A DNA stretch of 64,000 bases from Paenibacillus sp. FSL H7-0331 (GTDB taxonomy: Bacteria > Bacillota > Bacilli > Paenibacillales > NBRC-103111). The position numbers and the translations under genes were made by a program. Below the pieces are notes generated by a model. The model was not told where the DNA came from and did no database searches. It saw only the letters and a list, made by a program, of their open reading frames with translations. Shown piece by piece: positions 1-64,000 of the stretch (positions are counted from its first letter, which is position 1; each line of letters begins with the position of its first letter). Location: positions 248,001-312,000 of the forward strand of contig NZ_MRTH01000004.1 of assembly GCF_001956045.1 (NCBI RefSeq), in the 5' to 3' direction.

Positions 1-738
1 AATTACAGGACTATGTTCACGAATGATGTCCATTATATGAATGCTTTAAAGGTAACGTTCACCTTTGTATTTACATCGGTACCACTCAAGCTTGCTTTTG
101 CGCTGGCGATTGCCATGCTGCTCAATATGGGTCTAAGAGGACTCGGGATATACCGTACGCTTTATTATATCCCGACCCTGCTTGGGGGGAGCGTAGCAAT
201 CTCCGTGCTGTGGCGCAAGATGTTCAGTGCAGACGGTGCCGTCAACCAGGTTATGCTCAGTCTGTTCGGTTATCAGGGGCCGGATTGGGTAGCTAATCCC
301 AAATATGCACTGTATTCGGTTTCGATGCTGGCTGCCTGGCAGTTTGGCTCTTCAATGATTATTTTTCTGGCCGGGCTGAAGCAAATTCCTTATGAGTATT
401 ACGAGGCATCCAAAGTGGATGGAGCAGGGAAAATTCGCCAGTTCTTCAATATTACGATCCCGCTGCTTACACCAGTGCTGCTGTTTAATATTGTGATCCA
501 GATCATCGGAGCATTTCAATCATTTACGCAGGCGTTCATCATTAGCGGAGGCACGGGCGGACCGATCGATTCGACGTTATTTTATACCCTGTATTTGTAT
601 ATGAAAGGTTTTACTTCTTTTCAAATGGGATATGCTTCTGCAATGGCGTGGGTGCTGCTGGTTATCATTTCGATCTTCACCGCACTGATTTTCCTCTCAT
701 CCAAATACTGGGTAAATTACGGGGATGGAGGTAATTGA
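1..738 (+). CDS. Sugar ABC transporter permease, MalF-type (5' end outside window)
   Basis: Inner-membrane subunit of a carbohydrate-uptake (CUT1) ABC importer. The frame is already open at base 1 (Asn-Tyr-Arg-Thr before the first Met at 13), and family members usually have one more membrane segment plus a linker here, so the gene starts upstream of the window. Several hydrophobic segments are visible. The EAA loop that contacts the ATPase reads YEASKVDGAGKIRQFF...IPLLTP, about 130-155 residues into the visible part. It overlaps the next permease gene at its stop codon, so the two form one operon. The binding protein is expected upstream and no ATPase gene is present nearby. The substrate cannot be told from sequence; the lyase gene downstream suggests a sugar acid or similar carbohydrate. 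Confidence 0.9.
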   Translation, partial: NYRTMFTNDVHYMNALKVTFTFVFTSVPLKLAFALAIAMLLNMGLRGLGIYRTLYYIPTLLGGSVAISVLWRKMFSADGAVNQVMLSLFGYQGPDWVANPKYALYSVSMLAAWQFGSSMIIFLAGLKQIPYEYYEASKVDGAGKIRQFFNITIPLLTPVLLFNIVIQIIGAFQSFTQAFIISGGTGGPIDSTLFYTLYLYMKGFTSFQMGYASAMAWVLLVIISIFTALIFLSSKYWVNYGDGGN

Positions 739-740
739 CA

Positions 741-1583
741 ATGACTGATCGTCTCGGAAATCGGGCTTGGCTGCTTCATTTTGCGATTGTTTCGCTCGGT
801 GTCATCATGCTGTATCCGATCGCCTGGCTGATTGCCAGCTCATTTAAGCCCAGTAATCTGATTTTCTCTGATCCGGGTCTGTGGCCAACCGAGTTTACAT
901 TAACCAATTACACGACCGGTTGGGCGGGATTTGCCAAAAACAAATTCAGCACCTTTTTTATTAACTCCTTTATCGTATGTGCCTTGTGTGTAATCGGCAA
1001 TCTGGTGTCAACATCCCTGACGGCGTTTGCTTTTGGCAGAATGGGCTTCATCCTGAAAAAGTTTTGGTTCGGTCTGATGTTGATGACGATTATGCTGCCG
1101 CACCATGTGACGATCATTCCACAGTATGTGCTGTTCCGCAATCTGGATTGGATCGATACGTATTTCCCGTTGTTTGTTCCCAAGTGGCTCGGAACCGAAG
1201 CGTTTTTCATCTTTTTGATGATCCAGTTCATACGTGGACTTCCCAAGGAGCTGGATGAATCGGCAAGAATCGATGGCTGTGGGCCGTTCCAGATTTATTG
1301 GCGCATTATTATGCCGCTATGCACGCCAGCGCTGATTACGACCGCCCTGTTCACCTTTGTCTGGACATGGGACGACTTTTTTACGCAGCTGCTATATCTG
1401 AACTCGGCCAAGCTGTTCACGGTTCCACTCGGTTTAAGACTGTTCATGGATTCATCAGGAGAATCGGCTTGGGGACCACTGTTTGCGATGTCGGTGCTTG
1501 CACTTGTGCCCAGCCTGATTATTTTCTTCTCGCTGCAAAAATATTTTGTGGAGGGTATTTCAACAACAGGAATTAAAGGTTAA
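741..1583 (+). CDS. Sugar ABC transporter permease, MalG-type
   Basis: Second membrane subunit of the same CUT1 importer, about 280 residues with six predicted membrane helices, the usual size for MalG-like permeases. The EAA loop is seen as DESARIDGCGPFQIYWRIIMPLCTP. An in-frame TTG lies at 735, but GGAGGT at 727-732 is only 2 bases from it and 8 bases from ATG 741, so 741 is chosen. The C-terminus ends in a short segment (VEGISTTGIKG) typical of the family. It follows the MalF-type gene without a gap and is followed 12 bases later by a DapA-family gene, so the three are probably co-transcribed. Confidence 0.9.
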   Translation: MTDRLGNRAWLLHFAIVSLGVIMLYPIAWLIASSFKPSNLIFSDPGLWPTEFTLTNYTTGWAGFAKNKFSTFFINSFIVCALCVIGNLVSTSLTAFAFGRMGFILKKFWFGLMLMTIMLPHHVTIIPQYVLFRNLDWIDTYFPLFVPKWLGTEAFFIFLMIQFIRGLPKELDESARIDGCGPFQIYWRIIMPLCTPALITTALFTFVWTWDDFFTQLLYLNSAKLFTVPLGLRLFMDSSGESAWGPLFAMSVLALVPSLIIFFSLQKYFVEGISTTGIKG

Positions 1584-1612
1584 TTAAAATTGAGATGAGA
1601 GGCGGAGTTAAA

Positions 1613-2542
1613 GTGAGTGTAAAAGCGAAGGAAGTACCTAATGGCGTTTGGCCGGTAATGCTAACCCCGTATACGAAAGACAATGAGGTTGATTATATCG
1701 CACTTGAGCAATTAATAGATTGGTATATCAAAAATGGCGTCCATGGATTGTTTGCGGTATGCCAATCCAGTGACATGGTTCAGCTTTCATTGGCAGAGCG
1801 GGTAGAGGTTGCACGTTTTGTCAAAGAGAAGGCGGCTGGAAGAGTGCCTGTTGTGGCATCAGGGCATGTATCCGAATCGTTCCAGCAGCAGCTGGAGGAA
1901 ATTAAACAAATATCGGCAACCGGTGTGGACGCTTTTGTGCTGGTAACGAACCGCCTCGCTCAAGAGCATGAGGACGACGAAGTATGGAAGGCCAATGCCG
2001 AGAAGATATTGGCGCAATTCCCAGATGTGGATTTTGGTTTATATGAATGTCCTAATCCCTACCATAGACTGATGTCTCCGGAATTAATGAAATGGTGCGG
2101 TGAAACGGGCCGATTCGGCTTCATGAAGGAATGCAGCAACAATATTGAACAAATCAAAGCGAAGATTAAAGCCGTAGAGGGCACGCCTCTTAAAGTGTTT
2201 GTCGCCAATAATCCGCATGTGCTTGAAACGATGCAAGCAGGTGGTGCAGGATACAGCGGTATGCTGGCGACGTTCCAGCCTAATCTGTATTCATGGCTGA
2301 CAGATCATTGGGACAAGGAGCCTGAGAAGGCCGAATTGATCCAAAACTATCTGGGTGCCTCGTGCTTGTTTGAGGGCAGACATTATCATATTGCAACCCG
2401 CTATTATTTACAGCTGGAGGGACTTGATATTACCTTGAAGGCTCGTACGAAAAAAGCTTCAGATTTTAAAGTCACGCATGAGCGCGAAGTGGAGCAGTAT
2501 CGAAAGTTCAATCAATATGTGACACAAACGATTTTAAATTAG
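1613..2542 (+). CDS. Dihydrodipicolinate synthase/N-acetylneuraminate lyase (DapA) family protein
   Basis: Predicted cytoplasmic TIM-barrel class I aldolase or dehydratase that forms a Schiff base with a keto-acid substrate. The Schiff-base lysine is in FMKECSNN (near residue 171) and the catalytic Tyr in YECPNP (near residue 143). The signature loop that is normally GTTGE reads QSSDM here, so it is probably not a true DapA but a sugar-acid lyase or dehydratase of the wider family. An in-frame ATG exists at 1595, but the only good ribosome site (GGCGGAG, 1601-1607) fits GTG 1613, giving about 309 residues. It is the last gene of the operon with the two permeases and is followed by a terminator. 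The real substrate is unknown. Confidence 0.8.
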   Translation: MSVKAKEVPNGVWPVMLTPYTKDNEVDYIALEQLIDWYIKNGVHGLFAVCQSSDMVQLSLAERVEVARFVKEKAAGRVPVVASGHVSESFQQQLEEIKQISATGVDAFVLVTNRLAQEHEDDEVWKANAEKILAQFPDVDFGLYECPNPYHRLMSPELMKWCGETGRFGFMKECSNNIEQIKAKIKAVEGTPLKVFVANNPHVLETMQAGGAGYSGMLATFQPNLYSWLTDHWDKEPEKAELIQNYLGASCLFEGRHYHIATRYYLQLEGLDITLKARTKKASDFKVTHEREVEQYRKFNQYVTQTILN

Positions 2543-2561
2543 TTGAATCTATACCAGCACA

Positions 2562-2596
2562 AGCTGATGCATCGTTCATGGCATCGGCTCTTTTTT
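2562..2596 (+). terminator. Rho-independent terminator
   Basis: AGCTGATGC pairs with GCATCGGCT (one G-T pair), followed by six T. It ends the permease/DapA-family operon; the convergent AraC gene stops at 2615. Confidence 0.8.
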
Positions 2597-2614
2597 CGAT
2601 TGAAACGCCTCTAG

Positions 2615-3415
2615 CTATTTGGTCCAGTTTTTATGCTTGCGATATTCGGTTGGCGTCATTTTTATTTTTTGCTTGAAAAAATGGGAAAAGTGGGAGGTGT
2701 CATAAAAGCCGAGCAGCTCAGAAATATTCTCGATCGTATAGTAGGAAGCACTCAGATAAGAGCAAGCCTTATTAATTCTAAGCTGATTATAGAGATCGAT
2801 CACGCCGCAGCCAAATTCCTTCCGCACAAGCCGCTCCAAATGGGATTGGCTAATCGCAAGCTCCTTGGACACATCGCTCAGTGTGATTTTCTGGTTCAAA
2901 TTTTTATTCAGAAACGTTAACAAATGATTTTTGAAATTAACTTCGTTGCCATTCATGATCATTTCCACGCAGGAAACAATAAGGCCGTCCAAAATATTCG
3001 CTATTTTGATTTTCGAGAGCTTGGTGAACCCTCTGGATTCCTTCTCAAGTACAGGCAGAAGATCGAGATTATGCGAGTAATCGATAATGATAAAATCCGG
3101 AATGTAGGCATCCAGCAGGCCAATCATACCCTTGGTATCCTTGGGTGTTTGCAAATTGATACCGAACTGACAATAACCGGTGGTCGATCTTAATGAATGC
3201 GGCTGCAGCGGAGGTGTAATACAAATCTTTCCACGTGTTAAGGTATATTCCTCTCCACCTATCGTAAACAATAAAGTCCCATCAATTACCCAAATAAACT
3301 GGTAGTAGGTGTGATGGTGTTCGGGCATAAACCAATTCTGGGCACGGTTGTAAAAATTCACCTCCTGATAAGGCTCCGCAACGTTATACACCATAAAGCT
3401 CTCATTATTTTCCAT
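2615..3415 (-). CDS. AraC-family transcriptional regulator with cupin sensing domain
   Basis: DNA-binding regulator of about 266 residues. The N-terminal half looks like an AraC cupin ligand pocket (HHHTYYQFIWVIDGTL...GGEYTLTRG...ITPPLQPHSL). The C-terminal 100 residues hold two helix-turn-helix motifs (ITLSDVSKELAISQSHLERLVRKEFG and IENISELLGFYDTSHFSHFFKQKIKMTPTEYRK). The frame stays open up to 3616, but the cupin domain begins at MENNES. A GGGGGAGG site (3429-3436 on the reverse strand) lies 13 bases before ATG 3415, a somewhat long spacing. The gene is divergent from the binding-protein/LplBC operon at 3690 and most likely controls it. The ligand is unknown. Confidence 0.85.
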   Translation of the reverse strand: MENNESFMVYNVAEPYQEVNFYNRAQNWFMPEHHHTYYQFIWVIDGTLLFTIGGEEYTLTRGKICITPPLQPHSLRSTTGYCQFGINLQTPKDTKGMIGLLDAYIPDFIIIDYSHNLDLLPVLEKESRGFTKLSKIKIANILDGLIVSCVEMIMNGNEVNFKNHLLTFLNKNLNQKITLSDVSKELAISQSHLERLVRKEFGCGVIDLYNQLRINKACSYLSASYYTIENISELLGFYDTSHFSHFFKQKIKMTPTEYRKHKNWTK

Positions 3416-3615
3416 ATATCTGAGCAGCCTCCCCCGAAAAAATGATATGAGCGAAATATACAAATAATTGATCTGATTGTCAATAGTGGGATTGATTGAA
3501 ACCATATATAATCTAACTATCAAGACACGCCACATCCAATGTGAAACAGCGTGATTATACAACCTTTTTTCAAACGCGTCTAAATGTGCAAAGGGAAGTG
3601 ATACAGAGTTTTTCA

Positions 3616-3629
3616 TGTAAACGCTATCT
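3616..3629. promoter_or_regulatory. Candidate cre site (CcpA) in divergent promoter region
   Basis: TGTAAACGCTATCT matches the catabolite-responsive element consensus TGWAANCGNTNWCA at 13 of 14 positions. It lies in the 274-base region between the AraC gene and the SBP gene, about 60 bases before the latter, so the transporter operon is probably repressed by preferred sugars. Confidence 0.55.
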
Positions 3630-3689
3630 TAATCAAACCACAATCAGGGGTCAATTGGGAATTGCTTAATCATTATGAGGAGGATGAAC

Positions 3690-5321
3690 ATGTCTACTAA
3701 AAAGTTTGCTCTGTTAGTCGTGACACTAGTATTTTCAACTACAACTGTGTTAGCTGGATGCACAAGCAGCAATCCGCCTGCTGCGAAGCCTGGGGACACT
3801 GCTGCACCTCAAGCAGGCACGGGTACGATGATTACCGATAAACCGTTAACAGTTACAGGCTGGACTGATTTTATACCTGCACCGGGCTCAACGGGAGTCA
3901 GCAGCTATAGCGATCAGATCCTGTGGAAGGAAATTGCGAAGAAAACGAATATTTCCGTGAAGTGGGAAACGACAGCCGCCCCGGCAGCAGATGAATTTAA
4001 GCAGCAGTTGGGTCTGATCATGGCTTCAGGTAAAATTCCAGATATTATCGGACATATCGATCCACTGCTGGCTGATCAGTACGGCCGTCAAGGCGCACTA
4101 CAGCCGTTGGAGGATTTGATTAAGAAAAATGCGCCTAATCTCCAAAAGATTCTGGATAGCACCCCAGCGGTAAAAGGTCAAATCACCTCACCTGATGGGC
4201 ATATTTATTTCTTCCCGAGGCTGCTGCTGGACCCTCGTACGCAAGCGTTTGCAGGATATATGATCCGCGGGGATTGGCTGCAAAAGGTTGGGATGAAGGC
4301 TCCGGAAACGACGGATGAATTGTATCAGGTTTTGAAAGCGTTTAAAGAAAAGGATCCGAACGGAAATGGCAAGGCGGATGAGATCCCCTTCACCGACAAT
4401 CCGAACCCGATTATCTGGGCGTTTGGCGTAGGCAGCCGAGGTCCGAACAGCACCGATGATTTCTTCGTAGAGGACAGCAAAATCAAATACGGTCCGACCG
4501 ATCCGCGCTACAAGGATGCCTTGCAATATTTGAACAAGCTGTACAGTGAGGGATTGCTGGACCCTGAATACGAAAAAATGAAAGGTGATGTGCGTGACGG
4601 CAGAATTATGAATGAGCAGTCCGGCTTCATCTACGGCTCGAATGCAGGTTACCTGACCAAATATAACAAAATGCTGCAGGGTGCGGGCAAAACTCCTGGC
4701 TTTAACGCACTAGCGGCTCCCAAAGGACCAACAGGGGAACGCAATATTCTCGGTAGACATAATGAAATCGATCCTGGTCGTGGCGTGTCCATTTCCAGCA
4801 CAACCAAAAATGCGGTAGAGCTAACGAAGCTGATGGATTACTTCTATTCCAAGGAAGGAGCTACGCTGCTGTACTTCGGTACAGAAGGCGATACGTACAC
4901 GATGAAGGACGGTGTACCCACCTATACAGATAAGGTGGCGAACGATCCGAAGCTTGATATTCTCGGATATCTGAATACGTATGTCGGGTATGTCAGCGGC
5001 TGGCCTTCCGCACAAATTCCTGAGCATTATTTGGCTACGCTCAGCGACGAAGGAAAGAAAGGCAACGCACTGGCCGTGCAGTACGCAGGCAAGAAGAAGG
5101 TTCCTGCACTTCACTTTACCCAGGAGGAGCTGAACGAGGTGCAAACGCTTCAAAGAGATATTAACACGTATATCGATGAAAATATGAATGCCTTTATTCG
5201 CGGGAAGAAACCATTCAGTGAATATGACGCCTTCCAGGCGGGACTTAAAAAGATCGGCTCGGATAAGCTGGCTGAGTTGTATGGCAAGGCTTATGCCCGA
5301 TTCATCGCTGCGCTTAAGTAA
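3690..5321 (+). CDS. Extracellular sugar-binding lipoprotein, LplA-type
   Basis: Substrate-binding protein of a CUT1 importer, anchored outside the membrane. The start is a hydrophobic signal peptide ending in the lipobox LAGC (Cys near residue 23), followed by a low-complexity Ala/Pro linker. The body (about 543 residues) is typical of the large LplA/YtcQ binding proteins, including a DPNGNGKADEIPF segment common in this family and probably calcium-binding. ATGs also occur in frame at 3675 and 3684; AGGAGG at 3678-3683 best fits ATG 3690 (spacing 6). Two permease genes and a beta-propeller gene follow in the same direction. Expression is probably controlled by the divergent AraC regulator and the cre-like site upstream. 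Confidence 0.9.
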   Translation: MSTKKFALLVVTLVFSTTTVLAGCTSSNPPAAKPGDTAAPQAGTGTMITDKPLTVTGWTDFIPAPGSTGVSSYSDQILWKEIAKKTNISVKWETTAAPAADEFKQQLGLIMASGKIPDIIGHIDPLLADQYGRQGALQPLEDLIKKNAPNLQKILDSTPAVKGQITSPDGHIYFFPRLLLDPRTQAFAGYMIRGDWLQKVGMKAPETTDELYQVLKAFKEKDPNGNGKADEIPFTDNPNPIIWAFGVGSRGPNSTDDFFVEDSKIKYGPTDPRYKDALQYLNKLYSEGLLDPEYEKMKGDVRDGRIMNEQSGFIYGSNAGYLTKYNKMLQGAGKTPGFNALAAPKGPTGERNILGRHNEIDPGRGVSISSTTKNAVELTKLMDYFYSKEGATLLYFGTEGDTYTMKDGVPTYTDKVANDPKLDILGYLNTYVGYVSGWPSAQIPEHYLATLSDEGKKGNALAVQYAGKKKVPALHFTQEELNEVQTLQRDINTYIDENMNAFIRGKKPFSEYDAFQAGLKKIGSDKLAELYGKAYARFIAALK

Positions 5322-5355
5322 TGCAGCAACCATACGAACGTAAATAGGGTGAAAT

Positions 5356-5396
5356 CAGGCCAAGTGCAGGACGGATCGTTCCTTCCTGCACGCCTG
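5356..5396 (+). promoter_or_regulatory. Intra-operon stem-loop between SBP and permease genes
   Basis: CAGGC and GTGCAGGA pair with TCCTGCAC and GCCTG. There is no T-run, so it probably stabilises or partly attenuates the message, giving more binding protein than permease, as is common in such operons. Confidence 0.55.
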
Positions 5397-5419
5397 TGAG
5401 CCTGGGAGGTGCATGAATC

Positions 5420-6355
5420 TTGGAAAATACCGCAGTGCAGCGCAAATCCGGTATGTGGATGCGAAATAAAATGAAGCGGAACCTGGTCTTGTATCTGTTT
5501 ATCGCTCCAGCTGCTATCTATTATTTATTATTTCATTACGCGCCGATGTACGGCACGCTAATTGCTTTTCAGGACTATAATCCTTTTAAAGGAATGACGA
5601 GCAGTCCGTGGGTTGGTTTCAAGCATTTTCAGGCCTTTTTCGATTCCATCTACTTTTTCCGTTTGGTTCGAAATACACTGCTAATCGGTTTATATACGAT
5701 TGTGTTCGGGTTTACGATTCCCATTGTGTTTGCAATCCTGCTGCATGAGGTGAAAAATTCGAAATTTCGCAATGTGATCCAATCCGTCAGCTATTTGCCC
5801 CATTTTATTTCGACGGTCGTTGTAGCGGGCTTGATTGTTAACTTCTTGTCGCCTTCGACAGGATTTGTTAACGGAATTATTGAGCTGTTGGGCGGCACAC
5901 GAATTGACTTTTTACGTGATCCAGGCTGGTTTCGAACGATTTATGTATCTTCAGGCGTATGGCAGACGGTTGGCTGGAGCTCAATCATTTATTTTGCCTC
6001 GTTGACCGGGATCAGTCCGAGCCTGTATGAAGCCGCAGAAATGGATGGAGCAAGTAGGTGGGATAAAATCTGGCATATCTCGCTTCCAGGCATCAAGCCG
6101 ACGATTATTACGATCCTACTGCTCGATTTGGGGCGCGTGATGGATGTAGGCTTCGAGAAGGTATACCTGCTCTACAACACTGCTACCTATGAAACGGCAG
6201 ATGTGCTGAGCACCTATGTATATAGAGCCGGTCTGGAGCAGCAGCAGTACAGCTTTGCTTCCTCCGTAGGTTTGTTCAATTCGTTCCTGACGTTCGTCTT
6301 TATTATTGTGTGCAATCGGTTGGCCCGGCGACTCAGCGGCTATTCTCTATGGTAA
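5420..6355 (+). CDS. Sugar ABC transporter permease, LplB-type
   Basis: Membrane subunit of about 311 residues with six predicted helices. The N-terminal stretch YLFIAPAAIYYLLFHYAPMYG is typical of LplB/YteP-type permeases, and the EAA loop reads YEAAEMDGASRWDKIWHISLPG. The start is TTG 5420: GGGAGGT (5404-5410) is 9 bases away, while ATG 5413 is out of frame and opens only a short frame. It sits between its binding protein and the LplC-type partner. Family members of known substrate carry oligosaccharides such as pectic or xylan fragments, but no substrate can be assigned here. The ATPase is not encoded in the locus. Confidence 0.9.
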   Translation: MENTAVQRKSGMWMRNKMKRNLVLYLFIAPAAIYYLLFHYAPMYGTLIAFQDYNPFKGMTSSPWVGFKHFQAFFDSIYFFRLVRNTLLIGLYTIVFGFTIPIVFAILLHEVKNSKFRNVIQSVSYLPHFISTVVVAGLIVNFLSPSTGFVNGIIELLGGTRIDFLRDPGWFRTIYVSSGVWQTVGWSSIIYFASLTGISPSLYEAAEMDGASRWDKIWHISLPGIKPTIITILLLDLGRVMDVGFEKVYLLYNTATYETADVLSTYVYRAGLEQQQYSFASSVGLFNSFLTFVFIIVCNRLARRLSGYSLW

Positions 6356-6385
6356 CCGAATCTCTTGAAAGCGGGTGGATGTAAG

Positions 6386-7261
6386 ATGAGTCGTATATCA
6401 AAAAAAACAAACGGGACGGACGTGGCCATTTATGTGCTGCTGGTATTGACCGCAGTCTTGTTCATATATCCGTTCCTGTATATTATTTCAGCCTCCTTCA
6501 GTGATCCGGCTCAGGTCATAGCGAATCCGATGCTGATCATTCCGGTCGGTTTTACGCTGGGGGCCTACAAGCTGCTGCTGTCCACGGGTACGATTTGGCT
6601 GGGCTATTACAACAGCATCATTTATACCGTCTGTGGTACGGCTTTGAACGTAACGGTAACCCTGCTGGCTGCTTATGCCTTATCGCGCCAGGAGTTGACG
6701 GGAAGAAAGGTGATCATGTTTTTTATCGTGATTACTTTATTTTTCAACGGCGGCATGATTCCGACTTATTTGATCGTCAAGTCACTGGGACTGCTCGATA
6801 CACGTCTCGCGCTGATTGTCACGGGTGCTGTGACGACCTGGAATCTGCTGATTACCAAAACCTTTTTTGAAATGAACATTCCCCAGGAGCTGCGCGATGC
6901 TGCCGAGGTAGATGGCGCAACCGAATTTACTTTTTTCCAAAAGGTTGCTTTGCCCCTGTCGAAGCCGATTATTGCCGTTATCGCTTTATTTTATGGCTCA
7001 GGGCACTGGAACGCCTATTTTAACGCACTTATTTATTTGCGTCAGCGTGATTTGTTCCCGCTTCAGGTGTATTTAAGAGAAATTCTTATTCTTGATCAGA
7101 ACACCGATATGATGGGGGACGTCAGTGATGGTCGTGTGCTGGTGGCACTTACGCTGAAATTCGCCGTTATGGTGGCTGCTATAGCGCCGTTATTGCTTGT
7201 ATTTCCGTTCGTGCAGCGCTTTTTTGTAAAGGGTGTATTGATTGGAGCTTTGAAAGAATAG
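6386..7261 (+). CDS. Sugar ABC transporter permease, LplC/YtcP-type
   Basis: Second membrane subunit of about 291 residues. It shows the family features YPFLYIISASFSDP near the N-terminus, FNGGMIPTYL in the middle, and the EAA loop RDAAEVDGATEFTFFQKVALPLSKP. An in-frame TTG lies at 6365, but GGGTGG at 6373-6378 fits ATG 6386. It is 30 bases downstream of the LplB-type gene and clearly in the same operon. The C-terminus (FFVKGVLIGALKE) is the usual LplC ending. Confidence 0.9.
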   Translation: MSRISKKTNGTDVAIYVLLVLTAVLFIYPFLYIISASFSDPAQVIANPMLIIPVGFTLGAYKLLLSTGTIWLGYYNSIIYTVCGTALNVTVTLLAAYALSRQELTGRKVIMFFIVITLFFNGGMIPTYLIVKSLGLLDTRLALIVTGAVTTWNLLITKTFFEMNIPQELRDAAEVDGATEFTFFQKVALPLSKPIIAVIALFYGSGHWNAYFNALIYLRQRDLFPLQVYLREILILDQNTDMMGDVSDGRVLVALTLKFAVMVAAIAPLLLVFPFVQRFFVKGVLIGALKE

Positions 7262-7304
7262 ACAGCGTTTCATGCTGAACCATGAGGAGACGGAGGCTTT
7301 ACAA

Positions 7305-8489
7305 ATGGAGATAGAGAAAATCAAAAACTTGTCGGTGGATGTACACAGATTAACGAATGGTGAAGGGCATTACTTTTACGGTTATTATGATAATCCGTCG
7401 TGGAGCGGGAATGACCGTTATCACTTGTATACAAAAGTGAAATTTTGGGATCGCCTGCAGACAAGCGAGGATATTGCTGAATTGGGCATGATTGACGTGG
7501 AGACCGGTCAGGAAATCCCGCTTGCGGAAACGACAGCCTGGAATTTTCAGCAGGGAACGATGCTGCAGTGGCATCCGCTGGCCCCGAATGATGAAATTAT
7601 TTTCAATCAGCAGACGGATGACGGCATTAAAGGCGTGGTAATGAATGTCCACACCAAGGAGTCAAGATTTCTGGAGCGACCTGTAGTGAATGTCGATCCA
7701 ACGGGAAAATATGCGCTGAGCGTTAATTTCTTCCGGATGTATGATTTTCGCCCGGGCTATGGCTATGAGGGGACTCCCGATCCGTTCGTAGATATGCCGC
7801 ATCCTGTGGAGGACGGAATATTCCGGATTGAGCTGGATACAGGCATTAGCAAGCTGGTGCTGTCCTTACAGGAGATTTGGGACTTTACCAAGGGCTATTT
7901 TGCAGGCGAAGATCAGAAGATTATGATTAATCACATCAATTTGAATACAGATGGAACCCGATTTGTTTGTTTGGTAAGGAATTTTCCTGCAAATGGTAAA
8001 AGTTGGAAAACGGCGATATTGACAGCCAAGCATGATGGCTCTGATCTATTCCTGTTGTCCGATTATGCTTATGCATCCCATTATCATTGGCGTGATCCAC
8101 AGCATCTCGTGATTTATTCGAGCGGCTTGGAAGGCTCGACAGCGGGTGTTCAATTGTATGAATTGAAGGATCAAACACACGAGGTTACGCTGCTGGATCA
8201 GCAGTACTTTTTGAGGGATGGCCACTGCACCTATTCGCCGGACAGGACTATTATGCTGTATGATAGCTACCCCGATGAGGACAGCTATCGTCATCTGTAT
8301 GTATATGATTTGATCAACAGGAAGGGTGTGACGCTCGGTTCGTTCTATTCCTACCCCCATATTAACGGAGATTTCCGCTGCGATTTGCATCCAAGGTGGA
8401 ACAGGGCCGGAACCGCGCTATCGTTTGACTCCACGCATGAAGGGAATCGTCATATTTATACCGTAGATGTCAGTGACGTATTTAAATAA
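7305..8489 (+). CDS. Probable beta-propeller protein of unknown function, transporter-linked
   Basis: Protein of about 394 residues with no signal peptide, so cytoplasmic. The sequence alternates short strands with repeated Asp/His/Trp-rich turns (GHYFYGYYDNPSWS near the start, then LQWHPLAPNDEIIFNQ, YALSVNF, HYHWRDPQHLVIYSSG, HPRWNRAGTALSFDSTHEGNRHIYTVD). This resembles PD40/TolB-like or oligogalacturonate-lyase-type propellers. The last blade ends with the usual WD40-like phrase. ATG 7305 is chosen over ATG 7272 because GGAGG (7292-7296) is 8 bases before it. As last gene of the AraC-SBP-LplBC operon, it probably acts on the imported sugar or as a sensor, but the catalytic activity is not established. 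Confidence 0.7.
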   Translation: MEIEKIKNLSVDVHRLTNGEGHYFYGYYDNPSWSGNDRYHLYTKVKFWDRLQTSEDIAELGMIDVETGQEIPLAETTAWNFQQGTMLQWHPLAPNDEIIFNQQTDDGIKGVVMNVHTKESRFLERPVVNVDPTGKYALSVNFFRMYDFRPGYGYEGTPDPFVDMPHPVEDGIFRIELDTGISKLVLSLQEIWDFTKGYFAGEDQKIMINHINLNTDGTRFVCLVRNFPANGKSWKTAILTAKHDGSDLFLLSDYAYASHYHWRDPQHLVIYSSGLEGSTAGVQLYELKDQTHEVTLLDQQYFLRDGHCTYSPDRTIMLYDSYPDEDSYRHLYVYDLINRKGVTLGSFYSYPHINGDFRCDLHPRWNRAGTALSFDSTHEGNRHIYTVDVSDVFK

Positions 8490-8506
8490 TCGATTGGGTA
8501 AGGACA

Positions 8507-8553
8507 GGCTGTTTCCAAGGTCAGAATGATGACTTTGGGACAGTCTTTTTTTT
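8507..8553 (+). terminator. Rho-independent terminator
   Basis: Long stem (CTGT..CC AAGGTCA against TGACTTTGG..ACAG) around a GAATGA loop, followed by eight T. It ends the second transporter operon. Confidence 0.85.
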
Positions 8554-8712
8554 GGAAACTGAAAGGTGTCTTCATCGTATAATGAGCTATCGACAAAAAG
8601 TGAGTTCATGCTTGTCATTTTAAAATAATTTCAAGATTATTTTGGATATTTATAGTAGAATAAATCCGAGTTAATTTTTTTACAGAAAAGGATATTAGAG
8701 GGGGAACGGGGC

Positions 8713-9150
8713 ATGGCCCGACTGGAATATCGTTTACTACATAATCCTGCAGAAATGATATGTCATTATGATCCTATTTCAATCGATGAATTGTTAGTAC
8801 GCAACGATTCCGATTGGTTTATTCGCGGTGGAACGATATATGAACGGCATCGTACGGAAGAGGAAGACGGTGTTCATCTGATCTATGTGATTCCAACGGA
8901 TACAGCGGTAGAGCAGTCCGAACCGGAAAGCATGCAGGAAGAAGAATTCGTTGTAGAAATACGACAATTTGCAGATGAAGCTGCTGATTATCCGCTCCTT
9001 CATGTAAAGCATTACAGCAGCTTGCTTGAGGTTCTGCTGCTGCTGCAAACGGAAACGATCAAGCTGAATGGACGCAAGTGGAATAAAACATCCTTCGAGC
9101 TTGATGAGGATCGAAAAATGTTCGTTTATTATGCGAGAACCAACGATTGA
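8713..9150 (+). CDS. Small hypothetical protein (145 aa), first gene of GspS-like cluster
   Basis: Not recognised. It is an acidic cytoplasmic protein of 145 residues with no signal peptide or membrane segment. GAGGGGGAA (about 8698-8706) precedes ATG 8713 at a normal distance. It starts MARLEYRLLHNPAEM and has an Asp/Glu-rich middle. The stop is only 12 bases before the lipoprotein gene, and all four genes to 11692 run in one direction with short gaps, so they are probably one operon. Position alone suggests a role with the ATP-grasp ligase and DUF350 protein. Confidence 0.7.
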   Translation: MARLEYRLLHNPAEMICHYDPISIDELLVRNDSDWFIRGGTIYERHRTEEEDGVHLIYVIPTDTAVEQSEPESMQEEEFVVEIRQFADEAADYPLLHVKHYSSLLEVLLLLQTETIKLNGRKWNKTSFELDEDRKMFVYYARTND

Positions 9151-9161
9151 GGTGACCAACG

Positions 9162-9947
9162 ATGCAGCCAAAAAAAGAAACGATAACACACACAGAAAAG
9201 ACTCCTCCCATGAATAAAACGGCGCTAATGGTTTCCGTATTCATGGTTACGGCCTTGGTGGGGTGTGGACAGACTCCCCCAAACGCCAACACCGCTGCAT
9301 TAGCCAACAAGACCGCTCAGGAGGCCGTGGTATCCGGCGAGGAAGAGATACAAGAGATACCGGAGCTAGCAAGCACAGATGATATTCCATATGGCGGCAC
9401 CGCAGAGGATTATTGCCAGGACGATAATGGCGATAACCAATGCGATGACTCAGGAGCCAGCGTGGATAGAAACTATGTGTACAATTACAATGGAAGTACT
9501 TATTATGGCCGGGAATCGGCCGTATCCTCAGGATTAATTACCGGAGCCTTGGCGGGGCTTGCCGTAGGTGCCGCAGCTGCAGCAATCGGAGCCGCTAAAG
9601 CCGGGAAAGCTTTGCAATCCAACAAGGCAGCTCCGTCGCCCAATAATAATACGGCAGCCAACAGTAATGCCAAAAGCACAACACCTGTCGCTGACAGCAA
9701 ATCAAAGACTACAACTGCACCTGCAACGACCAGCAAGCCAGCGCCTACGACAACTGAGCGCTCCGGCTCGTTCACCTCTTCTGCGTCTACTGCTCCTTCT
9801 TCCAGCTCTTCATCGGGAAGCAAGTCAGTATCAGCACCTAAAGCGTCATCCGGTTCATCCAACGGGATATCCAGCGGATCCTCCGGCGCCAAGGGTGGAA
9901 TTGGCAGCTCCTCCAGCAGTTCAGGATCCAAAGGGTCAAGCAGCTAA
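9162..9947 (+). CDS. Ser-rich lipoprotein with glycine-zipper-like segment
   Basis: Predicted surface lipoprotein of 261 residues. A 16-residue polar lead precedes the hydrophobic signal and lipobox ALVGC. GAGGTGA at 9149-9155 supports the first ATG; a second Met lies directly before the hydrophobic part. The middle carries a short acidic motif with two cysteines (DYCQDDNGDNQCDD), then an alanine/glycine helix (ITGALAGLAVGAAAAAIGAAKAGKA) like a glycine zipper. The last 100 residues are almost only Ser, Thr, Ala, Gly, Pro and Lys. Function unknown. It is reminiscent of the DUF1190 (YgiB/YjfM) proteins beside GspS-like ligases in enterobacteria, but that similarity is only by layout. Confidence 0.75.
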   Translation: MQPKKETITHTEKTPPMNKTALMVSVFMVTALVGCGQTPPNANTAALANKTAQEAVVSGEEEIQEIPELASTDDIPYGGTAEDYCQDDNGDNQCDDSGASVDRNYVYNYNGSTYYGRESAVSSGLITGALAGLAVGAAAAAIGAAKAGKALQSNKAAPSPNNNTAANSNAKSTTPVADSKSKTTTAPATTSKPAPTTTERSGSFTSSASTAPSSSSSSGSKSVSAPKASSGSSNGISSGSSGAKGGIGSSSSSSGSKGSSS

Positions 9948-9977
9948 GAGCTAGATGAAGGGTGGGGCGTAGCCTGC

Positions 9978-11213
9978 ATGAATTACGAAGAACTCAGAAA
10001 TTCGATTTATAATCCGCTGCGTGAAGAGGGCATATTTACGTGGGACTTTATGTATGAATCGGAATACGCGCTGGCTGACATTCATCTTATCACCTCGGTT
10101 GAACATGAACAGCTACAGGAGGCGACAGATCGCCTTGCGCGTATTTTCCACAAATGTTATCCCGTGCTGCAGGAGGCAGAGGATGACTTTTTGCTGGCCA
10201 TGGGAATTCCCGCTGAGGCTTTGCAGACGGTTCGTATCAAGCTTCCAGCTGCTTTTGCAACGGTTTACGGAGCTTTGGATCTGGCATGGACAACGGACGG
10301 CATCAAGCTGATCGAGTTTAATGCCGACACTCCGTCTTTAATTGTAGAAGCCTATTATGTCAATGGGCACGTATGCCGCCACCACGGCGTGATTAATCCG
10401 AATGAAGGCTGTGAGCAGCATTTCCCACTAGCATTTCAACGTATGCTGGAGGGCTACGGTGAGTTGGCTTACAGCACGGAGCCTATCGCTTTTTGCTCGC
10501 TCGACTGGCATGAAGAGGATGCGGCTACGACCCGCTACTTATTGCAGCAATCAGGACTAAACGGCCGATTCGTTCCGCTCTCCGATCTCAGGGTGTATGA
10601 GGATAATCTGTATTTTGTAGATGGCGATTATTTAACACCTGTACCTATGATGCTGCGCCATCATGCCTTGGAAAAGCTGGCTATTGAGACCGATGAGGAC
10701 GGTTATCCGACAGGAGCGCATACCCTCGATTTGATTGCACGAGGGAAGGTCGGTATTATTAACCCGCCGAGCGCATTTTTGTGTCAGACGAAGGCTCTCC
10801 TGGCGCTCATCTGGAGTCTTCACGAAACTGGTGTTTTTTTTAGCGAGGAAGAGCATGAATGGGTTGCCCGCTATATGCTGCCGACGTATTTTGAGAATCG
10901 CTTTATCGGTGAGCATGCTTATGTAGAAAAGCCGATCTACGGCAGGGAAGGCGGGTCGGTTACGCTCTATGACGCAGACGGAACCATCGCAGAACACAAC
11001 GACAGTGATGAATACTGTGATCAGCCGATGGTTTATCAGAAACGGGTAGAGCTTCCCCAAATCACAGTTCAAACGTTAAACGGCCCTTACACAGGAAGTG
11101 CGCTATGGCGTTCTTTTATTATCGGAGGGACTCCTTCCGCTGTACTATTACGATTAGGAAATAAAATAACGGGGAATGAGTCGTTTTATTTGCCAGTCGG
11201 CCTCAAGGATTAA
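9978..11213 (+). CDS. Glutathionylspermidine synthase family ATP-grasp ligase
   Basis: Cytoplasmic enzyme of 411 residues in the GspS C-terminal-domain family (YgiC/YjfC-like), which joins a carboxyl group to an amine with ATP. Visible signatures are EFNADTPS (about residue 115), which shapes the metal and acceptor site, and VEKPIYGREGGSVTLYD (about residues 314-330), the ATP-grasp lysine and glycine-rich loop. The N-terminal amidase of E. coli Gsp is absent, as in YgiC/YjfC. Firmicutes do not normally make glutathione, so the real acceptor is likely a different peptide or amine. It lies between a lipoprotein and a DUF350 protein; GspS-like plus DUF350 is a recurrent bacterial pairing. Confidence 0.85.
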   Translation: MNYEELRNSIYNPLREEGIFTWDFMYESEYALADIHLITSVEHEQLQEATDRLARIFHKCYPVLQEAEDDFLLAMGIPAEALQTVRIKLPAAFATVYGALDLAWTTDGIKLIEFNADTPSLIVEAYYVNGHVCRHHGVINPNEGCEQHFPLAFQRMLEGYGELAYSTEPIAFCSLDWHEEDAATTRYLLQQSGLNGRFVPLSDLRVYEDNLYFVDGDYLTPVPMMLRHHALEKLAIETDEDGYPTGAHTLDLIARGKVGIINPPSAFLCQTKALLALIWSLHETGVFFSEEEHEWVARYMLPTYFENRFIGEHAYVEKPIYGREGGSVTLYDADGTIAEHNDSDEYCDQPMVYQKRVELPQITVQTLNGPYTGSALWRSFIIGGTPSAVLLRLGNKITGNESFYLPVGLKD

Positions 11214-11248
11214 CGGCTATGATGCTGAAACAGGAAAGGAACATGGAT

Positions 11249-11692
11249 ATGGATCTGAGTTTGATTATCACGTGGGAGCAAGTATCTAATTTTTTATTAT
11301 ATTTGGTAACGACCTTGGGACTTATTGGCGCAGGACTGGGTATTTTTCTAATTATTACTCCATACAAGGAAATGAAGCTGATCAAGGAAGGGACTAGTAC
11401 AGATGTAACGAAGGTGAATGCAGCGCAAGCATCCGCTCACGATCTCGGTGGGAAAATGATCGGACTGTGCGTCGTGCTGGCCTCAGCTATTTATCATTCT
11501 GCTAATCTTATGGAGCTGATCCTCTGGGGATTGGTCGCTATTGTTGCCCAGATTGTGACTTATTACTTGTTTGGATGGATTACCCCTTTTAAGGTCGCCA
11601 AGGAAATACAAATGGGTAACGTATCCGTCGCGATTCTCGGGTCACGTCTCAGTCTGGGATGCTCACTTATTATAGCTGCTCTGATCAGTTAA
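11249..11692 (+). CDS. DUF350 family membrane protein
   Basis: Small integral membrane protein of about 147 residues with four predicted helices, typical of DUF350 (YjfL-like) with its internal two-fold repeat: N-terminal helix pair about residues 5-40, second pair about 65-140. AGGAAAGGA (11232-11240) is 8 bases before ATG 11249 and too close to ATG 11243, while earlier in-frame Met codons at 11219 and 11243 fit worse. It ends the operon begun at 8713; a terminator follows. Molecular function unknown; association with the GspS-like ligase suggests a membrane role in the same peptide or amine modification. Confidence 0.85.
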   Translation: MDLSLIITWEQVSNFLLYLVTTLGLIGAGLGIFLIITPYKEMKLIKEGTSTDVTKVNAAQASAHDLGGKMIGLCVVLASAIYHSANLMELILWGLVAIVAQIVTYYLFGWITPFKVAKEIQMGNVSVAILGSRLSLGCSLIIAALIS

Positions 11693-11764
11693 ATAGTTTA
11701 ATTGGATAGTTAGACAGTTGTATACATATTAAATACATAATGGAATAATCCATCAATATTTCTG

Positions 11765-11791
11765 GAGCAGCCGTTGAAGGCTGCTCTTTTT
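11765..11791 (+). terminator. Rho-independent terminator
   Basis: Perfect 8-bp stem GAGCAGCC/GGCTGCTC with loop GTTGAA, then five T. It ends the DUF350 operon. Confidence 0.9.
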
Positions 11792-12000
11792 GTCGTGTTC
11801 TATAAAGATTATAAAAGTGGGCATTAAAGATTATAAGCGCTCAAATAACCAACAACCATACGGTTTATAAGGATTCACCACAATTGTCGCTGTCGGGATT
11901 GTATCTATTTATCCGGTTATTCGAAATAATGAATTCAGAAGTCAGCTTCACCGACAGGGCGTCGGTATCATCCAACCCAATATCAAGAATGAGGTGCTGA
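11792..12000 (+). promoter_or_regulatory. Upstream region of third sugar locus, with weak cre-like site
   Basis: Noncoding leader of the oxidoreductase gene. TATAAGCGCTCAAA at 11832-11845 matches the cre consensus at 12 of 14 positions around a palindromic AGCGCT core. GAGGTG at 11991 is the ribosome site. No clear sigma-A promoter could be picked out with confidence. Confidence 0.35.
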
Positions 12001-13290
12001 ATGAAAAAAAAGTATGCAATTTGCGGCGTAAGCAATCGAAGCCTGAAAATGTTCATCGGACCGATGCTTTCGACATTTTCCAATCAAGCAGAGATCGTTG
12101 GGCTGCTCGATATTGACTCCAGAAGGTTTGAAGTATGTAAGAGCAAATACCCGGAGCTTGCCGGTGTGCCGGAATACGGAGCCGATGCTTTCGATAAAAT
12201 GGTCGCACAAACGAAGCCTGATGTCATTATTGTAACGGGGCGTGACGATACGCATGTCACTTATATTTTGAAGGCGCTGCAGCACGATCTCGATGTGCTT
12301 TCCGAGAAGCCGATGGCAACCACTGGGGCTGATTGTAGGCGTATTATGGATGCAGAGTCCAAGAGCAAGGGGAAGGTAACGGTGGCTTTCAATTACCGGT
12401 ATGCTCCTATTCACAGCCGGATCAAGGAACTGGTGCTGGAAGGAAAGGTAGGGCGGGTAACATCCGTCGATCTGAATTGGTACATCGATACGTACCATGG
12501 AGCCAGCTATTTCAAACGGTGGAATCGGGTCAGGGAGCATTCAGGAGGATTATCGATTCACAAAAGCTCGCATCACTTCGATTTGGTCAATTGGTGGACA
12601 GGGCAGCAGCCGGTAGAAGTATTTGCCTTCGGCGCTCTTAATTATTACGGCCCTGATGGCGAGCTTAATCCGAAAAAAGAAGATGGACGCCATTGCGCGA
12701 CCTGTGAGGTGAAGCCCGATTGCAATTATTATATGCGCTGGTCCTCACGTAGCAAGGAGGTTCATGTAGCAGACGATCATATCGGTGCTGTCGGCACCGT
12801 AGATGCTCAAGCTCCTTACAGCGAATACCGCTCTGATGCCTGCATCTACGATTCACAAATTGATATCGAGGATACCTATTCGGTTAACGTCAAATATAAT
12901 GGCGGAGCGCTGCTCACCTATTCAGTCAACTTTTCACTGCCTTATGAAGGCTACCGGCTGGCGATTAACGGAACTAAAGGCCGTATTGAATCGATGGAAT
13001 ACCATTCCTCCGGCAGAGTACCATTCCCAGTCCCTGTGCAGATGATCGATTACTTTCCATTGTTTGGCTCTAAGGAAACCATTCATGTCGTTCACAGACA
13101 GGGTGGGCATGGAGGCGGGGACCCGACGCTCCTGGAGGATATCTTTCTCGGTCCCGATCCGAAGCGTCCGTATGATATTTTGTCAGGCTCGATAGATGGC
13201 GCCTATTCGGTTGGAACGGGAGAAGCGGTATGGAGATCCGTTAAGGAGAATCGTCCAATTCGGATCGAGGATGTATTGGCCTCAACTTAA
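12001..13290 (+). CDS. Gfo/Idh/MocA family oxidoreductase
   Basis: NAD(P)-dependent sugar oxidoreductase of 429 residues, cytoplasmic. The N-terminal Rossmann fold begins KYAICGVSNRS, and the family motif is seen as LSEKPMATT (Lys of EKP near residue 103), part of the cofactor and substrate site. The longer C-terminal half contains a CATCEVKPDC motif with three cysteines, unusual for the family and possibly metal-binding. GAGGTG lies 4 bases before the ATG. It is the first gene of a run that includes an LplBC importer and an enolase-superfamily gene, so it probably oxidises or reduces the imported sugar. The substrate is unknown. Confidence 0.85.
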   Translation: MKKKYAICGVSNRSLKMFIGPMLSTFSNQAEIVGLLDIDSRRFEVCKSKYPELAGVPEYGADAFDKMVAQTKPDVIIVTGRDDTHVTYILKALQHDLDVLSEKPMATTGADCRRIMDAESKSKGKVTVAFNYRYAPIHSRIKELVLEGKVGRVTSVDLNWYIDTYHGASYFKRWNRVREHSGGLSIHKSSHHFDLVNWWTGQQPVEVFAFGALNYYGPDGELNPKKEDGRHCATCEVKPDCNYYMRWSSRSKEVHVADDHIGAVGTVDAQAPYSEYRSDACIYDSQIDIEDTYSVNVKYNGGALLTYSVNFSLPYEGYRLAINGTKGRIESMEYHSSGRVPFPVPVQMIDYFPLFGSKETIHVVHRQGGHGGGDPTLLEDIFLGPDPKRPYDILSGSIDGAYSVGTGEAVWRSVKENRPIRIEDVLAST

Positions 13291-13320
13291 ATTGTACGTA
13301 TCAGAAAGGAGGCGTTGGAT

Positions 13321-14274
13321 TTGAAAACACAAGTGGCGAACGGTACAGCAAACAGCTTGAGCCATAAGGCAAGCTTGTTCTGGAGTCGGCTTATCAAAGG
13401 TCGTTATTTATACATGATGGTCACACCGGGCCTGCTGTATTTTGCCATATTTAAATATTTACCGATGTGGGGGGTCATGATTTCCTTTAAGGATTATTTG
13501 CCTTATCGGGGGTTTTGGAACAGTCCTTGGGTCGGCTTTAAGCATTTTGATCGTTTCTTCCATGATCCGGTATTTTGGCTGCTGCTAAAAAATACGTTTG
13601 TGCTTGCGATTTATAATATTGTCTTTTTCTTTCCAATCCCAATATTAATCGCATTGATGCTGAACGAGCTGCGCGTGGAATGGTTCAAGCGATACATTCA
13701 GACCGCCGTCTATATTCCCCATTTTGTATCGTGGGTCGTCGTTGTCGGCATGGTGTACACCTTTTTCTCATCCGAGGGTGGGATATTTACGAATATGCTC
13801 GTCAATGCGGGCTTCGGCAAAATTAATTTTTTAATGTCCAACGACTGGTTCAGACCTATGATCATTCTGGAGGTCATCTGGAAGGAATCTGGATGGGGAA
13901 CGATTATTTTTCTAGCTGCGCTGTCAGGGGTCGATCCTACGCTCTATGAAGCCGCCAAAATGGATGGCGCGGGCCGAATGAGACAACTGTGGCACATTAC
14001 GCTTCCAGCGATTCGCAGTACCATTGTGATCTTGTTCATTTTGCGGCTCGGCAGCTTTCTGGATACCGGGTTCGAGCAGGTTTTCCTGATGCTCAATTCG
14101 ACGAACCGTGAAGTTGGCGAAGTGTTCGATACTTATGTGTACGTCAATGGTGTTCAGCAAGGGCAGTTCAGCTTCAGCACCGCTGTCGGTCTGTTTAAAT
14201 CACTTGTCGGCTTGTGCCTGGTGCTTGCCGCTAATAAAGCAGCCAAGAAAATAGGCGAGCAAGGTGTATATTAA
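13321..14274 (+). CDS. Sugar ABC transporter permease, LplB-type
   Basis: Membrane subunit of about 317 residues with six predicted helices, N-terminal YMMVTPGLLYFAIFKYLPMWG and EAA loop YEAAKMDGAGRMRQLWHITLPA. AAAGGAGG (13305-13312) is 8 bases from TTG 13321 and only 2 from TTG 13315, so the later TTG is taken as the start. It pairs with the LplC-type gene at 14296 and the binding protein at 16347; the enolase-superfamily gene is inserted between them. Confidence 0.9.
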   Translation: MKTQVANGTANSLSHKASLFWSRLIKGRYLYMMVTPGLLYFAIFKYLPMWGVMISFKDYLPYRGFWNSPWVGFKHFDRFFHDPVFWLLLKNTFVLAIYNIVFFFPIPILIALMLNELRVEWFKRYIQTAVYIPHFVSWVVVVGMVYTFFSSEGGIFTNMLVNAGFGKINFLMSNDWFRPMIILEVIWKESGWGTIIFLAALSGVDPTLYEAAKMDGAGRMRQLWHITLPAIRSTIVILFILRLGSFLDTGFEQVFLMLNSTNREVGEVFDTYVYVNGVQQGQFSFSTAVGLFKSLVGLCLVLAANKAAKKIGEQGVY

Positions 14275-14295
14275 CTCGGAAAGGAGGCTGCTGTC

Positions 14296-15174
14296 ATGAT
14301 TCATCCTTCAATGAGCTCACGCGTATTTGATATTGTCAATTCCGTGATTCTGATTGGTTTCGCATTGTTTGCCATCGTGCCCTTCCTGTTTGTATTGTCA
14401 GGTTCATTAACAGCTTCAGAGGAGCTGATGCAGCGCGGGATTGTGTTATTTCCAACGAAGTTCTCGCTGGATGGCTATCGCTATATTTTTTCAACGAATA
14501 CCATTATGTGGAGCCTTGGCGTAACGGTTTTTATAACGGTCGCAGGCACCTTGATCAATTTGCTGTTCACGACATTAACGGCTTATCCGTTGGCGAGAAA
14601 CGAATTTATGGGTCGCGGTCCAATTATGCTGCTCGTGTTGTTCACAATGCTGTTCAGTGGGGGCATGATTCCAACCTTTCTGGTCGTCAAATCGTTTGGC
14701 CTGCTGAACAGCTACTGGTCCTTGTTAATTCCCGGGGCGATCAGTGCCTTCAACCTGATTATATTAAGAAACTTCTTTCAGCAGCTGCCGGATGGGCTGG
14801 AAGAGGCCGCCAAGATTGATGGCTGCAACGATTTTCAAATATTGGTGCGCATCGTGCTGCCACTTTCGCTTCCCGCTATGGCTACCTTCTCGTTATTTTA
14901 TGCGGTTGGCCATTGGAATACATTTTTCAGTGCGATTTTGTATATCAATGACAGTTCCAAATGGCCCATTCAAGTGTGGCTCCGCCAAATCGTTATTTTG
15001 TCACAGGGCGGGATCGGGGATTCACAAGAGATGGGCAGTGATTACGTAGCACCCCCTGGTGAGGTCATCAAGATGGCGGTTATCGTCGTCTCAACGGTTC
15101 CGATTTTGATTGTGTACCCTTTTCTGCAAAAGCATTTTGCCAAAGGGGTCCTGCTCGGCTCTGTTAAAGGCTAG
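14296..15174 (+). CDS. Sugar ABC transporter permease, LplC-type
   Basis: Membrane subunit of 292 residues with a strong AAGGAGG ribosome site. Family landmarks are VPFLFVLSGSLTASEEL near the N-terminus, FSGGMIPTFLVVKSFGLLNSYW in the middle and EAA loop EEAAKIDGCNDFQILVRIVLPLSLP. The C-terminal FAKGVLLGSVKG is standard. It completes the membrane channel with the preceding LplB-type protein. No ATPase gene is present in the locus, so an MsmX-like shared ATPase is expected from elsewhere. Confidence 0.9.
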   Translation: MIHPSMSSRVFDIVNSVILIGFALFAIVPFLFVLSGSLTASEELMQRGIVLFPTKFSLDGYRYIFSTNTIMWSLGVTVFITVAGTLINLLFTTLTAYPLARNEFMGRGPIMLLVLFTMLFSGGMIPTFLVVKSFGLLNSYWSLLIPGAISAFNLIILRNFFQQLPDGLEEAAKIDGCNDFQILVRIVLPLSLPAMATFSLFYAVGHWNTFFSAILYINDSSKWPIQVWLRQIVILSQGGIGDSQEMGSDYVAPPGEVIKMAVIVVSTVPILIVYPFLQKHFAKGVLLGSVKG

Positions 15175-15203
15175 GGAATCATCCAATACAACGGGAGGGC
15201 ATC

Positions 15204-16292
15204 ATGAAAATCACCAATATTACCTGCTATACAAAACCGATGGGATTGTTCTATGTTAAAGTGGATACCGATGAAGGCGTCTACGGTTTCGGTGAGTCCA
15301 GTCCGATGCGGCCTGATGTGCTGCTGCAAATTATGAACACCGTCATCAAGCCCTATGTGATTGGAATGGACCCCTTTCAGGGAGAACTGATTGAGGAGAT
15401 TGTGCTTAGGAGAAATTACAAAATATCCGGCCAGCTGCTGGCAGCCGCTTATAGTGGTCTGGAAATTGCGTTATGGGATCTGAAAGGTCGCTATTTGAAG
15501 CAACCCGTGTATAATTTGCTTGGGGGTCTATATCGTGAACGTATCCCTCTCTATGCGTCCAGTATGAGCCGCGACCTGACGCATGAGGAAGAAGCCGTCA
15601 AGATTCGTGATGCGATAGACCGTCTTCAGGTAAAAGCCGTCAAAATCAAGGTGGGGCCGCGTTACGGTACAGGACTGCCCGTCGATCTGGACGATGATGT
15701 ACGCAAGGTTAAGGCCGCACGGGAAGCGATAGGCCCGGATTGCAAGCTGATGATCGATGGCAACAGCTCGTATACGTATATTCAGGCGGTTCAGCTGTTT
15801 GACAGAATTAAGCAATATAACATTTATCATTTTGAGGAGCCTTGTCCTTATTATGATGTGGACACCTATATCAAGCTGGCTAACACGCTGCCCGTACCGA
15901 TTCATGTCGGGGAGCAGGATTGGAGCATCTTTACGTTCCGTGATTTTATAAGCAAGGGAGCCTGCCACTTGTACGCTGCCGATCCGGTCAAATGCGGAGG
16001 GCTGTCCAGTGCGAAACGCGCTGCCGCCTTGTGCCGTGCATTCGGCATTCATTATGTGCCGCATAATACAACCAAGGGCATCGGTTTTGCTGCAGCGATC
16101 CATTTGGCTGCCAGCTCACCGGAATGCAGCAGCTATTATGAATACAACATAGAAACGAACAGCACACGAGAGCGCTACTTGAAGCAGCCTTTCGAGGTAC
16201 AGGATGGTTATATACTTGTGCCGCAAGGACCAGGCCTCGGCATTGAGCTGGACGAGGAGCTTATGGAGTCGACGCTTGACGTTTTCCGTTAA
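15204..16292 (+). CDS. Enolase-superfamily (mandelate racemase type) sugar-acid dehydratase
   Basis: Cytoplasmic enzyme of 362 residues in the mandelate racemase/muconate-lactonizing family. It takes a proton from the carbon next to a carboxylate and usually dehydrates a sugar acid or isomerises a lactone. Visible catalytic parts are Lys-x-Lys in VKIKVG (about 148), metal ligands Asp in MIDGN (about 184), Glu in FEEPC (about 211) and Glu in VGEQ (about 236), and the Asp/His dyad in AADPVKCGG (about 259) and PHNTT (about 287). This layout is that of the racemase/galactonate-dehydratase subgroup. Being inside the transporter operon suggests it works on the imported sugar after the neighbouring oxidoreductase. 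The exact substrate is not decidable. Confidence 0.85.
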   Translation: MKITNITCYTKPMGLFYVKVDTDEGVYGFGESSPMRPDVLLQIMNTVIKPYVIGMDPFQGELIEEIVLRRNYKISGQLLAAAYSGLEIALWDLKGRYLKQPVYNLLGGLYRERIPLYASSMSRDLTHEEEAVKIRDAIDRLQVKAVKIKVGPRYGTGLPVDLDDDVRKVKAAREAIGPDCKLMIDGNSSYTYIQAVQLFDRIKQYNIYHFEEPCPYYDVDTYIKLANTLPVPIHVGEQDWSIFTFRDFISKGACHLYAADPVKCGGLSSAKRAAALCRAFGIHYVPHNTTKGIGFAAAIHLAASSPECSSYYEYNIETNSTRERYLKQPFEVQDGYILVPQGPGLGIELDEELMESTLDVFR

Positions 16293-16346
16293 TTATTTAA
16301 TGAAACTCTATTATGAGCTTGACCATTTCAGGAGGCGAATTTATTC

Positions 16347-17849
16347 ATGCAAACCAAACGTATCATCAAACAAGGTCTGATGGCTGCCGGAGCTTTATCC
16401 TTAGCTATTACTTCTGCATGTGCAAATGGCGGAGAGTCCAAGTCAGGAGGAGCGGCAGCGACCGGTCCGGTTGAAATTACGATGATGAACCAGTATTTAA
16501 CAGCAGAGCCGCCCAAAATGGACAGCGAGCCGATGAAGCTGCTTCAGGAATATACCAACACCAAGCTGAACGTAACCTGGGTCCCGAGTGCCAGCTATAG
16601 TGAGAAGGTAACCGCCTCCATTGCTGTGGCTGGTGATTTACCGAAGCTGCTGCTTGTGAAGGACGACCGCAATCCGGCAATTATTGAAGCGGCCAAGGCA
16701 GGTCTGTTCTGGGAGGTGGGTCCTTATCTGAAGGATTATGCCAATCTGAAAACGCTGGATGAGGCCCGCTTATCCAATATTTCTATAGAAGGCAAAGTGT
16801 ACGGTATTTATCGCTGGCGGGCTATTGCGCGAAACGGGATTATTATCCGCAAGGACTGGCTGGACAATCTGGGACTGCAGGAGCCCAAAACGATCGATGA
16901 GTTGCTCAATGTGTTCAAAGCGTTCACGTATAATGACCCCGATAAGAATGGCAAGAATGACACGTTCGGGATCTCTTTTGACTCCAACAGCTCATTAATT
17001 CTTCATCTGCTGGCAGCTATGGGAACACCGAATTTGTGGGCCTATCAGGATGGTAAGATGACACCTGATTTTATGACGAAGCCGTATATGGATGGTCTGA
17101 AAATGATTCAGCAAATGTTCAAGGACAAAGTGATGAACAGTGATTTTCCTGTTGTGAAGGACCGCACCGTGCTGGTGAATCAAGGAAAAGCAGGCGTCTA
17201 CATCGGAGCCTATGATGATTTGAATGCCCGGTTTACCGATTTGTTCAAAGCCAATCCGAACGCCAAGCTGGATACAGTTGCTAATGTAACCGGTCCGGGC
17301 GGTGTTAAGGTGCAGGCAGGAAGCGGCTATAACAGCGTATTTATGATCCCGAAAACAAGTGTAAAAACAGAAGCAGAGCTGAAGCAGGTTCTGGCGTTTA
17401 TTGACAAATTAGGTGACGAGAAGGTTCAAACCTTGATGAACTGGGGGATCGAAGGCAAGCATTACAAGGTAGATAACGGTAAAGCCATTCGTATCGACGA
17501 GAAGGTGTATACGGATGAAGTATATAATACGCTGTTCCAATTAATGGTATTTGATGGCAGCAAGGCACTTCCGGGCAATGTCGATCCGGCCGTTACCAAG
17601 TTTAACAAGCTTATTGCCGACAATGAGAAATTTGCGGTTCCGAATCCTGCATTGCCACTTCTTTCCAAAACCTATATGGAAAAAGGCAAGCAGCTGGATC
17701 AGGTGATGTCCGACGCAAGAACCAAATTCATTATTGGCGAGCTCGATGAAAAGGGCTTTGAGCAAGCTGTTGCCAACTGGCAAAAAATTGGCGGCGACCA
17801 GGTTATGGCTGAATACAAGGCAGAATATGACAAATCACTCAAAAAATAA
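16347..17849 (+). CDS. Extracellular sugar-binding lipoprotein, LplA-type
   Basis: Binding protein of about 500 residues for the LplBC-type importer upstream. The signal peptide ends in ITSAC, an atypical lipobox (Thr where Leu is usual) but with Cys near residue 27 followed by a Gly/Ser linker, so lipid anchoring is still expected. The body shows the family DPDKNGKNDTFG segment (possible calcium loop). AGGAGGCG precedes the ATG at a normal distance. It is followed by a weak hairpin and a membrane-anchored AraC regulator, which may sense the same sugar. Confidence 0.88.
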   Translation: MQTKRIIKQGLMAAGALSLAITSACANGGESKSGGAAATGPVEITMMNQYLTAEPPKMDSEPMKLLQEYTNTKLNVTWVPSASYSEKVTASIAVAGDLPKLLLVKDDRNPAIIEAAKAGLFWEVGPYLKDYANLKTLDEARLSNISIEGKVYGIYRWRAIARNGIIIRKDWLDNLGLQEPKTIDELLNVFKAFTYNDPDKNGKNDTFGISFDSNSSLILHLLAAMGTPNLWAYQDGKMTPDFMTKPYMDGLKMIQQMFKDKVMNSDFPVVKDRTVLVNQGKAGVYIGAYDDLNARFTDLFKANPNAKLDTVANVTGPGGVKVQAGSGYNSVFMIPKTSVKTEAELKQVLAFIDKLGDEKVQTLMNWGIEGKHYKVDNGKAIRIDEKVYTDEVYNTLFQLMVFDGSKALPGNVDPAVTKFNKLIADNEKFAVPNPALPLLSKTYMEKGKQLDQVMSDARTKFIIGELDEKGFEQAVANWQKIGGDQVMAEYKAEYDKSLKK

Positions 17850-17860
17850 ATGATTTTCCG

Positions 17861-17888
17861 GGGAGGAGCCGATAGGTTCCTCTTCTTT
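17861..17888 (+). terminator. Weak terminator or attenuator hairpin
   Basis: GAGGAGCC pairs with GGTTCCTC around loop GATA; the following TTCTTT is a poor T-run, so partial read-through to the regulator is likely. Confidence 0.5.
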
Positions 17889-17988
17889 CCATCAATTGTA
17901 GCGCTAATGATTATAGGATTTCATCAAGGATAATGCGATAATGGATGCAGATTGAACGTTTGAATTGACTTAGGAAAGTGAGATCGTC

Positions 17989-20280
17989 ATGAAGCTGAAG
18001 TTATCCCGCTATCACGTAAAGTTATTTATGTTATGTTTGCTGCTTGGTGCCATTCCCGTTATGGTATTAGGTATTTTTTCGTATATGAAATCCTCCAACA
18101 TTATTGAAAACAAGGTGCTGCAGGGTAATGACCAATTATTGCATCAAACCCAAATTCAGCTGGAAAACACGTTGAAAATTATTGACTTCTCGATCTTTCA
18201 GCTGGTCAATGCACAGCCGGTCAGTGATGTACTCCAGATGCCCATTCAGGCCAGAGATTTTCCGCTTGTCGATAAGGTTCTGGAAACCTTGCAGCGTATT
18301 CAGATCTATGAACTCGGTATCCGCGATATTCAACTCATCAGCATCGATCAGAACTGGATCATCAGCAATAAGGGCTACGCCAAGCTGGATGAATTTACGG
18401 ACACAGGTAGGCTTGCCTTATTCACGGGTATCGATCGACCTTTCAAATGGATGACTGAAACCACAGCAAGCAAGGACGAAGCCCAGGCGCAAACGAATAT
18501 ATATTTGGTGAAACGCTTTCCGAGCTATTCGGCCAAGCCTGCCGCCCTGTTGGTGACCCAAATGTCCAATCAGGAGCTGTTCAAGGTACTGCCCAAAAGC
18601 AGTGAGCTTGGTTCATTGATGGTTGTAGATGAGCAGGGGAATATACTCGCGACCGATCTGTTGCCCGAAGTGGATAAAGGTCTTCGTGATTCGCTGCTGC
18701 TGCAAAATATACTGCAGACCCCCGAACTGAACGGCTACCGGATCGGACAAATCGGCAAGGAGGAGTATGGCTTCACCTTCCGCAAATCGTCGTATAATGG
18801 CTGGACCTATTTATCTATTGTATCGCTTGACAGTATCACACGGGAATCACAAGCTATCGGATGGGCAACTATATGGGCTTGCCTGATCATTCTCATCCTG
18901 ATTATTATACTTTCCCTGCAGGGAGCCAATAAGATGTATTCCCCACTGCGCAGTCTGTATCAGAAGACGGCTGTCGCTGGAGAGCCCGGGGATACTCAGG
19001 TGCCGCAGGACGAATTCAAGGTGATCGAACGTCGGATGGAGACCATGTCGCAGAATAATATGCATATGACCAGCCATGTTCAAATGCTGAGACATCAACT
19101 AAAGCCATTTATGATCTACAAGCTGGTTCAAGGTCAGCTAACAGGTAAAGAGATTGAGGAGCAGCTGCAGCTATTCGGCTACTCGCAGCAATTTCGCTGG
19201 TTGGCAGTCGTAGCCATACAAATCGATACACTGGAGACAACGCGCTATAGTGAGCACGACCGTGATCTGCTATTATTTGCGATCAGCAATATTGTGGAGG
19301 AAACGGTTGCAGCGGAGCATCGTCTGAATCCCGTCGTCATCGATCAATCACAGGTGACCGTCATTAGCAGCAATCACGATTCACCGGATGCTTTCAAGGA
19401 TTTTATGTATGCAACGATTAAGCAGGTCCAGGAAAATGTATTGAAATTTCTCGATCTTCCTGTCAGTGCGGGTATCAGTCGGCCTTTTATCACCTACGAC
19501 CTGACGTCCAAAGCATATGCGGAGGGTCTTGATGCATTAAAATACCGGATTACGAAGGATACCGAAACGATTCTGTTTATCGAGAATGAGGAACCGGAAA
19601 CCCAAATGGTGTTTTTCCCGGAGCATCTGGAGAAGCAACTGGTCGAAGCGGTCAAATTCGCCGATGATAAACGCGCACATGTGCTGTTGATGGAGTTTCT
19701 GCAAATTTTGTCCAACCGTGAACTCACCCATAATCAGATGCAGAACTGGCTCATGAAGCTGCTGATGGATCTGCTGTATATTCCAGAGCAGCAGGATGCC
19801 GCTATTTCTTCCCTGGATACGAATGCAATTCCGTTATACCTGCAGCTAAAACGCCTGAATACCGTTCAGGAAATCGAGCAGTGGCTGATGCAGCAAATTA
19901 TTGAACCGATTATTCAAACGATGGATCAAAGTAAAGAAGCACCTTACCACAAAATATCCAATGAAGTGGTAAGAATCATTCAGAGCGAGTATGACCGTGA
20001 GCTGACGCTGGAGGAATGCGCTTCGCGGCTCAATTACCATTCCAGCTATATCCGGCGTGCACTCAAGAAAAGCATGAATATCAATTTTAGTGATTACCTG
20101 CTTGCCTACCGGATGGATATTGCCAAGAAATGGCTGACCGAAACGGAGATGAAAATCACCGATATGGCTCGCAAGCTGCAGTATAACAATCCACAAAATT
20201 TTATCCGTTATTTCAAGAAAACGACTGGCATGACACCCGGACAGTACCGGGAAGTATCGCTAAGCGAAAATGGAGGCTGA
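17989..20280 (+). CDS. Membrane-anchored AraC-family regulator with extracellular sensor domain
   Basis: One-component sensor of 763 residues. Transmembrane helix 1 is at about residues 12-30 and helix 2 at about 290-315 (WATIWACLIILILIIILSL). Between them lies a roughly 260-residue extracellular domain of the Cache-like type. A cytoplasmic linker region follows, then an AraC DNA-binding domain in the last 100 residues (LTLEECASRLNYHSSYIRRALKKSMN and ITDMARKLQYNNPQNFIRYFKKTTGMTPGQYRE). It has no kinase or receiver domain, so ligand binding outside would act directly on the DNA-binding part. Such proteins are frequent beside Lpl-type transporters in Paenibacillus. It probably regulates this locus. 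Confidence 0.88.
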   Translation: MKLKLSRYHVKLFMLCLLLGAIPVMVLGIFSYMKSSNIIENKVLQGNDQLLHQTQIQLENTLKIIDFSIFQLVNAQPVSDVLQMPIQARDFPLVDKVLETLQRIQIYELGIRDIQLISIDQNWIISNKGYAKLDEFTDTGRLALFTGIDRPFKWMTETTASKDEAQAQTNIYLVKRFPSYSAKPAALLVTQMSNQELFKVLPKSSELGSLMVVDEQGNILATDLLPEVDKGLRDSLLLQNILQTPELNGYRIGQIGKEEYGFTFRKSSYNGWTYLSIVSLDSITRESQAIGWATIWACLIILILIIILSLQGANKMYSPLRSLYQKTAVAGEPGDTQVPQDEFKVIERRMETMSQNNMHMTSHVQMLRHQLKPFMIYKLVQGQLTGKEIEEQLQLFGYSQQFRWLAVVAIQIDTLETTRYSEHDRDLLLFAISNIVEETVAAEHRLNPVVIDQSQVTVISSNHDSPDAFKDFMYATIKQVQENVLKFLDLPVSAGISRPFITYDLTSKAYAEGLDALKYRITKDTETILFIENEEPETQMVFFPEHLEKQLVEAVKFADDKRAHVLLMEFLQILSNRELTHNQMQNWLMKLLMDLLYIPEQQDAAISSLDTNAIPLYLQLKRLNTVQEIEQWLMQQIIEPIIQTMDQSKEAPYHKISNEVVRIIQSEYDRELTLEECASRLNYHSSYIRRALKKSMNINFSDYLLAYRMDIAKKWLTETEMKITDMARKLQYNNPQNFIRYFKKTTGMTPGQYREVSLSENGG

Positions 20281-20282
20281 TT

Positions 20283-21338
20283 GTGATGTGGAATCCCGAT
20301 GAATTTCTTGAACAGCTGTACGACCGTCAGACGTATGTTCACGCCTTTAAAGCGAACACCCAGGCCGAGTGGAGTGAATGGAGAACAGCATTACAAGAAA
20401 GGCTGATCCAAGCGCTGGTGCTGCCACAAAGAGACGTGGTTCCGCTGAACCCTGTGTGCCTGGAACGAGTGGACTGCGGCGATTATATTCGCGAGCATAT
20501 CGAGCTGACGACGGATCATTTTTTGAAAATGCCCTGTTATGTACTTCTGCCTAAACAGGTAACACCTCAAGCTGGAGAAAGTTCGGAGGGTACTACTCCC
20601 GCGATCGTCGCTTGCCCAGGTCATGGGTATGGGTACAAACAGCTTATAGGGCTGATGCCAGACGGAAGTGTGAGGGAGGACGAGCCAGGTATTTACAAGG
20701 ATTATCCCATTGAGCTGGTAAAGCGTGGGTTTATCGTCATCGTGCCTGAATTATTGGGCTTGGGTGATCGAAGATTGATGCAGGATCAGGACAAGGAGCC
20801 GAATGCCAACTCCTGTTTCAGATTGTCCACGAATCTGCTTATGGCTGGTAAAACGTTAGCCGGTTACCGTGTTCATGAGATGATGTGCTGTGTCGATTAT
20901 TTATTATCCCTTCGTGAGGTAGCTCCTGAGAGGATCGGGTGTATGGGCTTCTCCGGGGGCGGGAACGTTATGGCATTAACAGCGGCTATTGATGAACGAA
21001 TTCGCGCTGCTGTCATTAGCGGGTTTACCAATACCTACAGGGATAGTATATTGGCCAAGCCCCACTGCTCGGATAATTACATACCGGATCTGCTGAATAT
21101 TGCTGAAATGCCCGATATATGGGGTCTTATCGCTCCTCGGCCTTTGCTTATTGAATCCGGTCAAGCCGATCTCGGATTCCCGATTGCAGGCGCAATTAAA
21201 GCGCTTCACCATTTAAAATCGATTTATCACGTACTCCATGCAGAAGATCAGCTGGAGGAAGACATCCATCCGGGCAAACACGAGGTATCGGGTGCCATAG
21301 CTTATGACTGGCTTCAACGGCATTTGTCTGCATTGTAA
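20283..21338 (+). CDS. Alpha/beta-hydrolase, acetyl-esterase-like
   Basis: Predicted cytoplasmic esterase of 351 residues, no signal peptide. The nucleophile elbow is GFSGGG (Ser near 224), the acid is likely in SGQADLGFP and the His in DIHPGKHE near the C-terminus, so the triad looks complete. It resembles the acetyl xylan esterase/dienelactone hydrolase group and may remove acetyl or other ester groups from imported oligosaccharides. GTG 20283 and ATG 20286 both fit the GGAGG at 20272-20276. The gap to the AraC gene is 2 bases, implying co-transcription. Confidence 0.8.
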   Translation: MMWNPDEFLEQLYDRQTYVHAFKANTQAEWSEWRTALQERLIQALVLPQRDVVPLNPVCLERVDCGDYIREHIELTTDHFLKMPCYVLLPKQVTPQAGESSEGTTPAIVACPGHGYGYKQLIGLMPDGSVREDEPGIYKDYPIELVKRGFIVIVPELLGLGDRRLMQDQDKEPNANSCFRLSTNLLMAGKTLAGYRVHEMMCCVDYLLSLREVAPERIGCMGFSGGGNVMALTAAIDERIRAAVISGFTNTYRDSILAKPHCSDNYIPDLLNIAEMPDIWGLIAPRPLLIESGQADLGFPIAGAIKALHHLKSIYHVLHAEDQLEEDIHPGKHEVSGAIAYDWLQRHLSAL

Positions 21339-21393
21339 CCATTCTGAAGGAAGTCCCATTGCTTCACCCATATAATGTCAAGGAGGGTATACC

Positions 21394-22485
21394 ATGCATA
21401 AAGAACAGCAAATCCGTCTCGGAATGATCGGAATGGGCAAGGTTTCCGTGGAGAGGCATATTCCATCCATCCACTCCTTGAATGATCCCGATGTACAGAT
21501 CTATGCCGCTGCAGACGCCATGCCGGGACTGGCTGACAAAGCTGCGAGCCAATTCAATATTCCGCATAGCTTTGAGGATTATAAAGAGCTGCTTGCGATG
21601 AAAGAGATCAATGCCGTTTCCATCTGTACACCTACGTTTACTCACGCAGCAATTGCCATTGATGCCTTAAGGGCCGGGAAACACGTGTATCTCGAAAAGC
21701 CAGCAACCCTGAATGAACAGGAAATGCGTCAGGTGCTGGATGCTGCCAAGCAAAGTGGTAAGGTGTTTATCGTTGGCTCCAATGGCATGCTGCAAAATCA
21801 GATGTTCATGTTTAAACAGATGATCGACAATAAGGAGCTGGGCGAGGTTTTCAATGTTAGCATTACACGTGCATCCTCTAGAAGCAGCGGCAACCATAAA
21901 CGCAAAACAATCGGCGGTGATGGCATCAGTATGGAGAGTGCATCCCACAATGTGGAGTGGGCGCTCTATTTCTTGAATGATCCAAAACCGATATCCGTAA
22001 CAGGTCTCGGCTATTACAAATATGATAATCTATCGATACCTCTTGAGCTGAGAGAAGCTGGCGAAGTGGATGATTGCTCCCTGGCGCTAGTTCATTTTGA
22101 TAATGGGAGCAGCTTTATGTATAAGGCAATGAGATCGGCCGTAGCTCCTGCCGAATATGAGGTTAACATTCAAGGAGATACAGGCTTGATCCGCTATGAT
22201 GTCAACCAGTGCTATAAAGAGAAATCCGATGACTGTATACGTATTTATACCCAGCATAAGGATGGGCAGCTTATGGAATCCTCACCGCTGATCTCCTGCG
22301 GAAGAACCCATGCTGCGATGTACGCGCATTTTTGGGATTGCATACGTCAAGGGAAGCAATCTCCTATCAGCAGCGGAGAGAGAAGCGTAAGAGTGATGGA
22401 GATATTGGACGCACTGCAATTGTCGATGCGCAATAAGGGGCTGCAGATCAGGCTGGATGCAAACTCCGGTTTCGGAGGGAATTAG
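21394..22485 (+). CDS. Gfo/Idh/MocA family oxidoreductase
   Basis: Second NAD(P)-dependent sugar oxidoreductase of the locus, 363 residues. Rossmann start RLGMIGMGKVSVERH, cofactor/substrate motif YLEKPATLNEQE (about residues 99-110) and a C-terminal alpha/beta domain of normal length. AGGAGGGT precedes the ATG. Its stop codon is 1 base before the ATG of the TIM-barrel isomerase gene, so the two are translationally linked. It shares little obvious sequence with the oxidoreductase at 12001, so the two may act at different steps. Confidence 0.88.
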   Translation: MHKEQQIRLGMIGMGKVSVERHIPSIHSLNDPDVQIYAAADAMPGLADKAASQFNIPHSFEDYKELLAMKEINAVSICTPTFTHAAIAIDALRAGKHVYLEKPATLNEQEMRQVLDAAKQSGKVFIVGSNGMLQNQMFMFKQMIDNKELGEVFNVSITRASSRSSGNHKRKTIGGDGISMESASHNVEWALYFLNDPKPISVTGLGYYKYDNLSIPLELREAGEVDDCSLALVHFDNGSSFMYKAMRSAVAPAEYEVNIQGDTGLIRYDVNQCYKEKSDDCIRIYTQHKDGQLMESSPLISCGRTHAAMYAHFWDCIRQGKQSPISSGERSVRVMEILDALQLSMRNKGLQIRLDANSGFGGN

Positions 22486-22486
22486 G

Positions 22487-23329
22487 ATGATAGGGCTCAG
22501 CTGCCACTCACGAAATTACGGTCCCGGTACACCGGATGAAATTTTTGCATTTATTAAGAGACTCGGCTATGAATATATTGATGTTGATTCGGTCGGTACG
22601 ATCAGACAGGGCGATGTTATCGAGAATCCGAAGAAACAAGCGCAGCTTGTCCAAGAGCTTACCGCCAAATACGATCTCAAGCTGGCCGAATATTTTCTGG
22701 GAACTGTCGCTGTTGATGGAATTAGTGTGAATAACAGTCAACCGGACACTGTGCTCAGGGGTAAAATGCTGGATAACTTTGCCCGGATCTGCGCTTATGC
22801 CCAAATGGCCGGTTTTCGAAGCATCATGGGGTCAGCCGGAGCGTTACACAAGGAAGTGGGTTATGAGCGATCATTCGACAACGCGGCTAATACACTCCGC
22901 CAAATGGTGGCCATAGCAGCCGAGCGTAGCATTTCCTTTCACGTCGAGCCCAGCCGAGCCTCGCTGCTGAACGTACCCTCCCAAGCTATGCTAATGGCGC
23001 AAACCGTAGAAGGCTTAAAATATACACTGGACTTTCTGCATTTTCAGGTGAACGGTTATGATCAGAAGGAAACGATGGAGCTCTTGAATTATACGGGGCA
23101 CATGCATGCAAGACAAGCAGCAGTCGGTTGGCCGAAGTGTCCATTCGAGCATGGGGAAATTGATTTTGATGCCATTATTAAAAGGCTAAGAGGGCTTCGA
23201 TGGCAGGGCATTATTGCGATGGAATTTTGGAATGGACCCGAGGAAGAGGCAGCTGGCATGAATCCGGTCGAACAGACTCTGTTGATGCGTTATCACTTGA
23301 AGGGACTTATCAAGAAATACGAATGTTAA
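22487..23329 (+). CDS. Sugar phosphate isomerase/epimerase (xylose isomerase-like TIM barrel)
   Basis: Cytoplasmic TIM-barrel protein of about 280 residues. Probable metal ligands are Glu in FHVEPS, His in MHARQA and Glu in AMEFWNG, the pattern of the AP_endonuc_2 family that includes inosose isomerases and sugar epimerases. The frame is open from 22457, but GGAGGGA (22474-22480) is 6 bases before ATG 22487. It is the last gene of the third sugar locus, followed by a terminator, and works with the adjacent oxidoreductase; that pairing is common in inositol-type and keto-sugar pathways. Confidence 0.85.
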   Translation: MIGLSCHSRNYGPGTPDEIFAFIKRLGYEYIDVDSVGTIRQGDVIENPKKQAQLVQELTAKYDLKLAEYFLGTVAVDGISVNNSQPDTVLRGKMLDNFARICAYAQMAGFRSIMGSAGALHKEVGYERSFDNAANTLRQMVAIAAERSISFHVEPSRASLLNVPSQAMLMAQTVEGLKYTLDFLHFQVNGYDQKETMELLNYTGHMHARQAAVGWPKCPFEHGEIDFDAIIKRLRGLRWQGIIAMEFWNGPEEEAAGMNPVEQTLLMRYHLKGLIKKYEC

Positions 23330-23333
23330 TGAC

Positions 23334-23371
23334 GGGTTCCGCTGACGCAATAAGTTGGCTGGAACCTTTTT
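23334..23371 (+). terminator. Rho-independent terminator
   Basis: GGTTCC and GGAACC arms with an imperfect inner stem, then five T. It separates the sugar locus from the replication module. Confidence 0.75.
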
Positions 23372-23387
23372 ACTTGCAGCTTTTTTA

Positions 23388-23416
23388 TTGTTAAATTACC
23401 GAACTCGTACTACAAT
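23388..23416 (+). promoter_or_regulatory. Promoter of rep-like gene overlapped by an iteron-like half-site
   Basis: TTGTTA (23388-23393), 17-base spacer, TACAAT (23411-23416). The stretch ACTCGTACTACAA (23403-23415) overlaps the -10 box and resembles the iteron core (ACTCTGTACTACGAA in two iterons) with one base missing and one changed. This is the layout expected for Rep autorepression. Confidence 0.65.
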
Positions 23417-23444
23417 AAGATGAGCAATATAAAAGGTTGGTGAA

Positions 23445-24611
23445 TTGGAATTGAGTAAAGCGATTATTAACGTGCTTGAGAAATATGCTCCAAAGCTGAT
23501 TGACCTGAAAAAACAGCTAAAGTCGGTATCATCTGACGAAAAAATGATCATGGGTCAGCTTGATGAAGAGATTAACGGATACAGCTCATCCCTTATTAAT
23601 AAGAAGATATATGAACTCAAGCGGATCTCAGGAAAAATAGTTGAGACTCGAAATGATATTTCCCAAAAAATCCTGATGAATCTTGAAAATCATAGCACCC
23701 CCAATGAAGAGCTGTTTGAGCAGCAGGAATATTTGGAAATGCAGATTTTGATTCTGGAAAAAGCTATTCAGAGAAAGCAGGAACAGAACCGCCAATTCAG
23801 CCATAGCGTAGAGCGGAATTTTATTGACCATCCATTTATTTCTTCAACGACTCCCAATGAGTCCACGCTAAAGCTGAGACGTAACCAAAAGGGAATTCTC
23901 GAATTGAATAAGTCCGGGTTCAGAAACCTTTTTTATCAAAATAGCAATGGAACTCTGCTGCTGCCTTATGACGCGCGTAATTTATTCGGTGTTTTTAAGA
24001 TGTGGGAGCAAAAGGGGAAGACCAAGGAATTTGAATTCGCTTTTAAAGAGCTGCTGCATAATGTGAATGCTGATATTAACGGCGGCGAATACGATACCCT
24101 GCATACGAGCCTGGATAACCTCGGTAAAACGTCGATTGTAATGGAAGAGTTTTATGATGCGGAAGCTAAGAAACGCAGAAGAACGAAAATTCATAATCCT
24201 TTTCAGGATGTCGATATCGATCGAGACACGAATACGGTCTTTATGAGGCTAAGCGATGATTTGTATAAAAACCTTCTGGCCGGCAACGTGGTGTCGATCA
24301 GTATTTCGCTGTTTAATGACCTTGCCACACCTACCTCAAAGAACTTGTATTTGATTGTCGTTAACAAAACAAAGGATCGCGAATTTGTTCTTGAGGTCGA
24401 AGCCTTGATTAATCATTTGGGTCTGAACACGAATGATAATTACAAAGCCTATGTAATGCTGAAAAACTCGTTTGATGAGCTGCAAAATTTTGATGTTATC
24501 CGTAATTATGAAATCGTCAAGAAGGGCCGGGTGCCGGTTAAGGTTATATTTGAACCGAGCGAATGGCTGCAAAAAGCGACGGATACGATCGAGGAACGAT
24601 TGCTTATTTAA
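23445..24611 (+). CDS. Plasmid-type replication initiator (Rep-like) protein
   Basis: Protein of 388 residues with no signal peptide. The N-terminal 150 residues are charged and helical, probably coiled coil. The rest resembles winged-helix theta-plasmid initiators: residues about 280-375 include SLFNDLATPTSKNLYLIVVNK, EALINHLGLN and a beta-hairpin ending VKVIFEPSEWLQKA, the usual order of a Rep winged helix. The call rests mainly on context: a promoter with an iteron-like operator just upstream and 13 iterons just downstream. The start is TTG 23445 (AAAAGG and GGTTGGTG precede it). The exact Rep family cannot be named from sequence alone. It may bind the iterons and recruit host DnaB/DnaA. 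Confidence 0.65.
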   Translation: MELSKAIINVLEKYAPKLIDLKKQLKSVSSDEKMIMGQLDEEINGYSSSLINKKIYELKRISGKIVETRNDISQKILMNLENHSTPNEELFEQQEYLEMQILILEKAIQRKQEQNRQFSHSVERNFIDHPFISSTTPNESTLKLRRNQKGILELNKSGFRNLFYQNSNGTLLLPYDARNLFGVFKMWEQKGKTKEFEFAFKELLHNVNADINGGEYDTLHTSLDNLGKTSIVMEEFYDAEAKKRRRTKIHNPFQDVDIDRDTNTVFMRLSDDLYKNLLAGNVVSISISLFNDLATPTSKNLYLIVVNKTKDREFVLEVEALINHLGLNTNDNYKAYVMLKNSFDELQNFDVIRNYEIVKKGRVPVKVIFEPSEWLQKATDTIEERLLI

Positions 24612-24620
24612 CCCGAGAAG

Positions 24621-24644
24621 CCTCTTCATCCGAAGAGGTTTTTT
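24621..24644 (+). terminator. Rho-independent terminator of rep-like gene
   Basis: CCTCTTC/GAAGAGG stem with a 4-base loop, then six T. It stops transcription before the iteron array. Confidence 0.9.
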
Positions 24645-24661
24645 AATATGTCCATGTCAAA

Positions 24662-24967
24662 CACCTCTCTACTACGAAATAAAACACCTCTGCACTACGA
24701 AAAAATGAAAAAAAGTAACTTTTTCTCGATCTTTTTCCCACCTCTGTACTACGAAGTAAACACCTCTCTACTACGAAAGACCTCTCTACTACAAAACAAA
24801 CACCTCTCTACTACGAAATGAAACCACTCTGCACTACGAACCACCTCTCTACTACGAAAACGAACCACTCTGTACTACGAAGTAACCACCTCTGCACTAC
24901 GAACCACCTCTCTACTACGAAAAATAACACCTCTGCACTACGAAGTAAACCACCTCTGTACTATGAT
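24662..24967 (+). repeat. Iteron array: 13 direct 17-bp repeats
   Basis: Consensus CACCTCTSYACTACGAA, all on the same strand, starting at 24662, 24685, 24739, 24761, 24779, 24801, 24824, 24842, 24865, 24887, 24905, 24928 and 24951. Start-to-start steps are 18, 22 or 23 bases, close to whole helical turns for most, with one 54-base step after the second copy. That gap (24702-24738) is very A/T-rich with a GAAAAA..TTTTTC inverted repeat and could be the melting region. Copies at 24824 and 24865 begin CCACTCT; those at 24779 and 24951 are degenerate. The pattern matches origins of iteron-controlled theta plasmids. Repeats abut with 1-6 bases between them, so this is not CRISPR. Confidence 0.93.
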
Positions 24968-25045
24968 TGACCAATCTTAATCTTAAATGGTATTGTCGAA
25001 AATACTGGAATCCTGTTTAACGATCCTGAGTGTTGGGGATCACAC

Positions 25046-25070
25046 AAAAAACCTCCGCTGTCAGCGGAGG
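25046..25070 (-). terminator. Strong terminator for a leftward transcript
   Basis: Perfect 9-bp stem CCTCCGCTG/CAGCGGAGG with six A on the left side, which read as six T on the reverse strand. In the forward direction there is no T-run, so it serves a transcript coming from the right. Confidence 0.8.
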
Positions 25071-25256
25071 CTTCTCTGGGAAGTAAGGTCGCCAAACCTT
25101 ACTCTCCGAGCACCAGATTGCACTGGATACTCATATTGTCGATAAATCCATACCGGTTGCAGCTGTTACCAGCAGTCAGCAACCTCACCCAACCTTAATC
25201 CGCAAAAAAACGGCGCGATTGAAGGTCTGCTTAAATTTTGTCTTTTAAGGGATTGT
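25046..25256 (-). ncRNA. Candidate small RNA upstream of second replication-like gene
   Basis: A reverse-strand promoter (TTTACA, 17 bases, TACAAT; see 25238-25291) and a strong reverse-strand terminator (25046-25070) bracket about 210 bases without a convincing reading frame. The RNA would contain a hairpin GTAAGGT/ACCTTAC (25083-25102) and a weaker one near 25155-25182. It points toward the iterons and away from the gene at 25343, so it is not antisense to that gene's main mRNA. It might act as an origin transcript, a copy-control RNA or a type I antitoxin-like RNA. Inference only. Confidence 0.4.
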
Positions 25257-25291
25257 CCGTATATTGTAATGAATTGAACTTGTCCTGTAAA
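25238..25291. promoter_or_regulatory. Overlapping back-to-back promoters
   Basis: Forward: TTGTCT (25238-25243), 16 bases, TATATT (25260-25265), toward the gene at 25343. Reverse: TTTACA (25291-25286), 17 bases, TACAAT (25268-25263). The two -10 boxes overlap, so the promoters should compete for polymerase. Confidence 0.5.
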
Positions 25292-25342
25292 GTTTTTTTT
25301 CAAATTAACCAGTTAGTCTTCGGAAGGAGGTATGATCGACCC

Positions 25343-26704
25343 ATGGGAGAAGCCAAGCGAAAGTCAGACGTAAACCGCAGCGAGAGCTATTTGCTGCTGG
25401 ATAATAAGAATCTGGGCAGCACTTATCCCGTCTCGGTAGATCATACCTTCCTCACCGATCTATTCAATCTGGAGAAATCCTATGCCAGCGATTCGGTGGT
25501 CATGTTTCGTAAGAACAGCCATCCACTGCGTAAATTTCACGTCACAGGAACGACTATCCGTTTCATGATGACGATCTCGCGCCGTTTTAATACAGAGGGG
25601 ACGCTGGCAGGCTGTCCGCTGCACCGTCTGTATCAATTGATGGCCGAGGAGTATGAGGAAAGCTGCACGAAGGAGCAATTTTACGCGGAGGCTCACAAGC
25701 TTATTGCCCTTGGCATCCTGTCCGTTTCACGCAGCGGGATTATTAATGAGTGGAAGCTGGAGTCCTTTAAACGGGAGACAGGCCGTTTTGTCTTGTTTCA
25801 CCCTCTGGTGTTCACCGCCGCGTTTACAGATTTGCCGATTGCCGCTCAAAAGCTGTATTTGTATATGGTGAACAAAAATGGTGAAAAGCTGAAGCATAAA
25901 GATAAAGAGCTGCTCGGACGCCATTCGTGGTTGTATACTCTCACTCATAAATCACGCCCCGCGCAGATTCGGGAATTATTACATTCACTTTCTGAGTTGG
26001 AGATCAATGGGCAGCGGCTATTTCTCGAATGCTCGGTGGAAAAGGATTCGCTGGGCCGTTGGGCTGTTCATTGGGTGCTCAACCCGGCCTTCGTTGTTCA
26101 GCATGTGCCTGGTGCGCATTACCGTATGGTTCCGAAGGCAAAAATCCCCTACTCGCAAACGGTCTCTCGTCTGCGTCAGCTGTTCAGCTTCTATCGGATT
26201 TCTGAGGTAGAGCAGCTTGGCAATGGCAATGTGTTCCTCGGTTTGGCTCAACTGTTACATCATGCAAGCATGACCATACTCCGTTATGCAGCAGCCCGGA
26301 TTCGGGACATCGTAATGCGCTACGGTTTTCATGGTATGGACTTAGTCAGTATGCTTACTGTTGAGCTAGAGGACCGTTCCTTCGCTGCCTATATGGAGGT
26401 TATGAAGGAAACCGGAGCTTATCGGTATATAGAGGCCTTCGAAAATGAGGGCGTGTATGCTGAAGCAAGGCCGCTCCAGTTCTTCCGCGCGATTAAGGAC
26501 AAGTTCTCGCTTCGCGAATTTGCCAAGGTCTGCAGCAGGGCAGTCGCTGAGCTTGGAGAGCGGTATAGCAACCCGATGAAGACACCTATCTCTTCCGCGG
26601 ACGAGCACAGGTTCAGAGATAGTGCTCTTCATCATGAGGTTTTTTACCTGGAGGATCTCCTGCTTGAGCTTAAATCATCTATGAATGGAAAAGTGACTGC
26701 GTAG
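25343..26704 (+). CDS. Second replication-like DNA-binding protein of the iteron module
   Basis: Cytoplasmic protein of about 453 residues. I do not recognise a precise family. Residues about 75-240 look like tandem winged-helix units (TLAGCPLHRLYQLMAEEY, KEQFYAEAHKLIALGILSVSRSGIINEWKL, LPIAAQKLYLYMVN), as seen in DnaD-like or plasmid initiator proteins. The C-terminal third is helical. The N-terminus is basic (MGEAKRKSDVNRSE). GGAAGGAGG (25322-25330) is 12 bases before ATG 25343, a long spacing; no better in-frame start was seen. It lies directly downstream of the iterons with its own promoter, suggesting a replication initiator, helicase loader or copy-control factor. The replication role is inferred mainly from position. 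Confidence 0.5.
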   Translation: MGEAKRKSDVNRSESYLLLDNKNLGSTYPVSVDHTFLTDLFNLEKSYASDSVVMFRKNSHPLRKFHVTGTTIRFMMTISRRFNTEGTLAGCPLHRLYQLMAEEYEESCTKEQFYAEAHKLIALGILSVSRSGIINEWKLESFKRETGRFVLFHPLVFTAAFTDLPIAAQKLYLYMVNKNGEKLKHKDKELLGRHSWLYTLTHKSRPAQIRELLHSLSELEINGQRLFLECSVEKDSLGRWAVHWVLNPAFVVQHVPGAHYRMVPKAKIPYSQTVSRLRQLFSFYRISEVEQLGNGNVFLGLAQLLHHASMTILRYAAARIRDIVMRYGFHGMDLVSMLTVELEDRSFAAYMEVMKETGAYRYIEAFENEGVYAEARPLQFFRAIKDKFSLREFAKVCSRAVAELGERYSNPMKTPISSADEHRFRDSALHHEVFYLEDLLLELKSSMNGKVTA

Positions 26705-26809
26705 CTTCCTGTAATTTCAGGAGGCTGTTTGTCTTACCCAAAATCAAATGACGATCTTTCCCAAAAGCAGAATCCACACAGAACTATCGAGGATTCTCAC
26801 ATATTTGAA

Positions 26810-26860
26810 CAACAAAGGGCAACAGGATTCGCTGTATCAGCGGCTGGTTGCCCTTTGTTG
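26810..26860. terminator. Long hairpin, possible terminator
   Basis: Perfect 14-bp arms CAACAAAGGGCAAC (26810-26823) and GTTGCCCTTTGTTG (26847-26860) enclose a second perfect hairpin CGCTG-TAT-CAGCG (26830-26842). The T-run after it is short (TT), so it may be a terminator or a structural element of the replicon. Confidence 0.6.
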
Positions 26861-26955
26861 TTAACTAAAAGTTATGAATTCAGACAATAGGTAAAAGTCA
26901 TGGTTAGTTTATTAGAAATAACGCTGTACCTATAGTTAATTAATTAGACAGCTTT

Positions 26956-27115
26956 TGTGGATTGTTGGGAGACAGGGGATAAGTATGTTGCCTTCTTAGG
27001 GGGAATTAGATATTAACAGGTGGATATATCGTAAATCTCTGAATCTATAACTCAATTATCATCGAGTCTGAATTTATACACATAAGTGGATAGCTTGTCT
27101 GAAAAGTTATTCACA
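26956..27115. other. Cluster of DnaA-box-like sites
   Basis: Two exact matches to TTATNCACA: TTATACACA (27074-27082) and TTATTCACA (27107-27115). Two 7-of-9 matches on the other strand: TGTGGATTG (26956-26964) and AGTGGATAG (27085-27093). They lie in A/T-rich noncoding DNA 2 kb from the iterons. Confidence 0.5.
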
Positions 27116-27434
27116 GGCTGAATAATCACCTTTGTCTGATCTGGCTTTGCTGCTGTTGATACTTTTCCTAATAGGTACTTGATTTAATAGATACTAATTT
27201 TTAAAAGATAAATAATTTGGGAGCATTATTTAATAAAAATTTAAATATTGATAATCCCTTTATTTTCCATAAAAAAACATGATAGATCTCATAAATTGAA
27301 CAAAGCGTGAACAGATTGTCCTATTATGAATTGATATTCTTCTTTCTATAACTTTAGTTAGATGTGATTTTTATTAAGGTTTTGTAGAGTTATGTCGAAC
27401 TATATTCTGCATAGAAAGAAGGATTAACGACAGC

Positions 27435-28640
27435 ATGAAGCTAAAACAATTTACTACTTATGTCCTTGCTTTGATGATGCTTGCTAATGGTAGTACGGCA
27501 CTTGCCGCCAGCTTCTCGGATACAGGGAATCATTGGGCCAACAGCAGTATCGAACAGATGGCTGCTTCCAAACGAATTAACGGTTATCCCGATGGGACCT
27601 TTAAACCGGATCGTCAGGTCAGTCGAGCAGAGTTCGTCAATATGGCCAACCAAACCTTCGGTTTATCTGGAACAGCTGCAAACACTAACTTTAATGATGT
27701 AAAGTCTGCAGATTGGTTCTATCCACAGGTATCAGCTGCACAATCTGTTGGTTATATCCAAGGTTATCCTGACGGAACCTTCAAACCGAATCAATCGATT
27801 TCAAGAGAAGAGGCAGCGGCTGTTTTGGCGAGGCTTCTAAAACTGGATACAAGCACTCCAAGCACCCTCACAGTCAAAGATGCGGAAGTAATCGATAGCT
27901 GGGCTAAAGGTAGCGTCTCAGCTCTTCTGAGCAAGCAAATATTCAATGGCTACGAGGATGGGTCCTTTAAACCGTTTGCTCCTATTTCACGTGCTGAAGC
28001 AGCAACTGCATTTCAACGTTCTTGGGAATTGAACCAGCTGTCTGTAACGGTTCCAACGGATGGGAAGTTTAACATTTCAAATGTAAATGGTGCTAACGGT
28101 TTGGTTACCGTCCTATTTAACCAGGCATGGACTACGGAACCAACCCTAGCCGATTTCAAAGTCACACAATCTGTAAATGGCGAGACAGAAACAATTGTGA
28201 CTCCAACCAGCTTGTCTGTAGATGCATCTGCCAAAACCGTTAAGCTGGTTGTCCCTACAGTGAGTCAAGGCTCTGTCGTATTTAGTGTATCCTATCAAGG
28301 ATTGGCAGCTGCAGCTGCTCCAGCTTTTACAATCGCTGCTGGAGGCGGCGGATCAGGATCTGGTTCAAGTTCAAGCCAAAGCTCGTCTAACAATGTTTTA
28401 TGGATATCGAATACATCAGCTATATTTGATGGGCTGTTACTGACAAAGATCGAGGCTGCTGTCAATACTCAAGTAACCAAAGTTGAAATTATGAAGAATA
28501 CTGTGAAATTGAACGATGCGATTCCTGTCAATGGAAGTATATCGGTCAATTTAATTGGAGCACAAAGCGGGGATACGTTGACGTTGACGGCTTACAACGG
28601 TTCGATATTGCTCAAATCCTTTTATGTGAATGTTCAGTAA
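27435..28640 (+). CDS. Secreted S-layer homology (SLH) domain protein
   Basis: Exported cell-wall protein of 401 residues. A signal peptide ends near TALAA|SFSD (residue 25). Three SLH domains follow at about 26-78, 85-137 and 147-199, each with the ...GYPDGTFKPD..(I/V)SRAE signature; such domains bind pyruvylated secondary wall polymers. A spacer with an Ig-like beta domain (about 205-300, NGLVTVLFNQAW) and a Gly/Ser linker leads to a short C-terminal beta domain. The Ig-like part resembles the repeat unit of the next gene (NGTITVNFNK), so the two proteins are probably related partners on the surface. Confidence 0.9.
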   Translation: MKLKQFTTYVLALMMLANGSTALAASFSDTGNHWANSSIEQMAASKRINGYPDGTFKPDRQVSRAEFVNMANQTFGLSGTAANTNFNDVKSADWFYPQVSAAQSVGYIQGYPDGTFKPNQSISREEAAAVLARLLKLDTSTPSTLTVKDAEVIDSWAKGSVSALLSKQIFNGYEDGSFKPFAPISRAEAATAFQRSWELNQLSVTVPTDGKFNISNVNGANGLVTVLFNQAWTTEPTLADFKVTQSVNGETETIVTPTSLSVDASAKTVKLVVPTVSQGSVVFSVSYQGLAAAAAPAFTIAAGGGGSGSGSSSSQSSSNNVLWISNTSAIFDGLLLTKIEAAVNTQVTKVEIMKNTVKLNDAIPVNGSISVNLIGAQSGDTLTLTAYNGSILLKSFYVNVQ

Positions 28641-28691
28641 ATGCATAGTTTGTAGCTCGTTATTAAATTGCATAATGAAAGGTGAGAACCC

Positions 28692-30818
28692 ATGTCCAAA
28701 GCAACCAAGAAGCTGCTTATTACTGCATCTGCCTCTGTATTTCTAATGGCAGCAACTGCCGCACCTACCTTCGCAGCTCCGTCCAATCCGGGCTACTATG
28801 TAGGCAATCAAAAATATCTGCTTAGCGATATAGCAGCAAACCCAAGCCTGCTCGTACAATTGAACAATAACTTGAATACGAAGGGGCTTTCCAGTTTTAT
28901 TGCGGATTTACCTGAGGGCCGACTCAATTATGCCCAATTCATGGCTGCGAATCCTGGTAAGCTTAATCTGTCTGCTTTTAAAACATTCGCTGCTGCGCAT
29001 CCTGCAGTCATTCCGGCTGACGCCGTTATCATACGCCCTGATGGAAGAGAAGAACGCGATCCTGACTCACCGCTGCCTGGAATAAGTGTGCAGAATGGAC
29101 TCATTACCATTAGCTTTAGTAGTGCGCCTTCGGTCACACCTACTATTAAAGACTTCGTTGTTACACAATCGGTGTATGGAGGCAGTAATCCTCAGGTTAT
29201 CGTTCCTTCGGGTCTCCAGCTGAATTCAGACGGTACCATGGTATCGCTGAGTGTACCCACAATAGCTGCAACGGATATTGCTCAAAGTATTGTATACACA
29301 GTGGCTTACAAGCTCTCCAGTACGGTATCAGCAGGTTTTACATTGGCCGCCAACCCAACGACGGGACAGCCGGTAGAGCAGGCAGCGATAAGTACCGTAA
29401 GCGCGGTGAACGGAACCATCACAGTGAACTTCAATAAACCCGTATCTGTCGCCGAAGCAACCTATGGTATGAAGATTAGTCGGTCCATAGATGGTGGAAC
29501 AGGCTCAACTGAGGTACCTTCCCTGGTTCAAGCATCCGGTAATACCGTTACCTTTAAGGTGGCTGAGGTGGGACAGACGGCTGCTAAACAAAGTGTGGTA
29601 TACAGTCTATCCTATATGAATGGAACTACCATCAATACGGTGGGCTTTACCGTAGCCAAGATTCCTGATGCGGTTATCAACTCAGCTAGCGCGGTGAACG
29701 GAACCATCACGGTTATTTTCGATAAGGCTGTATCTATCGCCGAAGCGACCAAGGGCATGATGATTATTCGGTCCATAAATGGTGGACAAGTCTCGACCGA
29801 GGCACCTTTACCGATTGAAGTATCTGGTAACACCGTTACCTTCAAGGTGAACGAAGTGCAATTTACAGATGCAGATCAAAACGTCGTGTACAGCTTGTCC
29901 TATTTGAATCAAACCGCCTACAATACGGTGGGCTTTACCGTAGCCAAGATTCCTGATGCAGTTATCAACTCAGCTAGCGCGGTGAACGGAACCATTACGG
30001 TTAATTTCGATAAGGCTGTATCTGTCGCCGAAGCGACCAAGGGCATGAAGATTAACCGGTCCATAAATGGTGGGCAAGTCTCGACTGAGGTACCTTTATC
30101 GATTGAAGCATCTGGTAGCACCGTTACCTTCAAGGTGAACGAAGTGCAATTTACAGATGCAGATCAAAGTGTGGTGTACAGCTTGTCCTATCAGAATCAA
30201 ACTGCCTACAATACGGCGAGCTTTACCGTAACCAAGATTATTGTTAGTGCGGTTAACGGTAGCGTGACCGTCAAATTTACAACAGTCGAAACAGTAAGTG
30301 AAGCTATTTACCAAAATCTTAAGTTCAAACAGTCGATTGACGAAATGACACCTACTAATGTAACTCCAACAGCTTCTGTGCTGGATTCTGTGAATAATTC
30401 GGTTACCTATACCGTTCCAGCTCTTCAAAAACTGTATACGGAGCAAAGCGTCACCTATAGTGTTTACAACGGTGGAAGCATTGCAGTAGGATCGGCTTCA
30501 TTCAAAATACATAAATTACAATCACCAACGATTAATACTCCTGTCAGTCTCAATAATGGAAATAAAACAGTAACTGGAACTGGAGAACCCGGGTTTAAAA
30601 TGAAGGTAACAATTACCGATGGAATTAATTCTATAGATAATTCTGGTGAGGAAGTTACAGTTGGAATAAATGAGATAGATAACAAGTATTCTATCTATTT
30701 TTCTACCAAAGTTTACTCATTAATAAACGGCCCTATTACCCTTACAGTAACACAGCGTGATACTGATAACGGCAGAGAACAAACAATTAGTGGTATCACA
30801 GGAACCAAAAGTCCATAA
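28692..30818 (+). CDS. Secreted protein with tandem Ig-like repeats
   Basis: Exported protein of 708 residues. A signal peptide ends near PTFAAP (residue about 29), and an N-terminal domain of about 100 residues precedes a short charged linker. Repeats of 96 residues follow, each with the pattern SAVNGTITVxFxKxVSxAEATxGMxIxRSIxGG...VTFKV...VVYSLSY; three are closely alike and others before and after are diverged. There is no SLH domain, transpeptidase motif or membrane helix, so attachment to the wall is unclear. The neighbouring SLH protein may anchor it. AAGGTGAGAA precedes the ATG. Likely a surface fibre or adhesin-like protein; function not proven. Confidence 0.8.
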   Translation: MSKATKKLLITASASVFLMAATAAPTFAAPSNPGYYVGNQKYLLSDIAANPSLLVQLNNNLNTKGLSSFIADLPEGRLNYAQFMAANPGKLNLSAFKTFAAAHPAVIPADAVIIRPDGREERDPDSPLPGISVQNGLITISFSSAPSVTPTIKDFVVTQSVYGGSNPQVIVPSGLQLNSDGTMVSLSVPTIAATDIAQSIVYTVAYKLSSTVSAGFTLAANPTTGQPVEQAAISTVSAVNGTITVNFNKPVSVAEATYGMKISRSIDGGTGSTEVPSLVQASGNTVTFKVAEVGQTAAKQSVVYSLSYMNGTTINTVGFTVAKIPDAVINSASAVNGTITVIFDKAVSIAEATKGMMIIRSINGGQVSTEAPLPIEVSGNTVTFKVNEVQFTDADQNVVYSLSYLNQTAYNTVGFTVAKIPDAVINSASAVNGTITVNFDKAVSVAEATKGMKINRSINGGQVSTEVPLSIEASGSTVTFKVNEVQFTDADQSVVYSLSYQNQTAYNTASFTVTKIIVSAVNGSVTVKFTTVETVSEAIYQNLKFKQSIDEMTPTNVTPTASVLDSVNNSVTYTVPALQKLYTEQSVTYSVYNGGSIAVGSASFKIHKLQSPTINTPVSLNNGNKTVTGTGEPGFKMKVTITDGINSIDNSGEEVTVGINEIDNKYSIYFSTKVYSLINGPITLTVTQRDTDNGREQTISGITGTKSP
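29641..30216 (+). repeat. Two 288-bp tandem repeats inside the repeat-protein gene
   Basis: Units 29641-29928 and 29929-30216 are nearly identical with an exact 288-base (96-codon) period. The preceding unit (about 29353-29640) is a diverged copy. Confidence 0.85.
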
Positions 30819-30890
30819 AATGCAGTTGGTAAAGAGAAATCCATTCTACAACGTCACTTTTCAACTTAATGTCTAATACACAGATACACG

Positions 30891-31778
30891 ATGAAAGTGG
30901 TGAATCCATTGACCGACATATACGTCCTACAGCCTTTGGAGATTCAGCCCTACGAACATCTGGCACTACAGGATTATATTCATTATTTCATGCAGAATGA
31001 TGATCTACCTACCCGGATCAGGATAGGAGCAAGCATCAATGGGGTTCCGGCAGCTCTAGTTTTGGCTGAGATCAGGACAATCGACGATTTGGGGATCTTG
31101 CATTCATTTGGAATCGCGCCTCCTTATCAGAGTGAAGCTTTAGAGCAGGAGTTGCTCCGTTTTACTGTAAAGCAGTTTAAGGAGCTTGGCATCCGCAGCT
31201 TACAGATTACCCTGCAGCCGGGGCATAGTATTAGTTTCCCAAGCTCCCTGACAGCATGTGACTGGCAGAAGGATGAAGGGGAGGTGACGCATTATCACTT
31301 TGATTGCCTGCTACTTAATAGTCATTCCAAATGGAGTCGGGATATACCGCTGCCCAAGAGCTATTCAGTACACGACTGGCAGGACATCACTGTCAGGGGA
31401 TGGGAGGAACTGAAGAGGGCGGACTGGTATCCATATGCCCTTTCTCCATTCGAAAGCTACAGCTTCGGTACTATTGATCAGCAAGCCAGCTTGTGGCTTC
31501 GCCAAGGTGAAGATATTGTCGGATGGATCGTGGCAAAGCGTTCCAATGAGCAGTTTTTGTACTGGAGCTCAATGTTCATCAGAGAGGATGTTTACCGCAA
31601 GCATGTTGGTATTCCTTTCATACAAAGGATGATCAGACGTCAGGTCGCGTTGGGGATACCTTACGGTTGCTTTGATGTGAATGCCTATCATCAACAGTTC
31701 CAACGCTTTGTCAACAAACGAATTGCGCCCTATATTTTCCATCGTCAGGAAGTACAGGTTTTTAGTAAAACTCTGTAA
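30891..31778 (+). CDS. GNAT-like acetyltransferase family protein
   Basis: Cytoplasmic protein of 295 residues without signal peptide or helices in the membrane. The arrangement (PTRIRIGASINGVPAALVLAEI, then a helix LLRFTVKQFKELGIRSLQITL, and again SLWLRQGEDIVGWIVAKR, then FIQRMIRRQVALGIPYGCFDVNAYHQQFQRFVNKRI) looks like two GNAT folds in tandem, but the acetyl-CoA loop is not a clean match. The ribosome site before the ATG is weak; a TTG at 30909 is an alternative start. Stand-alone gene after the surface-protein genes. The substrate is unknown and activity uncertain. Confidence 0.6.
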   Translation: MKVVNPLTDIYVLQPLEIQPYEHLALQDYIHYFMQNDDLPTRIRIGASINGVPAALVLAEIRTIDDLGILHSFGIAPPYQSEALEQELLRFTVKQFKELGIRSLQITLQPGHSISFPSSLTACDWQKDEGEVTHYHFDCLLLNSHSKWSRDIPLPKSYSVHDWQDITVRGWEELKRADWYPYALSPFESYSFGTIDQQASLWLRQGEDIVGWIVAKRSNEQFLYWSSMFIREDVYRKHVGIPFIQRMIRRQVALGIPYGCFDVNAYHQQFQRFVNKRIAPYIFHRQEVQVFSKTL

Positions 31779-31855
31779 GACCAATTCGATACCGGCAGTA
31801 CAACCTATGAATGAATAGATGAACTAAGAAACAGCAGGTTTATATGCAAGAACAA

Positions 31856-31906
31856 GAGCCTACGTTTTTCACACATTTACTGTGGAAAAACGTAGGCTTC
31901 TTTTTT
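31856..31906 (+). terminator. Rho-independent terminator
   Basis: 14-bp stem AGCCTACGTTTTTC/GAAAAACGTAGGCT with an inner CACA..TGTG pairing, then a T-rich tail. It lies between the convergent GNAT-like and rhaR genes. Confidence 0.9.
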
Positions 31907-31957
31907 CACATTTCGGAAAAGGCTGGATACTATGGATTTTTTAGAACAACCCTATTC

Positions 31958-32719
31958 TCACACCGTAATCACGCTAATCCCGAGCTCCTGCAGTCGTTCT
32001 AGCGTTTCCTTGCCTATGCGACGGTCCGTAATAATGACATCGACCTCGGACAAATCGGCAACATGCGTGAATGCCTGCACGCCGAATTTACTGGAATCGG
32101 CCAATAGAATGACCTCATCCGCCATGCCGATCATCTTTTGCTTAATACGGGCCTGCAGCTCGTTGGATTCGCTGATGCCGCGGTCAAGATGAACGCCCTT
32201 GCACGATAGGAACACTTTATTGACATGGTAGGCGTCCAGGGAACGCTCGGCCAGTGGCCCTACGAAGGACAAGGAACGCTGCGCTAATATGCCGCCTGTT
32301 GAGATGACTTCGATCTTTTCCTTACTGCTCAGCTCCGTTGCGACCTTGATTGCATTGGTCAATACGGTGAGAGACAGATCAGGCAGATCGGCAGCCATAT
32401 ACCAAGCCGTCGAACTGGCATCCAGCAAGATACGATCCTTCAGGTCGATCCGCTTGATCGCTTCCTGAGCTATTCGTTTCTTCTCATCGGCATAGGTGAT
32501 TTCCCGTTCAGCATATGGAATTTCCGGCTGCTGATTGTCCTTGACACTGACCGCTCCGCCATGCGAGCGGCGCAGTCGTCCGGCTTGCTCCAAGCGGTCC
32601 AGATCACGGCGAATCGTCTCCTCCGTAACCTGACATAGCTCGCTCAGCTCAGAAACTCGGATACCGCCTCTTTCGTTGACCAAACCTACAATCTTTTCAT
32701 AACGCTCCGCAACCAGCAT
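31958..32719 (-). CDS. rhaR: DeoR-family regulator of rhamnose operon
   Basis: Repressor of 253 residues. N-terminal DeoR helix-turn-helix (IRVSELSELCQVTEETIRRDLDRLEQAGRLRRSHGG, about residues 20-55), then the DeoR sugar-phosphate-binding domain (about 75-240) with LDASSTAWYMA, STGGILAQRSLSFVG and LLADSSKFG. GAGGG precedes the ATG. It is the last gene of the rhamnose operon, as in Bacillus where a DeoR-type RhaR is induced by rhamnulose-1-phosphate. The large TTTG-rich inverted repeat before rhaEW (38150-38190) is the likely target. The name is by context and family. Confidence 0.85.
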   Translation of the reverse strand: MLVAERYEKIVGLVNERGGIRVSELSELCQVTEETIRRDLDRLEQAGRLRRSHGGAVSVKDNQQPEIPYAEREITYADEKKRIAQEAIKRIDLKDRILLDASSTAWYMAADLPDLSLTVLTNAIKVATELSSKEKIEVISTGGILAQRSLSFVGPLAERSLDAYHVNKVFLSCKGVHLDRGISESNELQARIKQKMIGMADEVILLADSSKFGVQAFTHVADLSEVDVIITDRRIGKETLERLQELGISVITV

Positions 32720-32744
32720 GCTTACCCTCTTTTCACAAACAATG

Positions 32745-34220
32745 TTATTCAGTCATTCCTGTCAGCTTCAGAAATTGATCATAGGCGTCGGCCCACAGAT
32801 CTTGTGCTTCAGGTTCATAAGTGATAATGCTAAAGGAATCCCGGATCACCTGACGCGCTTCCCATATGTCCTGAAACACCCCTTGGGCAATCCATTGAAC
32901 GGCCATATTGCCGATAGCGCTGCCTTCAGATGGACCCGCCCATACCGGCTTGCCAATCGCATTAGCTGACCATTGGCAGAGCAGCGTATTTTGAATGCCT
33001 CCGCCAACCATATGCAAACCGTTAAACCGCTGCCCGGACAAGCGTTCCGTCATTTCAAACACGTAGCGGTATTTGAGAGCAAGGCTTTCGAGAATGCAGC
33101 GAACGATTTCACCGACCGTTTCAGGGGCTTGCTGTCCAGTTTGACGGCAATATTGGGCTATTCTTGAAGGCATATCTCCAGGAGCCAGAAACAGGGCATC
33201 ATCAGGATCTATGAACGCCTTGAATGGCTGAGCAGCTCCGGCCAATTGTACTAATTCGGGAAAAGCATACGATTTTCCTGCTTTCTCCCACACGCGGCGG
33301 CTTTCCTGCAAAATCCACAGGCCCATAATATTTTTGAGCAGGCGATAAGTACCCTCGACGCCACCTTCATTGGTAAAATTGAGCTTCTGCGCCATTTCAT
33401 TAATGACGGGCTTGTGAACCTCGGTTCCCATCAGCGACCAGGTGCCACAGCTCAAGTAAGCAAAGGATCGATCCGTAGCCGGAACCGCTGCGACGGCAGA
33501 TCCTGTATCGTGTTCGGCAACCGCATAAACGGGAATCGAAGGTATGCCCAGCTCTTCACAGACGGATGCTTGCAGCATACCGGCTTGACTTCCAGGCTGC
33601 AGCACATCGCCAAACCACGATGCAGGGAAATCCAGCAGTCGGAGGAGCTCAGCATCCCAATCACCTTTAACGGGATTGAACAGTTGGGTCGTTGTAGCAT
33701 TCGAAAACTCATTGTGCATCTCGCCCGTCAAGAAATACCTCAGCAAATCCGGAATCATCAAAAACCGATTATCTGCCTGCAGCCAAGGGGAGTTAGCCTG
33801 TTTGAGCGCAAACAACTGAAATATTGTATTAAACTGCAAAAACTGAATGCCTGTTCTCCCAAAAATAACCGACGCCGGGATCTGTGCAAACAAGGTTTCC
33901 ATCATATCTTCCGTATGTCGATCCCGGTAATGATAAGGGTTCCCAACCAGCTCACCATTTTTGCCGATAAAGCCAAAATCAACGGCCCATGAATCAATGC
34001 CGATGCTGTTTACTTCAATTCCCTGGTTTTTGGCGATTAGCAGTCCTTGCTTAATTTCATGATACAGCCGTAAAATATCCCAATGCAAGCGGTCGCCCAC
34101 CTGCACCGGATCATTGGAAAACCGATGAAGCTCCGTGATTTCGATCTTGCCATCTGTAAGGCGACCAAGCAGCGCTCTGCCGCTGCTCGCCCCCAGATCA
34201 AAAGCGACAATGTTCCCCAA
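32745..34220 (-). CDS. rhaB: L-rhamnulokinase
   Basis: Cytoplasmic FGGY-family kinase of 491 residues that phosphorylates L-rhamnulose to L-rhamnulose-1-phosphate with ATP. It starts NIVAFDLGASSGRALLG, the phosphate-1 motif with the typical rhamnulokinase Ala-Ser-Ser-Gly-Arg, contains AVAEHDTGSAVAAVP and SCGTWSLMGTE of the family, and ends with the adenosine motif HMVGGGIQNTLLCQWSANA. The start is TTG 34220 after AAGGGTGAT. It lies 23 bases after rhaA and 25 bases before rhaR in one operon. Confidence 0.93.
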   Translation of the reverse strand: MGNIVAFDLGASSGRALLGRLTDGKIEITELHRFSNDPVQVGDRLHWDILRLYHEIKQGLLIAKNQGIEVNSIGIDSWAVDFGFIGKNGELVGNPYHYRDRHTEDMMETLFAQIPASVIFGRTGIQFLQFNTIFQLFALKQANSPWLQADNRFLMIPDLLRYFLTGEMHNEFSNATTTQLFNPVKGDWDAELLRLLDFPASWFGDVLQPGSQAGMLQASVCEELGIPSIPVYAVAEHDTGSAVAAVPATDRSFAYLSCGTWSLMGTEVHKPVINEMAQKLNFTNEGGVEGTYRLLKNIMGLWILQESRRVWEKAGKSYAFPELVQLAGAAQPFKAFIDPDDALFLAPGDMPSRIAQYCRQTGQQAPETVGEIVRCILESLALKYRYVFEMTERLSGQRFNGLHMVGGGIQNTLLCQWSANAIGKPVWAGPSEGSAIGNMAVQWIAQGVFQDIWEARQVIRDSFSIITYEPEAQDLWADAYDQFLKLTGMTE

Positions 34221-34243
34221 AGGATATCACCCTTATTCGTTAA

Positions 34244-35506
34244 TTAGTTTCCGCGTTTAAGCAATACTTCCTGCTCATAGGTTTTTACTTCTGCCAGCCA
34301 CTCTTCACGCACCGGCACGCCTTTGGACGCGCAATAGTAATCCCAGATGGCGCCGAAAGGATAGGACTTGAACTCTTCCGTCAATGCCAGACGTGTAGTG
34401 TAGTCGCCTTCAAGCTCCGCTTTCTTCAGGGCTTCCACAGGATCAAGCATCGCACGCATCAGTGCTTTGATCGTGTTGCGTGTGCCGATTACCCAAGCCG
34501 CTACACGGTTAATGCTCGCGTCGAAGAAATCGAGGCCAATATGTGTTTTTTCAAGCAGATTGCCGCGCACTAATTCTCTGCCGATCTCGATCAGCTCATC
34601 GTCCAGCGTTACCACGTGATCGCTATCCCATCTCATCGGGCGGCTGACGTGCAGCAGAATGCCATCGGTGAAGAGGGCAAGGGATGACAGCTTGTTGGAG
34701 ATAACCTCTGTCGGGTGGAAGTGACCTGCATCCAGGCAGATCAGCTTGTTATTTTGGATGCCATAGCCCATATAGAACTCATGGGAGCCGACCACGTACG
34801 CTTCTGAGCCGAGTCCAAACAGCTTGCTTTCAACGGCGTCCAGGTTATAGGCTGGATTGAGCTCTTCAGCGAATACTTCGTCCAATGCTGATTTCAGGCG
34901 CTGTCTTGGTGCCATACGGTCTGCCGGAACATCCTTGTAGCCATCTGGAACCCATACATTTGTGACGCAAGTTTGACCCAATTGCTCACCGAAAAAGGCG
35001 CCGATTTTTCTTGAGGTTTTGCAGTGATCGATCCAGAATTGACGAATTTCCGGGTCGGAGTGGCTTAAAGTAAATCCATCCTTGGATTTTTCATGGGAAA
35101 AACAAGTCGGATTGAAGTCCAGACCCAAGCCTTGCTCCTTGCACCAGTCTACCCATTTTTGAAAATGCTTGGGTTCCAGCTCATTCAGCTCGACCTTTTC
35201 ATCTGTATCCGCATAGATCGCATGGAGATTTACTTTGTGCTTGCCAGGAATCAAAGAGAACGCTTTCTCCAAGTCTGCTCGAAGCTGTGCAGGGGATTGT
35301 GCCGCTCCAGGATAATTACCGGTTACGGAAATACCACCGGTCAAATCTTGATCACGATTAAGGAATCCTTTTACATCATCGCCTTGCCAGCAATGCATCG
35401 AAATTTTGACTTTTTCCAGCTGTTCGAGCACTTGATCGACGTTGATGCCATGAGCTGCATACAGTTCTTTCGCTAATTCATAATTGGCTTGAACATTTTT
35501 GTCCAT
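34244..35506 (-). CDS. rhaA: L-rhamnose isomerase
   Basis: Cytoplasmic metal-dependent TIM-barrel enzyme of 420 residues that converts L-rhamnose to L-rhamnulose. Family landmarks are [13 protein letters not shown] near residue 36, [25 protein letters not shown] with Asp/His metal ligands, and DSDHVV and [27 protein letters not shown] lies before the ATG. Length and motifs match RhaA throughout. It follows the small ASRT-type gene and precedes rhaB. Confidence 0.96.
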
Positions 35507-35524
35507 TGGTTAAGCTCCTCTACC

Positions 35525-35902
35525 TTAGGATTTGATGGGATAAGCGATGACTGACATCAGAGCATTCTCGGCCTGAGTCGTATCCAGACGGCTGTATTGT
35601 ACAATAATCGGAATATGGCTTTGTACTTCAATCGCATAGGGAACACCAAGTGGAATAGACGTTCCTTCCTTGGTAGCCAGGGAGCTCGTGCGGATATGCT
35701 TGGTCCGGCGACCGGCAACCGTTTCCTGAATGTCCTCAAGAGGAGGACGGTCCTCGAAAAAAATCGTAATGGTAATGTGTGCATCCTCCGAAGAGGTGTT
35801 CAATACGCAGATTGATTCGTGGCTGGTTAACGTTCCGGAGCTGAACTCCGGAATGTAACCATCAGGAATAATCCAAAGCTTTTCCCCTGTAGCAGACGGC
35901 AT
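35525..35902 (-). CDS. ASRT (sensory rhodopsin transducer) family small beta protein
   Basis: Protein of 125 residues of the family named after the Anabaena sensory rhodopsin transducer (PF07100): KLWIIPDGYIPEF near the start, then a beta-sandwich pattern (ESICVLNTSSEDAHITITIFFEDRPP, HIRTSSLA, GVPYAIEVQSHIPIIVQYSRLDTTQAENALMSVIAYP). No rhodopsin is nearby; family members in non-photosynthetic bacteria often sit with sugar genes, so a sugar-binding role is likely. It lies in the rhamnose operon, 18 bases before rhaA, where some Bacilli have the RhaM mutarotase. GGAGG precedes the ATG. Family call fairly sure, role unknown. Confidence 0.8.
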   Translation of the reverse strand: MPSATGEKLWIIPDGYIPEFSSGTLTSHESICVLNTSSEDAHITITIFFEDRPPLEDIQETVAGRRTKHIRTSSLATKEGTSIPLGVPYAIEVQSHIPIIVQYSRLDTTQAENALMSVIAYPIKS

Positions 35903-35939
35903 GTCATAGCCTCCTTTTAATAGTAAATCTATGAGTTAT

Positions 35940-35994
35940 CCGATGTATACAAAGGGGTAAACATGCCTTCATTGTATTGGTTTGTATACATCGG
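35940..35994. promoter_or_regulatory. 14-bp perfect inverted repeat inside the rhamnose operon
   Basis: CCGATGTATACAAA (35940-35953) and TTTGTATACATCGG (35981-35994) with a 27-base gap; each arm also contains the small palindrome TGTATACA. It lies in the 126-base gap between rhaEW and the ASRT gene. It could be a double operator for an internal promoter or an RNA hairpin. No matching regulator is identified. Confidence 0.6.
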
Positions 35995-36028
35995 AGTACA
36001 CTTAAAAACATACTTGCACAGACAATGA

Positions 36029-38098
36029 TTAACGAGTGAATGCAGCAGGAACGCCGCCGTCAATTGTTAGCATGCAGCCGGTTGTTTTATCGGATTTGGA
36101 AGATGCAAAGAAGGCAATTCCTTCAGCAATATCACGCGGATAAATATTAACGAGCAGGGTGGTACGTTTACGATAATGCTCTTCCAGTTGATCGGGTTCA
36201 ATGCCGTAGGCAGCGGCACGTTCATTGCGCCAGCTTCCGTTCCAGATCGCAGAGCCTTGCAGGATCGCATCCGGCAGGATCGTATTGACGCGAATACCGA
36301 ATTCTCCGCCCTCTGTAGCGATACAACGTGCGAGATGAGCTTCCAGTGCTTTGACAGAGCTGTATGCGGATGCGCTTTTTCCGGCATATATGGAATTTTT
36401 GGAGCCAATGAATACCATGTTACCGCCGATGGCTTGTTCCTTCATCAGGATGAAGGCTTCACGGGCCACAAGGAAATATCCCGTTCCGAGCACGTTCATA
36501 TTCAGATTCCATTCCTTCAACGATGTCTGATCAAAGGGGCTCGAGGTGGCAAGACCGGCATTATTGACGATAATATCGACACCACCGTAGGTGATGGAAG
36601 TCTCAGCATAAGCAGCTTGAATCATTTCTTCGCTCGTTACATCCATCTTGACGGCAATCGCGCGGTTCTCTCCATACTTGGCATTGATTTCTGCCGCTAC
36701 CTTCTCGGCACCCTCCAGGTTAAGGTCGGCCAGTACGACATGCGCACCTTCAGATACAAGACGACGAGCCGTTTCACTGCCAATCCCGCCAGCTCCGCCG
36801 GTAATAAATGCAATTTTGCGGGAAAATTCCGCTTCTGCAGGAGCGAGTGACAATTTGTAAAGCTCTAATGGCCAATATTCAACATTATAGGATTCGTTTT
36901 CACTTAGCGATACGAATTGACCCAGAGCGGTAGCGCCTCTCATGACAGCTATTGCACGGTGATACAAAGCGCCGCTAACCTGTGACATCGCCCAGCTTTT
37001 ACCCGTGTTGATCATACCTACACCCGGAATCAGAATGACACGCGGCGCAGCTTCAAACATTACATCGCCTTCATTTTTGTTACGATCGAAGTAAGCTTTG
37101 TACATTTCTTTATATGCAGCGACGCCTTCTTTTAGCTTCGCTTTCAAACCTTCGATATCGTCTGCATTGGGCGTCCAGTCTATGAACAGGGGAACAACCT
37201 TTGTGTGGACGAGATGATCCGGGCAAGCCGCACCAACCTGGGACAATGCTGCGGAGTTGTGTCCGCCTACAAATTGCAGAACATCGTCGGCATCGTCGAA
37301 CGAAAGAATCATCTTCTTGGCATCGCTCACTGCGCCGCGAATCGTCGGCATCACTTGTGCAGCCACGGTTCTGCGTACATCTGCAGCAAGTGCTGCATGC
37401 TTCACACCACCAAAAACCTGCTCTTCTTTAATGCGTGCTTCGATGAAGTTTTCCGCTTCGGTAATGATTTTGATCGTTTGGGCGTAAGCCGCTTCAGACG
37501 TTTCGCCCCAAGTGACCAGGCCGTGTTTTTCCATAAGGACAAGCTCAGCCTTAGGGTTGTTCAGCACGCCTTCTGCGATCATTTTGGAGAGCGTGAAGCC
37601 GGGACGAATATAAGGGACCCACACGAAACGGTCTCCGAAAATTTCTCTTGCCAGCTCCTTGCCATTATCGGCGCAGCAGAGACTGATGATGGAATCAGGA
37701 TGGGTATGGTCAACGTGTTTAAATGGAAGAAAAGCGTGCAGCAGCGTTTCGATCGATGCGCGTGGATGTTTGGCGTCAATCATGCAATTTGCCAAATAAG
37801 CGACCATTTCTTCATCGGGCATTTCCGATTTCTCAAATAAAGGACGAATATCCTCCATACGCAAGCCTGTAAAATTAGACGCTTTCATGGAAGCCAGGTC
37901 AGAACCGCTGCCTTTGACATACATGACCTCTACGTCACGACCACGGAAATCCTTGACGATGGTTTTGCTGGACGTATTTCCTCCACCATAATTGCATACG
38001 CGACGATCCGTACCTATCAGATTGGAACGATAGACGAGTTGATCCAGACCGGTGACTTGCTCTGATGCTTTAGACGCTTCCCACAAACTTTGTACCAT
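36029..38098 (-). CDS. rhaEW: Bifunctional rhamnulose-1-phosphate aldolase/lactaldehyde dehydrogenase
   Basis: Cytoplasmic fusion of 689 residues. Residues about 20-400 form a class II aldolase domain (GGGNTSSK, zinc ligands in HVDHTHPDSI, MEKHGLVTWGE) that splits L-rhamnulose-1-phosphate into dihydroxyacetone phosphate and L-lactaldehyde. Residues about 425-689 form a short-chain dehydrogenase (GGAGGIGSETARRL cofactor loop, NNAG, YSSVKALEAH with the Tyr/Lys pair) that oxidises lactaldehyde. Such fusions are known in Bacillus as RhaEW (formerly YuxG). GGAGG precedes the ATG. It is the first gene of the operon, under a promoter with a large inverted repeat. Confidence 0.92.
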   Translation of the reverse strand: MVQSLWEASKASEQVTGLDQLVYRSNLIGTDRRVCNYGGGNTSSKTIVKDFRGRDVEVMYVKGSGSDLASMKASNFTGLRMEDIRPLFEKSEMPDEEMVAYLANCMIDAKHPRASIETLLHAFLPFKHVDHTHPDSIISLCCADNGKELAREIFGDRFVWVPYIRPGFTLSKMIAEGVLNNPKAELVLMEKHGLVTWGETSEAAYAQTIKIITEAENFIEARIKEEQVFGGVKHAALAADVRRTVAAQVMPTIRGAVSDAKKMILSFDDADDVLQFVGGHNSAALSQVGAACPDHLVHTKVVPLFIDWTPNADDIEGLKAKLKEGVAAYKEMYKAYFDRNKNEGDVMFEAAPRVILIPGVGMINTGKSWAMSQVSGALYHRAIAVMRGATALGQFVSLSENESYNVEYWPLELYKLSLAPAEAEFSRKIAFITGGAGGIGSETARRLVSEGAHVVLADLNLEGAEKVAAEINAKYGENRAIAVKMDVTSEEMIQAAYAETSITYGGVDIIVNNAGLATSSPFDQTSLKEWNLNMNVLGTGYFLVAREAFILMKEQAIGGNMVFIGSKNSIYAGKSASAYSSVKALEAHLARCIATEGGEFGIRVNTILPDAILQGSAIWNGSWRNERAAAYGIEPDQLEEHYRKRTTLLVNIYPRDIAEGIAFFASSKSDKTTGCMLTIDGGVPAAFTR

Positions 38099-38143
38099 GC
38101 TTATACCTCCGTATGAATGTTTATTTGATTTTGTTTACATCTT

Positions 38144-38190
38144 ATCATATTTGTTTGTGTTTGAATATATCAAATTCAAACACAAACAAA
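38144..38190 (-). promoter_or_regulatory. rha operon promoter with 16-bp inverted-repeat operator
   Basis: Reverse strand: TTGATA (38173-38168), 18 bases, TATGAT (38149-38144). Arms TTTGTTTGTGTTTGAA (38150-38165) and TTCAAACACAAACAAA (38175-38190) are perfectly complementary with a 9-base gap, so the operator covers the -35 box and the spacer. TTTG-rich sites are usual for DeoR-type repressors. Confidence 0.75.
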
Positions 38191-38244
38191 AGTATTGTAA
38201 TAGAAATAAGTTTGGTTATTTATTGTTTTGTTTTACTGATTTTC

Positions 38245-39039
38245 TTAAATCCGGTAAGCTTTGCGAAAAGCAGAAGGACTCATGTTGTAGGTATTGGAAA
38301 ATACCCGGCTTAAATAAAATCCGTTCTGATAGCCGCATTGCTGGGCAACCGCTTCCAAAGTAAGCTCGGTATTCAACAGCAGGTTCTGCGCCTTGCGCAT
38401 TCGGATAGCTGTCAAATACACGATAGGTGAGACGCCCATAGCGGTCTGGAAACGTCTGGAAAATTGCGACTGACTCAAGGCTGCTTGATCAGACAAAAGC
38501 TTCAAGGAAAGCGGCTCGTATGCGTGATTGTGGATATGTCGAACCGCGGTACGGATGACCGGATCCGCGGCAGTGATTTGAGTCGTCTTGTCCATCTGCT
38601 CTGCGGCACATAAGTACAACACATCGGTCAACAAATGCTGCTTATAAGCGAACCGCCCCTGAATGCTCGAATCAGCAAACTCGCGAATGCGCGAAAACGT
38701 CGCTGAGTAGTGATCGATTCTATGAAAGGCAACTTTGCCGGAAGAGACGTCGGGTCCAGGCACAATAGGACAACCTTCCGCATCTGTCCACCTGAATTCG
38801 ATGAATAGGAAAGAGATTGGCTCCAGCGCCTGGCGGTACAGTGTCACACCGGGAGGACACAGTAGGAGCTCACCAAATTTGGCACGTCCTTCCTCATTAC
38901 CCATCCGATACAAAAAGCTGCCTTCATCAGCCGCCAATAACACCCAATTCTCGTAAGTATCCTCTGCCAGCATAAATGACCTTTTAATCGAAGTATTGTA
39001 CCAGCGCACCAGAGATGCTTGGAAGGTTGTGTCCAACAT
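38245..39039 (-). CDS. AraC-family transcriptional regulator
   Basis: Regulator of 264 residues with an N-terminal cupin-like sensing domain (LLLCPPGVTLYRQALEPISFLFIEFRW) and C-terminal AraC double helix-turn-helix (LSLKLLSDQAALSQSQFSRRFQTAMG and LTLEAVAQQCGYQNGFYLSRVFSNTYNMSPSAFRKAYR). GAGGAGG precedes the ATG. It lies between the rhamnose operon and a divergent PhyH-type dioxygenase gene. It could activate either; the divergent layout favours the dioxygenase, the rhamnose operon being the other candidate. Confidence 0.85.
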   Translation of the reverse strand: MLDTTFQASLVRWYNTSIKRSFMLAEDTYENWVLLAADEGSFLYRMGNEEGRAKFGELLLCPPGVTLYRQALEPISFLFIEFRWTDAEGCPIVPGPDVSSGKVAFHRIDHYSATFSRIREFADSSIQGRFAYKQHLLTDVLYLCAAEQMDKTTQITAADPVIRTAVRHIHNHAYEPLSLKLLSDQAALSQSQFSRRFQTAMGVSPIVYLTAIRMRKAQNLLLNTELTLEAVAQQCGYQNGFYLSRVFSNTYNMSPSAFRKAYRI

Positions 39040-39181
39040 CGTTTGTCCTCCTCTCGGTTACGCACAAAAAAAGATATGGATGTTAAGAAGTTCCTGCATG
39101 TAAGTCTCGGTTTGTACGTAGTAAGATGATATCAGGAATTGAGCAAAAACTATATAGTCAAAAAGAAAAGGATGTGTTGGC

Positions 39182-39955
39182 ATGAAGAAGGTTGCTTATT
39201 TAACGAACGATCAATTGAAGAGCTACAACGACAATGGGTATCTCGTGCTGCGAAAAGTATTCTCCGAACAAGAGGCTGCCGTATGGCGTCAAGATAGCGA
39301 AAGACTGCTCAGCTTGAACGAATATCTCGATCCGAACAACCTGCGTGTTGGTTACCGTAAGATCGAAGAGCGTTCCATTATCGAGAAGATCGACCCTGTG
39401 CAGGATCTTTCGGCCGTATTCCACGGTCTGGTAAACGATGAACGCATTTTATCACCGCTTCGTGATATTTATCAGGATGAACCGACGTTGTTCAAAGACA
39501 AGCTTATTTATAAGCTTCCTGGTGTGACAGGGTATACGATGCATCAGGATGCCGCATGGTGGCAGGGCTTTCCGATAGAAGGATTGATTTCGGTCATGGT
39601 CGCTATTGATGGCGCCTCGAAGATAAACGGGGGCTTGGAGCTATTTCCGGGCTATCACTCTAAATTCCGCTCAACGCTGGGCGAGCTGCGTAATATGAAT
39701 GCGGAGGAAATCGCTGAAATCGATTCGGCCAAGGGACAAATCGTAGAGACAGAACCTGGAGACATTATTATTTTCCATTCGTTCACGCCGCATCAAAGCG
39801 GTCCGAATACAGCCAACGTCAGCCGCCGCCAGCTGTATCTGACTTATTCCCCTGCCAAAAACGGCCAGCTGTATAAAGCACATTACCAGCATTATTGTCG
39901 GTATGTCACGAATTTAAGATCGAAGACCGATCCGAACGACTTGTATTTCAAATGA
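39182..39955 (+). CDS. Phytanoyl-CoA dioxygenase (PhyH) family protein
   Basis: Predicted Fe(II)/2-oxoglutarate-dependent oxygenase of 257 residues, cytoplasmic. The iron site is His-x-Asp in TMHQDAAWW (about residue 120) and a distal His in FHSFTPHQSG (about 200); Arg in SRRQLYLTY (about 215) should bind 2-oxoglutarate. AAAGGAT precedes the ATG. Divergent from the AraC gene, with a 142-base control region between. PhyH-like genes next to rhamnose or other sugar loci are common in Paenibacillus; the substrate here is unknown. Confidence 0.82.
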   Translation: MKKVAYLTNDQLKSYNDNGYLVLRKVFSEQEAAVWRQDSERLLSLNEYLDPNNLRVGYRKIEERSIIEKIDPVQDLSAVFHGLVNDERILSPLRDIYQDEPTLFKDKLIYKLPGVTGYTMHQDAAWWQGFPIEGLISVMVAIDGASKINGGLELFPGYHSKFRSTLGELRNMNAEEIAEIDSAKGQIVETEPGDIIIFHSFTPHQSGPNTANVSRRQLYLTYSPAKNGQLYKAHYQHYCRYVTNLRSKTDPNDLYFK

Positions 39956-40044
39956 GTACCTGTTTACATCTGTTAAAAATGTGAAACCTATTCGGGTGCA
40001 AGGACATATCCTGTAGTATAGGCATACAAACAGGGTGTGATGGC

Positions 40045-40284
40045 ATGAAGATCAGATTGCAAACCGACATGAAGGTAAATATGAAAACCATATTGAAGGA
40101 TAGTATTATTCATGTATCAGATGATGCACTCAAACGGGAAATCAGAGGGATTGTATTATTCTGGGCGGAAAAACGACTGCTGGAGGATGGATGGCCCAGA
40201 CCGAACAGCACCAAGGCGATTCGAGAATATTTAATGGAAAACGGAGTCATAGGTGACATTACGGAAGATCAGGAAGACTTTTGA
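40045..40284 (+). CDS. Small hypothetical protein (79 aa)
   Basis: Not recognised. Charged cytoplasmic protein of 79 residues, mostly helical, with no membrane segment. AGGGTGTGAT lies before the ATG, which supports translation. It stands alone, followed by a hairpin at 40307. Could be a small conserved Paenibacillus protein. Confidence 0.55.
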   Translation: MKIRLQTDMKVNMKTILKDSIIHVSDDALKREIRGIVLFWAEKRLLEDGWPRPNSTKAIREYLMENGVIGDITEDQEDF

Positions 40285-40306
40285 ATATAAGATGTGTACA
40301 CATGAA

Positions 40307-40353
40307 AACAAGGATAGCTCTGCTGCTGGAGAAGCAGCGGGACTATCCTTGTT
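40307..40353. terminator. Hairpin between convergent small genes
   Basis: AACAAGGATAG/CTATCCTTGTT outer stem and TGCTGCT/AGCAGC inner stem. No clear T-run; probably the shared transcript end of the two small genes. Confidence 0.6.
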
Positions 40354-40372
40354 ATCTGTTCCGCATAATGGA

Positions 40373-40609
40373 CTAATGTTCTATACGTTCTTGATCGGAG
40401 CTTTGAGTACAGTCGACATAGAAGGGGAAAGCAAGATTTTTTTCATAATGATCTGTGGAAGTCTGAGCCCCATCCATTTGTATTTCCATCTCTTTTTTGG
40501 TTGATAGCTTCACGGGGCGACTCCTTGAGATTACATCTATACATAGAATAAGCATGATACCGATTGTAACAAAAAACACGATAGCATAAACGGTCATCTC
40601 TTGAATCAT
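40373..40609 (-). CDS. Small single-pass membrane protein (78 aa)
   Basis: Protein of 78 residues with one transmembrane helix (VYAIVFFVTIGIMLILCIDV, about residues 7-26) and a polar C-terminal tail. GGAGGAATACG directly before ATG 40609 on the reverse strand is an excellent ribosome site, which makes it a real gene in spite of its size. Function unknown. No operon partner; it is convergent with the 79-residue gene. Confidence 0.65.
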   Translation of the reverse strand: MIQEMTVYAIVFFVTIGIMLILCIDVISRSRPVKLSTKKEMEIQMDGAQTSTDHYEKNLAFPFYVDCTQSSDQERIEH

Positions 40610-40834
40610 CGTATTCCTCCTATGAATCTTTTTTCAAAGCTTACCAAATAGTCGATAAAAATGTGCTCGAAAGCTACTGTCAACCCATAGCTTTTATTGT
40701 CGAAGTACATGAATATGAATAAATTATGGTAATTTAGAGAAGTTTAGGAGGATTACAAGAGGGAATAGCGAATAAGAACAAAATTACGAACGTTTAATAA
40801 AAATGTGGAAATTTAGGTAAAAAGGAGAGATTGA
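40610..40834. promoter_or_regulatory. Noncoding divergent promoter region
   Basis: 225 A/T-rich bases between the small membrane gene and the GyrI-like gene. Apart from the ribosome site before 40609 and AAAAGGAGAG before 40835, no specific site was recognised. Confidence 0.4.
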
Positions 40835-41356
40835 ATGATGCAGGAGACGATAGCGGTTGAATGTGTAGAAGTAGCGCCTTTCAAAGCACTTGCGGTACGG
40901 ACGGCAATGCTGCCGGACAAGAGTGGTACACGGGTGGCTTGGAGCAAGCTAACAGCGCAGGTTCCGTTGGACGATACACGACTGACGCTTGGACCGTCCG
41001 CGTATGTGTTCATTCCACAGGAGCAGTGGGGCGGGAAGGTCGATACGCTCTGGGTTGGACTGGCGGTTGCCGAATTCGGTGATGTACCCGATGGCATAGA
41101 AGCATTGGAAGTGAGCGGAGGGCTGTGTGCGAGCGCGCGCGTGCACGGAGATGAAGCACACATGTGGCGTGTGTATGAAGCCATGTTTGCTTGGCTGGAG
41201 CAGTCACCAGATTATGAGCTGGATAAGCGACAAGGCGTGTTGGGGATGGAGACGGTACCACTTGAACCGTTGAACGCTTTAACCATTCCTTATGCAGCCA
41301 TCGAGACATTCGATTTCACCATGCTGTACCCGGTGCGCAAGAAGAAGTCGGATTAA
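40835..41356 (+). CDS. GyrI-like/effector-binding domain protein
   Basis: Stand-alone protein of 173 residues with the fold of the AraC/BmrR effector-binding (GyrI-like) family: two similar halves beginning ETIAVECVEVAPFKALAVRT and DTLWVGLAVAEFGDVPDGIEALEVSGGLCASARVHGDEAHMWRVYEAMFAWLEQSPDYEL. These proteins bind hydrophobic cations or act as small-molecule sinks. AAAAGGAGAG precedes the ATG. No regulator domain is attached. Convergent with the HAD phosphatase gene; a hairpin lies between. Confidence 0.75.
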   Translation: MMQETIAVECVEVAPFKALAVRTAMLPDKSGTRVAWSKLTAQVPLDDTRLTLGPSAYVFIPQEQWGGKVDTLWVGLAVAEFGDVPDGIEALEVSGGLCASARVHGDEAHMWRVYEAMFAWLEQSPDYELDKRQGVLGMETVPLEPLNALTIPYAAIETFDFTMLYPVRKKKSD

Positions 41357-41378
41357 TTTTGGACATGCACATGACCAA

Positions 41379-41405
41379 ATACAAACGGCATTTCTGCCGT
41401 TGTAT
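41379..41405. terminator. Hairpin between convergent genes
   Basis: ATACAA(A)CGGCA pairs with TGCCGTTGTAT around loop TTTC, with one bulged A. No strong T-run; possible bidirectional terminator. Confidence 0.55.
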
Positions 41406-41442
41406 GAAAATAATCATTTTATTGTGGCAATAATAATTCGAT

Positions 41443-42270
41443 TCATGATGAATGTGATATGGGATGCAGACCATATTTGTGTATGACTTCCGCGACGGCA
41501 TGCTCGAGATGAGATTTCGCAACATACTGTGCATGCGCTTTGAGCTCTGGATGCGCATTCCCGACAGCAACTCCCAGTCCGGCAGTCTGTATCATTTCCA
41601 AATCGTTTAAATTGTCACCGATCGCAATCACTTCCTGCATCTCGATTCCAAGATGGTTCGCAAGCGTTATTAAAGCCTGCCCTTTGGACACCGACTGAGG
41701 CAGCACTTCCAGGTACGTAGGTTCCGATCGCACTAATTCACAGTTAACCCCCACCATAGATTCCAGTGCTTCCGATACTCCGGAAAAATCCTGATCTTCT
41801 TTAATGATTAGTATTTTGTTGACATTGCTTTGCTTCAAAAAATCCGGAGTATCCCAGTTGTGACACTGCACCCTATCCTTTTTCATATATGCCTCGATAG
41901 GTTCCGTATTTTCTTTGACCCATATTTGTTTGTCGGCATAAAAAATCATATCCAGCGGTTGGTCTTGCAGCAGTTGAAGGCATCTTTCAATGACATTCAG
42001 CGTAAGCCTTGCTTCAAAATAACAGTGATCCGTGTTGAAATCGACAATTTTACCCCCGTTGTATAAGATAACCGGATGACGGATATGTAACTCCTGTGCG
42101 TATGGCAGCGCGGCTTCTTCGACCCGCCCAGTGGCGAGTGTAACGATTCCGCCCTGCTGTTGAAAAGCATAAATCATTTCCTTGTTGCGCTTACTGATCA
42201 TTTGCTGCAGATCCACCAGTGTCCCATCAATATCGGTGACGATCATGCGGTAGCGATGCACTGACGGCAT
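41443..42270 (-). CDS. HAD-superfamily (Cof-type) phosphatase
   Basis: Cytoplasmic phosphatase of 275 residues, class IIB HAD. Motif I is IVTDIDGTLVD (nucleophile Asp near residue 13), followed by a Cof-type cap domain, and motif III/IV is AIGDNLNDLEMIQTAG near residue 220. It removes phosphate from sugar phosphates or related compounds. The start overlaps the stop of the metallo-beta-lactamase gene. It is the last gene of the LacI-controlled transporter operon, so it probably dephosphorylates the imported compound or a product of it. Confidence 0.85.
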   Translation of the reverse strand: MPSVHRYRMIVTDIDGTLVDLQQMISKRNKEMIYAFQQQGGIVTLATGRVEEAALPYAQELHIRHPVILYNGGKIVDFNTDHCYFEARLTLNVIERCLQLLQDQPLDMIFYADKQIWVKENTEPIEAYMKKDRVQCHNWDTPDFLKQSNVNKILIIKEDQDFSGVSEALESMVGVNCELVRSEPTYLEVLPQSVSKGQALITLANHLGIEMQEVIAIGDNLNDLEMIQTAGLGVAVGNAHPELKAHAQYVAKSHLEHAVAEVIHKYGLHPISHSS

Positions 42271-43202
42271 TATTTGTTCACAATCCTTTCTGGAGCCAGC
42301 GGTAGCATAGATGAAAGGTAAAGGGTTCCCGACTGCGAGCCTGTAACATATAACTCAGCTCCAGACGTTTGCGCTAACCGTTCCCATTCATCCTGAAATT
42401 GTTCATATTCGGTGTCATTGTTCGTAATTAATATCCAGTCTGGAGACAGCTTTCTGAGCAGCTGTTCGTTCCATCCATCAGCCATACCGTGATGGCCAAC
42501 CTTAAAGCCGCATGGCTGCAGCTTCTCATGCTGCATAATCCGATCCCAGTTCGAGAGCAGCGCATCACCACCGAATAGTAATAGTTGAAGACCATCCGCC
42601 TGCTCGAATAGCCAGACGCTGCTGTCCTGATTGGATAAGGAATCGAAATTAATCAAAAGCTTCTCTTGTATGACCGGTTCGAGAGGTGAAGAACACAGCT
42701 GCACAATGTTCTCGTAAGCTGGTAAATCATTGACATTTAGTGGGTCCAGATGCCGCAATACAAAAGGTCCGAAACTCCATGATGCAGAGGCAGCATCTTC
42801 ACTGAAAGGTGGACGCAAGGATATGATTGTATTTTGTTGGAGCAGCAGCTCCCTTAATTGATTGTAAGCATGGAACATCCGGGCTGTTTGCAACGCTTTT
42901 GGGTGGCGAATATCACTTAAAGCCAGCGAGAACCGAGGGTAAGGCAGAACCGCCTCGATGACAGGAATATGCTCTGCTACTTCAAGCAAGCCTGTCAGAT
43001 GATCAGGATGCAGATGGGTTAGAATCATCAGGTCGATCTGTTTCCAGCCTCGTTCCTGTATGAAACGAAACGGAATAACGGACTCTTGAAAGAATTGATC
43101 CCCTCCGTCGATAAGCACGACAAAGACTCCGCTTTCCGTGGGGATTTCGAGAAAAAAGGCGTCACCCCGACCCACATTCAATGCATATACAATGGGTCTC
43201 AT
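42270..43202 (-). CDS. Metallo-beta-lactamase-fold hydrolase (ComEC-C-like)
   Basis: Cytoplasmic hydrolase of 310 residues. Starts VYALNVGRGDAFFLEI and has VLIDGGDQFF, the metal motif LTHLHPDHLTGL (HxHxDH), LLLFGGDAL and KVGHHGMADGWNEQLL, as in the ComEC C-terminal/phosphodiesterase-like branch. There is no membrane part. It overlaps the ABC ATPase gene by 4 bases (ATGA) and the HAD gene at its end. Probable substrate: a phosphodiester or phosphonate related to the transporter. Activity not proven. Confidence 0.8.
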   Translation of the reverse strand: MRPIVYALNVGRGDAFFLEIPTESGVFVVLIDGGDQFFQESVIPFRFIQERGWKQIDLMILTHLHPDHLTGLLEVAEHIPVIEAVLPYPRFSLALSDIRHPKALQTARMFHAYNQLRELLLQQNTIISLRPPFSEDAASASWSFGPFVLRHLDPLNVNDLPAYENIVQLCSSPLEPVIQEKLLINFDSLSNQDSSVWLFEQADGLQLLLFGGDALLSNWDRIMQHEKLQPCGFKVGHHGMADGWNEQLLRKLSPDWILITNNDTEYEQFQDEWERLAQTSGAELYVTGSQSGTLYLSSMLPLAPERIVNK

Positions 43203-44296
43203 GCTTCATCTCCAATTAATATATGGATCTTCTTTTTGTCCAAGGCAATACGGATGTTACCTTCCAAATATCCACGAACACTTGGACTGGTATCATCAAC
43301 GATCCACTGCGTAGAACCGGCTTCTGCCCAATATCTGATCATTCGACCCAGAAAGCTGCTTCTTGTAATGACCCCGCTCCATACATTATCGTAATTTCCA
43401 TGGCTGGTATCTTCGGTTAAAACAGATATGCATTCCGGCCTTATAACTAACGTCACCTGATCTCCCAGTTTTGCAGTATAACCGGTTTTATCGACCCTGA
43501 TTGCCATATCCGCACATTTGACGATATAATCCTCCGCTTCCACACCGACCACTTCACCGCTCAGGAAGTTGGCTACACCTACGAAGTCGGCTACAAACCT
43601 GTTGATCGGTTTAAAATAAACTTCCCATGGCGTTCCGACCTGATAGATGGTCCCTTTGTTGAACACGGCAATCCGGTCCGACAACGAAAGTGCTTCGTCC
43701 TGGTCATGGGTTACGAAGATTGCCGTGATTCCGGCGCGCTGCTGCATATCTCTTATATCGTTTCTCACTTCCACACGCATTTTGGCATCCAGATTGCTTA
43801 AAGGCTCATCCATCAACAAAATATTTTGTCCTATGATCAATGCCCTCGCGAATGCGACTCTCTGCTGCTGGCCTCCGCTCATCTGCTTTGGATACCTGTG
43901 CTCCAACCCCTGTAGTCCGAACATATCGAGCATGGCTTCGACTTTTTCCTTTAGCACATTGGCGGGCACCTTTTTCAGCTTTAAGCCGTAGGCAATATTC
44001 TCGAAAACAGTCATATGGGGGAATAGCGCATATTCTTGAAAAACGAGCGGGGTGTTTCTTTTGTACACCGGCGTGCCGTTTACTTGCTTTCCTTCTATAT
44101 AAATAGTTCCGGAGTCAGGCTCATGGAAACCGGCGATCAACCTCATCAGCGTCGTTTTTCCACAGCCGCTTGGCCCGAGAAGCGTGGTAAAGCTGCCTCT
44201 TTGTATGTCCAGTGATACATTATTGATGGCCTTGAAAGCTCCGAACTGCTTCGTCACATTTTCAATTTTGATAATCGAGTTGTCTGCACTCATCAT
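43199..44296 (-). CDS. ABC transporter ATPase (FbpC/AfuC/PhnT-type)
   Basis: Nucleotide-binding subunit of 365 residues that powers the two-domain permease upstream. Walker A GPSGCGKTT (about residue 40), signature MSGGQQQRVAFARAL (about 140), Walker B ILLMDEPLSNLD, and H-loop FVTHDQDEALSL. The C-terminal 130 residues look like a TOBE-type regulatory domain. GGAGGC precedes the ATG. Unlike the Lpl-type loci in this window, this importer has its own ATPase. It overlaps the MBL gene by 4 bases. Confidence 0.92.
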   Translation of the reverse strand: MMSADNSIIKIENVTKQFGAFKAINNVSLDIQRGSFTTLLGPSGCGKTTLMRLIAGFHEPDSGTIYIEGKQVNGTPVYKRNTPLVFQEYALFPHMTVFENIAYGLKLKKVPANVLKEKVEAMLDMFGLQGLEHRYPKQMSGGQQQRVAFARALIIGQNILLMDEPLSNLDAKMRVEVRNDIRDMQQRAGITAIFVTHDQDEALSLSDRIAVFNKGTIYQVGTPWEVYFKPINRFVADFVGVANFLSGEVVGVEAEDYIVKCADMAIRVDKTGYTAKLGDQVTLVIRPECISVLTEDTSHGNYDNVWSGVITRSSFLGRMIRYWAEAGSTQWIVDDTSPSVRGYLEGNIRIALDKKKIHILIGDEA

Positions 44297-44305
44297 ATGC
44301 CTCCG

Positions 44306-45952
44306 TTATAACCCAATGGATTTACCCTGTTCTTTAATAAAAAGTCGAGCTATGCCGAGTACGGCGAAGGCGATGGAAATAAGCACGACCGTAAATGCTG
44401 ATGCGCTGCCCCAGGCACCGTTCTGTACAAGGCCCAGAATTGAAATCGTACCGACCGACGTTCCTGCTGAATAAATAAATATGATTACGCTTAGGCAGGT
44501 CACCGAACGTAGGAAGGAAAGTACAAGTCCAGATAGAAAAGGCCCTCTGAGCAGGGGAAGCAGGATGTTCTTGAACGTTCTGAAATTGCCAGCGCCCATA
44601 TTGAGCGACGCTTCCTCCAGAGAGGTTCCAATCTGCTGCAGGCCTGCAAGACTGGCGCTGTAACAGGTGGGTAAATTCCAGAACATCAATGCGATAATCA
44701 TAATAGCCGAGGTTCCCGTCAGTACAAGCGGCCCTTCGTTAAAAGCAATGGCAAACCCGAGTCCGAGAAATACCCCTGGAACAGCTCCAGGTAAAATGGC
44801 CAGAAAATCCAGAAAACGGTTGATCCCAATCTGCTTTCTTTGCACGATATAAGCAAGCGGCAGTGAAAATAATGCTGCTGCAATCGAGGAAATGAGTGCA
44901 AACTTGATGCTGTTGAACATTTCCTTACCCTTGGCAAACACATAGCTCATATTATTCAAAGTAAAGGACCAGTCATATCCCCATGTCTTCGTGAAAGCTC
45001 CGTAGAACAGCACCCCATAGACCGCTAATATAACTGCCGTAACGAACAAACAGAAAGAGAACAAACCCCATTTTACATAAAAAGGGACAGGATACGGCGC
45101 CAAGGAGGTTTCTTTGCCAGTGACGGTTACATAGGAGCGTTTCCCGACCCAATTCCTGTTCAGTACAAACAGTCCGAGCGCTGGAATGAGCAGTGCCGTA
45201 GACAGCATGGCTGCCGAAGGCAGGTCGAACAATCCGGCCATCTGCATGTAAGCCTCAGTTGGAAGAAGCGTATAGTTGCCTCCGATAATCATCGGATTGC
45301 CGAAATCAGCCAGCACATTCATGGCGGTGATGAGTGCACCTCCCGCAACCCCCGGTCTGCATAGCGGGAATAGTACATCCTTAAATACTTGCCAGCGAGT
45401 TGCTCCCAGGTTATACGCAGCATATTCCAGGTTCGTCGGACCAGCCTTAAGGACTCCGTTAATAACAGCATAGGCATACGGGAAAAATGTAATCGTCTGA
45501 ATCAGCCATAACCCATGCCAGCCGTAAATATCAAAGTTAAGGTGCAGCACATGCTTGGAAATGATCCCCTGTCTGCCAAACAGTAAAATGTACGACAGCG
45601 CGACGATAAAAGGAGGGGAGACAATCGGTAAAAGGGTAATAAAACGGAAAAGTCCTTTGAGCGGAATATTTAGCCTTGTAATGGAATAAGCAAAAATAAA
45701 AGCGACGACGGTGCAGGAAATCGTTGAAATAACCGTCATGAATAAGCTGTTTAACGCTGCCTGAAACCAACGTGAATTGCTGAACAGTTGTAGATAATCG
45801 CTTAATTGCGGAAAGCTAATGACTTTTAGGATCGGCCAGCATACAAAATAAACAGTGATCAATATGATCATGACTATAAGTGCAGCCAGAATCGGCTCTT
45901 GCTTCAATCGTTTCAAATCGGCCCATGCGTCTTTAACAGCACGTGAGGTCAA
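44306..45952 (-). CDS. Fused ABC transporter permease (two permease domains)
   Basis: Integral membrane protein of 548 residues with about 12 predicted helices and two permease domains, each with an EAA loop (YAAYNLGATRWQVFKDVLFPL in the first half, EEASLNMGAGNFRTFKNILLPL in the second). This one-piece layout is usual for FbpB/AfuB/PhnU-type importers. The start is TTG 45952 with AAAGGTGTGA upstream. It lies between the binding-protein gene (with a stem-loop in the gap) and the ATPase gene. Confidence 0.92.
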   Translation of the reverse strand: MTSRAVKDAWADLKRLKQEPILAALIVMIILITVYFVCWPILKVISFPQLSDYLQLFSNSRWFQAALNSLFMTVISTISCTVVAFIFAYSITRLNIPLKGLFRFITLLPIVSPPFIVALSYILLFGRQGIISKHVLHLNFDIYGWHGLWLIQTITFFPYAYAVINGVLKAGPTNLEYAAYNLGATRWQVFKDVLFPLCRPGVAGGALITAMNVLADFGNPMIIGGNYTLLPTEAYMQMAGLFDLPSAAMLSTALLIPALGLFVLNRNWVGKRSYVTVTGKETSLAPYPVPFYVKWGLFSFCLFVTAVILAVYGVLFYGAFTKTWGYDWSFTLNNMSYVFAKGKEMFNSIKFALISSIAAALFSLPLAYIVQRKQIGINRFLDFLAILPGAVPGVFLGLGFAIAFNEGPLVLTGTSAIMIIALMFWNLPTCYSASLAGLQQIGTSLEEASLNMGAGNFRTFKNILLPLLRGPFLSGLVLSFLRSVTCLSVIIFIYSAGTSVGTISILGLVQNGAWGSASAFTVVLISIAFAVLGIARLFIKEQGKSIGL

Positions 45953-45979
45953 GGCAGGTCACACCTTTCGATTGCTAAA

Positions 45980-46022
45980 CTTGCCTATGTGGTAAGAGTG
46001 AAACATTCCCCGCACAGGCAAG
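45980..46022 (-). promoter_or_regulatory. Stem-loop between binding protein and permease genes
   Basis: CTTGCCTATGTG and CGCACAGGCAAG pair at 10 of 12 positions across a 19-base loop, without T-run. Likely a message-stabilising or attenuating hairpin after the binding-protein gene. Confidence 0.55.
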
Positions 46023-46055
46023 TCAGCGGTTTGCTTTATATGGCGGTTGCGATTG

Positions 46056-47150
46056 TTATTTCTTTCCGGTCATTTCAGTGAACTTCTTCACAACATCAGC
46101 CTTCATCTGGGAAGCTTTCTCACGATCATATTTCACAAGCTTAACATCCTCGATTTTAATCATACCTTCCGGTGGAGCCACGTCTTTTCTCACTGAATAA
46201 CGGTTCGATAATTTCGTGTTCATTTCCCCAACCGGCTTGGTTAACAGCCAGTCAACGAACTTCTTCGCATTATCTGTATTGGCTCCGCCTTTCACAACAC
46301 CGACGCCGCCGATTTCAAACGCGGTTTGCTCCGGAACGATAACCTGAATTGGATAGCCTTGCTTGGCTGATTTAACGATATCATGGGCCCAGGACATCCC
46401 GGCGACAAATTCACCTGTAGCCGTAAGATTAATGCCGTCACCAGCAGCAGGGGTGTAGTGATGAACGTTGTCATTGAGCTTTTTCAAATAGTCCCAGCCT
46501 TTTTCTTCGCCCAATCTGAACAACTGGTCTGCTACAAAAATGTATCCTCCACCAGCTGTAGCCGGGTTGGACGTTATGAATAAGCCTTTGTAGGCAGGGT
46601 CAAGCAGATCATCCCACGTTTTCGGTTCTTTAATGCCTTTGGGTTCAAGCTCTTTTTTGAATCTGTCCTTATTCAGCACGATGCCAAGTACGCCCATGTA
46701 CCATCCTTGCCAGAAGCCTTTAGGATCATTGAACTGGGCATCGAGCTCCTTGGCGTTAGGGGAGGAATATTTCTCAAGTAATCCTTGGGATGCGAGGGGC
46801 TCGTAAAATTCAACTGAGCCGCCGACAAATATATCTGCTTTGGGGGAAGCTTTTTCAGCCTGAATTCGTGTGCTTGCCTCTCCAGCTCCGCTTAAACGTA
46901 AATATTCGATTTCTATACCCGTATCTTCTTTAAACTTTTTTTGAATTTGCACAATATCATCTTCATTGAGGGCGGCATATACGGTCAGTTTTTTGGATGC
47001 TGCAGGGGTGTCTTTGGGTGCTTCTTTGGTTTCAGCCGGTTTCGGAGCAGAAGCCGTTGTTGGACCTGCACTGTTGGTTCCGCATCCGGTTAACGTTACA
47101 ACACTGACGAGCGTAAAGGCAGTTAATACACCAATCCATTTTTTTAACAC
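46056..47150 (-). CDS. Substrate-binding lipoprotein, AfuA/PhnS/FbpA-type
   Basis: Extracellular lipoprotein of 364 residues. The signal peptide ends in the lipobox TLTGC (Cys near 23), followed by a Pro/Lys/Ala linker. The mature part begins LTVYAALNEDDIVQIQKKFKEDTGIEIEY, as in iron(III), phosphonate and hexose-phosphate binding proteins. It has NPATAGGGYIF and SWAHDIVK; a His-Asp pair at this place is, as I recall, used by AfuA-type hexose-phosphate binders rather than by iron binders, which use two adjacent tyrosines not seen here. The start is GTG 47150 with AAGGAGGAAC. First transporter gene after the LacI gene. The substrate is probably phosphorylated; not proven. Confidence 0.85.
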   Translation of the reverse strand: MLKKWIGVLTAFTLVSVVTLTGCGTNSAGPTTASAPKPAETKEAPKDTPAASKKLTVYAALNEDDIVQIQKKFKEDTGIEIEYLRLSGAGEASTRIQAEKASPKADIFVGGSVEFYEPLASQGLLEKYSSPNAKELDAQFNDPKGFWQGWYMGVLGIVLNKDRFKKELEPKGIKEPKTWDDLLDPAYKGLFITSNPATAGGGYIFVADQLFRLGEEKGWDYLKKLNDNVHHYTPAAGDGINLTATGEFVAGMSWAHDIVKSAKQGYPIQVIVPEQTAFEIGGVGVVKGGANTDNAKKFVDWLLTKPVGEMNTKLSNRYSVRKDVAPPEGMIKIEDVKLVKYDREKASQMKADVVKKFTEMTGKK

Positions 47151-47225
47151 GTTTGTTCCTCCTTGTTTTGTTGCCCAATGGGCATGGGGTTGAAGAAGCA
47201 GGATAGCATGATCTTAGATTGATTG

Positions 47226-48236
47226 TTATATTTGCAGCACCTTGCAGGTTTGCCTTACGATCAACTTGGCCTTGATCAACTCGGATTTAGGGGTCATTTC
47301 TTTATCAGAAACCATTTGCAGCAGCAGCTCGGCCGCTTTGGCACCCATTTCCGTACGGGGCTGCTCCATTGTAGTTAATTGGATCCAGTGCAGCTCCGTG
47401 TATTCCAAATTATCGAAGCCTATGACGGAAATCTGATCCGGTACCGCAATTTTGTGCTGAGCCAGCCATTCGAGAGCCCCTATACCAAGCAAATCATTCC
47501 CGGCGAATACAGCAGTTATGTTCGGATTTTTCTCATACAGCTTGCTCATGGCCTTTCGGCCGCTGTCTATGTTTCTTCCACCACTCATAACGATGTTGCT
47601 GTCATCAGAGAGAAGGCCGTGCTTCCACATGGTATCTTTATAGCCAAGTAATCTTTGAATCCCGGTAAATGAGCTTTCCGGCATCCCGATAAATCCGATC
47701 TGCCTGTGGCCCATACCGATTAAATAATTGACCGCTTCTGTTGCTGCCTCATAATGATCAACATCAACATAAGGAGCCGATAATCCCGGGGGCGTTCTTC
47801 TACGTAAAAATACGACAGGCATATCCAGACTGGAAATGAGTTCCTTGAATGAATCGTCCAAGAAATCGGGAGTAATAATAAGCCCGTCAAACTGTCGCTC
47901 AATGGCATTGGAAAGAAACTGTTTTTCCTTCTCAGGGTCGCGGTTCGTATTTCCGTACACAACCTGATACCCTTTTTTGGATAAAGTATCCTCAACTGCA
48001 TTGGCTAGACCGGCAAAAAACGGATCCGATATTTCCGGGATCATTAAACCGATCGTATACGTTTTTTTGTTAATTAATCCTCTCGCTATCGCATTGGGCC
48101 TGTAATTTAGAGCTCGGATCGCCTCCATCACTTGCAGCTTCGTCTCTTCGCGCACATCGGGATGATTATTCATTGCCCTTGAAACTGTAGATACTGAAAT
48201 TCCTAAATGCTTAGCCACGTCTTTAATATTTGCCAC
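47226..48236 (-). CDS. LacI-family transcriptional repressor
   Basis: Repressor of about 336 residues. N-terminal LacI helix-turn-helix NIKDVAKHLGISVSTVSRAMNNHPDVREET, hinge NAIARGLINKKTYTIG, then a periplasmic-binding-type sugar domain (IGLMIPEISDPFFAGL, AVFAGNDLLGIGALEW). GTG 48242 is in frame, but GAGG in AATGAGGTG fits GTG 48236 with 7 bases, giving the usual start of the family. Two strong palindromic operators lie upstream. With 75 bases to the binding-protein gene, it is the first gene of the transporter operon and autoregulated. The effector may be a sugar or sugar phosphate. Confidence 0.9.
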   Translation of the reverse strand: MANIKDVAKHLGISVSTVSRAMNNHPDVREETKLQVMEAIRALNYRPNAIARGLINKKTYTIGLMIPEISDPFFAGLANAVEDTLSKKGYQVVYGNTNRDPEKEKQFLSNAIERQFDGLIITPDFLDDSFKELISSLDMPVVFLRRRTPPGLSAPYVDVDHYEAATEAVNYLIGMGHRQIGFIGMPESSFTGIQRLLGYKDTMWKHGLLSDDSNIVMSGGRNIDSGRKAMSKLYEKNPNITAVFAGNDLLGIGALEWLAQHKIAVPDQISVIGFDNLEYTELHWIQLTTMEQPRTEMGAKAAELLLQMVSDKEMTPKSELIKAKLIVRQTCKVLQI

Positions 48237-48599
48237 ATGCACACCTCATTCACAAACGTTTCCGGAAACGTTCCCTATGTTACAATACGATGTTTTCACT
48301 TTCAATCCGTTTTGCCCAAATTTACATAATCTCAAGAAATGAGCCGTTTTTTCGATCAAATCTTAATAATAATTTTAAAGTTACATATATTTTTGAACAA
48401 AAATGTCGTTGTTAAAATACAAACGTTACCGGAAACGTTTGCAAGAAGAAGGTAACCTGTCATCTGGATACCTCGATCCGTGGGGTGAACGCCATGTCAT
48501 ATTACGGGTCCGATTGGCATATACATGTGGTTAAAGTCAGATACATGTCCAACATGAAGATAAATGTTTGAAGATTGCGCGAGGGGATGGATGTAACAT
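48237..48599. promoter_or_regulatory. Divergent control region: LacI operators and promoter
   Basis: Reverse-strand promoter TTGAAA (48305-48300), 17 bases, TAACAT (48282-48277). Operator O1 AACGTTTCCGGAAACGTT (48255-48272) is a perfect 18-bp palindrome over the transcription start. Operator O2 (48421-48440) has the same core with one change. O1 and O2 are 167 bases apart, near 16 helical turns, suitable for looping. O2 also lies 160 bases before the type III polyketide synthase gene, so that cluster might share control. Confidence 0.8.
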
Positions 48600-49751
48600 A
48601 TGGAACACGCAGATCCAATCATTGCGATCCTGGGCATAGGTACGGCTGTACCGGAATTTCGGATCGATCAAGCGGATACAGCACACCGATTAGCTGAAGC
48701 GTTAAGAGATAGTCCCGATTCCGCACGTTGGGCAAAACGAATATTTAAGCAGTGTGGGGTAGAAACTCGCTACACCTGCGAACCGAATCTGCTCGAATCC
48801 GCTGAAAGCTGCCGTTATTTTCCAAGGAGCACATCACAGGATGCCCCTTCAACCAGGGACAGGATGCAAACCTACAAAAGGGAGTCGGTTCCCTTAAGTC
48901 TGGATGCTGCTCATAAAGCTTTACTGGATGGGAACATCAAGACCTCGGATATTACCCATCTGTTCACGGTCAGCTGCACAGGGCAATTTCTGCCCGGCTT
49001 GGATACGGTCCTGGCTAACAAATTGGGACTAGCCGCCGATGTCAATCGAACGCCGCTTAACTTTTTGGGCTGCGCTGCCGGATTGAAGGCTATTTCTTTG
49101 TCACGGCAAGTGCTCTTGGGTAATCCGTCTGCCAAGGTGTTAATTGTATGCGTTGAGCTATGCACACTGCATATTCAGCCTTCGAGTCAGCGTGAAGCCT
49201 TATTTGCAGCTTCTTTTTTTGGTGACGGGGCATCGGCTTGCATCATAGGGGCACCTGGCCCTGACCATAAGGATGTGTTTCAGCTCGACAATGGGCGTTC
49301 TGTTCTGCTGCCTGATTGTGCCGATGAGATGGTATGGGAAGTTGGCAACTACGGCTTTGATCTTTATTTATCTCCGAATATTCCTAAGCTGATCGCAAGC
49401 TTGATACCTGCCGAGGTTGAACATTTGTTAGACGGTAAGCCGAATCCAGAGCTATGGGCCATACATCCCGGAGGTCGAGGGATTGTTGATTCCATACAAA
49501 GCCTGTTCAAGCTTACAGATGAGCAGACCCGTCCCAGCCGAACCGTACTTCGTGATTATGGTAATGTATCCTCAGCAACCCTGTTATTTGTCCTGAACGA
49601 GATGAAACAGGAGCTGAAAAGCAAAGGCTCCGGACCAGCTAATGGGATTGCCTTGGCATTCGGTCCAGGTCTTACCGCAGAATTGATCCCAATAACATAT
49701 CTCCCTGCGGTCATTAGTCAGGAACAGCTCATAGGCCATGTCCGTGCTTAG
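48600..49751 (+). CDS. Type III polyketide synthase (chalcone-synthase-like)
   Basis: Homodimeric condensing enzyme of 383 residues. The catalytic triad is visible: Cys in NFLGCAAGLKAI (near 156), His in WAIHPGGRGIVD (near 289) and Asn in RDYGNVSSAT (near 323); GFGPG-loop equivalent AFGPGLTAEL. Bacterial relatives such as BpsA of Bacillus subtilis extend fatty acyl-CoA with malonyl units to alkylpyrones or alkylresorcinols. GGATGG (48585-48590) is 9 bases before ATG 48600. It heads a four-gene cluster with overlapping genes; its end overlaps the methyltransferase start by 14 bases. The exact product is not predictable from sequence. Confidence 0.92.
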   Translation: MEHADPIIAILGIGTAVPEFRIDQADTAHRLAEALRDSPDSARWAKRIFKQCGVETRYTCEPNLLESAESCRYFPRSTSQDAPSTRDRMQTYKRESVPLSLDAAHKALLDGNIKTSDITHLFTVSCTGQFLPGLDTVLANKLGLAADVNRTPLNFLGCAAGLKAISLSRQVLLGNPSAKVLIVCVELCTLHIQPSSQREALFAASFFGDGASACIIGAPGPDHKDVFQLDNGRSVLLPDCADEMVWEVGNYGFDLYLSPNIPKLIASLIPAEVEHLLDGKPNPELWAIHPGGRGIVDSIQSLFKLTDEQTRPSRTVLRDYGNVSSATLLFVLNEMKQELKSKGSGPANGIALAFGPGLTAELIPITYLPAVISQEQLIGHVRA

Positions 49752-50484
49752 AAGCATACAGCGGAGGGCCGAAGAGCCCGAATTGATGGACGACTTTACT
49801 ATAGGGGGAGCTGCGCTCCGGGAAGCCTTGCATCATCTCCGGCTGCTGAATCGGATATTCGGTGCCTCTGCACCAACACTTTATGGAGTCAAACGATTGT
49901 GGCTGGATGCCGGCAAGCCGAGAAAGTTAACTATTCTGGATATTGGGTGTGGATCGGGGGATGTGAATGCGCATCTCCTGAAATGGGCGGACAGGAATCG
50001 CATCGAGCTCCAACTTGTTTTGATTGATATTACGGAAGAAGCTTGTGAAGAGGCAAGGCTGTACTTTCAGAATGAACCGCGTGTACAGGTGAGGAAAGAT
50101 GATTTGTTTTCACTGCCGGAAGCTTGTGCGGATATCATTACGGGAACGCAATTTGTACATCATTTTGCAGCGGACGAGCTTCCCGGAGTTGTAGATAAGA
50201 TGCTGAAGGCTTCGCGATTAGGCGTTGTGATCAATGATATCCATCGGCATTGGATTCCATGGGCTGCGGTGTGGCTTGTAACGCGAATGCTTTCCAATAA
50301 TCGTTACATTTTACACGACGGGCCATTGTCCGTAGCCAAAGGCTTTCGATCGGCGGATTGGCAGCATCTGAGGAAAACGTTGGATACCCCGGAGATGTTT
50401 TATGCATGGAGACCGTTATTCCGGTATGTCGTCGTCTTAAACAAGACCAGATCTAATTCCAACAACGGAGTTGAGCAGGGATGA
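49738..50484 (+). CDS. SAM-dependent methyltransferase of the polyketide cluster
   Basis: Class I methyltransferase of 248 residues: SAM-binding LTILDIGCGSGDVNAHLL (about residues 63-80), LVLIDITEEACEEA acidic loop, and ITGTQFVHHFAADELPGVVDKMLKAS (motif II-III region). It resembles UbiE-type enzymes. It overlaps the synthase gene by 14 bases and the FAD gene by 4, so the three are translationally coupled. Probable role: O- or C-methylation of the polyketide ring, as in alkylpyrone methyl ethers. Confidence 0.85.
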   Translation: MSVLRSIQRRAEEPELMDDFTIGGAALREALHHLRLLNRIFGASAPTLYGVKRLWLDAGKPRKLTILDIGCGSGDVNAHLLKWADRNRIELQLVLIDITEEACEEARLYFQNEPRVQVRKDDLFSLPEACADIITGTQFVHHFAADELPGVVDKMLKASRLGVVINDIHRHWIPWAAVWLVTRMLSNNRYILHDGPLSVAKGFRSADWQHLRKTLDTPEMFYAWRPLFRYVVVLNKTRSNSNNGVEQG

Positions 50485-51623
50485 GTCCTACTTACGATGC
50501 AGCCATTCTTGGTGCTGGCATTGCAGGCAGCAGTCTGGCCAAAAAGCTCGCGGATCAGGGCTGGGATACCGTTCTGATCGATCGTCAGTTGTTCCCCCGG
50601 CACAAAGTTTGCGGAGAATTCCTTTCCCCGGAATCCCAACATACACTGAAAGCATTAGGTTTAATGAAAGCTGTTGAGTCGCTGCAACCAAGCATGATTA
50701 CCCGGATAAGGCTGATCTTTAGTCACGGTGCTACTTTGGAGATTCCTTTGCCTGGACATGCTCTGGGAGTGAGTCGTTATTTATTGGATTCCACCTTCCA
50801 TAACGAGGTGCTAAGGTCCGGTGCACAGCTGCAGACGGCAACAACGGTCACATCCGTGTATCCCAATGAGAATGGATATACGATTGAGACGAAGCAGGAT
50901 GGGTTGAACAAACAGGTTCAGGCACGTATGGTAATCGCTGCTTGGGGGGCTCATCGTCGTTCAGGACTTCCGGGTTCTACTTCTAAGGGTTCCGTTCATT
51001 CTATGCACATCGGGGTGAAATCCCATTACTCTGGAATAGAGATGGAGCCTGTTGTTGAACTGTATGTGTTCCCTGGTGGTTATCTGGGCATTTCACCTAT
51101 TGATGGTGGACTTGTGAATGTTGCGGCGCTTTTGAAACAGAGCGCTATTGGAAAAACAGAAAAAACGATCCTTGGCATGATAGAAGCTGCAGCTCGTAGA
51201 AGCCCGAAGCTATATCGAAAACTGGCTCAAGCGACTCCGGTGCCAGGTACGCAGTCGGCAGTTTCCCCGATTGATTTAAAGCGCAAGCCCTTGGCATGGG
51301 ATGTGATTCCGCATGTGGGGGATGCTGCGCTCATGATACCGCCATTATGTGGAGACGGCATGTCAATAGCTTTGCGTTCGGCGCGATTGTGTGGTGCATT
51401 AGCCGACCGCTATTTACGCGGGGATCTAACGCTTGGAAGCTGGCGGTATGAATATACACAGTCTATACATCGAGAATTCAAGCGTCCTATGCGATGGGGG
51501 CGCTTTCTGCAATGGTTGTTTGGCTTACCGCTTGTGCCCCGAATTTTGCCTGGATTAGCGAATCTGGCACCAGGACTAGCTATTGAATTGGTTCGGGCAA
51601 CCCGATTACAAGGAACAGAGTAA
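50481..51623 (+). CDS. FAD-dependent oxidoreductase (geranylgeranyl-reductase-like)
   Basis: Flavoprotein of 380 residues. The N-terminal dinucleotide motif AAILGAGIAGSSLAKKLADQG is followed by the family signature LFPRHKVCGEFLSPES, and the second FAD motif is VGDAALMIPPLCGDGMSIALRSA (about residues 277-300). No membrane helix. This group includes geranylgeranyl reductases and aromatic hydroxylases; in a type III polyketide cluster it probably hydroxylates or oxidises the product. It overlaps the methyltransferase by 4 bases, and the exporter gene starts 2 bases later. Confidence 0.88.
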   Translation: MSPTYDAAILGAGIAGSSLAKKLADQGWDTVLIDRQLFPRHKVCGEFLSPESQHTLKALGLMKAVESLQPSMITRIRLIFSHGATLEIPLPGHALGVSRYLLDSTFHNEVLRSGAQLQTATTVTSVYPNENGYTIETKQDGLNKQVQARMVIAAWGAHRRSGLPGSTSKGSVHSMHIGVKSHYSGIEMEPVVELYVFPGGYLGISPIDGGLVNVAALLKQSAIGKTEKTILGMIEAAARRSPKLYRKLAQATPVPGTQSAVSPIDLKRKPLAWDVIPHVGDAALMIPPLCGDGMSIALRSARLCGALADRYLRGDLTLGSWRYEYTQSIHREFKRPMRWGRFLQWLFGLPLVPRILPGLANLAPGLAIELVRATRLQGTE

Positions 51624-51625
51624 AT

Positions 51626-53782
51626 ATGGGAGTTCACAGGCTTGCGCTGATCTCTTACCGCTATCCCAATGTTGTTATATCGTTCTGGGCCTTGTTTTTG
51701 CTCTTTTTTGGTAGTTACGCAAGCAAGCTGCCTACGGTCCTCAAGGATCACGGTTTGCTCCCGAATGGAGCCTACGTTCAGGTTCAGCAGCTATTGTCTG
51801 CTGATTTTCATATACCCGAGGACCCGATCATGCTTGTTTTTGAAAAAAAAGAATTCGTATCGCTGGAGAGGTTTCATCATTATATCGAACAATCCTTAGA
51901 TCAATTGCGTGGAATTGACGGTCTAACTGAAGTGATATCGCCACTCCAGACGCAGGGGATGCTTGAAGGTAATTACGCTTATGCACTTCTTTCCTTTTCC
52001 TATAAGCCTTATCAGCTGAAGCCCGTACTGGCAAATATGCATAGCCGTTTGCTGAATCAGCAGGATATGATGGTAACCATGACAGGGAAATCTGTCGTTC
52101 AGGACGATGTGAACCGGGCAAGCGAACGTGATTTGCGCAAAGCTGAGCTGATCGGCATACCGGTCGCCTTTATTATCCTGTGGTTTGCTTTTCGAGGAAT
52201 CGTTTCTGCAATGATCCCTGTTGTTATAGGTATGATAGGGGTAGCCAGCACTATGGGGATGATGTATGGGATAGGTACCCAACTTGAGCTTTCCAACTTT
52301 GTGTTTAATGTCATCCCTATGGTCGGACTGGCTCTGAGTATTGATTTCTCCTTAATTCTGGTCAGTCGATTTCGAGAAGAATTAGAGAGACAAGCAGCTG
52401 AGCCGGCGATGGTTACAGCCATGAAGACAGCTGGAAGGGCTGTCTTATTCTCGGCGTTCAGTGTTTTATTAGGTTTAATGGGAACCCTGTTCATTCCACT
52501 TCCTATTTTCACTTCGGTTGCTGTAGGAGCGATGACCGTATTAGTCGTTTCGGTTTGTTTGACCTTTACCTTATTGCCCGCGATGCTGTCATTCTTATGG
52601 CCCGCCATTCAAGCGGAAAGTAAGCCGCTGTCCAATAAATCAGCAAACAGAAGAAAGAATATCTGGTATTCTCTATCGCTTTTTGTAATGGACAAACCGG
52701 TCCGTATGCTTGTATTGGCTTCATTATTGCTAATCGGCTGTTTGCTGCCTGTAAGCAGGATGAAGCTTGCCATACCAGACGCGTCATCTTTACCTGCTGT
52801 CTATAGTTCTCGTCAGGCTGCCGAGGTTTATCAAGCCCATTTCGTTACTCCTTCGACCTCTTCTATAGTTATGGTCATGCAAGGGAAATTCGATAACCTG
52901 AACAAACAAGATTGGATGGAGGCCTATGCCTTTGTTCAAATGTTGGAAAAGGATCCCGGTGTTGTACGTGTTGATTCTGTTTTTTCCACCTTGGGCATGC
53001 TTCCTGAAAAGCTGGATGCATCGTTTCAGCAGCAGCCGCTGCCACAGGACCCATATGGATCGGTGCTGCAGCGATTTGTGAATAAAAACCACATGCTGAT
53101 CCATGTGACATTAAGAGGAAGCCCGTCTTCGGAACAAGTAATGGACTGGCTCAGACAACGGGAGCAGACCGGAGCATCTGCAAATTTACCGTATGTGCTG
53201 GGTGGAGAGGCCAAGTACCAGCAGGAAGTCTTTGATGCTATATTTCACAATCTTGGTTACGTGCTCTTATTTATTGTGATTTCCAATTATTTGGTATTAT
53301 TCTTTGCTTTCCGATCCCTGCTTATTCCGCTTAAAGCCATTGTGATGAATCTCCTGAGTCTGGGAGCCGCATTCGGCATTCTGGTATGGATCTTTGAAGA
53401 GGGGAATATGGGAATGGAACCGGGCAGTATCGCCATCATGATTCCCGTATTTATATTTGGACTGACCTTCGGTATCAGTATGGATTATGGGGTGTTCCTG
53501 GTATCGCGAATCTTTGAAGTATACCGAAATACACAAGACAATGATCGCGCCGTTCTCATCGGGTTGTCGTCAACGAGCAGAACCATAACCTCAGCAGCCG
53601 CAATTATGATTGTGGTGACAGGACCATTTGCATTTGCCGACGTTGTCGGGGTTAAACAGCTTGGGATCGGTATCGCAGCAGCTATTCTGATTGATGCGAC
53701 CATAATTAGAATGCTTGTCGTTCCCTCCTTAATGAAATTGTTCGGCAGTTGGAACTGGTGGTCACCGAGATGGCTCAAATAG
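51626..53782 (+). CDS. MMPL/RND-family exporter of the polyketide cluster
   Basis: Membrane transporter of 718 residues. It has two similar halves, each with a large extracellular loop after helix 1 or 7 and a bundle of five helices. The conserved charged residues for proton coupling are in LSIDFSLILVSRFREE (first half) and GISMDYGVFLVSRIFE (second half). MMPL proteins export lipids and polyketides in Actinobacteria and Firmicutes. Position directly after the synthase, methyltransferase and oxidase indicates that it moves the alkyl polyketide out of the cell or into the membrane. It ends the operon; hairpins follow. Confidence 0.92.
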   Translation: MGVHRLALISYRYPNVVISFWALFLLFFGSYASKLPTVLKDHGLLPNGAYVQVQQLLSADFHIPEDPIMLVFEKKEFVSLERFHHYIEQSLDQLRGIDGLTEVISPLQTQGMLEGNYAYALLSFSYKPYQLKPVLANMHSRLLNQQDMMVTMTGKSVVQDDVNRASERDLRKAELIGIPVAFIILWFAFRGIVSAMIPVVIGMIGVASTMGMMYGIGTQLELSNFVFNVIPMVGLALSIDFSLILVSRFREELERQAAEPAMVTAMKTAGRAVLFSAFSVLLGLMGTLFIPLPIFTSVAVGAMTVLVVSVCLTFTLLPAMLSFLWPAIQAESKPLSNKSANRRKNIWYSLSLFVMDKPVRMLVLASLLLIGCLLPVSRMKLAIPDASSLPAVYSSRQAAEVYQAHFVTPSTSSIVMVMQGKFDNLNKQDWMEAYAFVQMLEKDPGVVRVDSVFSTLGMLPEKLDASFQQQPLPQDPYGSVLQRFVNKNHMLIHVTLRGSPSSEQVMDWLRQREQTGASANLPYVLGGEAKYQQEVFDAIFHNLGYVLLFIVISNYLVLFFAFRSLLIPLKAIVMNLLSLGAAFGILVWIFEEGNMGMEPGSIAIMIPVFIFGLTFGISMDYGVFLVSRIFEVYRNTQDNDRAVLIGLSSTSRTITSAAAIMIVVTGPFAFADVVGVKQLGIGIAAAILIDATIIRMLVVPSLMKLFGSWNWWSPRWLK

Positions 53783-53801
53783 GTTGAGCAAAGTATAACC
53801 G

Positions 53802-53838
53802 ATTCCAAATTACGGTGATAATTTACATAATTTGGAAT
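53802..53838 (+). repeat. 11-bp perfect inverted repeat after MMPL gene
   Basis: ATTCCAAATTA (53802-53812) and TAATTTGGAAT (53828-53838), with a 15-base gap. Possible transcript-end hairpin; no T-run. Confidence 0.5.
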
Positions 53839-53849
53839 TTAAAAGGTGC

Positions 53850-53881
53850 AAATAACCCTTTCATCTATGAAGGGTTTATTT
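53850..53881 (+). terminator. Terminator-like hairpin
   Basis: AAATAACCCTTTCAT/ATGAAGGGTTTATTT stem (one bulge) with a 2-4 base loop; the tail is part of the stem (TTTATTT). It separates the polyketide cluster from the kinase gene. Confidence 0.65.
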
Positions 53882-54023
53882 GTAGTTGCTCGTGTAGGCA
53901 AACTTCAAGCATTTGCCTCCAAATACAAATTCACAAATAAATATCGTCGATGCAGGAAAGAAGGTAACCCTGCTAGAAAGCTATCTAAAAGCTTATTTCG
54001 ATTTGTGACACGGGGAGGGACCT

Positions 54024-56618
54024 ATGATCAACGACTATCGTTTTGCGGATGAATTATTCATTCAGGCATTTCAGCACGCACCGATTGGGATGGTTCTCTT
54101 AGCAACAAATGGAGCGGTTCTTAAGGCGAATGCTTCCGCATGCTCCATGTTAGGATATTCGGAAGACGAACTAACCCGAATCGCTTTTCAAGAAATTGCA
54201 CATCCAGATGATGTAGTGCTTAATCATGAGCTTATGAACCAATTAATCGAAGACAAGCGGGAATCGTACCAGACGGAAAAACGATTTTTTCATAAGCAAG
54301 GTTCTATTACATGGCTTCAATTAACAGTTTCCTTAGTTAGGGATGAGGAAGGCAAACCCTTATTTTTTATATCCCAGTTTATTAATGTATCCACTCATAA
54401 GTTGGCTGAAGAAGGATTGCGGGAGAAAGAACGCCAACTATTATACAGTGAACAACGGTACAGATCGTTATTCGAGCATCATCCCGATCTGATCTTCTCA
54501 ATGGATTTGGAGGGTACGTTTACTTCAATCAACCATTCGGTGGAGAGACTTATCGGATATACAGATCAGCAGATTCAGCACAATTCGGTCAACTATCGCA
54601 CATTTATGCATCCTAAAGACAACAAGAAGGTAGAATACCATTTTGCACTGGCAGCAAAGGGACTTACTCAACGGTATGAGACTGAGGCGTTAGATAAGAA
54701 CGGGAATTGTATCAGCTTCGATGTGACACATATTCCTATCATCGTGAACCATCAGGTGATGGGGGTTTACGGAATTGCCAAGGATATTACCCAACAAAAA
54801 GAATTATGGTTACAGCTGAAGGAAAGTCAGGAGCTGTACCAGATTATTTCAGATAATGCTCAGGAAATCATTTCATACAGCACGCCGGATGGAATTACCC
54901 GTTATGTGTCACCCGCTATCAAAACTATACTGGGCTATGAACCTGAGGAAGTGATTGGCACCGTTACGACCGATTATTGGCATCCTGAAGATCGAGCATT
55001 CTTGATCTATAACGGACTGTTTCCCATTTCGGAGGTCGATATCTTTACCTGCAGAGCCCGCCATAAAAATGGACACTATATTTGGATCGAGACCACCTTG
55101 AAGTTAATCCGAAATCGTGATGGGAAAATCACCAAATTATTTAGCGTTGGAAGGGATATCTCAGAGCGCAAGCAAGCTGAGGATGAGCTGAGGAAAACCA
55201 AGGACAGACTGGAATCGTTGATTCAAAATAATGCTGATGCGATATGGGTGGTTGACCTTGAGGATCGGGTTATAGAAGCCAATGCCGCCTTTGAGAGCAT
55301 GTTTCAATGGAGTCTGGATGAAATTATTTGTGCTGACTCGGTATTCTTGATCGTGCCCGATCATCTCAAGGAATCTGTAAAACTCAACTTGAATCAAGTG
55401 AAATCCGGTAATTCGGTTATAGGCTTCGAAACGATCCGACTGCGTAAAGATGGAAGTCTCATCGAAGTAAGCGGAACCTTATCTCCTGTACGTGATGAAC
55501 AAGGCGTAATTGTTGGGATCATGGGAATGTACCGCGATATCAGTGAAAGAAAAAGAGTGGTTCAGGAGCTGAATGCAGCTAAGGACCAGCTGGAATCTTT
55601 TATTGATCATAATGTTGACCCGATTCTAATTGTAAACCTTGAAGAAAAGGTGTCCAGAGTCAATCATGCATTTGAAAAGGTTTTTGGATGGTCAGCCGCC
55701 GAAATTATAGGCCTCTCCATTCAGAAGCTGCCGATTATGCTCCCTGATTTGTCGCCCCAGATGGATATGAGGCAGAAGATATCAAAATCAGATGAGCCGC
55801 TCACAGGGTATGAAACCGTCAGATGCAGAAAGGATGGCACGGTCATTCCTATCATGCTGTCCAGCTTCGGTATGCGAGATGAGCACGATCATATTCATGG
55901 CTGGGCTGTTATCCTGAGAGACATCACTGCGCAAAAGCAAGCAGAAGAGCTTGTGATCAATTCCAAAAAATTATCGATAGCCGGTCAATTGGCAGCAGGA
56001 ATTGCGCATGAGATCCGTAATCCAATTACGGCTATCAAAGGCTTTGTACAGTTCATGCAATCGGGATCGCTTCAGAAGCAAATCTATTTTGATATCATCT
56101 CGTCTGAAATCGAAAGGATCGAAATGATTTTGAGTGAACTGTTAATTCTCGCCAAGCCGCAATCGGTCCAGTATGAGCGTAAGGATATTCGCATGCTCAT
56201 CGGTCAAGTGACCACCTTATTGGGGACACAAGCGATCATGAACAATGTGCAAATTGTTACCGAGTTCGAGCTGGAGACGACTCATATTTTATGCGATGAA
56301 AATCAATTGAAGCAAGTCTGTATCAACTTCATCAAAAATGCTATTGAAGCTATGCCCAAAGGCGGCACGATCGTGATTCAATTGAAAAGTAAAGATAAAG
56401 AAAACCTGCTGCTCCGGTTCATTGATCAAGGGTTTGGTATTCCTGAACATATTCTGTCCAGACTCGGGGAACCTTTTTACACAACCAAAGAAAAAGGCAC
56501 CGGACTAGGCTTTATGGTGAGTAAAAAGATTATTGAAAATCATCAAGGAGCGATAGAGGTATTCAGCATAGAAAACGAGGGGACAACGGTTGAGGTCATT
56601 CTTCCCATAGCTCATTAA
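54024..56618 (+). CDS. Multi-PAS sensor histidine kinase, sporulation-kinase-like
   Basis: Cytoplasmic (no membrane helix) kinase of 864 residues. Five PAS domains at about 10-125, 145-260, 270-388, 395-510 and 520-635, most ended by a PAC segment such as GKDITQQK or YRDISERK. The phospho-acceptor His is near 662 in AAGIAHEIRNPITAIKGFVQFM, typical of KinA/KinE-type sporulation kinases. The ATPase domain has N-box INFIKNAIEAM, G1 DQGFGIPEH and G2 GTGLGFMVSKK. GGGGAGGG precedes the ATG. No response regulator gene is adjacent, so it may feed the Spo0 phosphorelay. The signal is unknown. Confidence 0.88.
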   Translation: MINDYRFADELFIQAFQHAPIGMVLLATNGAVLKANASACSMLGYSEDELTRIAFQEIAHPDDVVLNHELMNQLIEDKRESYQTEKRFFHKQGSITWLQLTVSLVRDEEGKPLFFISQFINVSTHKLAEEGLREKERQLLYSEQRYRSLFEHHPDLIFSMDLEGTFTSINHSVERLIGYTDQQIQHNSVNYRTFMHPKDNKKVEYHFALAAKGLTQRYETEALDKNGNCISFDVTHIPIIVNHQVMGVYGIAKDITQQKELWLQLKESQELYQIISDNAQEIISYSTPDGITRYVSPAIKTILGYEPEEVIGTVTTDYWHPEDRAFLIYNGLFPISEVDIFTCRARHKNGHYIWIETTLKLIRNRDGKITKLFSVGRDISERKQAEDELRKTKDRLESLIQNNADAIWVVDLEDRVIEANAAFESMFQWSLDEIICADSVFLIVPDHLKESVKLNLNQVKSGNSVIGFETIRLRKDGSLIEVSGTLSPVRDEQGVIVGIMGMYRDISERKRVVQELNAAKDQLESFIDHNVDPILIVNLEEKVSRVNHAFEKVFGWSAAEIIGLSIQKLPIMLPDLSPQMDMRQKISKSDEPLTGYETVRCRKDGTVIPIMLSSFGMRDEHDHIHGWAVILRDITAQKQAEELVINSKKLSIAGQLAAGIAHEIRNPITAIKGFVQFMQSGSLQKQIYFDIISSEIERIEMILSELLILAKPQSVQYERKDIRMLIGQVTTLLGTQAIMNNVQIVTEFELETTHILCDENQLKQVCINFIKNAIEAMPKGGTIVIQLKSKDKENLLLRFIDQGFGIPEHILSRLGEPFYTTKEKGTGLGFMVSKKIIENHQGAIEVFSIENEGTTVEVILPIAH

Positions 56619-56731
56619 GGGATGGAATGTTTAAATTCAGGCAATCTTAGATTTATTGAGAAATGATTAATCTTTGTATGCTATAATTCTGCTATCGTCT
56701 GATTTATAGATAGAACAGGTGGTGGATGCAT

Positions 56732-57781
56732 ATGATGTCCCGAAGGCAATTTGTCAAAAGAATGCTAGCCATCCTGGCGGTTTTCGCGGGAGGCGGTACG
56801 ATATGGAAGTATGTACTTGATCATGAAAAACCGCTGCATGCCGAATCTGATTCCACAGCTGCAACTACACCTATCCCTGCCGAGCAAACAGCCAATCCGA
56901 CGTCGAATAAGCTGCTGCTGTCCTTCTTCCTGTTAAGTGATCTGCATATTTCCGATGGGATCTCGATAATGACAGATAAACTGCATGCCGCATTGAAAGA
57001 CGTCAGCAGTTTTGAATCTCCGGTGGAATGTATTGTGTTAGGTGGAGATCTGACGGATATGGGGCGTGAGACGGACTATAAGCTGCTGCGCAAAATATTA
57101 AACGGTTACAAGCTGCCTCCGATCTATGCCAATATGGGAAATCATGACTACTATGATATATGGTTAGATAAGAAAGGCGAGTTTGCCAAGGAAACCATGC
57201 CCAACGGCAAAAGCGATGCTATGGCCAAAGAGCGATTTATGAAATTTTTCGGATATAAGGATCAACCATATACCGATTTCTGGATGGGTGGCTTTCATTT
57301 CATATTGGTGTCTCAGGAAGCTTATGTTGGCGATAAACCGGAATATGGCGAAGGGGCCTGGTATTCGGATGCACAGCTGGCTTGGCTGAGCAACCAGATG
57401 AAGCAGCATGAGGACGGGAAACCCGCTTTTGTGTTCATTCATCAGCCGCTGCCAGCACCGGGTATGGATGGAGGCTCGCATCAGCTGGTCCGGGCCAAGG
57501 AATTCCGTGAGGTTCTTAAGCCGTACCGTAACGTATTTGTTTTGTCCGGTCATACGCACCGTAATTTTGCCACGGAGAATCATTATAACCAGGACAACTC
57601 GTTTCATTGGTTCAATAATGCCTCGGTTGGCAAAACCCGCAGCTCCGGGAATGATAATGTTGCTCAGGGCATGTATGTGCAGATCTATGAGGATAAGGTT
57701 GTGGTCCGTGGGCGCGAATTTTCGGACCGCAGCTGGATCGATTCAGCTCATTATACCGTGCCGCTGCAAGCGAAGGCATGA
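56732..57781 (+). CDS. Tat-exported metallophosphoesterase
   Basis: Calcineurin-like phosphoesterase of about 350 residues, probably exported folded. The N-terminus has a twin-arginine signal, SRRQFVKRM plus a hydrophobic stretch (LAILAVFAGGG), followed by a linker. Metal motifs are LSDLHIS (DxH), VLGGDLTDMG (GDx2D-type), MGNHDYYD (GNHD), FIHQPLP and LSGHTHRNF (GHxH), all in the right order. AGGTGGTGG just before 56726 fits ATG 56732 or 56735 rather than 56726. Single-gene unit followed by a terminator. Probable role: phosphate scavenging or wall/lipid phosphoester cleavage; not assigned. Confidence 0.88.
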   Translation: MMSRRQFVKRMLAILAVFAGGGTIWKYVLDHEKPLHAESDSTAATTPIPAEQTANPTSNKLLLSFFLLSDLHISDGISIMTDKLHAALKDVSSFESPVECIVLGGDLTDMGRETDYKLLRKILNGYKLPPIYANMGNHDYYDIWLDKKGEFAKETMPNGKSDAMAKERFMKFFGYKDQPYTDFWMGGFHFILVSQEAYVGDKPEYGEGAWYSDAQLAWLSNQMKQHEDGKPAFVFIHQPLPAPGMDGGSHQLVRAKEFREVLKPYRNVFVLSGHTHRNFATENHYNQDNSFHWFNNASVGKTRSSGNDNVAQGMYVQIYEDKVVVRGREFSDRSWIDSAHYTVPLQAKA

Positions 57782-57817
57782 GAGATTTACTCTCGGCGAA
57801 TTGAATGTATCCATTCT

Positions 57818-57863
57818 GAAGCCTCCAGTTTCCACGCTGACAAGTGTGAGCTGGAGGCTTCTT
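57818..57863 (+). terminator. Rho-independent-like terminator
   Basis: Perfect 11-bp stem GAAGCCTCCAG/CTGGAGGCTTC around a 22-base loop that may form a small inner hairpin, followed by TT only. Confidence 0.7.
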
Positions 57864-57946
57864 AACTCGTCCTCAAGAACTTTTCTGACACATCTTGCGT
57901 CTAACGCATAGCTGGAAAAATATATGTATAAATGAGGCGAGCGCAC

Positions 57947-59467
57947 ATGTTAAAGAAAACGATGTTGACCTGGCTCGGAGCGCTGCTAGTATGGTGCCTG
58001 TGGTCAGGTATAGCTATGGCGGAATCGAGCTCTGTTCAAGTTAGCATAGCGAAATTCCCCGTGAAGGTTAACGGTCAAATGATGAACAACAAGCAGTTGG
58101 ATTATCCATTCGTGGTGTACAAGGACGTGACCTATATACCGTTAAACTGGGATTTGATGCAAGAGCTTGAGCTGAATATCGATTGGACCGCAGCCGAAGG
58201 ATTGAAGATTTACAGAAGCTGCTGCACGAGTCCTTACTGGATGTACCCGGCTCTTGATAAAACAAAGTACATACAGAGTGGCAAGGCAGCAAACTTGTTG
58301 ACCCGTACCTATTCGGCCAAGGTTGCCACCGCTCCCATTCAATTATGGGGTGCACAAATTGTTAACGATAAGGAAGAATATCCGTTCCTGGAGTTCAGGG
58401 ATGTCACCTACATGCCGCTGACATGGACGTTTGCTCATACACGACTTATGATGGATTTGCAATTTAGCCTTGAAGAAGGACTTTCGATATGGAGCGGTCA
58501 GGACCAAGTGCTCCAGCAAATTGTATATGATGATGCCGAAGCCTTGTATGTGGATGCCATGGGTAAAGACTATAAAACCTACGCCATGATGAAAATCGAT
58601 AAAAAGCTGCAAACGAAACCGGAATGGATCGAGAAGGAGCAGGCACAAAATATTCGTGACAAGGCCGCTCAGGATGCACAGGCTGGAGCCTATGAGGGGA
58701 AGAAGGTTGCAATTGAACGTGTGGGCAACAGCCTCACCTATGAAGGCTTCCAGCTTGGAGAGCTGCGTAAAGAGGAACAAGGGATTCTCGGCGATACCAA
58801 GCTGCAGATTGAAGGTACGTTGTATGAGATCGATAGCAAGCGAAAGCTGCTTGCCGTGTACACCTATTTCCCGATAGCCGTAATAGGTCCACCGCCAAGC
58901 AGCCGCTATCAGTTGTTCGCGATTATAGATGGACAATTGCGTCCAGTCACCAATTATCTTTACAAGCCACAGCATGTTGTCAAAAATACCGACGGCTCGG
59001 TTTGGATAGCACGAGATCGCATGCCTTTCAGGGATTTTTATTTCCGCGGCTCCGGTTTGCTGGCGCTTATGGACATAAATGGTAATATACGCCTTGCCAA
59101 CGAAGTCTGGAATGAGCAGGATATCAGCCCGCTCGGATTTAACAGTCCTACAAGAAATCCAGTTGAACCCGATGGAAGGTTGATTGTAAGGCTGTACGGC
59201 AAGTCTTACACGAACGAGCTGGGAATCGACCCTTCTACAGGGTTAAACTCTCTCACCAGTGAGCTCATTGACCCTCAGAAAGACGGCTTGTACGAGGTAT
59301 TGCCTACACTGGAGCTGCGGAAATTGTCGAAGGCCCCTGACGATGGACTTTCCTTTTACCGAGACAACGAAGGTGATATCTACACCATTCAATTGTATAG
59401 CAATACGGTGACGAATTGGACACAGAATCGGTCAAAAACCTGGAGTGACATTGAGCTGCTGCAATAG
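57947..59467 (+). CDS. Secreted protein with copper-amine-oxidase-N-like domains
   Basis: Exported protein of about 506 residues. Signal peptide MLKKTMLTWLGALLVWCLWSGIAMAES style with cleavage near residue 27. Two copies of the short stalk-type domain common in Paenibacillus surface proteins follow, with VVYKDVTYIPLNW and LEFRDVTYMPLTW at about 50-65 and 150-165. The remaining 300 residues look like a beta-rich domain without known catalytic motif. ATG 57932 is in frame, but GAGGCG (57934-57939) fits ATG 57947. Convergent with the YesN-type gene, sharing a palindromic terminator. Confidence 0.75.
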   Translation: MLKKTMLTWLGALLVWCLWSGIAMAESSSVQVSIAKFPVKVNGQMMNNKQLDYPFVVYKDVTYIPLNWDLMQELELNIDWTAAEGLKIYRSCCTSPYWMYPALDKTKYIQSGKAANLLTRTYSAKVATAPIQLWGAQIVNDKEEYPFLEFRDVTYMPLTWTFAHTRLMMDLQFSLEEGLSIWSGQDQVLQQIVYDDAEALYVDAMGKDYKTYAMMKIDKKLQTKPEWIEKEQAQNIRDKAAQDAQAGAYEGKKVAIERVGNSLTYEGFQLGELRKEEQGILGDTKLQIEGTLYEIDSKRKLLAVYTYFPIAVIGPPPSSRYQLFAIIDGQLRPVTNYLYKPQHVVKNTDGSVWIARDRMPFRDFYFRGSGLLALMDINGNIRLANEVWNEQDISPLGFNSPTRNPVEPDGRLIVRLYGKSYTNELGIDPSTGLNSLTSELIDPQKDGLYEVLPTLELRKLSKAPDDGLSFYRDNEGDIYTIQLYSNTVTNWTQNRSKTWSDIELLQ

Positions 59468-59515
59468 CATACTGTTTCGTATATAATAAGCAGCTGCAGA
59501 TGAATAGGCGTATGG

Positions 59516-59546
59516 AATAAGGGATAACCATTGGTTATCCCTTATT
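59516..59546. terminator. Bidirectional terminator
   Basis: 31-base palindrome, arms AATAAGGGATAACCA and TGGTTATCCCTTATT around a single T. It has T/A-rich flanks on both sides and lies between convergent genes. Confidence 0.85.
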
Positions 59547-59567
59547 TGTCTGCTTAGTGACTCTATG

Positions 59568-61178
59568 TTACAAGGAGTCCGCGCCCAGATTGTTTCTGTA
59601 TTGGGTAGGTGTCATGCCGATATACTTTTTGAAGATTTGAAAAAAGTATTTTTCATCGTTATAGCCAGCGGCATGGGCAATATCACTTAGCTTCATACTT
59701 CGATCGTGGAGCAGTCTGCAGGCGTGATCGATACGAATTTTGTGTAGATGGTCGAGAAAATTGGTTTTGAGCTCTTGCTTGAACAGAAAGCTTAAATAAC
59801 CGGGAGTAATGAAAACTTCACGGGCTACGGTTTCCCTATTGATGTCTTTGTGATAGTTATGCTCCATATAATCAAGTACGGATTGGAACATTTTATTACT
59901 GTTTTTTTTCACATGTAATTGCTCACTGGCTTTTAATAATACGTCTGTTAATGTCTGTACGATGTAATCCATACTGGAATGCTCGATAATATGGGTAAGC
60001 TCTGTAAGGCTTTCACCGAATACGTCATTCGTATTAATATTTTTTTCGATACAATAACGGTACAAGGCAAACACAAGCGCAAGCATGGACTTTTGAATAT
60101 GCTCTTTCGAGGTGCTGGCTGGCTTAAGCGCTTCGTTAAATGCGTTCAGCCTGTCCGCAATGGCGTTCTGATCACCTGTGGCTACAGCCTGAATTATTGC
60201 TTTCTCCTGGGATAAAGGGTAGGAGGTGTGAACGGGATCATCATCGACAGTTTCCTTGTAATCAACAATCTTTTCGATGCCGATAAAATATTTCATATCC
60301 AACGCCCGGATCGATTCCTGATACGAAATTCTCAGATGGTTAATCCCCGAATCAAAGCTGCCTATACCGATTGAAACCGTGAATTTCAAATATTGACGAA
60401 TATGCTGCTGTACTTCTGCGACGTGTTGGTTCAATTCATCGCTGCCTGTCCAATCCTCTGTATTTAAAATAACGATGATATCATCCTGATGTTCAAATGC
60501 AGCACATCGAAATAAAGCAGAGAACGTTTCCTCAGCTATATTCTTGACACCATATTTGAACAGCTCGATATCCTCTTGATCATACTTTCGCTGCAGCATA
60601 TGCAGATTATCAATTTGTAAGACAATGATTCCAAAAAACAGATGGGGGAACGCCTCTCCATTGATATGCAGATTGGCCAGCAGACGCTCGAACGGTGGAT
60701 TATCTGTCATCACCAGTCGACTTAAAGTCTTCTCCTTTAAAAGCGGAAAGCTTTCGCGAAAGCCGACTTTGAGCTTTTCCAACGTATTCTCCTGGTGGCG
60801 TGCCTCCTCAATGATCGCTTTAAGCTTAAGAACCGTATCCAATATTTCCTGTGTTCGGCTTGGCTTAAGCAAATAATCACTGGCGCCGATCGTCAGCGCT
60901 TTCTGTGCATAGGCGAATTCATCGTATCCGCTCATAATCACACATTTGATATGGGGATAATCATTCGTTACATGTTCAATCAGGGAAAGCCCGTCCATCT
61001 CCGGCATACGTATATCGGTGAGCAGGATATCGACATGAACATTGTTCAACAGCTCGAGGGCCTCAGCCCCGTCTCTGGCTTCACAAACGATTGCAATATC
61101 GTGCTTCGTCCAATCAATCAGGGAACGTATGCCTGTGCGGGCTCTTTCCTCATCATCGACAATCATTAAATGGATCAT
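59568..61178 (-). CDS. Response regulator with AraC output domain, YesN-type
   Basis: Response regulator of 536 residues. Receiver domain at about 1-120: acidic pair VDDEE, phospho-acceptor Asp in VDILLTDIRMPEMDG (near 55), and Lys in YLLKPSR. A middle region of about 300 residues has no clear motif. The AraC double helix-turn-helix is at about 430-530 (INRETVAREVFITPGYLSFLFKQELK and MKLSDIAHAAGYNDEKYFFQIFKKYIGMTPTQYRN). It is encoded by the second gene of the operon with the YesM-type kinase (4-base overlap). It should activate the divergent binding-protein operon at 63205. Confidence 0.93.
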   Translation of the reverse strand: MIHLMIVDDEERARTGIRSLIDWTKHDIAIVCEARDGAEALELLNNVHVDILLTDIRMPEMDGLSLIEHVTNDYPHIKCVIMSGYDEFAYAQKALTIGASDYLLKPSRTQEILDTVLKLKAIIEEARHQENTLEKLKVGFRESFPLLKEKTLSRLVMTDNPPFERLLANLHINGEAFPHLFFGIIVLQIDNLHMLQRKYDQEDIELFKYGVKNIAEETFSALFRCAAFEHQDDIIVILNTEDWTGSDELNQHVAEVQQHIRQYLKFTVSIGIGSFDSGINHLRISYQESIRALDMKYFIGIEKIVDYKETVDDDPVHTSYPLSQEKAIIQAVATGDQNAIADRLNAFNEALKPASTSKEHIQKSMLALVFALYRYCIEKNINTNDVFGESLTELTHIIEHSSMDYIVQTLTDVLLKASEQLHVKKNSNKMFQSVLDYMEHNYHKDINRETVAREVFITPGYLSFLFKQELKTNFLDHLHKIRIDHACRLLHDRSMKLSDIAHAAGYNDEKYFFQIFKKYIGMTPTQYRNNLGADSL

Positions 61179-63010
61179 ACGCGTGGTTCCTCCTGGGTAT
61201 CGGGTATGGCAGGGACTATAATTTCTACTCGGGTTCCTTGACCCAGTTCACTTTCATAATTCAGTTGATAACCTTCCTTGTAATAATGCCTCAGTCTGGC
61301 ATTCACATTCTGGATCGCATAGCCACTGGTTTCTTGTCCCGTGTACACGTCACTGTCGGCAGGCTCTGCCAGTATCCGTTGAATCGTTGCCGCATCCATG
61401 CCAGGTCCGTTATCTTCAATGACAAATCGCAAGGTATCGCCCTGCAGAGAGCCGCTAACCGATACAATTCCGCCGCCGCGCTTACGCTCAATGCCGTGAA
61501 TTAACGCATTTTCGATAAAAGGCTGAAGAATGAGCTTTAAAATAACATAAGGCTCGATTTCATCCGCGATATCAACCCGATATTCCAAAAGATCCTTGAA
61601 TCGCATTTGCTGCAGAGATAAATACAATTCAATCAATTCTTTTTCTTTTTTGACATTGGTAAAGCTTTTGCCGCGATTCAGGCTTAAACGGAACAATCGG
61701 GACAGGTTAACAATCATCTCACTGATCCGGCTTTGACCGGCTGCTTCAGCTTCCCAAAATATCGTATCCAGCATGTTATACAAAAAGTGAGGGTTGATTT
61801 GTGATTGAAGCGCCTTGAGCTCGGCTTCTTTTTCTTTGAGCTGAAGCACATAGGCATCGTCGATCAAGGCTTTAATGTTAGCTACCATGCTGTTGTACCC
61901 GCGGCTTAATTCCCCGATCTCATCTCTATATTTAATATCTACCCGTTCGTCAAAATGGCCATTCTGAAATCGTTTCATCGACAGCAGCAATTGACGCAGG
62001 GGTGCAGTCAAAATCGAAGTCAGGATAAACATAAAAGGAATACTGAGAAGCAGACATGCCAAAATTAATACGATAACAAACACCTTGATCGAGTCCAGCT
62101 CATGTGTCAGTGAAGCCAGAGGTACCGCATACAGAATACTCCAACCGTTTTCATTGATACCGCTGTATGAAAGCAGCAGCTTCTCCCCGTTGCTGTTGAT
62201 GATCATGGAACCGGACTCACTTTGCTGCCTTGTCGCTGTAAAAGACAAATCCGGGTTGTTGCTGCTAAAAAAGTCTTTGCCCGCCTTTAACAACGGGTAG
62301 CCGGTTTGATCGAGAATGACAATGCCATGGTCTTGGTCATGTAAATTTTTTAAATACAGGTTACGGATCGTATTTTGGTTAATCCCCACAAAAATGAACC
62401 CGATCGTGCTGCCATCGCTAACATTGCGGACAATCCGGCTCATTCCGATTTTCTCATTCCGGTTATTCTGAATGAACACGTTGTTATCGTCCGTTAGCGG
62501 AAACCAGTATGAGGCACCGTTCAGCTCCTCGGTTTTACGGTATATCGGACTTTCCTGAATGTGAATAAACTGGTTGGCACCGCTGCTATCATCGGTAGAT
62601 ACCTGAAACAGAGGGGCAGGACCCTTTCCGTACAGAGCCAAATAATCAAAGTTCCGAGTGAGCAGCATTTGGTTCATCATTGACGCGGACGAGCCCGAGT
62701 ACAGGGTGGTTTCAAGCTCGTTGGACGTACCGAGATTGCTCTGAAGCTGGCTTTGTACCTCGGATGCGAGACTGAATACCGTTACCCAATCCGCAATGTT
62801 TTTTTGCAGCATGACAATATTGTTGTCCACTTCTTTAATAATCCCGAGATTGGTGGTACTGACCTTATTAATAATTTCTTTACTGGAGGTTTGATAGGAA
62901 TAATAGCCCAGTGTTAGACAAAGGACTACAATTAGCAAGTAAAAGAGAATGAAGATTTTATATTTAATGCTCAGGTTTAAATAAAGCTTTCCTATATTGA
63001 TCATCTCCAT
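61175..63010 (-). CDS. Sensor histidine kinase, YesM-type
   Basis: Membrane kinase of 611 residues. Helix 1 about 17-37, extracellular Cache-like domain about 40-300, helix 2 about 302-325 (VFVIVLILACLLLSIPFMFIL), HAMP domain about 325-378, then the His-kinase domain with phospho-acceptor His in QSQINPHFLYNML (about 405-415), N-box PFIENALIHGIE and G-box IEDNGPGMD. This is the typical sugar-sensing kinase of the LytS/YesM group. Pairs with the YesN-type regulator; divergent from a sugar-binding lipoprotein gene 195 bases away. Confidence 0.93.
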   Translation of the reverse strand: MEMINIGKLYLNLSIKYKIFILFYLLIVVLCLTLGYYSYQTSSKEIINKVSTTNLGIIKEVDNNIVMLQKNIADWVTVFSLASEVQSQLQSNLGTSNELETTLYSGSSASMMNQMLLTRNFDYLALYGKGPAPLFQVSTDDSSGANQFIHIQESPIYRKTEELNGASYWFPLTDDNNVFIQNNRNEKIGMSRIVRNVSDGSTIGFIFVGINQNTIRNLYLKNLHDQDHGIVILDQTGYPLLKAGKDFFSSNNPDLSFTATRQQSESGSMIINSNGEKLLLSYSGINENGWSILYAVPLASLTHELDSIKVFVIVLILACLLLSIPFMFILTSILTAPLRQLLLSMKRFQNGHFDERVDIKYRDEIGELSRGYNSMVANIKALIDDAYVLQLKEKEAELKALQSQINPHFLYNMLDTIFWEAEAAGQSRISEMIVNLSRLFRLSLNRGKSFTNVKKEKELIELYLSLQQMRFKDLLEYRVDIADEIEPYVILKLILQPFIENALIHGIERKRGGGIVSVSGSLQGDTLRFVIEDNGPGMDAATIQRILAEPADSDVYTGQETSGYAIQNVNARLRHYYKEGYQLNYESELGQGTRVEIIVPAIPDTQEEPRV

Positions 63011-63204
63011 GTATGATACTGATTCTGGTTGTATTGTATATCCCCGCAGCAGTTTTCACAACGTATGTACTCCAACATTCGATAAAATTAAACTTTACCC
63101 GTTTTTTCTCTACTGTTTCTTAGCGAACACTTTGCTATGATCCAAGTAACAAACGAATCTTACATGCGAAACATTCAAATTTATTATTCAGGGGGAGCTC
63201 ACTT

Positions 63205-64000
63205 ATGAAGAAAACGAATCCAATGGTTAAGGCTGCTTTGCTCACAACGGCTGTGGCTATGGTGGGGACATTAGCAGCTTGCGGAGCCAGCACTGATACG
63301 AAAACAACGCCAAGTCCAGCTTCAAGTACACCAAGCCCGGCAGCTGCCGGTACAAAAAAAGAAATTACACTGCGTTTATTTTCCAACCTGCCGGATCGCA
63401 AATCCGGACAAGGACTTGCCGAGCAGATGGCTATTGACAGCTATATCAAAGACAATCCCAATATCAAGATTGATGTGGAAGCACTAGCCGAGGAGCCATT
63501 CAAAAACAAGCTGAAGGCTTACATGGCATCCAACGAACCGATTGATGTCACCATGGTTCATGGCGGTGCTGAGCTCAGTACGCTCGTTAAAGCCAAATAT
63601 GTGAAAGAGCTGAATGCCAAGGAGTATGAAGGTGACAAATACAACTTTTTTCCCGGCGTCTACAAATCGTTTGAATTTGACGGGAAAATTTACGGACTTC
63701 CGAGAAACAGCGATTACGAAGTGATTTATTATAACAAAAAAATGTTCGCTGATAACGGAATTAAGGTTCCAGCAACCTACAATGAGCTGTTGGACGTGGC
63801 CAAAGCGTTCAGGGCCAAAGGCATTACTCCGATGTCGATCAATGGTAAAGATTTATGGAGCTTCGGTTTGCTGTACCAAAATATACTGCAGCGTGTGAGC
63901 GGTGATCAAAGCCTGATCCTGGACGCTGTCGATCAAAAGAAAACTTTTGCACAGGATGCCAGCTTTCTAAAGACTGCCCAGCTCATGAGTCAGCTGCGGG
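63205..64000 (+). CDS. Extracellular sugar-binding lipoprotein (3' end outside window)
   Basis: Binding protein of a CUT1 sugar importer; the frame is open to the end of the window (about 265 codons seen). The signal peptide ends in lipobox TLAAC (Cys near 30), followed by a Ser/Thr/Pro linker and the mature start EITLRLFSNLPDRKSGQGLAEQ. The body shows VTMVHGGAEL, KIYGLPRNSDYEVIYYNKKMFADNGIKVPATYNELLDVAKAFRAKG, the solute-binding family 1 pattern. GGGGGAG (63191-63197) is 7 bases before the ATG. It is divergent from the YesMN pair, which probably controls it. Permease genes are expected to the right of the window. Confidence 0.9.
   Translation, partial: MKKTNPMVKAALLTTAVAMVGTLAACGASTDTKTTPSPASSTPSPAAAGTKKEITLRLFSNLPDRKSGQGLAEQMAIDSYIKDNPNIKIDVEALAEEPFKNKLKAYMASNEPIDVTMVHGGAELSTLVKAKYVKELNAKEYEGDKYNFFPGVYKSFEFDGKIYGLPRNSDYEVIYYNKKMFADNGIKVPATYNELLDVAKAFRAKGITPMSINGKDLWSFGLLYQNILQRVSGDQSLILDAVDQKKTFAQDASFLKTAQLMSQLR

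Follow-up and report, generated by a model that had tools for sequence, protein, structure and literature searches.

A 64-kb window of DNA from Paenibacillus sp. FSL H7-0331, which is the whole stretch analysed here, contains a gene for a plasmid-type replication initiator, followed on the same strand by an array of direct repeats and a second long reading frame, ORF B. This raises the question of whether the window belongs to a plasmid or to a chromosome and, if the latter, why a chromosome would keep such a module. Integrated plasmid replicons are usually regarded as transient or silenced. In this case, it is probable that the complete core of a large-plasmid replicon sits in the main chromosome and is conserved there; this judgement concerns identity, location and conservation, and the role of the module is weighed separately below.

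Chromosomal position of the module

The earlier note on this DNA left two possibilities: part of a large plasmid or chromid, or a plasmid replicon captured in a chromosome. On the right of the module, positions 31958-38190 are collinear (79-84%) with the single-contig chromosomes of two congeners, G098 (1,282,920-1,289,086) and G100 (6,573,933-6,580,032). This anchor is about 1.29 Mb from dnaA in G098 (if circular) and 1.37 Mb in G100. The same flank is found in five further congeners, and neither repA nor ORF B is present at the six of these seven loci that were examined. Paenibacillus periandrae and Paenibacillus sp. 1_12 carry the module with equal right-hand genes from 31.96 kb on. On the left, the window's neighbours are present in P. 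sp. 1_12 from 17.4 kb on; in P. periandrae, 13.7-23.2 kb is missing.

The orthologous contig of P. sp. 1_12 is 831 kb long. At a distance of some 470 kb from the module, roughly half of a 20-kb stretch on it matches both G098 and G100 (72-78%). Since this second anchor is 4.5 Mb from the first in G098, and the two are also far apart in G100, gene order has been rearranged. Of the 41 bins of 20 kb along the contig, 40 have negative GC skew (the exception, at 780 kb, is +0.002); the sign does not flip at the module (547-550 kb), and most genes point the same way. Skew and gene orientation are those expected of one arm of the main chromosome and do not suit a circle with its replication start at the module. 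With 150 of 404 candidates scored, Rfam gave 68 tRNAs, none of which is on this contig; ARAGORN finds one tRNA-Pro there. Within the window, the GC-skew shift that the earlier note had proposed to look for near 24.7 kb is not seen as a lasting change, and a change near 31 kb falls where the genes switch direction.

As argued from its own flank and its orthologues, the window is main chromosome. Flank collinearity with single-contig chromosomes, the match to both of them in a stretch about 470 kb away and a single sign of skew over 831 kb speak for capture in a chromosome and against a large plasmid, and the locus is not a chromid in the sense of a separate replicon with a plasmid-type origin. 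In Pfam, the five neighbouring proteins are an oxidoreductase, an SLH protein, an Ig-like protein, an acetyltransferase and a DeoR regulator, none of them plasmid-like. The Ig-like repeat protein (28692-30818) adjoins an SLH-domain gene and has 2.9 copies of a 288-bp tandem repeat (29400-30239); the orthologous loci have only parts of this stretch.

The iteron array

Repeat and pattern scans place 13 direct copies of an iteron with the core CTCTSYACTACGAA at 24662..24967 (plus strand). The 14-letter pattern is exact in 11 of the 13 copies, with one mismatch in the copy at 24782 and two in the last, at 24954. Together with a stray two-mismatch match at 4464, the window has 14 pattern matches; 100 dinucleotide-preserving shuffles average 0.82 and never exceed 5. 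The steps are, in order, 23, 54, 22, 18, 22, 23, 18, 23, 22, 18, 23 and 23 bases. The pattern scan and the shuffles thus bear out an earlier description of 13 direct copies with steps of 18, 22 or 23 and one A/T-rich step of 54. The long step contains no iteron, and its gap between iterons 2 and 3 (24705..24737, no strand assigned) is a candidate unwinding element. The orthologous loci of P. periandrae and P. sp. 1_12 both have arrays, and both keep the 54-base step.

The region had also been called a classic theta-plasmid origin. This is apt as far as direct repeats of about 20 bp beside a rep gene are concerned; it is less so in that an exact DnaA box is missing and that an antisense-type leader and a second gene with an initiator fold go with the array. 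In a scan of the intergenic region with the DnaA box consensus, there was no exact match, and sites with one mismatch numbered 1 (0.92 expected). In Rep3/RPA iteron replicons (mini-F RepE, pPS10), a winged-helix initiator adjoins direct iterons, as is apparently so in the window, and the RepE fold is shared with ORF B. Unlike these, the window has two initiator-fold proteins flanking one array, mixed steps of 18 and 22-23, and an antisense-type leader before the second gene; the lack of an exact DnaA box is a further difference.

A search for the iteron elsewhere, as the earlier note had advised, gave a divided answer. None of 72,556 plasmid records matches the array, and the same iteron (core ACCTCTSYACTACGAA) is also absent from the viral contigs searched. 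However, it occurs in a plasmid-like gene setting in G066 (presumed Paenibacillus cremeus), on a 10-kb contig, which is the one copy known outside the three lineages. In P. periandrae (G001) and P. sp. 1_12 (G101), matches to an exact two-iteron pattern are confined to the array, and no further operator of this kind is visible.

RepA and ORF B

The repA gene (23445..24611, plus strand) encodes a 388-aa initiator of RPA/Rep3 type, as judged by Pfam and Foldseek. Its product scores above the Pfam cut-offs for both RPA (PF10134; 40.4 bits, cut-off 27) and Rep3_N (PF01051; 27.1 bits, cut-off 22.4), and the Rep-like gene that had been noticed beside the array is therefore confirmed. Translation may start at 23451, the second TTG, which is also the start of orthologue P0001 in the alignment. 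In Foldseek, the C-terminal half of RepA resembles RctB (E 1.2e-5) and RepE (E 5.3e-5), from a poor model (pLDDT 67.9, pTM 0.38), and superpositions of both domains of this model (pLDDT 67.9) are at about 10 A. A hairpin with a following T run, CCTCTTC-ATCC-GAAGAGG (24621..24645, plus strand), is probably the repA terminator; it was found by eye, and the terminator scanner gave no report for it.

ORF B (25343..26704, plus strand; 453 aa) has a Shine-Dalgarno sequence, AAGGAGGT, at 25324. There is no match to it in Pfam or NCBIfam, and hhalign gives a probability of 1.7 to the RepA profile. Residues 26-250 model as the double winged helix of RepE, and the two winged helices superpose on RepE54, so that the structure model points to a second initiator-fold protein. 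Its homologues number 38; the named ones are mostly called 'hypothetical protein', and two have a UniRef name of replication-protein type. At E <= 1e-10, ORF B is found in 14 of 104 genomes at family level and in 25 of 392 at order level. The initiator fold of 25343-26704, the running of the last iteron into a promoter-like site and the structured, apparently antisense locus did not figure in the earlier note.

The ORF B leader

The last iteron abuts the first box of a promoter-like site, TTGACC-N18-TATTGT with TG before the second box (24967..24996, plus strand), which would read into the ORF B leader; it scores 9/12 in the scan and is aligned in 11 modules. Facing it is the best site of the scan (10/12), TTTACA-N17-TACAAT (25263..25291, minus strand), the putative promoter of a predicted antisense RNA. 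The first box of the latter, GTAAAG in plus-strand reading, is found in 7 of the 11 aligned modules. Overall, the promoter scan gives little excess, with 7 matches against 4.7 expected in shuffles (sd 1.8).

The probable end of the antisense RNA is a hairpin, CCTCCGCTGTCAGCGGAGG, with a T run (25046..25070, minus strand), which was picked out by eye, is a stem in the predicted fold and is not among the reports of the terminator scanner. Hairpin search and fold alignment give a hairpin with the loop UUGGCG (25082..25103, minus strand), and alignment and fold give a second, interrupted hairpin with the loop UGGUAA (25155..25184, minus strand). Near the predicted 5' end, the alignment of 11 modules has a conserved box, GAAGGTCTGCTT (25221..25232, minus strand). 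Kissing antisense RNAs typically have U-turn loops like UUGGCG. For the minus strand of 25040-25232, the predicted fold has -75.9 kcal/mol (z -4.66), and none of 200 shuffles folds as well. One stem pair of the hairpin at 25082..25103 (columns 166/177) is, on the minus strand, A-U in P. sp. 1_12, G-U in P. periandrae and G-C in the window; read on the plus strand, the same columns are a mismatch in P. periandrae. Covariation over six leader sequences is weak overall (term +1.7).

The landmarks common to the 11 aligned modules are the last iteron, an ATTG(A/C)-like box, GTCGAA, an A-run with a terminator-like stem, hairpins and a GGYC-containing box. In 30 leaders, 26 of 109 perfect hairpins have the plus-strand loop GCCAA, GTCAA, TACCA or CACCA (on the minus strand UUGGC, UUGAC, UGGUA or UGGUG), against a mean of 0.55 and a maximum of 3 in 100 shuffles; the reverse-complement type is found in five real hairpins. 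This motif set was picked after the sequences had been viewed, the 30 leaders are not independent, and shuffle controls overstate significance because leaders and modules are related. A literature text search with UUGGCG found no paper, and no Rfam family scored as high as its cut-off anywhere in the window. From the promoter-like site, the fold and the layout, the leader is apparently an antisense RNA locus.

A comparable region is found in Pseudomonas plasmids, where a stem-loop control region with a putative antisense RNA precedes the rep gene and is swapped among rep families (PMC5304414). The Pseudomonas control module belongs to other Rep families, and the part of that source which deals with it describes no iteron array or second initiator.

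Related replicons on large plasmids

The gene order of the module (RepA, iterons, promoter and predicted antisense leader, ORF B) is found with other iterons on large plasmids of Paenibacillus, Cytobacillus and Alkalihalophilus. The claim of a plasmid-type replicon was thus well founded, as gene order and array recur on large Bacillales plasmids. The plasmids bearing this replicon family are about 280-540 kb in size. RepA matches eight plasmid records and ORF B nine, with four in both lists, and in two further records (Cytobacillus and A. pseudofirmus OF4) ORF B is recognised by profile. Five of the six two-gene records were examined, two of them near-copies at the module; NZ_CP133769 is represented by the match lists only.

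Like the window, P. polymyxa pPPM1a, P. amylolyticus pY5S7-1, Paenibacillus sp. 37 pART37, the 281-kb plasmid of Cytobacillus oceanisediminis and A. pseudofirmus pBpOF4-01 have repA, about 560-630 bp with iterons, and ORF B on one strand. They differ in their iterons, and several have conjugation or primase genes nearby, whereas the locus of the window is chromosomal. Between the window and four of these plasmids (all but pART37), RepA is 26-37% and ORF B 19-26% identical.

The comparison of arrays covered 22 modules with repA beside ORF B, after five loci (L004, L005, L012, L068 and L070) had been set aside in advance because they duplicate others. In every one of the 22, the best repeat is more numerous than in any of six mononucleotide shuffles. 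Many modules have steps of 18-20 and 22-24. The iterons themselves vary, and many combine a similar 3' half (TACTMCGA-like) with a variable 5' half. The two proteins, to judge by their identities, are shuffled against each other among modules: L032 and L034 have 58% identical ORF B and 19% identical RepA, and L032 and L047 have 47% identical RepA and 23% identical ORF B. Over 21 modules, iteron likeness is correlated with RepA given ORF B (partial r 0.30, permutation p 0.0025) and with ORF B given RepA (partial r 0.16, p 0.04). Because iteron likeness tracks RepA better than ORF B, this correlation among related sequences suggests that RepA reads the array.

Some records at the edge of the family deserve mention. 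An ORF B homologue (24.7%) follows an A/T-rich repeat array in CP079755.1 (L013), the 'Klebsiella grimontii' plasmid pNY3A; the Klebsiella label may be wrong or the record contaminated. A 543,320-bp contig, the size of the module-bearing plasmid pART37, has a 16S rRNA gene (G350:C2:157941-159493). The P. periandrae assembly, whose own contamination estimate is 10%, contains three modules with three iteron sequences (C209, C215, C252), as expected for different compatibility groups.

Conservation of the captured module

The nearest RepA relatives outside the three lineages include those of P. abyssi (73%), P. cremeus (72%) and G364 (72%). Around the copies in G364 (L065) and P. cremeus (L006, L035) are genes for CHC2/DUF3854 primase-like, AAA_5 ATPase, Rad52-like and PD-(D/E)XK nuclease-like proteins, surroundings that are plasmid-like in gene content. 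In G066, repA and the array are on two contigs. A CAP12/Pycsar-effector TIR-domain gene (L035, 2561-3565) lies near ORF B and the primase-like gene on a G066 contig. Capture would have taken place in an ancestor of at least three lineages (those of the window, P. periandrae and P. sp. 1_12), with the rest of the plasmid lost and the module placed under strong purifying selection.

Compared with P. periandrae, where four genes are comparable, repA has no non-synonymous and 33 synonymous changes. Compared with P. sp. 1_12, it has six and 120, and its dN/dS of 0.008 is the lowest of eight genes. Fisher tests of repA against six neighbours give uncorrected p values from 0.039 (deoR) to 3e-11. The dN/dS of ORF B is 0.13 for P. 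periandrae and 0.09 for P. sp. 1_12. The synonymous divergence of ORF B to P. periandrae is 0.30, twice that of repA and two other genes (0.12-0.15), and exchange with another copy is a possible source. A frozen RepA is not the rule, because in the outside pair L033/L034 repA has 63 non-synonymous and 153 synonymous changes; this contrast is one well matched pair, which may lie on either kind of replicon.

A second chromosomal lineage

In five other congeners (G093, G097, G098, G100 and G102; two single-contig chromosomes and three drafts), ORF B is accompanied by a different upstream protein of about 480 aa and by TTTTTACN8CGTAC-like repeats. This protein has no Pfam match and weakly resembles RPA proteins (hhalign probability 76, E 2.2e-5). 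Brevibacillus halotolerans and P. thiaminolyticus have relatives of it (46-47%) whose names mark them as plasmid-borne. Its dN/dS is 0.007-0.027 (4 of 10 pairs, those with finite dS), and that of ORF B is 0.05-0.10 (5 of 10 pairs). In L042/L043, the sole pair with dS below 1, the values are 0.019 and 0.074. Judged by these ratios, the upstream protein is as constrained as RepA.

The second-lineage copies are 2.85 Mb (G098) and 2.98 Mb (G100) from dnaA, and there is no skew flip around them over 180 kb each. Pairs share the module alone within about 9 kb, save for L042/L043 (right flank) and a short extension among L041-L043, and movement of the module is conceivable. There may be a further chromosomal case in G075:C2, a 2.2-Mb contig with a copy at 1.87 Mb, because it has four 16S genes.

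Possible roles of the module

The layout suggests how the module could work. RepA would bind the 13 iterons and, as the last iteron touches the first promoter box, could control the promoter into ORF B. Pairing of the ORF B leader with a convergent antisense RNA, about 200 nt long and bearing UUGG-type loops, would limit synthesis of ORF B, presumably the second, rate-limiting initiator, which perhaps recruits the helicase via its helical C-terminal part. The chromosomal origin would normally be quiet. Because the module is almost unchanged though nothing suggests that chromosome replication starts there, another job is probable. We tentatively propose that selection keeps it to exclude incoming plasmids of the same group, on which RepA, the iterons and the antisense RNA would act in trans; this is a serious candidate that still falls short of being probable.

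It is very improbable that the module is the working origin of a large plasmid or chromid to which the window belongs: the family lives on plasmids of about 280-540 kb and Rfam, with 150 of 404 candidates scored, listed no tRNA on the orthologous contig, but collinearity of 31958-38190 with two single-contig chromosomes and five other congeners, the partial match of the distant stretch to both chromosomes, the tRNA-Pro gene, co-oriented genes and a skew that is negative in 40 of 41 bins without a flip at the module stand against it. An active or conditional second chromosomal origin is quite unlikely. The parts of the replicon are all intact and conserved, and two Vibrio cholerae strains with fused chromosomes differ in their plasmid-type origin, which one strain has in an active state and the other silenced (PMC6284228). 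As described there, V. cholerae ori2/RctB is like the window in being a plasmid-type origin inside a single chromosome, and RctB is among RepA's best fold matches; there, however, a whole secondary chromosome was fused, whereas the window retains only a core of about 3.3 kb. Against a second origin, neither skew nor gene direction changes at the module over 831 kb, and skew does not flip at the second-lineage copies over 180 kb each, although rare or conditional firing would leave no such trace, and the skew test is blind to it.

Alternatively, RepA and its array could have been domesticated as a regulator, with ORF B or the RNA in a new chromosomal role. A non-replicative chromosomal rep homologue is known in Pseudomonas (PMC5304414). 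The stronger constraint on RepA than on its neighbours, which ORF B does not share, and the promoter-like site touched by the last iteron would agree with a regulator; the whole layout, array included, is nevertheless still that of a plasmid replicon, and the exact two-iteron pattern leads to no second operator outside the array in G001 or G101, which makes this reading unlikely. A decaying, functionless relic of an integrated element would explain why no plasmid-like gene is found in Pfam among the five neighbouring proteins. With repA at 0/33 and 6/120, ORF B at dN/dS 0.13 and 0.09, and array and leader kept, it is the least credible of the readings.

Plasmid exclusion, if it is the role, could extend beyond this locus. 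In the window's case, a replicon has been cut to its control core and is kept at one locus in three lineages, with an almost invariant RepA; in the parallel case, another upstream protein accompanies ORF B in five congeners, two of them with closed chromosomes. That Paenibacillus chromosomes have at least twice fixed a two-initiator replicon as an anti-plasmid device, in which a frozen initiator, iterons and antisense RNA bar plasmids of the same specificity while the origin is off, is a possibility that we regard as rather doubtful. The module also gives shape to a type of replicon with two initiators on large Bacillales plasmids, in which the second gene mostly carries a hypothetical annotation. 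Should the origin fire in certain conditions, these bacteria would possess a hidden second origin. If exclusion is true, incompatibility, a plasmid trait, would have been turned into chromosomal immunity.
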